From the NCBI GenBank assembly GCA_028282245.1, contig JANQIL010000102.1, positions 1 to 33,620 on the forward strand: DNA of 33,620 nt. The letters run 5' to 3'. The stretch comes from Magnetospira sp. Lineage in GTDB: Bacteria; Pseudomonadota; Alphaproteobacteria; Rhodospirillales; Magnetospiraceae. Both the position numbers and the translations under genes were made by a program. This document shows, piece after piece, positions 1 through 33,620 of this stretch. The notes beneath the pieces were generated by a model. It had not been told where the DNA came from and searched no databases. It saw only the letters and a program-made list of their open reading frames with translations. The number at the start of each line of letters is the position of its first letter. The stretch's first letter is position 1.

Positions 1-103
1 CAAAACCACACTAGAATCAGATTATTACCTAGTGTCCTGATCGAATCCGAAGTTCGAAAACGCCCGCCAAACAATGCTCCGAACTTCGGATTCGGGACAC
101 TAG
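1..103 (-). repeat. Composite double-hairpin repeat, copy 1 (cut by window start)
   Basis: This is a minus-oriented copy of the repeat seen whole at 3009-3175. Bases 1-14 are the end of the 78-bp hairpin, 15-28 are the 14-bp linker and 29-103 are the complete 75-bp hairpin. The 75-bp hairpin has CTAG at both ends, a 9-bp foot (CTAGTGTCC against GGACACTAG), a 4-base bulge, and a 15-bp upper stem (CGAATCCGAAGTTCG against CGAACTTCGGATTCG) around a loop of about 23 bases. It shares its last CTAG (100-103) with the divergent element that follows. Confidence 0.9.
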
Positions 104-214
104 CGGATCGGATCCAACGCTTGGTACCCAAGCTTTGGATCCGATCCGCTAAGTTATTGATCTGGTGGTTCGATGCCAACGGATGGGACTCATCCGTTGG
201 CATCGAACCACTAG
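100..214. repeat. Divergent double-hairpin element, 53 + 9 + 53 bp
   Basis: Two near-perfect hairpins of 53 bp each (100-152 and 162-214) flank a 9-bp linker. The feet are CTAG/CTAA and CTGG/CTAG. The first stem reads CTAGCGGATCGGATCC and the second, read from its outer end, CTAGTGGTTCGATGCC, so the two are related in inverted orientation but differ in sequence while each stays self-complementary. The linker region shares CTA-R-GT and ATCTG with the linker of the 167-bp repeat. It abuts copy 1 through a shared CTAG. I do not recognise this family. Bases 215-298 hold only the leader of the next gene. Confidence 0.8.
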
Positions 215-298
215 GCAGAAACGGATACATGCGCGCGGAGCGAGGCGCGCATGTTCGCGTGCGGCGAGCCGGCCGCCGCGTCGCTGGAGATGAAGCCC

Positions 299-724
299 AT
301 GGATTTCGATAGAATCCGCCGGATCACCCACGCCCGGATGATCAGCCGATGCAGGGTGATCAACGAGACCCTTGACGGCCGCTCGCTCCCACACCATGCG
401 GTGGTCGATATGGATTTCCTGATCCGCGAGATCAAGGCCCATATCGGCGCCATCGTGGCCGCGGGAACCGACCATGAATCCGAGTCGGCCGGGACAAGAC
501 AAAACCTCGTCAAGGATTTGACCATTGCCGCCGACCACCTCGCCAGCGCGCGTGCCGCGATCGAAAGTTGTGGAAACGAAAACAATACCGCGAAAGTTCA
601 TGTCAGCCGCGCCTTCAAGGCGATCATGGACCATGCGATCGCGTCCGAGCGCCGGTTCACCGATCGGCTGGCCGGGGACCGTCGGAAGCGCCAGGCCCGC
701 TTCGGCCATCGGCCCGACGAATAA
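299..724 (+). CDS. Hypothetical helical protein, 141 aa
   Basis: I do not recognise this protein. It is predicted to be soluble, largely helical and rich in His, Arg and Ala, with no signal peptide or membrane segment and a basic C-terminus (RDRRKRQAR-like). I chose the ATG at 299 because GGAGA (286-290) lies about 9 bases upstream; an in-frame ATG at 251 would add 16 residues. It is a single gene, starting 84 bases after the hairpin element and ending 31 bases from the convergent GH114-like gene. Long frames on the opposite strand here look like shadows. The chance that it is a real gene is moderate to good, because its composition resembles a folded protein and it has a plausible ribosome site. 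Confidence 0.6.
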   Translation: MDFDRIRRITHARMISRCRVINETLDGRSLPHHAVVDMDFLIREIKAHIGAIVAAGTDHESESAGTRQNLVKDLTIAADHLASARAAIESCGNENNTAKVHVSRAFKAIMDHAIASERRFTDRLAGDRRKRQARFGHRPDE

Positions 725-755
725 GCCGCCGCGCGGGAGGCGATTCCACGGCCCC

Positions 756-1859
756 TCAAAGAGGGTCGCTCTCCAGCCCGCCCTCGAAATGGTGATAGGC
801 GTCCAGCCCGTCCAGGACGACTCCGTCGAACCCGAGGTCGAGGATTCCATAGACGTAGGAGTCCGTGTTGCCGGACATGATCGACTGCCATTCCGGAGAC
901 CAGTAGTCGACCCGATAGGCGTCCGGATTACCCGGGATCGGTTCCCGGATCCAGGCCGGCGATCCTTCCTTCCAGTCCGGGTTCCAGTAGTAGCGGTAGC
1001 TTTCCGCGGCGCCGAGGTTGAGGTGGGCGAGGACCAGCCGACGGGCACCGTTCTTCTTGTACTTCAAGGTCTCGACGGCTTGCTTGGTGAGCGGCGTCGA
1101 TCCATGGAACACGTCGACCACCACGGCGTCGTGGTTGGTGCCGTGCATGGCGAGGGCGAACTCGTCCTGGCGGCCGAATCGCGAGGAATCGCGGATCATC
1201 ACGAAATTGCGCGCGTCGGTCAGCGACAGCACCGACAGCGCGGTTTCGCGGTATGGACGGCGCGGCACCCGGGGCAGGTCGTTCATGGCCAGCCCCTTGG
1301 CGCGCGACGGATAGGCCATGAAGCCGCGCTTGGTGGCCTCCCGGAACACCTCGTTCAGTTGCCGGTTGTCCTTGACGTAGTCGAGGATCATGATCGGCAG
1401 CGCCGCCGTTCGGTGGGCCGTGTCCAGGCGCTCCAGGGCTTTTTCGCGCCGCGCCTTGGTGGTCGGCTCGCCGATCTCGGGGATGCCGTACCACACGCCT
1501 TCCTGAAGGATCCCGTCGATCGCCTGGATGAAGGCCCGCGCCGGATGCACGGCATTGAGGTCCTCGACGTCGGCCTTGACGATCAGGCCCAGGGGGTTTT
1601 GGGCGACGAGCAGGAAATTCTTGTCGTAGCGGCGCGCGAAGCGACTGATGTCCTGCACGAACTGCCGCATCGCCTCGCGCGGGTCGTCGATTCCGATGGC
1701 CATCGGCACCGGCGCGGCGCCCGGTTGCTCGATCGGGCGGCCCTGGGCGCGAACCTGGCCCTCGACTTCGTCCTCGGCCTGCTGGGCGGGCGCGCACGGC
1801 GCCGTGGCCAGGACTCCGAGGATGACCAGTGCGTGAAGCGCGAGTCGCATGGACGGCAT
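756..1859 (-). CDS. Exported GH114-like (TM1410/MJ1477 type) TIM-barrel protein
   Basis: The protein of about 367 residues starts with an N-terminal signal sequence (hydrophobic ALHALVILGVLATAPCAPA), so it is probably exported to the periplasm. The body matches the glycoside hydrolase 114 / endo-alpha-1,4-polygalactosaminidase-like family (TM1410, MJ1477, the hydrolase part of PelA). Typical segments are PIMILDYVKDN, DAVVVDVF, RRLVLAHLNLGAAESYRYYW and FDGVVLDGLDAY, the last being the C-terminal barrel strand with acidic residues. The substrate is unknown; many members are uncharacterised. The start at 1859 (MPSMRLAL) directly follows the stop of the upstream flavoprotein gene at 1864; an ATG at 1850 (MRLALHAL) is equally possible. 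The close spacing suggests co-transcription with that gene. The family call is fairly sure; activity is not. Confidence 0.8.
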   Translation of the reverse strand: MPSMRLALHALVILGVLATAPCAPAQQAEDEVEGQVRAQGRPIEQPGAAPVPMAIGIDDPREAMRQFVQDISRFARRYDKNFLLVAQNPLGLIVKADVEDLNAVHPARAFIQAIDGILQEGVWYGIPEIGEPTTKARREKALERLDTAHRTAALPIMILDYVKDNRQLNEVFREATKRGFMAYPSRAKGLAMNDLPRVPRRPYRETALSVLSLTDARNFVMIRDSSRFGRQDEFALAMHGTNHDAVVVDVFHGSTPLTKQAVETLKYKKNGARRLVLAHLNLGAAESYRYYWNPDWKEGSPAWIREPIPGNPDAYRVDYWSPEWQSIMSGNTDSYVYGILDLGFDGVVLDGLDAYHHFEGGLESDPL

Positions 1860-1863
1860 TGTC

Positions 1864-2982
1864 TCAAGCCGTTCCGGTCGCCGCAACAAGGTCCGCCACG
1901 TGCTCGGCGATGGCCAGGGACGCGGTCAGGCCCGGGGATTCGATGCCGAACAGGTTGATCAGTCCGTCGACCCCGTGGTCACCGGGTCCCTGGATCATGA
2001 AGTCGCGTGCCGGTTCGTGCGGCGCCTGGATTTTCGGCCGGATGCCGCAATAGGCCGGGTGCAGGGTGTCGTCCGGCAGGTCCGGCCAATATTCGCGAAT
2101 CGCCGCGTAGAACGATTCGGCGCGCCGAGGATCGACCCGATAGTCGATGTCGTCGACCCATTCGGCGTCCGGGCCGAACCGGCCCTGGCCGCCCAGGTCG
2201 CGGGTGTAGTGGCAGCCGAGCGACGCCGGACCCGGAACGGGATAGATCAGGCGCTCGAACGGCGGCTTGCCGGACAACTGGAAGTAACTGCCCTTGCACA
2301 GGTAGCGTGGGGGCAACGCGGCCGTCGCCATGCCGTCGATGGCCGACGCCACCGATTGCGCGCCCAACCCGGCGCTGTTGATCACCGCGCCGCACAGCAC
2401 CTCGGTGGCGTCGCGGCCCTTGGTCCGGAGCAGGAGTCCCCGGTCCGTTCTTCGGCCGCCGGCCACCGGGCTCATGAAGGCGATCATGCCGCCCGCCGCC
2501 TCCAGGTCGCCGCGCAGGGCCAGCATGTAGCCGTGGGAATCGAAAATCCCGGTGCTCGGGGACCAAATGGCCTGGACGCAGAACAGGGCCGGTTCCATCT
2601 CCCGCGCCAGTCCGGCATCGATTATCTCCAGGTCGTGGCAGCCGTTGGCGGCCGCCATGGCGGCGACCTCGCGCAGCATCGGCTTTTCGGACTCCCTGGT
2701 CGCCACGACCAGCTTGCCGCAGCGCCGCGTCGTGACGGCGTGGGTTTGAAGATAGTCGTAGAGCAGTTCCTTGCCCTTGACGCAGAGGCGCCCCTTGAGG
2801 CTGCCGGGCGGGTAATAGATGCCGGCGTGGATGACCTCGCTGTTCCGGGAGCTGGTCTCGGTGCCGACGGCGTCGGTCGCTTCGAGCACCACCACCTCGC
2901 GCCCCCGGAGGGCCAGTTCGCGGGCGATGGCGAGGCCGACCGCCCCGGCGCCGATGACCGCGCAGTCCAATCGTTCCGTCAT
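1864..2982 (-). CDS. FAD-dependent L-2-hydroxyglutarate dehydrogenase-like oxidoreductase
   Basis: This 372-residue protein belongs to the DAO flavoprotein family. The N-terminus carries the dinucleotide-binding motif GAGAVGLAIARELALRG followed by the acidic strand end VVVLEA. The segment SSRNSEVIHAGIYYPPGSLK is characteristic of L-2-hydroxyglutarate dehydrogenases (LhgO/L2HGDH), which oxidise L-2-hydroxyglutarate to 2-oxoglutarate and pass electrons to a quinone or oxygen. The C-terminal GIRPKIQAP segment and the last FAD contact (GIESPGLTASLAIAEHV) fit the same family. The start lies only 26 bases from the repeat at 3009-3175, so its promoter must lie within or beyond that repeat. It is followed almost without gap by the GH114-like gene. 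The family is secure; the exact substrate is inferred. Confidence 0.85.
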   Translation of the reverse strand: MTERLDCAVIGAGAVGLAIARELALRGREVVVLEATDAVGTETSSRNSEVIHAGIYYPPGSLKGRLCVKGKELLYDYLQTHAVTTRRCGKLVVATRESEKPMLREVAAMAAANGCHDLEIIDAGLAREMEPALFCVQAIWSPSTGIFDSHGYMLALRGDLEAAGGMIAFMSPVAGGRRTDRGLLLRTKGRDATEVLCGAVINSAGLGAQSVASAIDGMATAALPPRYLCKGSYFQLSGKPPFERLIYPVPGPASLGCHYTRDLGGQGRFGPDAEWVDDIDYRVDPRRAESFYAAIREYWPDLPDDTLHPAYCGIRPKIQAPHEPARDFMIQGPGDHGVDGLINLFGIESPGLTASLAIAEHVADLVAATGTA

Positions 2983-3008
2983 CGCGTGGCATATCCCTTG
3001 GCGGCGCG

Positions 3009-3175
3009 CTAGTGTCCCGAATCCGAAGTTCGGAGCATTATTTGGCAGGCGTTTTCGAACTTTGGATTCGATCAGGACACTAGGTAGTAATCTGATTCTA
3101 GTGTGGTTTTGGATTCGAAGTTCGCCGTGGAGTTTGCCCCGAATAATGTCGCGAACTTCGAATCCACCACACTAG
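3009..3175 (+). repeat. Composite double-hairpin repeat, copy 2 (complete)
   Basis: This is a complete 167-bp unit. Hairpin 1 (3009-3083, 75 bp) has foot CTAGTGTCC/GGACACTAG, a bulge ATCA on its 3' arm and upper stem CGAATCCGAAGTTCG with one mismatch. The linker GTAGTAATCTGATT is at 3084-3097. Hairpin 2 (3098-3175, 78 bp) has foot CTAGTGTGG/CCACACTAG, a bulge TTTT on its 5' arm and upper stem GGATTCGAAGTTCG. The reverse complement of hairpin 2 resembles hairpin 1, including CATTATT in the loop, so the two are inverted relatives. The 387-base gap 2983-3369 otherwise holds only GC-rich leader sequence (3176-3369), in which I see no convincing promoter. Confidence 0.92.
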
Positions 3176-3369
3176 GGGCGCATTGTGCGGAGGCGGCGCC
3201 GACCGGTCAAGAAACCGTGAGGAAACGTGAGGGCCGCGTCGGCGATGCCCGCCGCGTACTCCCTCCATGCGCCTGATCGCGCGCTGAAACGCGGCCGGCG
3301 CGCAATGCCCCTGCGGCCGTCATCGGATTTGTGCTAACGTCCGGCCCCGAATCCGCGAGGGGACGACCC

Positions 3370-5430
3370 ATGCCCGACGATTTCGTTGCCTCCGTCTGTC
3401 CGCACGACTGCCCGAGCGCCTGCGCGCTCGAGGTGGAGCGCCTGGGTCCGGCCGAGATCGGCCGGGTGCGCGGGGCGGCGGCGCATCCCTATACCGACGG
3501 CGTGATCTGCGCCAAGGTGCAGCGCTATCGGGAACGGGTCCATCATCCGGATCGCTTGACCGTGCCGCTGCGACGGGTCGGGCCGAAGGGCGCCGGGGCG
3601 TTCGAGCCGATTGCCTGGGACGCGGCGCTCGATCTGGCGGCGGACAGGTTTCGGGACGCGTCGCGGACCCACGGCCCGGAGACGGTGTGGCCCTATTACT
3701 ATTCGGGCAACATGGGGCAGGTGCAGCAGAAGAGCATCCTGCGCCTGCGCCGCCTGATGGGCTATTCGAGGATGGCGCGCACCATCTGTTCGTCGGTCGC
3801 CAAGGCCGGGTTCAAGGCCGGGACCGGCGCCCTGCGGGGTGCCGATGCGCGCGAGATCGCGGAGTCCGATCTCGTCGTCATCTGGGGCACCAACGCGGTG
3901 GCGACCCAGATTCACGTCATGGAACTGGCCCGCCGGGCGCGCAACGAGCGCGGCGCCAGGATCGTCGTGGTGGACACCTACCGCACCCGCACGGCGGCTC
4001 TGGCGGATCTCCACCTGATGCCGCGCCCCGGCACCGATGGCGCCCTGGCCTGCGCGGTGATGCATGTCCTGTTCGCCGAGGGGATGGTCGACCGCGCCTA
4101 CATGGACCGTTACACCTCCGGCGGCGAGCGCCTGGAAGCCCATCTGAGGACGCGCACTCCGGCCTGGGCATCCGATATCACCGGCATCGCGGAAACCGAC
4201 ATCGTTGCCTTCGCGCGCCTCTACGGCACAATCCGGCGCAGCTTCCTGCGGCTTGGCATGGGGTTCACCCGTCATCGCAACGGCGCCGTGAACATGCATG
4301 CGGCGAGTTGCCTGCCGGCCCTCACCGGCGCTTGGACCGAGCGCGGCGGCGGTGCCCTGTGCATGAGCGGCGACGTGTTCGATCTTGATACCTCGCCGGT
4401 CGAGGCCGGCGACGCGCCGCCCGACGGTGCCCGGACGCTGGACATGTCGCGCATTGGCGACGTGTTGGCCGGCGATCGCGAGGCGCTGTGCGGCGGACCG
4501 CCGGTGACCGCCATGCTGATCCAGAACTGCAATCCGGCCGCCGTTGCGCCGAATTCCGAGCGGGTGCGGGCCGGCTTGGCGCGCGACGACCTGTTTCTGT
4601 GCGTGCACGAACAGTTCATGACCGACACCGCCCGCTTGGCCGACCTGGTGCTGCCGGCGACCACGTTTCTTGAGAACGACGATCTGTTCACGTCCTACGG
4701 CCACACGTTCCTGCAAGCGACCCGGCCGGTCATTCCGCCGCTCGGCGAGAGCCGCTGCAATCACGACGTGATCAACGATCTCGCGAAGCGGCTGGGGGCG
4801 GCGCATCGATCGCTCGACACGAGCGCCCACGAGATGGTCGCCGCCACCCTGCGCGCCTCGGGCCTCGACGTCGATCCCGCGCGGCTGGCCGACGGCCAGT
4901 GGGTGGATTGTCAGGTGCCCTTCGAGACGGCGCATTTCCTGGACGGTTTCGCGCATCCGGACGGCCGCTTCCGGTTTGCCCCCGATTGGGCCGAGGTGGG
5001 CCCCGACCATGCCGGGTTGCCGGTGTTGCCCGATCACGTGCCGTCCATCGAGGAGCCTTCGCCCGCCGCCCCGTTTCGGCTGGTCACCGCGCCGGCCCGG
5101 AATTTCCTCAACACCTCGTTCACCGAGACCCCGACCAGCCGCAAGGCCGAGAAACAGCGGCCCGCCGTTCTGGTGCACCCGGAAGACGCGGCGTCGCTCG
5201 GTCTCGCCGAGGGCGACGCGGTGCGGCTCGGCAACGAACGCGGCGACGTGGTGGCTCACCTGCGGGCGTTCGACGGCCTGCATCGGGGCGTGGTGGTGGT
5301 GGAAAGCATCTGGCCCAATACCGCTTTCGCCGGGGGCCGGGGCATCAACACCCTGACCGGCGCCGATCCGGTGGCGCCGGCCGGCGGCGCGGCTTTCCAC
5401 GACACCGCCGTGTGGATGGAGCCCGCGTGA
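3370..5430 (+). CDS. Molybdopterin oxidoreductase (DMSO reductase superfamily) catalytic subunit
   Basis: This 686-residue protein starts with a cysteine pattern for a [4Fe-4S] cluster, C10-x3-C14-x3-C18 (CPHDCPSAC) with C47 (VICAKV). It continues with the MopB fold: SILRLRRLMGYSR, the TICSSVAKAG stretch where the Mo-ligand loop would lie, VIWGTNAVATQ, the VVVDTYRTRTA dinucleotide-binding segment, ADLVLPATTFLEN, and a C-terminal molydopterin-binding beta-barrel (ARNFLNTSFTETP, LGNERGDVVAHL). No Tat signal is visible, so a cytoplasmic location is likely. The reaction is not assignable; the family includes formate dehydrogenase-like and biotin sulfoxide reductase-like enzymes. The ATG at 3370 is chosen because GAGGGG lies a few bases upstream and the family starts here. 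The stop overlaps the start of mipZ by one base. Confidence 0.88.
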   Translation: MPDDFVASVCPHDCPSACALEVERLGPAEIGRVRGAAAHPYTDGVICAKVQRYRERVHHPDRLTVPLRRVGPKGAGAFEPIAWDAALDLAADRFRDASRTHGPETVWPYYYSGNMGQVQQKSILRLRRLMGYSRMARTICSSVAKAGFKAGTGALRGADAREIAESDLVVIWGTNAVATQIHVMELARRARNERGARIVVVDTYRTRTAALADLHLMPRPGTDGALACAVMHVLFAEGMVDRAYMDRYTSGGERLEAHLRTRTPAWASDITGIAETDIVAFARLYGTIRRSFLRLGMGFTRHRNGAVNMHAASCLPALTGAWTERGGGALCMSGDVFDLDTSPVEAGDAPPDGARTLDMSRIGDVLAGDREALCGGPPVTAMLIQNCNPAAVAPNSERVRAGLARDDLFLCVHEQFMTDTARLADLVLPATTFLENDDLFTSYGHTFLQATRPVIPPLGESRCNHDVINDLAKRLGAAHRSLDTSAHEMVAATLRASGLDVDPARLADGQWVDCQVPFETAHFLDGFAHPDGRFRFAPDWAEVGPDHAGLPVLPDHVPSIEEPSPAAPFRLVTAPARNFLNTSFTETPTSRKAEKQRPAVLVHPEDAASLGLAEGDAVRLGNERGDVVAHLRAFDGLHRGVVVVESIWPNTAFAGGRGINTLTGADPVAPAGGAAFHDTAVWMEPA

Positions 5431-6191
5431 TGGCCCGGGTCGTCGTGCTCGGCAACGAAAAGGGCGGCAGCGGCAAATCCACCCTGACCATCCATTTGGT
5501 GGTGTCGCTGTTGCAGCGAGGACTGCGGGTGGCCACCCTGGATGCCGACGTGCGCCAGGGGACCTTGAGCCGGTACCTCGAAAACCGGGTTGCCTTCGTC
5601 GAGGCCAACGGCCTCAAGCTGGCGGTGCCGATCCACCACCGCCTGGAGTCGCTGGACGACCTGGAGACCCGCCTGCCAGCCCTGCTGGCCGATTACGATA
5701 TCCTGGTGATCGACTGCCCGGGCAATGACACCGACCTGTCGCGGCGCGCCCACGTGGCGGCCGATATCCTGGTCACGCCGATGAACGACAGCTTTATCGA
5801 CCTGGACGTTCTGGCCCGGGTGTCGCCCGACGCGAGCCGTGTCCTGGGGCTTAGCCACTACGCGGAGATGGTCTGGGAACAGCGCAAGCGGCGGGCCCTG
5901 GCCGGCGGCAAGCCGATCGACTGGATCGTGGTCAGGAACCGGCTCAGCCATCTGGACGCCCGCAACAAGCGCGACGTCGGCAACATTCTCGATTCCCTGG
6001 AGCGGCGGCTGGGATTCCGTCAGGTTCCCGGATTCGGCGAACGGGTGATCTTTCGCGAGTTGTTTCCCAAGGGGCTGACCCTGCTCGACCTGCGGGCGGC
6101 CGGCGGTGGCAACCCGCTGAACCTGTCGCACGTGGCGGCGCGCCAGGAGGTGCGCGGCGTGATCGAGGCGCTGAACCTGCAAGGGGCCTGA
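5430..6191 (+). CDS. mipZ: MipZ-type division-plane positioning ATPase
   Basis: This 253-residue ParA/MinD-family P-loop ATPase has the deviant Walker A motif GNEKGGSGKST at residues 8-18. It also has the MipZ-specific segments LDADVRQGTLSRYLENR, IDCPGNDTDLSRRAH, VTPMNDSFIDLDVL, DWIVVRNRLSHLDARN and RELFPKGLTLLDL. In Caulobacter MipZ binds the ParB-parS complex and inhibits FtsZ polymerisation near the poles, so division occurs at midcell. The ATG at 5430 shares one base with the TGA of the molybdopterin enzyme, implying translational coupling with a functionally unrelated gene. The length matches the family. Confidence 0.93.
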   Translation: MARVVVLGNEKGGSGKSTLTIHLVVSLLQRGLRVATLDADVRQGTLSRYLENRVAFVEANGLKLAVPIHHRLESLDDLETRLPALLADYDILVIDCPGNDTDLSRRAHVAADILVTPMNDSFIDLDVLARVSPDASRVLGLSHYAEMVWEQRKRRALAGGKPIDWIVVRNRLSHLDARNKRDVGNILDSLERRLGFRQVPGFGERVIFRELFPKGLTLLDLRAAGGGNPLNLSHVAARQEVRGVIEALNLQGA

Positions 6192-6288
6192 CGGCGATCC
6201 GCCGCGAGGGCTCGATTTTCGCCGGTTCGCCACCTACATTCTGATTGGAGAAAACAACCCTGGACGAGACGGGATAACCGCCAGCGCC

Positions 6289-7005
6289 ATGGCCACCGAT
6301 CTGCCGGACAAGAGCGCGTCCCGGCGCGACGTCGACGCCTTCCTGCGCCGCGCCTCCGAACTGGGAGCGCCGGCGCCGGGCCGCGACGGGCGGCGCGGGC
6401 GTCTGATGTTCGCCATGGACGCCACGGCCAGCCGCCAGCCGACCTGGGATCGGGCGATCCACATCCAGGGCGAAATGTTCCAGGCCGCCGATCATCTGGG
6501 CGGGCTGGAAATCCAACTGGTGTTCTATCGCGGATTCGGCGAGTTCCGGAGCAGCCGCTGGATGACCGATCCGGCGCGCCTCGCCCGCATGATGACCGGC
6601 GTGAACTGCCTGGCCGGCCAGACGCAGATCGGCAAGGTCTTGCAGCATGCCATCAACGAGGCGCGCGACGGCCCGGTGGATGCCGTGGTTCTGGTCGGCG
6701 ATAGTCTGGAGGAGGACGTCGATCGACTGGGATCTCTGGCCGGGGAATTGGGTCTGCTGGGAGTTCCGGTGTTTCTGTTCCACGAGGGCGGCGATCCGGT
6801 GGCGGGGTTCGGATTCGATCAGATCGCCAGATTGACCCACGGCGCCTGCCTGGCCTTCGATGCCGAAAGCCCGCAGGTGTTGCGCGACCTGCTCGGCGCC
6901 GTCGCCGTCTACGCGGCGGGTGGGCGCCGCGCCCTGCGCGCCCTGGCCGCGCGGCGGGGCGGCTCCGTGCAACGTCTGACCCACGTCCTCGGCGGCGGGG
7001 GCTGA
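6289..7005 (+). CDS. VWA-like protein, 238 aa
   Basis: This soluble protein has a von Willebrand factor A-like Rossmann fold. LMFAMDATASR (about residues 39-49) resembles a MIDAS strand, with D44-x-T46-x-S48 close to the canonical DxSxS. It is followed by TQIGKVLQHAIN and the hydrophobic strand DAVVLVGDSLEED, which would carry the later metal-contact residues. The function is unknown; VWA proteins usually bind partners through a metal ion. No good ribosome site precedes the ATG at 6289, so the start is less certain. Three bases separate its stop from the J-domain membrane gene, suggesting that the two work together. mipZ is 97 bases upstream on the same strand. Confidence 0.75.
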   Translation: MATDLPDKSASRRDVDAFLRRASELGAPAPGRDGRRGRLMFAMDATASRQPTWDRAIHIQGEMFQAADHLGGLEIQLVFYRGFGEFRSSRWMTDPARLARMMTGVNCLAGQTQIGKVLQHAINEARDGPVDAVVLVGDSLEEDVDRLGSLAGELGLLGVPVFLFHEGGDPVAGFGFDQIARLTHGACLAFDAESPQVLRDLLGAVAVYAAGGRRALRALAARRGGSVQRLTHVLGGGG

Positions 7006-7008
7006 ACC

Positions 7009-7746
7009 ATGGGCTGGCTGGCCCTGGGAGGGGCGCTCCTGGCCGTGCTGGCGCTCGCCGGCCGCGCCTTCGTCAACGCCGATCCGGCGAAGCTGGTGCG
7101 TGCCCTGGCGTGGAGCGCCGGCATCCTGGGGGTCCTCCTGATCGTGCTGCTGGCCGCCTCCGGCCGCCTCGGCTGGATTTTGATGGCGTTGCCGCTCGCG
7201 CTGCCCTTGCTGCTGCGCGGACGCGCCGCCTGGAACCGGGCCAAGGTCTACCGGCGGATGGCCGACGCGGCGGGCGGCGGCTCCGGCGCCGCTCCGGGGC
7301 AACGATCCGAACTCGACACCCGAACCCTCCACATGACCCTGGATCACGCCAGCGGGACGATGGCCGGACGGGTCAGGCACGGCCCGTTCGCCGGCCGCGA
7401 TCTGGACGGCATGAGCCTCGAAGAAACCCTGGATCTGTTCGCGTGGTGCCGCGTCGAGGATCCCGATTCGGCGCGCGTGCTCGAAACCTACCTGGATCGC
7501 AGGTTCGGCGACTCCTGGCACGCGGCGGCCGAAGGGCATGCCTCGGCGGCCGGATCCGCGACCGACGGCGCGATGAGCGTGGAGGAGGCGGCGCGGGTGC
7601 TCGGCGTGGCGCCGGATGCCGATCGGGAGGCCGTCCGCGCGGCCCATCACCGCCTGATCGCCGCCGTGCATCCCGACCATGGCGGCTCCGACTTCCTGGC
7701 CGCCAAGATCAACCAGGCCAAGGACGTGCTGCTGAAGGCGCGATGA
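7009..7746 (+). CDS. Membrane-anchored J-domain (DnaJ-like) protein
   Basis: This 245-residue protein has three predicted membrane segments near residues 3-20, 32-50 and 53-69, then a soluble stretch, and ends with a J domain. The J domain carries the HPD motif at residues 221-223 (AVHPDHGG) and the helix IV segment KINQAKDVLLK. The J domain lies at the extreme C-terminus, as in the Tim14/Pam18 type, and should stimulate an Hsp70 (DnaK) at the inner membrane. It starts three bases after the VWA-like gene. The middle part (residues about 95-180) matches nothing I recognise. The client and topology are inferred. Confidence 0.85.
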   Translation: MGWLALGGALLAVLALAGRAFVNADPAKLVRALAWSAGILGVLLIVLLAASGRLGWILMALPLALPLLLRGRAAWNRAKVYRRMADAAGGGSGAAPGQRSELDTRTLHMTLDHASGTMAGRVRHGPFAGRDLDGMSLEETLDLFAWCRVEDPDSARVLETYLDRRFGDSWHAAAEGHASAAGSATDGAMSVEEAARVLGVAPDADREAVRAAHHRLIAAVHPDHGGSDFLAAKINQAKDVLLKAR

Positions 7747-7830
7747 GCGGCGGCGGCTCGGGCGGCGTCCGATCGGTGAAATCCGGGACGACAGGTTGCG
7801 GGGCGCACGGGGGTATGGCAAAAACGACCG

Positions 7831-7997
7831 CTAGTGTCCCGAATCCGAAGTTCGGAGCATTGTTTGGCAGGCATTTTCGAACTTCGGATTCGATCAGGAC
7901 ACTAGGTCATAATCTGATTCTAGTGTGGTTTTGGATTCGAGGTTCGCCATGGAGTTTGCCCCGAATAATGTCGCGAACTTCGAATCCACCACACTAG
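7831..7997 (+). repeat. Composite double-hairpin repeat, copy 3 (complete)
   Basis: This 167-bp unit has the same build as the one at 3009-3175: hairpin 1 at 7831-7905, linker GTCATAATCTGATT at 7906-7919, and hairpin 2 at 7920-7997. CTAG ends each hairpin. It lies between the J-domain gene and galU, 51 bases before the galU start, and would be in the galU leader if transcription begins upstream. The 302-base gap 7747-8048 holds nothing else I can support. The linker contains CATAAT, but no matching -35 sequence is visible. Confidence 0.92.
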
Positions 7998-8048
7998 GCT
8001 GCGAGGCGCCGCCGGCCGAGGTTTTTCAGTTCAGGGGGATTGACTAAA

Positions 8049-8924
8049 ATGATGAAACCCGTGCGCAAGGCGATCTTGCCGGTCGGCGGCCTCGGAACGC
8101 GGTTTCTGCCGGCCACCAAGGCGATGCCGAAGGAAATGCTGACGGTGGTCGACAAACCGCTGATTCAGTACGCGGTCGAGGAAGCCATGCAGGCGGGAAT
8201 CGAACAGATCATCCTGGTTTCGAGCCGCGGCAAGAGTTCGATGTCGGATCATTTCGATCATTCCTACGAATTGGAACAGGTCCTCCTCGAACGCGGCAAG
8301 ACGGACGCCTACAAATCGATCACCGACTGGCTGCCGGAGCCGGGGCAGGTCACCGTGGTGCGTCAGCAGGAGCCGACGGGTCTTGGCCACGCGGTATGGT
8401 GTGCCCGCAACCTGATCGGCGACGAGCCGTTCGCGGTTCTGCTCGCCGACGACATGATCCTGGCCGAGCCGGGCTGTCTGTCCCAGATGATCGAGGCGCA
8501 TCGGGATCTCGGCGGCAACCTGGTGGCGGTCGAGGAGGTGCCGCACGAGAGCGTGGACCGCTACGGCATCCTCGACGTGGTCGAGGACGACGGCCGGATC
8601 GCCCGCGCCAACGGCCTGATCGAGAAACCCGATCCGGACTCCGCGCCGTCCAATCTGGCGATCATCGGCCGTTACATCCTGCAACCCGACGTGATGGCGG
8701 AACTGTCCAATGTCCGCAAGGGGGCGGGCGGCGAGATCCAGTTGACCGACGCGATGGCGCGGACCCTGAGCCGAATCTTTTTCCGCGGCATCCGGTTCAC
8801 CGGCCGTCGTTACGACTGCGGCAGCAAGGAGGGGTTCGTGCAGGCCAACGTCGCCTTCGCGCTGGCGCGCGACGACCTTCGGGAAAAAGTGAAGTCCGCG
8901 ATTCGGGAATACTGCGACGACTAG
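8049..8924 (+). CDS. galU: UTP-glucose-1-phosphate uridylyltransferase
   Basis: This 291-residue nucleotidyltransferase makes UDP-glucose from UTP and glucose-1-phosphate. The N-terminal binding motif is GGLGTRFLPATKAMPKEML, followed by QEPTGLGHAVWCA, LLADDM, the sugar-binding LIEKP, GGEIQLTDAM and YDCGSKEGFVQAN, all typical of bacterial GalU. The start is taken as ATG 8049, which has AGGGGG (8033-8038) ten bases upstream; a TTG at 8040 is too close to that site. It opens a polysaccharide-precursor run with UDP-glucose dehydrogenase 57 bases downstream. Confidence 0.95.
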   Translation: MMKPVRKAILPVGGLGTRFLPATKAMPKEMLTVVDKPLIQYAVEEAMQAGIEQIILVSSRGKSSMSDHFDHSYELEQVLLERGKTDAYKSITDWLPEPGQVTVVRQQEPTGLGHAVWCARNLIGDEPFAVLLADDMILAEPGCLSQMIEAHRDLGGNLVAVEEVPHESVDRYGILDVVEDDGRIARANGLIEKPDPDSAPSNLAIIGRYILQPDVMAELSNVRKGAGGEIQLTDAMARTLSRIFFRGIRFTGRRYDCGSKEGFVQANVAFALARDDLREKVKSAIREYCDD

Positions 8925-8981
8925 CCGACCCGCCGACCGGACGCGGCCACCGTACTCCAAACCATGAGGACACATTAAGCC

Positions 8982-11952
<2,971 letters not shown>

Positions 11953-11964
11953 TCGGCGAGCGCC

Positions 11965-13353
11965 ATGACCGCTTTCTCCCTCGACCCCACGATCCTGCGC
12001 CGCTACGACATCCGGGGCATTGTCGACGACACCCTCACCGAGGACTCCTATCGCGCCATCGGCCGTGCCTACGGCTCCATGCTGGTGCGGGCCGGCGGGC
12101 GGACGGTGGCGGTGGGTTACGATGGGCGGACCCATTCGCCGCGCCTCGAAGCGGCCCTGGTCGACGGCCTGTCGGACTGCGGGCTGAAGATTTGGCGCTG
12201 CGGCCTTGGCCCCACTCCGGCCCTCTATTTCGCCGCCAAGGCCCTGGAGGCCGATGGCGGGCTTCAGGTCACCGGATCGCACAACCCGCCGGACACCAAT
12301 GGCGTCAAGATGGTTTTCCAGGGGCGGTCGTTCTTCGGCGACGACATCGCCGAACTGGGCCGAATCGCGGCGGCCGGCGATTTCGAGCGCGGCGGCGGGC
12401 AAGTGGTCGACCGGCCGATGGAGGATCAATACGTTGCCCGTCTGCTGGCCGACGTCAGGCCCGGGCGTGATCTGCGGGTGGCCTGGGATCCGGCCAACGG
12501 CGCCGCCGGTCCGGCCACCGGAAAGCTGGTCAAGGGCCTGCCCGGCCATCACGTGGTGATCAACGCCGAGGTGGACGGCACCTTCCCGAACCACCATGCC
12601 GACCCGACGGTGGAGGCCAATCTGGCGCAGCTCCGGCAGGTGGTGGCGGAGGAGGACTGCGACCTCGGGATCGGTTTCGACGGCGACGGCGACCGCATCG
12701 GGGTGGTCGACGGGGCCGGGCGGGTGCTGTGGGGCGATCAGATCCTGATCCTGCTGGCCGGCGAGATCCTGGCCCGGCGGCCCGGCGAAACGATCATCAC
12801 CGAGGTCAAGGCCAGCCAGATCTTCTTCGACGAGGTGGCGCGCCTCGGCGGCAAGCCGGAGATGGGGCCGACCGGGCATTCGCTGATCAAGACCCGGATG
12901 GCCGAGACCGGCGCTCCGCTGGCCGGAGAGATGAGCGGCCATATCTTTTTCGCGGACGGCTATTACGGCTACGACGACGCCCTCTACGCGGCGGTGCGTC
13001 TGCTCAACGTGGTGGCGGCGGCCGAGGGCTCGCTGGCCGATCTGCGCGACGCCCTGCCACAGATGGTCAATACCCCGGAAGTCCGCGTCGACTGCCCGGA
13101 GGAGCGCAAGTTCCCGGCCATCGCGGCGGTCAAGGCGGCGCTGGAGGGGCGGACCGACGTGGAGGTCATCGACATCGACGGCGTGCGGGTCCGGTCGCGG
13201 GAGGGCTGGTGGCTGCTGCGCGCCTCCAACACCCAGGCCGCGATCATCGCCCGCGCCGAGGCGGCCACGGCGGAGGATCTCGCGGCCCTCAAGGCGCAAT
13301 TGGCGCGGCATCTGGCGGACGTGGGCCTGACCCCGCCCGCCGACCTGGATTGA
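11965..13353 (+). CDS. Phosphomannomutase/phosphoglucomutase (AlgC/ManB type)
   Basis: This 462-residue member of the same superfamily as its upstream neighbour is of the shorter bifunctional PMM/PGM type. It has RRYDIRGIVDDTLTE at the N-terminus, catalytic Ser105 in GSHNPP, the metal loop DGDGDR, GEMSGH for sugar recognition and RASNTQ for phosphate binding. It interconverts mannose-6-P and mannose-1-P and probably the glucose phosphates, feeding GDP-mannose or rhamnose-type sugars. It is 12 bases downstream of pgm and 4 bases upstream of the nicotinamidase-like gene, so all are probably one transcript. Having both mutases side by side may give overlap in function. Confidence 0.92.
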   Translation: MTAFSLDPTILRRYDIRGIVDDTLTEDSYRAIGRAYGSMLVRAGGRTVAVGYDGRTHSPRLEAALVDGLSDCGLKIWRCGLGPTPALYFAAKALEADGGLQVTGSHNPPDTNGVKMVFQGRSFFGDDIAELGRIAAAGDFERGGGQVVDRPMEDQYVARLLADVRPGRDLRVAWDPANGAAGPATGKLVKGLPGHHVVINAEVDGTFPNHHADPTVEANLAQLRQVVAEEDCDLGIGFDGDGDRIGVVDGAGRVLWGDQILILLAGEILARRPGETIITEVKASQIFFDEVARLGGKPEMGPTGHSLIKTRMAETGAPLAGEMSGHIFFADGYYGYDDALYAAVRLLNVVAAAEGSLADLRDALPQMVNTPEVRVDCPEERKFPAIAAVKAALEGRTDVEVIDIDGVRVRSREGWWLLRASNTQAAIIARAEAATAEDLAALKAQLARHLADVGLTPPADLD

Positions 13354-13357
13354 TCGC

Positions 13358-14068
13358 ATGCTCGACGCCCTGAAAAGCGCGATGCCGGTGGCCCTCGGCG
13401 CGTTCGATCCGGCCGCCGCGCGTAGCGGATTGGTGGTGGTCGACGAGGTCGACGGCTTCGCCAAGGTGGGCTGCGGCCCGCTCGCCCCGCGGACTCCCAA
13501 TCCGCAGGTCGATCGCATGGTTGCCGAGACCGATCGTTTGGCGCGCATGTTCGATGACAGGGGATGGCCGATCGCCGCCTTTCTGGACAGTCATGACCCG
13601 GACAGGCCGGAGCCGCCCTATCCGCCGCACTGCATCGCCGGGACCGGAGCCGACGATCTGGTGGACGATCTCAAATGGCTGGAAACCTGCCCTGGCGCGA
13701 CCCTGATCCGCAAGGATTGCATCAATGGCTTCGTGGGCGCCATCGACCCGGCGACCGGCCGCAACCGGATCACCGACTGGATTGTCGCCAACGATCTGGA
13801 GGCGGTGCTGGTGGTCGGGATCTGCACCGACATCTGCGTGATGGATTTCGTGCTCACCCTGTTGTCGGCCCGCAACCACGGGCTGGCCGGACGGCTGGCC
13901 GACATCGTGGTTTACGAGCCCGGCTGCGCCACCTACGACCTGCCAAGGGAGGTCGCGCTGTCGCTCGGGCTTCCGGAGACGGCGGCCCATCCGCAGGCCG
14001 AATCCCACCACATGGGGCTCTATATGATGGCCGCGCGCGGCGCTCGGCTGGTCGAGCGGCTGGACTGA
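13358..14068 (+). CDS. Nicotinamidase-like isochorismatase-family cysteine hydrolase
   Basis: This 236-residue protein has the catalytic triad of the family: D29 (VVVDEVDGF), K119 (LIRKDCINGF) and C160 (GICTDICV). A metal site is suggested by DSHDPDRPEPPYPPHC, which has the D-x-H ... H arrangement of nicotinamidases that hydrolyse nicotinamide to nicotinate. The VVGICTDICVMDF segment is closer to plant-type nicotinamidases than to E. coli PncA, as far as I can judge by memory. It sits between sugar mutase and cyclotransferase genes with 4-base gaps. The fold is sure; nicotinamide as substrate is likely but not proven. Confidence 0.82.
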   Translation: MLDALKSAMPVALGAFDPAAARSGLVVVDEVDGFAKVGCGPLAPRTPNPQVDRMVAETDRLARMFDDRGWPIAAFLDSHDPDRPEPPYPPHCIAGTGADDLVDDLKWLETCPGATLIRKDCINGFVGAIDPATGRNRITDWIVANDLEAVLVVGICTDICVMDFVLTLLSARNHGLAGRLADIVVYEPGCATYDLPREVALSLGLPETAAHPQAESHHMGLYMMAARGARLVERLD

Positions 14069-14072
14069 GCCG

Positions 14073-14432
14073 ATGCCGCGCCTGTTCGTTTATGGGACCC
14101 TGCTCGACCCGGCGGTCCTGGGACGCGTGATCGGCCGTGATCCGGGGCGCCTGGGGGGGCGGCCGGCCACCGCCGAGGGGTGGTGTCGCCTGCGGGTCAA
14201 GGGGCGGTCCTATCCGACCCTGCGCCGAGCCGTCGGGCAATCGGTCGCCGGGCGGCTGATCACCGGATTGACGGCGACCGATCTGGCCCGTCTCGGGCGC
14301 TACGAGGGCCCGGAATACCGGCTCGCGGATATCGACGCGACCCTGGACGACGGCACGCGGTGCCGGGTCCGCGCCTATGTCACGCGCCCAGGGGTTCCGG
14401 TCGACGATACCGCCTGGAGCCCCGAACCCTGA
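14073..14432 (+). CDS. Gamma-glutamylcyclotransferase-like (AIG2/GGCT) protein
   Basis: This 119-residue single-domain protein starts with LFVYGTLLDP, the YGTL substrate-binding loop of the GGCT/AIG2 fold. RYEGPEYRL carries the glutamate expected to act as the general acid/base. Family members release 5-oxoproline from gamma-glutamyl compounds, or act on gamma-glutamylamines; the substrate here is unknown. It starts four bases after the nicotinamidase-like gene and is probably the last gene of the galU run. A gap of 151 bases follows before the RatA/COQ10 gene. Confidence 0.82.
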   Translation: MPRLFVYGTLLDPAVLGRVIGRDPGRLGGRPATAEGWCRLRVKGRSYPTLRRAVGQSVAGRLITGLTATDLARLGRYEGPEYRLADIDATLDDGTRCRVRAYVTRPGVPVDDTAWSPEP

Positions 14433-14583
14433 CGCGACCATGGCGTTTCGGCGCGGGCTCGACGGACGGCGCGGCTTCCGGACGGATCATCCGGAGATCC
14501 CATTATCCGAAACCCGGATCATTAGGCCGGATATGGGGTCTTTCATCATTGATTTTCGTGAACATAATGTTTATTTGCCGGCC

Positions 14584-15015
14584 ATGCCCACCCACGCCGA
14601 AAAACGTTTGCTCCGTTTCCAGCCCGGGGACATGTTCGATCTGGTTGCCGACGTGCCGCGCTACCCGGAGTTCCTGCCGTGGTGCGTCGGTGCCCGGGTG
14701 CGTCGGCGCCAGGGCGACGTAATGTGGGCCGATCTGGTGATCGGCTTCAAGATGTTCCGCGAGCGCTTCACGTCCAAGGTGACGATGAACCGCGATGGTC
14801 GGCGAATCGACGTCGAGTACAGCGACGGTCCGTTCAAGTATTTGAATAATCACTGGATTTTCGAGCCTCACCCGGACGGAACCATGATCGATTTCTATGT
14901 GGATTTCGAGTTCCGTTCGAAGCTCCTGCAAAAGACCATCGGCTTGGTGTTCAACGAGGCCACGCATTTGATGGTGACGTCGTTCGAGAAGCGGGCCAGG
15001 GCGCTCTACGAATAA
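14584..15015 (+). CDS. RatA/COQ10-family START-like protein
   Basis: This 143-residue protein starts MPTHAEKRLL and has the family core DMFDLVADVPRYPEFLPWCVGARV, then SDGPFKYLNNHWIF, and the C-terminal FNEATHLMVTSFEKRA helix. Related proteins are annotated as ubiquinone-binding COQ10 in mitochondria and alphaproteobacteria and as RatA in E. coli; in this group a role with ubiquinone is more likely than a toxin role. The start at 14584 is taken from family length; an in-frame ATG at 14377 overlaps the upstream gene. Its stop overlaps the convergent pncC gene by ten bases. Confidence 0.88.
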   Translation: MPTHAEKRLLRFQPGDMFDLVADVPRYPEFLPWCVGARVRRRQGDVMWADLVIGFKMFRERFTSKVTMNRDGRRIDVEYSDGPFKYLNNHWIFEPHPDGTMIDFYVDFEFRSKLLQKTIGLVFNEATHLMVTSFEKRARALYE

Positions 15016-15512
15016 TCCTTTTCCTCCCCTACCCGGTCCAGCAGGAGCCGGAGGGCGGTCACCACGGTGGCCGCGCGAACGGCGTCGCGATCGCCCCCGA
15101 AGCGATCGGATTCGTGCACCGTCCCGGCGTCGCGGCGGGCGCAGGCCATGTGTACAAGGCCGACCGGTTTCAGAGCGGTTCCGCCGCCCGGACCGGCGAT
15201 TCCGGTCACCGCCAGGGCGAGATCCACCGGGGCGGCGGCCAAGGCGCCCTCGGCCATCGCCCGCGCCACCTCCTCGCTGACCGCGCCGGCGCGGTCCAGC
15301 AGCGTTCGCGGAATTCCGAGAAGCTCGGTCTTCGCCCGGTTGGTATAGGTGACGAAGCCGCGTTCGAACACCTCGGACGATCCGGCGACCGAGGTCAGGG
15401 CGCCCGCGATCAGGCCGCCGGTGCAGGATTCGGCGACCGTGACGGTCAGGCTCCGGTCGCGACAGGCGTCGAGGATCTGGGCGGCCAGTTGGCGGGCGGC
15501 TCGGGAACTCAT
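15006..15512 (-). CDS. pncC: Nicotinamide-nucleotide amidohydrolase (CinA C-terminal type)
   Basis: This 168-residue stand-alone CinA C-terminal domain protein has VAESCTGGLIAGAL, the VTYTNRAKTELLG segment and AVTGIAGPGGGTALKPVGLV. Such proteins deamidate nicotinamide mononucleotide to nicotinate mononucleotide in NAD recycling. The ATG (15510-15512) overlaps the pgpA stop in an ATGA, so the two are translated in a coupled manner. A link to the nicotinamidase-like gene 1.5 kb away is possible but only by topic. Confidence 0.9.
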   Translation of the reverse strand: MSSRAARQLAAQILDACRDRSLTVTVAESCTGGLIAGALTSVAGSSEVFERGFVTYTNRAKTELLGIPRTLLDRAGAVSEEVARAMAEGALAAAPVDLALAVTGIAGPGGGTALKPVGLVHMACARRDAGTVHESDRFGGDRDAVRAATVVTALRLLLDRVGEEKDYS

Positions 15513-15979
15513 GGCGCGATCTCCAGAAGGTAGGCCAGACCGAAAAGGGCGGCGGCGGCATAGGATGCGGCCAGGATGTCGTCCAGCATGATGCCGAGTC
15601 CTCCCTTGACGTGCCGGTCGGCCCACGAGGCGGGCCACGGCTTGGCGATGTCGGCGATCCGGAAGAGGACAAATCCGGCCGCGTAGAGGAGCGGGTCGGG
15701 AGCCACCGGCAGCAGGGTGGCCCACTGCCCGGCCACCTCGTCGATGACCACCGGTCCCGGGTCGCTGTGGCCGTCGCGCGCCGCGTAGCACCGCGCCGCC
15801 CAGACGCCGACCACGAACACGGCGACGGTGGCGAGACCAAGCAACGCCGCGCCGCCGAGGGCATGCAGCCCCCAGGCGAACGGCAGGGCGGCGGCCGATC
15901 CCCAGGTGCCGGGCGCCCGGGGCAACAGCCCGGCGCCGAACCAGGTGGCGAGCAGCGTCGAAAGGGCGGGCGGCGTCAT
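15509..15979 (-). CDS. pgpA: Phosphatidylglycerophosphatase A
   Basis: This 156-residue inner-membrane enzyme removes the phosphate from phosphatidylglycerophosphate to give phosphatidylglycerol. The sequence contains LATWFGAGLLPRAPGTWGS, the acidic motif DPGPVVIDEVAGQW, FRIADIAKPWP and HVKGGLGIMLDDILA, all typical of PgpA, with hydrophobic segments between. The start at 15979 is set by the family N-terminus; the upstream extension of the frame is a shadow. It is followed by pncC through a four-base ATGA overlap. In many alphaproteobacteria the neighbour is thiL, which is not here. Confidence 0.92.
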   Translation of the reverse strand: MTPPALSTLLATWFGAGLLPRAPGTWGSAAALPFAWGLHALGGAALLGLATVAVFVVGVWAARCYAARDGHSDPGPVVIDEVAGQWATLLPVAPDPLLYAAGFVLFRIADIAKPWPASWADRHVKGGLGIMLDDILAASYAAAALFGLAYLLEIAP

Positions 15980-16064
15980 GCGGCGGGACTCGGCGGCGCG
16001 GCGGATCGGGAGCCCGAAGTCTAGTCCAGCCGGCGTCCTCCGGCCAAGCGCCGATCGGCGGAAA

Positions 16065-16127
16065 GGCCTTGCCAGCGCAAGGTGTAACCGATAGGTTCCA
16101 GGGACCTTGCCGCTGGCGGGAAAGGCC
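16065..16127 (+). other. Long imperfect hairpin in the leader of the M23 peptidase gene
   Basis: A 63-base stretch folds as GGCC, GCCAGCG, CAAGGT and AACC paired with GGTT, ACCTTG, CGCTGGC and GGCC around a GATA loop. Internal loops are TT/GGGAAA and GT/CCAGGG, plus one bulged C. It lies between the divergent pgpA and M23 genes, 83 bases before the M23 start, and could work on either strand. I do not match it to a known riboswitch. It may be a leader structure, a small RNA or chance in GC-rich DNA. Confidence 0.4.
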
Positions 16128-16210
16128 GCAGCAGAGCCTGCCGTCGCGGGGCGGCTCGGCTCGCCGGGCAATCCGGGGTCTTGGGGACAGACATTGGGGG
16201 ATGAGGCGAC

Positions 16211-17527
16211 ATGAGGGGTCCGGCCGGCCGCGCGGGGCGATGGGCGAGAACGGTTCGCAGGCTTTTTCCCGAGCGCCAAATCATGCTGCGGACCGGAGGC
16301 AGAATCCGCTGCCTGCGGCTGACCCGCTGGCCGCAGGTGGCGATGGCCCTGGCGCTGGCGGCGGGGCTGGGGTGGACCGCCTATTCGTCGGTCAGCGTGA
16401 TCGCGCATCAGCGGACGTTGGACGCCAAGGATCGGGATATCCGCGACACGCAACGGGCCTATCGCAGCCTGTTGAACGAGATTTCCATTTATCAGAACAA
16501 GTTTTCCGGCATCGCCCGCGACCTCGAGGAAAACCACTCGGTGATGCTGGGCTTGCTGGAGCAGAACGCCACCTTGCAGCAGAGCCTGAAATCGGTCGAG
16601 ACGCAGCTCCAGGACGTGGAACTGGATCGGGAGCAGGTGCTGGCCGTTCGCGAGAGGCTCAAGGCGAACCTGCGCGAGGTCGAGCAGCGGATGAGCGACC
16701 TCACGTCGCATAACTTCAGCCTCAAGGACAACCTCGACGCGACGGAAAACGACCTCCACGCGGCGCTGGCCGCGCGCAACCGGGCGGTGAGCGACAAACA
16801 ACGCCTCGAATCCCGTATCGCGGAGTTGGAATCCAGCTTGGAGGCGCTGCACCACAACGAGCAGCAGGCGGTGCTGCGTCTGACGGAGCACGCGCGCGAC
16901 AACGTCGCCGATGTGGAGCGGCTGATCGGCATGACCGGCCTGTCGGTCGATGAACTGTTGACTGCCGCCAACCATCCGACCGCGCAAGGGGGGCCGTTCG
17001 TGGCGGCGAGCGATCCCGACTCCGAGACCGATGCGCCGGCGTCCCTGCACGAGCGCCTCGTGTCCCTGGACCGCTACATCGACCGTTGGGAGGGCATGCG
17101 CGAAATCCTTCCGAGGCTGCCGATCACGAAGCCGGTGACCAACGGTTACCTGACCAGCGGGTTCGGCAAGCGCCGCGATCCGTTCAACAAGAAATGGGCG
17201 ATGCATTACGGGCTTGACTTCGGCGGCCCCAAGAAGTCGCCGATTTATGCCTCGGCGCCCGGGGTGGTTGTGTTCGCCGGCCGCAAGAGCCGCTACGGAC
17301 GGCTGGTCGTCATTGATCACGGGGCGGGTCTGGAAACTTTTTATGGGCATCTGCATAAGGTTCTCGTCAAGAAGGGTGAAAAAGTCGATCATCGGCAGAA
17401 GATCGGCCTGATGGGATCGACCGGCCGCAGCACCGGAACCCATCTGCACTATGAAATCAGGTTCCAGGACAAGCCTTTGAATCCGATGAAGTTCATCAAG
17501 GCCGGACGGTATGTTTTCCAGGGGTAG
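16211..17527 (+). CDS. Membrane-anchored M23 (LytM/DipM-type) peptidase
   Basis: This 438-residue protein has a basic N-terminus, one membrane segment (about residues 43-62), a long coiled coil (about 70-240) and a C-terminal LytM domain. The zinc and catalytic residues are present: HYGLDFG supplies the H-x3-D, and GTHLHYEIR supplies the HxH. Such enzymes cut peptide bridges in peptidoglycan in the periplasm. The ribosome site GGGGGATGAGG precedes ATG 16211. The bactofilin gene overlaps its end by 17 bases, and this pairing is known from other bacteria in which bactofilin localises a cell-wall hydrolase. It is probably not an EnvC-type degenerate protein, because the metal ligands are intact. 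Confidence 0.9.
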   Translation: MRGPAGRAGRWARTVRRLFPERQIMLRTGGRIRCLRLTRWPQVAMALALAAGLGWTAYSSVSVIAHQRTLDAKDRDIRDTQRAYRSLLNEISIYQNKFSGIARDLEENHSVMLGLLEQNATLQQSLKSVETQLQDVELDREQVLAVRERLKANLREVEQRMSDLTSHNFSLKDNLDATENDLHAALAARNRAVSDKQRLESRIAELESSLEALHHNEQQAVLRLTEHARDNVADVERLIGMTGLSVDELLTAANHPTAQGGPFVAASDPDSETDAPASLHERLVSLDRYIDRWEGMREILPRLPITKPVTNGYLTSGFGKRRDPFNKKWAMHYGLDFGGPKKSPIYASAPGVVVFAGRKSRYGRLVVIDHGAGLETFYGHLHKVLVKKGEKVDHRQKIGLMGSTGRSTGTHLHYEIRFQDKPLNPMKFIKAGRYVFQG

Positions 17528-17960
17528 CAAGCCCGACCGTCCGGGCCCCTCGGGGCGCTCGCCGGTCCCGTCGATCATCGGGGCCGACCTTCACGTTACC
17601 GGCGACCTGCGCAGCGGTGGCGAGATCCAGATCGACGGCAGCGTCGACGGCGACGTCGTCAGCCACAAGATACTGGTCGGCGAATCCGCGATGATCAGGG
17701 GCGAGCTGGTGGCCGACGTGATCCGCATCCACGGTACCGTGCACGGCCAGATCCGGGCCCGCGAGGTGACCCTGGCGCGCACCGCGCGGATGGTCGGCGA
17801 TATCCAGCACGAGGAATTGGCCATCGAGCAGGGCGCTTTTCTCGAAGGCCACTGCCGGCACATCGAAACCCAGAAGGTCGAGGCGGATCCGCGGCCGGCG
17901 CTGTCGGCCCCGGCGCTCGACGGGGACGGCGAGCTCGCGTCGAGCGACCGCGAGCCGTAA
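17511..17960 (+). CDS. Bactofilin
   Basis: This 149-residue protein contains the bactofilin beta-helix core (about residues 20-120): SIIGADLHVTGDLRSGGEIQ, DGSVDGDV, GELVADVIRIHGTVHGQI and ARMVGDIQHEELAIEQGAFLEG, with proline-rich tails on both sides. Bactofilins polymerise without nucleotides into membrane-associated filaments that position cell-wall enzymes. The gene starts 17 bases inside the M23 peptidase gene, which suggests coupled expression and a shared role in cell shape. Its length matches small CcmA/BacA-type members. Confidence 0.92.
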   Translation: MFSRGSKPDRPGPSGRSPVPSIIGADLHVTGDLRSGGEIQIDGSVDGDVVSHKILVGESAMIRGELVADVIRIHGTVHGQIRAREVTLARTARMVGDIQHEELAIEQGAFLEGHCRHIETQKVEADPRPALSAPALDGDGELASSDREP

Positions 17961-17972
17961 TCCCCGGCAATT

Positions 17973-17999
17973 CGCCGCCTCCAAGGATGATCGGCGGCG
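17973..17999. terminator. Possible hairpin terminator between convergent genes
   Basis: A 7-bp stem CGCCGCC/GGCGGCG with a 13-base loop lies between the bactofilin stop (17960) and the convergent receiver gene stop (18019). No clear T-run follows, so it may be weak. Confidence 0.3.
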
Positions 18000-18018
18000 T
18001 TGTCGAGTCGGTTGGGAA

Positions 18019-18777
18019 TCAGGCTTGGCGGTCGTTCAGCAGAGTCGCCACCCGCGCCGTCAAATCTTCCGCGTTCAATGGCCCGGCGACCGTGATGTCG
18101 GCCCCCAGACGGGCCGCCTCGGCCAGCGTGTCCTCGTCTCCCGGGGTCTCGCCGAGGCCGCCGGAGACGGCCAACATCGGGACGCCCGGCCAGCAATCGC
18201 GGACCCGGGCCAGATGCTCCAGGCCGCCGAATCCGGGCTGGAACACGTCGGCCAGGATCAGGTCGATGCCGAGCGCGCCGGGTGATTCGATCGCCTCGTC
18301 CAGGCTCGGGAACACCTCCACGTCGTGACCCGCGCCGCGCAGGGTGACGGACAGGAAGGCGCCGACCGTGGGGCTGTCCTCGATGGCCAGGATGCGCGCC
18401 TTGCGGGCCTTGGTACCGTAGCCCAGGTCGACGAGGCCGAGAATCAGGCCCTGCAATTCCCGATGACTGAACGGTTCGTGCGCCAGCCGGTGGGCACCGG
18501 CGCGGCGGGCCGCCGCGACGGTGCCGGTGGGTTCGGCGGTGGCGGCGACGATCCCGATGTTCGGCCAGCGGGCTTTCAGGGTTGGCGCGCCGTCGCCGCC
18601 GAGGCTCGCCGCGTTGGCCACCACCACGTGAATGGTCCCCAGTCCCGGATCGGAGACCGCCGTCTCGACCGACTCCCGCGACGCCAGGATATGCCCGCTA
18701 CCTTTCAGGGCGCGGCCGGCAAGATCGGCCAGGTGGCGTTGGTCGTCGATGACCAGGACGTGGGTGTATCGACTCAT
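18019..18777 (-). CDS. Tandem receiver-domain protein without output domain
   Basis: This 252-residue protein contains two receiver-like domains, about residues 6-118 and 126-250. The first starts VLVIDDQ but where the phosphoacceptor aspartate should be it reads VVVANAAS, so it probably cannot be phosphorylated. The second has AIEDSP and LILADVF with the acceptor aspartate, but the usual K-P near the end is replaced by AGPLN. No DNA-binding or enzymatic domain follows. Its start codon overlaps the stop of the DinG-like helicase gene (ATGA), so the pair is co-transcribed. The partner kinase is not evident. Confidence 0.8.
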   Translation of the reverse strand: MSRYTHVLVIDDQRHLADLAGRALKGSGHILASRESVETAVSDPGLGTIHVVVANAASLGGDGAPTLKARWPNIGIVAATAEPTGTVAAARRAGAHRLAHEPFSHRELQGLILGLVDLGYGTKARKARILAIEDSPTVGAFLSVTLRGAGHDVEVFPSLDEAIESPGALGIDLILADVFQPGFGGLEHLARVRDCWPGVPMLAVSGGLGETPGDEDTLAEAARLGADITVAGPLNAEDLTARVATLLNDRQA

Positions 18778-21563
18778 GTCCGATTCTCCCGATCGCGCGG
18801 CATCATGGCGGGCTCCTCCTCCTTTGGTTCAAGAAAGCGTCCGACTGCTTCCACCGCCTCGGCGAGACCGACCCGTTGCACCGCCACCCCGTCCGGGAAG
18901 GCGCCGCGCAGACGCGACGGCAGGCGGGAGTCCAGCATCACGAAGACCCCCTTGTCGTCGGCCCGCCGGATCAGCCGGCCATAGGCCTGCTTCAGTTTGA
19001 GGCGGCACAGCATGTCGTCATAGGCGGCGCCGCCGAACGCCTGGCGGCGCGCCTTGTGCAGGATGTCGGCGCGCGCCCAGGGCACCCGGTCGAACACGAT
19101 CAGGCGCAGCGACGTGCCCGGCACGTCGACGCCGTCCCGGACCGCGTCGGTGCCGAGCAGGCAGGCATGATCCTCGGCCCGGAAGATATCGATCAGGGTT
19201 CCGGTATCGAGCGCGTCCACGTGCTGGGCATGGAGCGGCAGGCCGGCGGCGTCCAGCGGTTCGGCGATTCGCTCGTGCACCGCGCGCAGGCGCGAGATGG
19301 CGGTGAACAGCCCCAGCGCGCCGCCGCGCGCCGCCAGGAAGAGCTCCCGATAGGCGGCGGCGATCCGATCGAAATCGTCGCGCCCCAGGTCGGCGACCAC
19401 CAGGACCATCGTCCGTCGCGGATAGTCGAACGGCGAGGCGACGGCGCAGCGATCGGCCGGGCGGAGCAGGTGGCGGGTTCCGGTCCTGGTCTCGGCGGCC
19501 GCCCAGTCGCGGTCGGTGTCGCCGGCGCCATCGCGCAGGGTCGCCGAGGTCACCAGGAATCCCTGCGCCTGCTCGCTCATCACCCGGGCGAACGGCAGCA
19601 CCGGATCGATCCAATGGCGGTGCAGGCCGACGTCGATGTCGCGGCCGTCGATGCGGTCCACCGACAACCAGTCCACGAACTCGTGGGGCGTCGCCTCGCC
19701 GAGCGACCGCAGCATCGCCCGCCAGGCTTGCGCCGGCGCGATCACCCGGCGCTCCAGCGACCGCGTCAGGGTATCGACGCGCTGCCGGCTCTGGGTGTCC
19801 AGGTTGGCCGCCTCGTCGTCGAGCAGGCGGGCCAGTTGATGGATCACCTGACGGGTCGGTACCTCCAGCAACTGGAGCGCCCGCTCCAGGCCGACCGCCG
19901 CCTCGATCAGGCCGGGAATGGTCGGTTGGGTTTCGGCCTCCAGGCTGTAGGGCGAGTGGGTGTCGCGGCAGCGCGCGTGGACCTGATCGCGCACCCGGCG
20001 CAGGAACGTCTCGGCCAGTCCGCGTGGCTGGCCGCCGGTGATCCGCTGGGTCCAGCCGTGGCCGGGCAAATCGCGCGCCGCGGCCAGCACCGTGTTCAGC
20101 GGCTCGGACAACTCGGGTCGCGAATCCACCAGATCCTGCATCCGACTCTTGAGGCCGCGCGCCCGCGACCGGTCGCGATCCTCGGCGCCGAGCAGCCAGC
20201 GCCGCAGGTCCGCCGTTTCCAGGCCGGACAGATGGGCCGAAAAGGCCTTGTCGGCGGCGTCGAACAGATGATGGCCCTCGTCGAACACGTAACGGGTCGG
20301 GAGGTAGGCGTCGTCGCCGCCGCCAAGGGTCGCCTGGATCAGCACCAGGGCGTGGTTGGCGACCACGATCTCGGCCCGTCGGGCGCGCCGGATGGAGCGC
20401 TCCACATAGCACTTGCGGTAATGGATGCATCCCGAATACAGGCATTCGCCACGGGTGTCGGTGAGGTCGCGGGTCAGCCGCCGGCCGATCAGGTCGATCA
20501 GCCAGCCGGGAAAGTCGCCGCCCACCATGTCGCCGTCGCGGGTCGCCTCGGCCCAGCGGGCGACGAGGCCGAGGGCGGTCGCGTCGGCCGGCCGGGTCGA
20601 CAGCCGCTGCACCGCCTCGTCGAGGTTCAGGAGACAGAGGTAGTTCTCGCGGCCCTTGCGGACCACCGCCTTCAGGGCCTTCCGGTCCGGATCGGGGTAG
20701 AGGCGGTTCAGTTCGCCGTCCAACTGGCGCTGTAGGTTGCGGGTGAAGGTGGAAATCCATACCGGTCCGTGGTTCTTGCGCGCCCAGACGGCGGCCGGGG
20801 CGATGTACCCCAGGGTCTTGCCGACCCCGGTACCGGCCTCGGCCAACACCGCCACCGGTTCGCCGTCGGCGGTCCGGGGATCGAACGCGGCGGCCGCCCG
20901 TTCCGCGTATGCCTGCTGCTGCGGCCGATCCTCGGCCCGTGGGCCGAGCAGCTTGACAAGTTGGGCGCGCGCCTCGACGGGCTCGACCGGGAAATGTCCG
21001 GCCGGCGGTTCCGGCGCGTGCTCCGACCACTCGCCGCGCCGCGTCCAGACCCGCAGGCCCTCGGCGAGATTGCGTGAATGGGGCGCCTCGCCATCCTGGC
21101 CGAGGGCCGCCAGAACGAACGGCGCCCACGGCCAGTCGCCCCGCGTCATCGCCCAGGCGACCGCCGCCGCCTCGCGCGATCCGTCCGGACGGGCCAGGTC
21201 GCCGAGCAGGATCGCGGCGGCCCGGCGCAGGGTCGCCGCCTGATCGGCCAGGGTTCGCGGGGCGGGCAGCCCGAGGGCGGCGGCAAGACCGCCCGGAGTC
21301 GGCAGGCAGAAGGTGGCGGGGCGCGCGAAGGCGAACAGTTCGAGCAGGTCGAGCGCCTTCAGGCCGGCCGTCCGCAGGCGGCGGCCGGCGGCCGGGGCGT
21401 GGCACACCAGCACCGGGCCGCCGTCGCGGTCCAGGCGATGCGCCGCCTCGCCGAGCGACAGGCTGTCGATCACCCCGTCGGCCGAGATCCAGGCCACGCC
21501 GCGCACCCCCACCGCGAGGGCGGGAACATCGGGTGGGCGGGACGCGGAGTCGGGCGGCGGCAT
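18774..21563 (-). CDS. DinG-like superfamily 2 DNA helicase with an extra N-terminal domain
   Basis: This 929-residue protein has Walker A AEAGTGVGKTLGYI, the DEGH box (VFDEGHHLF), and motif VI KLKQAYGRLIRRADDKG. Cysteines in YLCLLN and GECLYSGCIHYRKC fit the four-Cys iron-sulfur site of XPD/DinG helicases, which unwind 5' to 3'. The first about 200 residues include VLVCHAPAAGRRLRTAGLKALDL and a GLAAALGLP end, which resemble a DnaQ-type exonuclease fold in which the acidic catalytic residues are missing; this is my inference. The ATG at 21563 is 7 bases from a TATACT box, so the mRNA may be leaderless. The gene overlaps the two-receiver gene downstream. Confidence 0.88.
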   Translation of the reverse strand: MPPPDSASRPPDVPALAVGVRGVAWISADGVIDSLSLGEAAHRLDRDGGPVLVCHAPAAGRRLRTAGLKALDLLELFAFARPATFCLPTPGGLAAALGLPAPRTLADQAATLRRAAAILLGDLARPDGSREAAAVAWAMTRGDWPWAPFVLAALGQDGEAPHSRNLAEGLRVWTRRGEWSEHAPEPPAGHFPVEPVEARAQLVKLLGPRAEDRPQQQAYAERAAAAFDPRTADGEPVAVLAEAGTGVGKTLGYIAPAAVWARKNHGPVWISTFTRNLQRQLDGELNRLYPDPDRKALKAVVRKGRENYLCLLNLDEAVQRLSTRPADATALGLVARWAEATRDGDMVGGDFPGWLIDLIGRRLTRDLTDTRGECLYSGCIHYRKCYVERSIRRARRAEIVVANHALVLIQATLGGGDDAYLPTRYVFDEGHHLFDAADKAFSAHLSGLETADLRRWLLGAEDRDRSRARGLKSRMQDLVDSRPELSEPLNTVLAAARDLPGHGWTQRITGGQPRGLAETFLRRVRDQVHARCRDTHSPYSLEAETQPTIPGLIEAAVGLERALQLLEVPTRQVIHQLARLLDDEAANLDTQSRQRVDTLTRSLERRVIAPAQAWRAMLRSLGEATPHEFVDWLSVDRIDGRDIDVGLHRHWIDPVLPFARVMSEQAQGFLVTSATLRDGAGDTDRDWAAAETRTGTRHLLRPADRCAVASPFDYPRRTMVLVVADLGRDDFDRIAAAYRELFLAARGGALGLFTAISRLRAVHERIAEPLDAAGLPLHAQHVDALDTGTLIDIFRAEDHACLLGTDAVRDGVDVPGTSLRLIVFDRVPWARADILHKARRQAFGGAAYDDMLCRLKLKQAYGRLIRRADDKGVFVMLDSRLPSRLRGAFPDGVAVQRVGLAEAVEAVGRFLEPKEEEPAMMPRDRENRT

Positions 21564-21569
21564 GGGCCG

Positions 21570-21599
21570 AGTATAGGCAGCCGGACGGCCGTCTGCCAG
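21570..21599 (-). promoter_or_regulatory. Candidate sigma-70-like promoter of the helicase gene, leaderless
   Basis: On the minus strand CTGGCA (21594-21599) and TATACT (21570-21575) are separated by 18 bases. The first transcribed base would fall on or next to the A of the start codon at 21563, and no ribosome site precedes this ATG. This is a pattern reading only. Confidence 0.45.
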
Positions 21600-21684
21600 C
21601 GTCCGCGGGCCGATGCCAGGTCCGCGTGGGCGAACTGTCAAAAAACCCTCATTCTTGGAAACCACCGCCGACGGCCCGTGCCAG

Positions 21685-21731
21685 TGGACGTCGCTCGCGC
21701 GGGTGGCGTATAAAGAACGCGTAAAATTTAC
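21685..21731 (+). promoter_or_regulatory. Candidate promoter and dyad upstream of the PPi phosphofructokinase gene
   Basis: TGGACG (21685-21690) and TATAAA (21709-21714) are 18 bases apart. Just beyond the expected start of transcription is the dyad GTAAAATTTAC (21721-21731), which could be an operator. A strong ribosome site, GGGGGAG, follows before ATG 21766. Confidence 0.5.
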
Positions 21732-21765
21732 TTGAACCACGTCTTCCACGGGGGAGAAACGTAAC

Positions 21766-22980
21766 ATGCTCAAAGGTAAGGTACTGGTCGCCCAGGGCGG
21801 CGGCCCGACGGCGGTCATCAACCAGTCGATGGTCGGCGTGGTCCAGGAGGCGCGGCGGATTCCGACCGTCGAGCGCGTCTACGGCGCCCTGCACGGGGTG
21901 CGCGGGATCGTCGACGAGAACTTCGTCGACCTGACACAGGAAACCGACCTCAACCTGGAAATGGTCGCCGCCACGCCGTCCTCGGCGCTCGGTTCGACCC
22001 GCGACAAGCCGGACCTGGACTACTGCAAGAACATCTTCAAGGTTTGCAAGGCGCATGACATCCAGTCGTTCTTCTACTGCGGCGGTAACGACAGCTCGGA
22101 CACCTGTCGCATCGTCGCCGAGGAGGCCGACGCGAGCGGTTATCCCCTGCGTTGCGTGCACGTTCCGAAGACCATCGACAATGATCTGGTGATCAACGAC
22201 CACACCCCGGGCTTCCCGTCGGCGGCCCGCTACGTGGCCTCCGCCTTCGCCGGGCTGAACCTGGACAACGCGGCCCTGCCGGGGGTGTTCCTGGGAGTCG
22301 TGATGGGCCGCCACGCCGGCTTCATGACCGGCGCGGCGGCGGCCTTGCGCCAGAACGAGGCCGATGGGCCGCATCTGGTCTACGTGCCCGAGCGCACCTT
22401 CGACATGGATCGGTTCATTGCCGACGTGAAGGCGGTTTACGACAAGTACGGCCGCTGCATGATCGCGGTCTCCGAGGGCATTCACGACGCGTCCGGCAAT
22501 CCGATCATCACCCAGCTCATGAAGGAGGTCGAAAAGGACGCGCACGGCAACGTGCAGCTTTCCGGCACCGGCGCGCTGGGCGACCTGCTGGCCGACGCGG
22601 TGAAGGACAAGACCGGCATCAAGCGCGTGCGGGCCGACACCCTGGGCTACATGCAGCGCTCGTTCCTCGGCTGCGTGTCCGATGTCGACCAGCACGAGGC
22701 CCGCGAGGTCGGCCAGAAGGCGGTCAACTTCGCCCATTACCGGGACACGAGCGGCACGGTGACCATCCGCCGGGTGGGCGAGTACCGGGTCGAGTACGAA
22801 CTGGACAAGCTGTCCGACGTGGCCGCCAAGACCAAGACCATGGCCGACGAATTCATCAACGCCGAGGCCAACAACGTGACCCAGGCGTTCGTGGACTACG
22901 TCAAGCCGCTGCTCGGTTCCGGCATTCCGGAGATCGCCCGCGTGCGCATGGGCAACAAGGTCGACAAGATTCTCGGCTGA
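21766..22980 (+). CDS. pfp: Pyrophosphate-dependent 6-phosphofructokinase
   Basis: This 404-residue enzyme phosphorylates fructose-6-phosphate, most likely with pyrophosphate, and the reaction is reversible. GGGPTAVINQS is the N-terminal phosphate-binding loop, YCGGNDSSDT the second part, and VPKTIDNDL holds the catalytic PKTIDND motif typical of PPi-type enzymes. MGRHAGFMTGAAAA and PERTF bind substrate. The GGND form (D in place of the G of ATP enzymes) favours pyrophosphate over ATP. It is a single gene with its own promoter-like region and a strong terminator, and is convergent with the sensor kinase gene. Confidence 0.92.
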   Translation: MLKGKVLVAQGGGPTAVINQSMVGVVQEARRIPTVERVYGALHGVRGIVDENFVDLTQETDLNLEMVAATPSSALGSTRDKPDLDYCKNIFKVCKAHDIQSFFYCGGNDSSDTCRIVAEEADASGYPLRCVHVPKTIDNDLVINDHTPGFPSAARYVASAFAGLNLDNAALPGVFLGVVMGRHAGFMTGAAAALRQNEADGPHLVYVPERTFDMDRFIADVKAVYDKYGRCMIAVSEGIHDASGNPIITQLMKEVEKDAHGNVQLSGTGALGDLLADAVKDKTGIKRVRADTLGYMQRSFLGCVSDVDQHEAREVGQKAVNFAHYRDTSGTVTIRRVGEYRVEYELDKLSDVAAKTKTMADEFINAEANNVTQAFVDYVKPLLGSGIPEIARVRMGNKVDKILG

Positions 22981-23009
22981 TCCGCGCCACGTCCCGAACG
23001 ATCGGCATG

Positions 23010-23040
23010 GACCCCGCGCCGTATCGGCGCGGGGTCTTGT
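23010..23040. terminator. Strong hairpin terminator, probably bidirectional
   Basis: A perfect 12-bp stem, GACCCCGCGCCG with CGGCGCGGGGTC, has a three-base loop TAT and is followed by TTGT. It lies 29 bases after the pfp stop and 55 bases from the end of the convergent kinase gene. Confidence 0.75.
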
Positions 23041-23091
23041 CGGTTCCGCCCGGAATGTGCGATCCGGATGTCCTCGGCGAGCGCGTCCGGA

Positions 23092-24768
23092 TCAGGGGGC
23101 CTCGGGCAGCGTGAATCGGAAGACGCTGCCCTCGCCCGGGGTCGAGTCCACCCAGATTCGGCCTTTGTGGCGTTCGATGATCCGTTTGACCACGGCCAGC
23201 CCCATGCCGATCCCGTCCGTTTCCTCGGGCGGGGCGATCCGCTGGAAAATCTCGAAGATGCGCCCGAAATCCCGCGGATCGATGCCGAGTCCGTTATCGG
23301 CGATGGCGCAGGTGCAAACCCCGTTCTCGCAGGCCGCGTCGATCCGAACGATCGGCGGCGTGTCCGGCCTTGCATACTTGATCGCGTTTCCGAGAATGTT
23401 CTGAAACACCCTGGCGAGCTGATTGCCGTCTCCGATCACGGACGGCAGGTCGGGCGTCACGTGAATTTGCGCCGCGCGCTCGTCGATCACCATTGCCAGA
23501 TTGGACAGCGCCTCGCCCAGGGGGTCGGCCAGGGTCAGCGGCTGCATCGTCACGGCGCGGGTGCTGGTCCGCGAGTATTCCAGCAGCCCGAGGATGAGGG
23601 CCGACATTCTCTTGCCGCCGTCGACCGCGAAATGAAGGTACTCGCGGGCCTCGGGGTCCAGTTCGTCCCGGGCCCTGCGGTCCAGCAGTTCCAGGTAGCT
23701 CACCACCATGCGAAGCGGTTCCTGGAGATCGTGGGAAACCGCGTAGGCGAACTGTTCCAGTTCCCGATTGGAGCGGTTGAGTTCCGAGTTGGTGCTGTTC
23801 AGGCGACGCTCGGTGCGGCTGCGGAGTGCCGCCTCGCGTTGCAGGCGGGCATTGAGCACGGCCAGCTTGCGGTTCCAAAGGACCACCCCGAGGATGAGCG
23901 CCAGGGCCACGCCGCCCAGTTGCCAGACAAGCGTGTAATCCGGGGGCTCGTCGAGCGACGAGGTCGTCCATTGCCGTTGGATCGCGATATGCTCGTCGGT
24001 GCGGATTTCCGCCAACGCGCGATCCAGAATGCTGAGCAGCCTCGGCTCGTCCTTGCGAACGCCGATCCGCAGATCGCTGCGGTAGTCGGTGTTGGCGGCG
24101 ATTCTGAGGCTGTTCAAGTTTTCCTGGCGGATGGTGTCGGTGACGAGAAACAGCGCGCCGAAAAAGGCGAAAATTTCCCCCCGCGCGACCTTGCGCAGCC
24201 CCTCGCTCACGCTATCGAATTCGACCACGACGAGATCCGGGTGGTCTTGCACGAACTGTTGGGCGACCGCGTAGTTGCGCGAAATGCCGAGCGGCCGGTC
24301 GCCGAGCGACGCCGGCCCCCCGATGGGCGGTGCGTCGTGCCGCGCCACCAGTACCTGGGGAGACGCGAGGTAGGGACGCGTGAACAGCAGATAGTCCGAA
24401 CGTTCCGCGTTTTCGTTCAGCGCGGACACGATATCGCAGGCGCGGTGCCGGGCAAGCTCCAGGCTCTCCGTCCAGGTCCGGCTGGGCACCAGGACAATCG
24501 GCCAGTCAATCCGCCGGCGGATGAGTTCCATGTAGTCGGAGACCATGCCCACGTGCTGGCCGTCCGGGCCGATCTTCTCGAACGGCATCCAGTCGGGATC
24601 GACGCACATGCGAATCGGCCCCAGGCGCACCAGATACGCCTCGTCCTGGGACGACAGCAGATGAGCCGTCGACACGGACGGCACGGCGAGCAGGGCGAAC
24701 AGGGCAATCACCCAGCCGCCACCGCGCGAGCAGACCATTCGAACTCCGAAGGCGCGGATCAAGCGCAT
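23092..24768 (-). CDS. Sensor histidine kinase with periplasmic solute-binding (SBP_bac_3) domain
   Basis: This 558-residue protein has an N-terminal signal segment (VIALFALLAVPSVSTA), a periplasmic solute-binding domain (about residues 45-275, starting RMCVDPDWMPFEKIGPDG), a membrane segment (about 285-303), a short coiled coil, and a kinase core. The H box is AVSHDLQEPLRMV with His346; the N box is NILGNAIKYA; DNGLGID and GIGMGLAVVKRI are the G boxes. All are intact. It would sense an amino-acid-like or other small ligand and phosphorylate an unlinked response regulator, as no regulator gene adjoins. The AT-rich stretch 24769-24810 probably holds its promoter. Confidence 0.92.
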   Translation of the reverse strand: MRLIRAFGVRMVCSRGGGWVIALFALLAVPSVSTAHLLSSQDEAYLVRLGPIRMCVDPDWMPFEKIGPDGQHVGMVSDYMELIRRRIDWPIVLVPSRTWTESLELARHRACDIVSALNENAERSDYLLFTRPYLASPQVLVARHDAPPIGGPASLGDRPLGISRNYAVAQQFVQDHPDLVVVEFDSVSEGLRKVARGEIFAFFGALFLVTDTIRQENLNSLRIAANTDYRSDLRIGVRKDEPRLLSILDRALAEIRTDEHIAIQRQWTTSSLDEPPDYTLVWQLGGVALALILGVVLWNRKLAVLNARLQREAALRSRTERRLNSTNSELNRSNRELEQFAYAVSHDLQEPLRMVVSYLELLDRRARDELDPEAREYLHFAVDGGKRMSALILGLLEYSRTSTRAVTMQPLTLADPLGEALSNLAMVIDERAAQIHVTPDLPSVIGDGNQLARVFQNILGNAIKYARPDTPPIVRIDAACENGVCTCAIADNGLGIDPRDFGRIFEIFQRIAPPEETDGIGMGLAVVKRIIERHKGRIWVDSTPGEGSVFRFTLPEAP

Positions 24769-24949
24769 TCCAGTGAATTTTAAATAAGCAATAAAATCGG
24801 ATGCCTGTTAAAAACACTTAAGAGACCCGGAGCGCAACGTCAACCGATGACCAGCCAACCTGTCATATGTCGAGACGGGTCGCGGTCCGGTGGCTGGCGG
24901 AGACGCCGGGGTGATGGCGTGATCGCGCAACGGCGTCAAGGATCCTCCG

Positions 24950-25318
24950 ATGGCCGAGTCGACCGAAAACACCACGCCCGATCCGATCGCCGAATTCCTG
25001 CTCCGCCATTTGTCCGAGCACGGCTCGGCATCTCCGGAGGAGGTCGCGCGCGCCTTCGCGGAGAACCGGCGGAACCCCACGGAAGACGGACCGGCCGATT
25101 GGCGGCGGCATTTCCGGGCCGTCAAGCAACAAGCCCTGCACCTCGCCCGCAACGGGAGGCTGCAAATGCTGCGCAAGGGAAAGCTGGTCGACCCACGGGA
25201 CGCCAGGGGGGTGGTGCGGTATCGGCTCGCCGGCGGGCCGGGGCCCTCAGTATCCGCCCGAGGCCATGCTCAACAGGGCGCCGATGTCGGTTTCCTGTTC
25301 GAAGCTGACCAGGAATGA
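24950..25318 (+). CDS. DUF3253-like winged-helix small protein
   Basis: This 122-residue protein has a core (about residues 10-95) resembling the DUF3253 family: PEEVARAF, WRRHFRAVKQQALHLARNGRLQML, RKGKLVDP and RGVVRYRL, which would form a winged-helix fold. The function is unknown. The start at 24950 has AAGGA about seven bases upstream. The last 23 residues extend past the family core and overlap the end of the opposite-strand gene 25247-25453 by 72 bases. Confidence 0.72.
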   Translation: MAESTENTTPDPIAEFLLRHLSEHGSASPEEVARAFAENRRNPTEDGPADWRRHFRAVKQQALHLARNGRLQMLRKGKLVDPRDARGVVRYRLAGGPGPSVSARGHAQQGADVGFLFEADQE

Positions 25319-25453
25319 GCGGCGGTCGAAACGCCCCGGGGCCGATTTCTCCTCCAGCGACCAGTCGCCGCGACAGCGTGACCGCAGGATACGCTCGACC
25401 TCCGAAACCGACTCGTCCGTCATGTATTTGACCCGGTAGCGATAATGACCCAT
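25247..25453 (-). CDS. Small conserved-looking protein, 68 aa, unknown function
   Basis: I do not recognise this protein. It starts MGHYRYRVKYMTDESVSEVE and ends LVSFEQETDIGALLSMASGGY, a plausible small alpha/beta fold with no signal peptide or membrane segment. The start at 25453 is preceded by GAGG about eight bases upstream; an ATG at 25465 is an alternative. It lies tail to tail with the DUF3253-like gene and overlaps it by 72 bases, so at least one of the two ends is under double coding constraint. The intergenic stretch 25454-25684 shows nothing else I can support. Confidence 0.6.
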   Translation of the reverse strand: MGHYRYRVKYMTDESVSEVERILRSRCRGDWSLEEKSAPGRFDRRSFLVSFEQETDIGALLSMASGGY

Positions 25454-25684
25454 GTTCCACCTCATCCTTGCGCGGCGCCGGCCGTGCCGCCCGTTCAAGA
25501 TGGCGTGGAATGCTTGCCCTTTGGTTAACCCGTCGTTGGGGGGATCGGACCTTGTTCGGTCATTGGCGTGAACGGAACGATCCTCCCGCAACGGTCATGT
25601 CGCGCGCGGAGCACGGGCCATGGCGCCGATGCCGGCGGCGCGCGGCGAGGAGCGGGGATTCAGGTCATTCATTCGGATGTCGGG

Positions 25685-26143
25685 TCAGTCCTCGCGCCCG
25701 CGATCGCCGGCGTCGGCCAGGGTCTTGATCAGATCCAGAAGGCGTTTGCGCGAGTCCTCGTCCGGAATGCGGTAATAGGCATGGACCAGGCGCAGGGTTT
25801 CCAGGCGCTCGAACAAGGCCCCCGGGGCCCCGTCGTCGGGAACGATCGGCGCGCCGGCCGGAATCTGCCCGGCGTCGCCGGCCACGTCCTCGTTCATATC
25901 CTCGAAGAAGTAGGCCACCGGAACGTCCAGGATGCGAGCGAACTCGTACAGACGGCTGGCTCCGATCCGGTTGGCGCCGCGTTCATACTTCTGGATTTGC
26001 TGAAACGTCAGCCCGACCAATTCGCCGAGCTTCTCCTGACTCATGCCGACAAATACGCGCCTTTTGCGCAATCGGCTTCCGACATGCACGTCAACCGGTC
26101 GATACCCGCCGATGAGACGTTGCTTACGTTGTTTTTTTGCCAT
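25685..26143 (-). CDS. XRE-family (Cro/CI-like) transcriptional regulator
   Basis: This 152-residue protein has a helix-turn-helix domain (about residues 17-72) in GSRLRKRRVFVGMSQEKLGELVGLTFQQIQKYERGANRIGASRL. A variable C-terminal part (about 85-150) follows and may bind a ligand or partner. The start at 26143 is preceded by AAGGACGAG. It is the next gene after haem oxygenase on the same strand, with 240 bases between, so it may be a separate unit with its own promoter. No direct evidence links it to light sensing. Confidence 0.85.
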   Translation of the reverse strand: MAKKQRKQRLIGGYRPVDVHVGSRLRKRRVFVGMSQEKLGELVGLTFQQIQKYERGANRIGASRLYEFARILDVPVAYFFEDMNEDVAGDAGQIPAGAPIVPDDGAPGALFERLETLRLVHAYYRIPDEDSRKRLLDLIKTLADAGDRGRED

Positions 26144-26230
26144 TTCTCGTCCTTGCCGCCGGGACGCCCGGCGGCCCTTAGATGGAATTGCAGACCGAAG
26201 GTGGTAGTGCGCCATGCGCCGCACATCTAG

Positions 26231-26263
26231 ACTATACCATAGTACAATATTGACGGGCTGCAA
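26231..26263 (-). promoter_or_regulatory. Candidate promoter and operator dyads upstream of the XRE gene
   Basis: On the minus strand TTGCAG (26258-26263) and TATGGT (26236-26241) are 16 bases apart. Two dyads overlap this region: ACTATACCATAGT (26231-26243) and GTACAATATTGAC (26242-26254, core CAATATTG). They could be binding sites for the XRE protein itself. Bases 26264-26383 show nothing else I can support. Confidence 0.4.
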
Positions 26264-26383
26264 ACACCATTGCGGCACGAGGCTGGCGAAAAAAACGGGT
26301 CCAAGCCTATCGGGTCATGCCACCGCGCGCGGTCCGATGGCGAAACCGGGGCACCTTTCGACCGAAAAGGGTTGACGTTACCG

Positions 26384-27001
26384 TCACGGTTCCGAAGCAA
26401 CCCATACGTTCTTGTCCAGCATCCACTGGTAGAGGCGATCGAAGGTGCGAACCGCCGAGTCGACCGCGCACGCCAGGTCGGCCGGCGGACGCCGCGCAAA
26501 CCATGCGTCCAGGGCCCGCCTCAGGTCGGCCAGCCCACCCTCGCCAAGGCCGGCGAGATCGCCGAAATAGCTCAACCCGCCGGCCGCCGGATCGGAGGCG
26601 CCAAGGGTGGCGGTCAACCTGAGGTGGATCGTCGGGGCGCCGGCCCGCGAGCCTTCCAGCACGTAGGCGGCGCCGAGGGCGGCGGCCGGGCGGTCGACCC
26701 AATCGGGCGGACCGCCACGCGGCAGGTCGGCGATGTCCGTCGCGGCCCACCCGAGGGCCGCCAGGTCGGTCCGCAGCAGGGCGGCCCGGGGGCGGAATCC
26801 GATCGCCGCCACGTCCGGATACAGCGCCAACCGTGTTTCCAGCGGATCGAGAAAACCATGAATTCGGGCCAGCGTCGCGCGCAGCCCGTCGCGGTCGAGG
26901 CTGGACGACAGCAGGCGACGCATGGCGGGCACGGACTCCACCCGGCGGTGGGCCTCCCGGGTGGCCTCGCGGAGCCGCGTCGCGGGAGTCGTATCCGTCA
27001 T
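26384..27001 (-). CDS. bphO: Haem oxygenase (biliverdin-forming)
   Basis: This 205-residue protein is of the bacterial haem oxygenase fold. TREAHRRVESVPAM carries the proximal haem histidine (H18), followed by an all-helical sequence with YVLEGSRAGAPTI, which fits the distal helix. It opens haem to biliverdin, CO and iron. The start codon (ATG, 26999-27001) overlaps the stop of the phytochrome gene, so the two are made together; biliverdin is the chromophore of bacteriophytochromes. Use for iron acquisition is less likely in this setting. Confidence 0.88.
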   Translation of the reverse strand: MTDTTPATRLREATREAHRRVESVPAMRRLLSSSLDRDGLRATLARIHGFLDPLETRLALYPDVAAIGFRPRAALLRTDLAALGWAATDIADLPRGGPPDWVDRPAAALGAAYVLEGSRAGAPTIHLRLTATLGASDPAAGGLSYFGDLAGLGEGGLADLRRALDAWFARRPPADLACAVDSAVRTFDRLYQWMLDKNVWVASEP

Positions 27002-28506
27002 GCGCAGAGCTGGCGCAGCACGACGGCGCGGAACTTGGCCGCCGTGAGTTGATCGAGCGTCGACCAATCCTCGCAGTGGCCGGTCATTTCCCGCGACCAT
27101 TTCTTGAACGACGCGCGCGGCGACGCGACCCGGCTCGAACCGTCGGATCTCATCGGCTTATCGGGATTGCCGGCCCAATGGATCATCCTGGGCAGTTCCG
27201 GCCGGAACCAGTAGAAACGAAGCCAACGGTCCGTCCGGCCCTGGGACAGGGCGCGCACCGCAGCGACCCCGCTCATGCCGGTGGTCCAATCGGCCGGCTG
27301 ACCGAACAGGCCGGCGACATGATCGGTCAGCAGGGTCGCTTCCGCGCAGTCGTTCATGAACCAGTCGTCAAGGGCGCGCAGGTGCCGGTCGGCGGGCACC
27401 TCGCCGAACGTGGTCATGTCGTCGTCGGGAGTGACCAGCGCCGCGCCACCTGCGCCCATCAGTTCGAGCAGGTCGCCTTCGATCCCCTTCAGGCCGCCGG
27501 ACATGTGCCGCCCGCCGCCGATCTTGGTGATCAGGGATTCGATCCGTCGGTCCACCGTTTCCAGATAGGCGATGCGGCGGTTCGAGCGGTCGGCCATCAG
27601 GCCGACCACGAAACCCTTGGCCAGCTCGGCGCAGGCGCCGCGGGTTTCCAGCGACAGATAGCACGGTTCCGGGTGATGGCAGGCGATCAGCCCCCACAAC
27701 TCTCCGCCGACCACCACCGACAGCGAAAACGATGCCTTCACGTTCATGTTGGCCAGGTATTCCATGTGCACCGGCGAAACGCTGCGCAGGTCGGCATGGG
27801 TCAGGTCCGGCGAACCGATGGTGGGATCGCGGGCCAGCAGCGGAACCGGCCGCGCGGTGGCGTCGGCGATCAGCCGATAGGGGTTTTTCCGGTAGAGGTC
27901 GCGCGCGATCTTGGGAATGTCGGAGGCCGGAAACCGCAGACCGAGGTATTCGTCGAACGAGGCGCCGCCGCCGACCTCGGCGATCACCTCGCCGCTCCAG
28001 TCGTCGCGGAAGCGATAGACCATCACCTTTTCGAAGCCGCTGACGGTCCGCACCGTCTGGGCGACGCGGCGCGCCAAGTCGTCGAGATTGACGTCGCGTC
28101 CGGACGTGCCGAGAACCAGGGTGAAGTCCATCGGCGGAACCCGGTTGGCGGCCAGCGGCTGGGTTTCCTGCAATTCCAGGATCAGGCCGTCGGGGGTGTC
28201 GATGACCCCCAGGTCGACGGACTTGCCGTTGCGGCCGCGAACGCCAAGGATCAGCCGCCGCCCGGCTACCGCCGTCGGCATTCCGACGTCGGTATTCGGC
28301 ATGGTCGCGAACAGGATGTCGGGGCGGTTGCCAAGCACCTCGTCCGGCGACAGTCCCGTGAGGTCCGCGACGTTGGCGCTGACCTGGACGATGACGCGCT
28401 CCGGCCCGCCCACGACGGCGAGGACTCCAAAGGGTTGTATCGCATTTGAAAGATGCAGTTTTTCCTGTTCACACAAAAAAATGAGATCGTCGAACCGGGA
28501 TTCCAT
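26998..28506 (-). CDS. bphP: Bacteriophytochrome photosensory protein without output domain
   Basis: This 502-residue protein has PAS (about 20-115), GAF (about 125-305) and PHY (about 315-500) domains. Cys12 in LCEQEKLHLSNAIQPFG is at the biliverdin attachment site. FPASDIPKIARDLY and LRSVSPVHMEYLANMNVKAS are the GAF signatures, with the histidines of SPVHMEYL and IACHH. The PHY tongue has MIHWAGNP and PRASF. The sequence ends just after the PHY domain, so no kinase or GGDEF output is attached. The start at 28506 is chosen because Cys12 then falls in its usual N-terminal place. It overlaps bphO. Confidence 0.93.
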   Translation of the reverse strand: MESRFDDLIFLCEQEKLHLSNAIQPFGVLAVVGGPERVIVQVSANVADLTGLSPDEVLGNRPDILFATMPNTDVGMPTAVAGRRLILGVRGRNGKSVDLGVIDTPDGLILELQETQPLAANRVPPMDFTLVLGTSGRDVNLDDLARRVAQTVRTVSGFEKVMVYRFRDDWSGEVIAEVGGGASFDEYLGLRFPASDIPKIARDLYRKNPYRLIADATARPVPLLARDPTIGSPDLTHADLRSVSPVHMEYLANMNVKASFSLSVVVGGELWGLIACHHPEPCYLSLETRGACAELAKGFVVGLMADRSNRRIAYLETVDRRIESLITKIGGGRHMSGGLKGIEGDLLELMGAGGAALVTPDDDMTTFGEVPADRHLRALDDWFMNDCAEATLLTDHVAGLFGQPADWTTGMSGVAAVRALSQGRTDRWLRFYWFRPELPRMIHWAGNPDKPMRSDGSSRVASPRASFKKWSREMTGHCEDWSTLDQLTAAKFRAVVLRQLCA

Positions 28507-28606
28507 CTCTGATGTCCATTCGAATAATAGAAATCCTTGGTTGATATGGCGTGGGCGTTTCGCAGGTGACGGCGGACGCGAACGGCCGCAAGTCGTTGCG
28601 GACTCA

Positions 28607-28634
28607 AGTGTAGTCCTTCCGATGCACGATTCAA
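28607..28634 (-). promoter_or_regulatory. Candidate promoter of the bphP-bphO pair
   Basis: On the minus strand TTGAAT (28629-28634) and TACACT (28607-28612) are separated by 16 bases. This lies between the long GGDEF-EAL gene (stop at 28687) and the bphP start (28506) and would give a leader of about 90 bases. Nearby GGCGA/TCGCC (28641-28655) could be a weak hairpin. If real, the pair can be transcribed apart from the upstream gene. Confidence 0.4.
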
Positions 28635-28686
28635 TGGCGTGGCGAATCAATCGCCGGATTGGTCGATCGACAGGCCGGTTCGCGAG

Positions 28687-31600
28687 TCAGGTCGCCGCGA
28701 GCTTCGCCTCCGTCTCGTTCAGCAGGGCCTCGAAATCCTCGGCCGACAGCGGCTGATGAAACAGGAATCCCTGCGCCGCGTCGCAATCCATTTTCTTCAG
28801 TTCGGCGAGTTGCTGTTCCGTCTCGACGCCCTCGGCGATGACCCGCATGCCAAGCGAATGGGCCATTGATATGATGGCATCGGCGATCGCCTTGTCATCC
28901 GGATCGTCGGCGATCCCGTCGACGAAGCTGCGGTCGATCTTGATTGCCTTGATCGGATAGCGCTTGAGGTAACTGAGCGACGAATAGCCGGTGCCGAAAT
29001 CATCGATGCTGATCCCGAACCCATGGGATTTCAGGTCGAGGAGCGCCTTGACGACATGTTCCGAGTTCTCCATCAGGGAGCTTTCGGTCAACTCGATGCC
29101 AATCCGCGACGGTTCCAGTCCGTGCCGCTCGATCAACACCCGCATCATTTCGTCGACCTTGCCTTTCTTGAAATGCTGCCCCGACATGTTGATGTAGATT
29201 CGCGGCACGTTCAGGCCCGTGCCCAGCCACTGGGCGACGTGCTCGAACACGGTGCGGCAAATCCACTCCGTTAGCCCGACGATCAGCCCGGTCTGCTCGG
29301 CGATCGGAATGAACTTCACCGGCGACACCACGCCGATGTCCGGCAGGGTCCAGCGGACCAGCGCCTCGGCACCCGTTATGCGACCGCTGCGGAGGTCGAT
29401 CTGCGGCTGGTAAACCATCCGGAAATCGCCGCGCGGGATGGCCTGGCGCAGGCCGGTCTCAAGGGTCAGCCTCTGCTGCGCCACCACCTTCATTTCCTGG
29501 GTGAAGCTGCAATACTGGTTCTTGCCCTGGTCCTTCGCCCGGTACATGGCGGTATCGGCGTTCTTGAGCAGGGTCTGGCTGTCCTCGCCGTCGGTCGGAA
29601 ACACGCTCATGCCGATGCTGGCCGAGACGAACAGCTCGCGGCCGTGGATGCCGAACGGGGTGCCAAGCTGGTCGATGATCCGCTCGGCGATCACCGATGC
29701 CATCGTGTAATCGGTATCCTCCAGCAGCACGGTGAATTCGTCGCCTCCCAGGCGGGCCACCGTGTCTTCCTCGCGCACGCAGTCGAGCAACCGCGTCGAT
29801 GCCTCCTTGAGCAGCAGGTCGCCGACGTCGTGCCCCATGGTGTCGTTGATGACCTTGAAGTTGTCGAGATCGATGAACATCACCACGATGTTGGTGTGGG
29901 TGCGCTTGGCGCGCGCGATGGCGTGCTTCACCCGATCGGTGAACAGGCTGCGATTGGGTAGGTTGGTCAGGTCGTCATGGGTCGCCAGATACTCGATGCG
30001 GCGCTGCGACGACTTGATGACCGTGATGTCCGAGAAGATGCCCACGTAGTTGGTGATGACGCCGTGTTCGTCCTTGACCGCGTTGACGGTCAGCCATTCC
30101 GGATAGACCTCGCCGTTCTTGCGGCGGTTCCAGATCTCGCCCTGCCACCAGCCGTCGCGTTTGATCGCCGCCCACATTTCCTCGTAGAATTCGGGGGAAT
30201 GGCGGCCCGACTTGAGAACCGCCGGGCTCCGTCCGACGACTTCCTCGCGGCTGTAACCGGTTACCGTGGTGAACGCATCGTTGACGGTGATGATGCGGCT
30301 GTCCGCGTCGGTGATCGAGATGCCCTCGCCGGCCCGATGGAACACCTTGGCGGCCAGGCGCAACTGCTCCTCGGCCTGGCGGCGTTCGGTGATGTCCTCG
30401 GCCTGGGTGCACAGGGCATGGACGCCGAGGGCGTCCGAGATCAATGGAAAGCGGACCGTCCGGAACCGCTTGCGCAGGCCTCGGTGCTCGTACTCGTCCT
30501 CCTTTTCCAAGGTTTTCCGTTTCTGGAGCACCTCCAGGTCGCCGTTGCGCAAATGGTCGGCGATGCGGGCCGGCAGGATGTCGTGGTCGGTGTGGCCGAG
30601 AATCGCGTCCTCGCTCAGCCCAATCCAATGCGTGAACCGACGGTTGACGAATTCATAACGCCCCTGGGTGTCCTTGACCGTGAACATGAAGGTGGAGTGG
30701 TTCATCACCTCGGTCATGCGGGCGTGGCTGTCCGATACGCTCTGCTGCGCGTTGTGCAGGTCGGTGTTGTCGACCATCGCGATGATGACGCCGGTCAGGC
30801 TGTCCTCGGCGCTGATGCAAGGCGACACCAGGACATCGTAGTGGCGGTCCCAGAGGGCCAGCGCGACCTCGCGGCCGGTCCGCGTGTCCATCACCGCGCG
30901 GGCGGCCTCCGGCAGGGCCTGTAGCGGTCCGGGCAGCCCGAGCACGTCGAGTTGCTGGCCGCGCACCGCGAACGACAGGCCCAGTTGCAGGCTCGCCGCC
31001 TGGTTCAGGCGCTTGATGGCGAGGTGCCGGTCGAGAACGATCAGCGGGAAGGTCAGGCTGTTGTTGACGTTCTCGAAGTCGACGTTGACGGCCGACAGTT
31101 CGGCCGATTTTCTGATCATCTCCTGGTTGAGGGAAACCAGTTCCTCGTTGGTTGCCTGCAATTCCTCGTTGGAGGCTTCCAGTTCCTCGTTGGTCGCCTG
31201 AAGTTCCTCGTTGGAGGCCTGGATTTCCTCGGTCAGGGCCTGCATTTCCTCGTTCGAGGTTTCCAGTTCCTGGTTGAGGGTCTGCAGGTGCTCGCGGGTC
31301 GCGGTGAGTTCGTTTTCCAGTTCGCCGTTGGAAATCTGCACCGGCTCGTCGGCCGCTCCCTGGCCGCGGTCGCGGGCGCCCGGCGTGACGATCTCGAAAC
31401 AGACCAGGAAATAGTCTTCCGCGTGCGCCCCGGGCAGCGGATGCACCACCACCCGCATCGATACCTTGGCGCGCCCCTTGTCGATCCGCTTGCCCCGGCC
31501 GCGCACCGATTTGCCCTTTTTCTGGGCGTTGTGAATCAGCACCTGAACATCGGTGCGGAACTCTTCGCGGACGATGTTGGTGAGAATCATGCGCGGCTGA

Positions 31601-33243
31601 CCGTCCGGGAACCGGAGAATTGTTTCGAGGTCGCCCGAGGCATGCAGCAGGTTCAGCTTGCCGTCGACCAGGACCGCCGCCGGCACATAGTGCTCGATCG
31701 CCGCCTGCTGGAACAGCGTTCGAATCCGTTCCTCCCGACGCGGCGCCGTCGGGGTTGGCTGGGGCGCGCTTTTCTTGTCGATCTGGTCGCGGAGCAGGGC
31801 GCTGGCGAGGCTCTTGTGCTTGCCGCCCTTGGGTTGGAACAGGCGCCATTTTCCGATCACCGGAATGAACAGGTCGCTCTGCTGGGCGACGCTCTCGGAG
31901 CGGCCAAGGAACAGGAACCCGCGCGTCTTGAGGGCGTGGAACAGAATGGAGAGGACCTTGGCCTGGGTTTCCTGCTGGAAATAGATCAGCACGTTGCGGC
32001 AGGAGATCAAATCCATGTGCATGAACGGCGGATCGAGAATCAGGTCCTGGCGCGCGAACACCACGGTGTCCCGCAGATCCTTCGAAACCTCGCAGTCGCT
32101 GCTGCGCGCGACGAAAAAGGCGTCCGCCAGTTCCGACGGAACCTCCGACAGCGCGGTGATCGAATAGACGCCGCGCCGGGCGGTGGCGAGGGCGTTGACG
32201 TCGATGTCCGTGGCATAGACCACGAGCCGGTTGGAGAGTCCCTTCTGGGCCATCCGGTCAAGGAACATCATGGCGATCGAATAGGCTTCCTCGCCGGTCG
32301 CGCAACCGGGGACCCAGGCGCGGATCTCCTCGCCGGAGAGCTTCTCCTCCAGCACCGCGTCGACCGCCTTGCCCAGCGCCAGAAAGGCGTCGCGGTCGCG
32401 AAAGAAGGAGGTCACCGAAATCAGGATTTCGCGCGTGAGGTTGTCGAGTTCCTTCTCGTTGGCCTGCGCGTAGGCCACGTATTCGGTCACCGATTCGGAG
32501 TGGGTGACCGCCATGCGGCGCTGGATTCGCCGCTCGATGGTTGTCGACTTGTAACCCCGAAAATCGATTCCCACCTGGCGGCGGACCAGGGTGAACAGGA
32601 TTTCCAGGTCGGATGCGGCGTCGCCCTCGGCGCCCGCCGCGTGGATTTCCGGCAGCACGGCCAGCGACAGGATCCGGTTGGCGATCTCCTTGGGCGGCAG
32701 CACCATGTCCACCGCCCCGGTGTCGATGGCCGAGCGCGGCATTCCGTCGTATTTCGCGGTTTCCGGGGTCTGCACCAGAACGGTGCCCCCGGCCGCCTTG
32801 ATCGCCTTGACCCCGACCGCGCCGTCGCTGCCGGTCCCCGACAGGATGACCCCGACCGCCATGTCGCCCAGTTCGTCGGCCAGCGACCGGAAGAACATGT
32901 CGACCGAGGGTTTCGGAACCACCTTTTCCGGCGGATCCAGAAGGTGGAAAATGCCGTCGCGAATCTGAACATTGTGGTTGGCCGGGGCGACGTAGATCAC
33001 GTCGGGCACCGGCGTCTCGCCGTTCTTGACCTCCTGGACCGCCAGCGGCGTGTCGCGGCCGAGCAACTGCACCAGCATGGATCGGTAATGGGGCGACAGA
33101 TGCTGGATCACCACGAAGCTGCAATCGGAGCCGATCTCGATGGCGCCGATCATGGCTGTCAGGGCTTCCAGTCCTCCGGCCGACGATCCGATGCCGACGA
33201 TTGGCCAGGTTATGGGCTTGTGTTTATTGGTGCTTGAATCCAA
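28687..33243 (-). CDS. CheB-CheR-PAS-GGDEF-EAL multidomain protein
   Basis: This 1518-residue protein fuses a CheB methylesterase domain (about 12-195; S21 in GIGSSAGG, IQHLSP, SGTGSDG), a CheR methyltransferase domain (about 212-475; TSFFRDRDAF, PGCATGEEAYSIA, SCRNVLIYF), a PAS-like part, a coiled coil with NEELQATNEELEASNEEL repeats (about 650-735), three PAS parts (about 735-1095), a GGDEF domain (GGDEF at 1166-1170) and an EAL domain (EAL at 1293-1295, DDFGTGYSSL, AEGVET). REED, five residues before GGDEF, is a product-inhibition site. Both c-di-GMP sites look active. The start is TTG 33243 with AAGG upstream. It lies upstream of bphP on the same strand. Confidence 0.93.
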   Translation of the reverse strand: MDSSTNKHKPITWPIVGIGSSAGGLEALTAMIGAIEIGSDCSFVVIQHLSPHYRSMLVQLLGRDTPLAVQEVKNGETPVPDVIYVAPANHNVQIRDGIFHLLDPPEKVVPKPSVDMFFRSLADELGDMAVGVILSGTGSDGAVGVKAIKAAGGTVLVQTPETAKYDGMPRSAIDTGAVDMVLPPKEIANRILSLAVLPEIHAAGAEGDAASDLEILFTLVRRQVGIDFRGYKSTTIERRIQRRMAVTHSESVTEYVAYAQANEKELDNLTREILISVTSFFRDRDAFLALGKAVDAVLEEKLSGEEIRAWVPGCATGEEAYSIAMMFLDRMAQKGLSNRLVVYATDIDVNALATARRGVYSITALSEVPSELADAFFVARSSDCEVSKDLRDTVVFARQDLILDPPFMHMDLISCRNVLIYFQQETQAKVLSILFHALKTRGFLFLGRSESVAQQSDLFIPVIGKWRLFQPKGGKHKSLASALLRDQIDKKSAPQPTPTAPRREERIRTLFQQAAIEHYVPAAVLVDGKLNLLHASGDLETILRFPDGQPRMILTNIVREEFRTDVQVLIHNAQKKGKSVRGRGKRIDKGRAKVSMRVVVHPLPGAHAEDYFLVCFEIVTPGARDRGQGAADEPVQISNGELENELTATREHLQTLNQELETSNEEMQALTEEIQASNEELQATNEELEASNEELQATNEELVSLNQEMIRKSAELSAVNVDFENVNNSLTFPLIVLDRHLAIKRLNQAASLQLGLSFAVRGQQLDVLGLPGPLQALPEAARAVMDTRTGREVALALWDRHYDVLVSPCISAEDSLTGVIIAMVDNTDLHNAQQSVSDSHARMTEVMNHSTFMFTVKDTQGRYEFVNRRFTHWIGLSEDAILGHTDHDILPARIADHLRNGDLEVLQKRKTLEKEDEYEHRGLRKRFRTVRFPLISDALGVHALCTQAEDITERRQAEEQLRLAAKVFHRAGEGISITDADSRIITVNDAFTTVTGYSREEVVGRSPAVLKSGRHSPEFYEEMWAAIKRDGWWQGEIWNRRKNGEVYPEWLTVNAVKDEHGVITNYVGIFSDITVIKSSQRRIEYLATHDDLTNLPNRSLFTDRVKHAIARAKRTHTNIVVMFIDLDNFKVINDTMGHDVGDLLLKEASTRLLDCVREEDTVARLGGDEFTVLLEDTDYTMASVIAERIIDQLGTPFGIHGRELFVSASIGMSVFPTDGEDSQTLLKNADTAMYRAKDQGKNQYCSFTQEMKVVAQQRLTLETGLRQAIPRGDFRMVYQPQIDLRSGRITGAEALVRWTLPDIGVVSPVKFIPIAEQTGLIVGLTEWICRTVFEHVAQWLGTGLNVPRIYINMSGQHFKKGKVDEMMRVLIERHGLEPSRIGIELTESSLMENSEHVVKALLDLKSHGFGISIDDFGTGYSSLSYLKRYPIKAIKIDRSFVDGIADDPDDKAIADAIISMAHSLGMRVIAEGVETEQQLAELKKMDCDAAQGFLFHQPLSAEDFEALLNETEAKLAAT

Positions 33244-33304
33244 TTTTCGAGGCCTTGACGTCTTCGTCGCCGGTTGTGTCGCGACATCCCATGAAGCCCT
33301 TCGC

Positions 33305-33471
33305 CTAGTGTCCCGAATCCGAAGTTCGGAGCATTGTTTGGCAGGCGCTTTCGAACTTCGGATTCGATAAGGACACTAGGTAACGGTCTGATTCTAGTGT
33401 GGTTTTGGAGTCGAAGTTCGACATGGAATTTGCCCCGAATAATGTCGCGAACTTCGCTTCCACCACACTAG
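33305..33471 (+). repeat. Composite double-hairpin repeat, copy 4 (complete)
   Basis: This 167-bp unit has hairpin 1 at 33305-33379, linker GTAACGGTCTGATT at 33380-33393, and hairpin 2 at 33394-33471. Hairpin 2 carries changes on both arms (GGAGTC against GCTTCC) that weaken pairing in this part of the stem. It begins 61 bases from the start of the long GGDEF-EAL gene, so the promoter of that gene must lie within 33244-33304 or in the repeat. Its last CTAG is also the first CTAG of copy 5. Confidence 0.92.
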
Positions 33472-33620
33472 TGTCCCGAATCCGAAGTTCGGAGCATTGT
33501 TTGGCAGGCGCTTTCGAACTTCGGATTCGATAAGGACACTAGATAATAATCTGATTCTAGTGTGGTTTTGGAGTCGAAGTTCGCCATGGAGTTTGCCCCG
33601 AATAATGTCGCGAACTTCGA
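33468..33620 (+). repeat. Composite double-hairpin repeat, copy 5 (cut by window end)
   Basis: A second unit follows in tandem: hairpin 1 at 33468-33542, linker ATAATAATCTGATT at 33543-33556, and the first 64 bases of hairpin 2 at 33557-33620. Its hairpin 1 is identical to that of copy 4 over 75 bases, including GCTTTC in the loop side and ATAA in the bulge, which the three other copies do not have. The array may continue beyond the window. Confidence 0.9.

Follow-up and report, generated by a model that had tools for sequence, protein, structure and literature searches.

REPINs are regarded as the partners of RAYT enzymes, by which they are moved. A REPIN is a dispersed chromosomal unit made up of two related palindromes in inverted orientation with a spacer (Bertels and Rainey 2011, PMC3116915; Nunvar 2010, PMC2817692). 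The CGTC repeats, found mainly in Alphaproteobacteria, often occur as head-to-head dimers with no link to transposase genes; their units have stems of 8-9 bp and a CGTC, TGTC or CCTC tag, and CTAG is unmentioned in the main text of that report (PMC3733652). The short, non-autonomous MITEPsy1 (IS5-family ISPsy2) was reported to move in trans and to insert at CTAG or YTAA, duplicating 4 bp (PMC3189936). A preference for CTAG was also described for IS630/Tc1-mariner elements (Tenzen and Ohtsubo, as quoted in PMC2170065). These elements duplicate TA. Br-REP1 and Br-REP2 are multi-palindrome intergenic repeats of Bradyrhizobium, and the authors mention, showing no data, a larger Br-REP2 form in Nitrobacter and Afipia (PMC5082802).

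Here we analyze a repeat of approximately 165 bp from Magnetospira sp. (draft genome G000; 3.17 Mb, 3,170,690 bases in 168 contigs). The window, i.e. the whole stretch of 33,620 nucleotides under study, begins and ends with its contig. Like a REPIN, the repeat joins related inverted palindromes and a spacer into one dispersed chromosomal unit, shows compensatory changes, and has single hairpins that look derived. It differs from REPINs in that all of its four feet are CTAG, the hairpins measure 75-78 nt, insertion sites are of the CTAG type and most carriers lack a Y1 transposase. Tagged palindromes are also shared with the GTAG and CGTC REP families (PMC3733652), whereas tag and size both differ from those of the CGTC family. 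MITEPsy1 is similar as a short non-autonomous element with inverted ends and CTAG insertion, but its terminal repeats (GGAAGGTCTGAAAAAGCC) are different and no mirror-image doublet is described there. IS630/Tc1-mariner elements share the preferred target CTAG; the ends of the IS630-type copies in G000 nevertheless differ from those of the element. The published consensus sequences of Br-REP1 and Br-REP2 do not resemble it; the larger Br-REP2 form is not shown in PMC5082802, and there is a slight chance that it is identical. The preliminary description of the locus had not recognized a known family, and neither Rfam nor the open-access literature yielded a described one that matches. The papers listed by PMC for the foot sequences were all unrelated, and no paper was found that joins REPIN, RAYT and Alphaproteobacteria. 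The family is apparently undescribed.

Architecture and copies of the repeat

The preliminary description had placed three full copies of a compound repeat in the window, each with hairpins of 75 and 78 bp separated by a 14-bp linker, and the copies and lengths are exactly as claimed (Table 1). Its bulges also lie where it had put them, on the linker-facing arm of both hairpins (ATCA in hairpin 1; TTTT versus a single A in hairpin 2), and its view of two related hairpins in mirror orientation is confirmed. All four feet carry CTAG. Folded as DNA, a copy reaches −47.2 kcal/mol versus −16.9 ± 2.9 kcal/mol for shuffled sequences (z = −10.3). In forms of 120-131 bp (L329-L331) the loops are almost absent while feet, stems and linker are retained.

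Table 1. Features of the window and single hairpins of the source genome.
Feature	Position	Strand	Remarks
Compound element copy 1, full, 167 bp	3009..3175	+	Sequence match and DNA folding
Hairpin 1 of copy 1, 75 nt	3009..3083	+	Outer arm 3009-3032, inner arm 3056-3083, extra ATCA 3071-3074
Linker of copy 1, GTAGTAATCTGATT, 14 nt	3084..3097	+	
Hairpin 2 of copy 1, 78 nt	3098..3175	+	Inner arm 3098-3125, extra TTTT 3107-3110, outer arm 3151-3175
Compound element copy 2, full	7831..7997	+	Orthologous site empty in same-genus genome G001
Compound element copy 3, full	33305..33471	+	
Copy 4, cut by contig end	33468..33620	+	CTAG 33468-33471 common to copies 3 and 4
Copy 5, cut by contig start	1..103	-	CTAG 100-103 common to copy 5 and second-family element
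Second-family element, 115 bp here	100..214	-	Two CTAG-footed hairpins, other stem sequences
Unbulged single hairpins in G000	C3:10574, C12, C39, C45:8680, C99:501, C118:9196		

Searching G000 with the 167-bp query gave 47 matches, of which approximately 36 cover the element fully or nearly so and most are 92-98% identical. A pattern for the outer ends matched 50 times forward and 50 times reverse (control pattern: 0), which amounts to about 50 copies if halves at contig ends are counted. A chance origin of the repeat is excluded. The repeat breaks the G000 assembly, several of its copies being truncated where contigs end. The preliminary description would have been refuted by only a few copies with no empty sites in relatives; copies proved to be many, and element-free orthologous sites exist.

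Besides the compounds, G000 contains six unbulged single hairpins of 71-75 bp; both of their ends have the outer spacing, and ends of the hairpin-1 and hairpin-2 types are combined in several ways. A bulged single hairpin is also present (C102:1985). A second family with unrelated stems (GTGGTTCGATGCCAACGG / GTGGATCGGATCCAACGC) but the same layout occurs in the window and at other sites. Its typical copies again have the extra bases on the inner arms, and many junctions between both families were found in G000.

Two side observations concern sequence composition. GANTC, the CcrM methylation site, is frequent in the element (14.5 per kb; 123 sites versus 33 in shuffled sequences for 51 diverse copies) and falls in both arms of hairpin 1 and at the end of the linker, where the middle base varies (e.g. 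window positions 3019, 3065 and 3094); common descent alone may be the source of this enrichment. A different repeat of the window, eight units spaced by 21 nt (31097-31306) within a CheB/CheR-PAS-GGDEF-EAL gene (28687-33243), likely encodes a coiled-coil heptad repeat.

Spacing of the ends and pairing of the stems

The foot CTAGTGT and a core GAAGTTCG are present in all four arms. In the outer arms the distance from the start of the foot to the core is 16 nt in 179 of 188 (hairpin 1) and 175 of 188 (hairpin 2) copies. In the inner arms it is 18-20 nt, and 16 nt in a single copy out of 188. The outer arms of both ends thus represent one bipartite motif, CTAGTGT...GAAGTTCG, i.e. common terminal inverted repeats, and the inner copies of this motif are mis-spaced by 2-4 nt. 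The bulge can therefore be described as a change in spacing which is restricted to the inner copies.

We favor, with some reservation, the interpretation that the repeat is a REPIN-shaped, MITE-like, non-autonomous element which is mobilized in trans by a putative CTAG-inserting transposase and whose ends are the outer arms. Each end would consist of a tip, TGT(CC/GG), just inside CTAG and of the core at its fixed distance. A transposase encoded elsewhere would recognize both outer ends and insert the unit at CTAG, leaving CTAG on either side, probably as a 4-bp target duplication. An inverted copy follows each outer arm, which gives the hairpins, and an insertion of 2-4 nt in each inner copy (T-rich, read from the foot) alters the spacing between tip and core; this would keep the enzyme from cutting inside. 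The putative transposase probably acts on double strands.

The stems are well conserved as pairs. In a set of 51 diverse sequences, partly picked for CTAG, standard pairs occupy 98.6% of the pair cells. Both sides have changed at 26 of 48 pairs, and the changed cells comprise 232 both-side versus approximately eight one-side changes; if the partner is slid by one column, pairing falls to about 40%. The CTAGTG feet are invariant in this set. The double changes are Watson-Crick ones and G-T intermediates hardly occur; this indicates hairpins that are kept as DNA and argues for a constraint at the DNA level. A structured RNA family was considered and rejected, since Rfam models gave no match up to E = 1 and both-side changes prevail with few G-T steps.

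Pairing looks different in young and old copies. In the fresh copies of G000 and G001 only one-sided changes occur and no both-arm changes. The copies of G349 and G481, which are 71-87% alike, contain 33 both-arm Watson-Crick changes versus 7.25 expected; these are of 23 kinds, nearly all confined to one or two copies. Some of the changes mirror each other in the feet of a single hairpin (CGAG/CTCG, GCAG/CTGC; L451-L466), so feet can lose CTAG and yet remain paired. Single old copies thus seem to retain their pairing, either through selection or through template-switch correction. A model of plain terminal repeats needs no lasting hairpins, and the private paired changes in the old copies count against it.

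Two alternatives start from these observations. The pairing could result from template switching at near-palindromes during replication, i.e. from mutational correction and not from selection. Besides the mirrored foot changes in G349, two copies in which one arm has been rewritten to match another would fit such a process (C118:36265, where the inner bulge is lost, and C92:22501, where the left end is of the hairpin-2 type). The extra bases of the inner arms should, however, be corrected away in this process, and their persistence across lineages in almost every copy speaks against correction alone and makes the explanation highly improbable.

The second alternative regards the hairpins as residents with a role for host DNA or transcripts (3'-end processing, termination or binding of a nucleoid protein), which spread anciently and are immobile now. 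The excess of both-arm changes in the old G349 and G481 copies, some of them in feet, is in agreement with such a role, and so are the many copies at gene ends. Shared positions point the same way: two Afipia records (L215 and L245) agree in the intergenic location of the element and differ by divergence of its linker, and we regard this copy as an old orthologous one; copies also lie at the same place in both members of the pair G157/G158. We still consider long residence quite unlikely as a general explanation, given that the G000 copies are mostly 92-98% alike at some 50 dispersed sites with element-free orthologues, that the missing both-arm changes in G000 and G001 make single copies there look unconstrained, and that the scarcity of G-T steps speaks against a function as RNA. 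The copies compared in G457 are 90-96% alike.

CTAG as a candidate insertion target

Neighboring elements share a single CTAG. This applies to a pair of the main family at window position 33468, and to elements of the main and the second family at about ten sites. CTAG is otherwise rare: outside the elements the window contains three, whereas base composition predicts approximately 100 and trinucleotide content 20. We further determined which frame next to an element is open for longest, counting stretches of 150 codons or more. On 79 of 327 element sides it is the frame that stops at the TAG of the foot; the other two frames hold this place on 30 and 26 sides. Some of these stretches may lie antisense to real genes, which creates no bias toward one frame.

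Element-free relatives allow individual stops to be compared. At L008 the gene ends with AAC TAG where G001 has AAC TGA at the same codon, and at L014 with CGC TAG where the element-free orthologue has CGC TGA, again at the same codon. A Roseibium SDR gene that ends in the foot measures 726 bp, the same as element-free Sulfitobacter genes. These three cases show the TAG of the foot as the natural stop. Together with the CTAG-sharing tandems and the overall coincidence of foot and stop, they make CTAG look like the insertion target.

Orthologous element-free sites were found in G001 for L008 and L014 as well as for the second copy of the window, and one G001 copy is absent from G000. At two such sites exactly 4 nt replace the two feet of the occupied allele. 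These tetramers are CTGA, CCAA or others and not CTAG, and the relative is about 80% identical; the CTAG target is for this reason something that we infer. At the locus of the first copy, G001 has an oppositely oriented copy whose immediate flanks differ and which is probably an independent insertion.

In agreement with the preliminary description, which had noted CTAG instead of the GTAG/GGAG-type foot of REPIN/RAYT systems, the outer feet read CTAG/CTAG in 145 of 202 less selected copies, and the variants are mostly one-sided. Matched feet other than CTAG occur on both sides of two copies only (GTAG/GTAG and CTGG/CTGG), compared to approximately 0.7 estimated by chance; we dropped this as an argument for target duplication, the difference having no significance. 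The 4 nt of the element-free sites and the sharing of CTAG by tandems would fit a 4-bp duplication, which we regard as probable. The similar decay of inner and outer feet also fits CTAG as a part of the element itself.

Distribution and the putative enzyme

A covariance model detected the element in 21 of 385 genomes sampled evenly across Alphaproteobacteria. The carriers belong to many families in a patchy manner and have several copies each. The number of copies and their lineage-specific sequences count in favor of a mobile element. An order-wide search found it in 20 of 317 genomes. A pattern of inner feet and linker matched at least 115 stretches in named genomes, among them Afipia, Nitrobacter, Bradyrhizobium, Devosia, Pseudolabrys, Pseudorhodoplanes, Hyphomicrobium, Acidiphilium, Paramagnetospirillum, Parvularculaceae and others. 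Within a set of 60 relatives, the same-genus genome G001 contains many copies, and of the rest G016 alone matched, with degenerate compounds and single hairpins.

The distribution is chromosomal and patchy. Plasmids or phages were considered as vehicles and rejected: one plasmid locus was found (Roseibium/Labrenzia), the phage collection gave no match to the element, and the core pattern matched four viral contigs. In one of these (L471, 4346-4349) a compound provides the stop codon of an ORF resembling phage terminase, and a second compound lies 2 kb away. This looks like insertion into phage-derived DNA; an autonomous element between the two copies was rejected, as the intervening ORF resembles a phage terminase.

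The preliminary description had proposed a REPIN-like layout and a trans-acting enzyme, to be sought as a RAYT or IS5/IS630-type gene flanked by the same hairpins. The layout holds, and the need for an enzyme acting in trans on a dispersed, non-autonomous element was in our judgment rightly seen. The RAYT mechanism is not supported. Y1_Tnp (PF01797) matched in 0 of 3, 4 of 20 and 2 of 14 carriers by set and is missing in 28 of 34 distinct compound-bearing genomes, so the element is not a member of the RAYT/REPIN system; CTAG moreover behaves as a target, unlike the RAYT foot.

An IS630-type enzyme was rejected as well. DDE_3 has no match in 11 of 26 carriers, including the single-contig genome G344. 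One IS630-type transposase gene in G000 starts at the CTAG foot of a compound (C83; L076, 1399-1868), and the ends of this copy differ from the hairpins.

IS481 elements use the target NCTAGN and have TGT ends. Because the IS481 profile picks up further rve transposases too, we relied on its absences only; it has no match at all in G349, G481 and G640, and IS481 was rejected on this ground. These three genomes also lack Y1 and DDE_3 matches; the copies in G349 and G481 are old, and their enzyme may be lost. G457 has Y1 and IS481 matches and none for DDE_3.

No transposase family recurs among the ORFs beside copies in the sampled part of each carrier genome. Such ORFs cluster as ordinary paralogues, as orthologues or as translated repeat sequence, which removes a linked gene in this sample from the candidates. 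No transposase gene with the ends of the element was found among the G000 outer ends or in 0.8 Mb around copies.

The repeat could also be a REPIN analogue that is moved as single-stranded DNA by a hairpin-recognizing enzyme other than Y1, for which the bulge of the inner arm would serve as the mark. The mirror-image doublet of stable DNA hairpins, the Watson-Crick covariation with few G-T steps, the polar bulge that is always on the inner arm, and the chromosomal, patchy distribution would all be expected from such an element. We consider it unlikely, because Y1_Tnp is missing in most carriers, unbulged single hairpins exist at several sites, and the symmetrical use of the CTAG target together with the fixed outer spacing fits double-stranded ends better.

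A REPIN-shaped repeat that is spread class-wide, with most carriers lacking a RAYT, indicates that this shape is independent of that enzyme. We tentatively suggest, as a possibility that goes further, a class-wide family of CTAG-targeting twin hairpins which is chromosomal and amplified by lineage via a putative domesticated non-Y1 transposase, and which might represent a second, independent solution of the REPIN/RAYT type. The fixed outer and shifted inner spacing provides a concrete rule for the choice of ends in a palindromic element with four of them. If the element inserts at CTAG, in many cases at the stop codon of a gene, the tolerance of many copies would be understandable; the element further accounts for contig breaks in the genomes that carry it.
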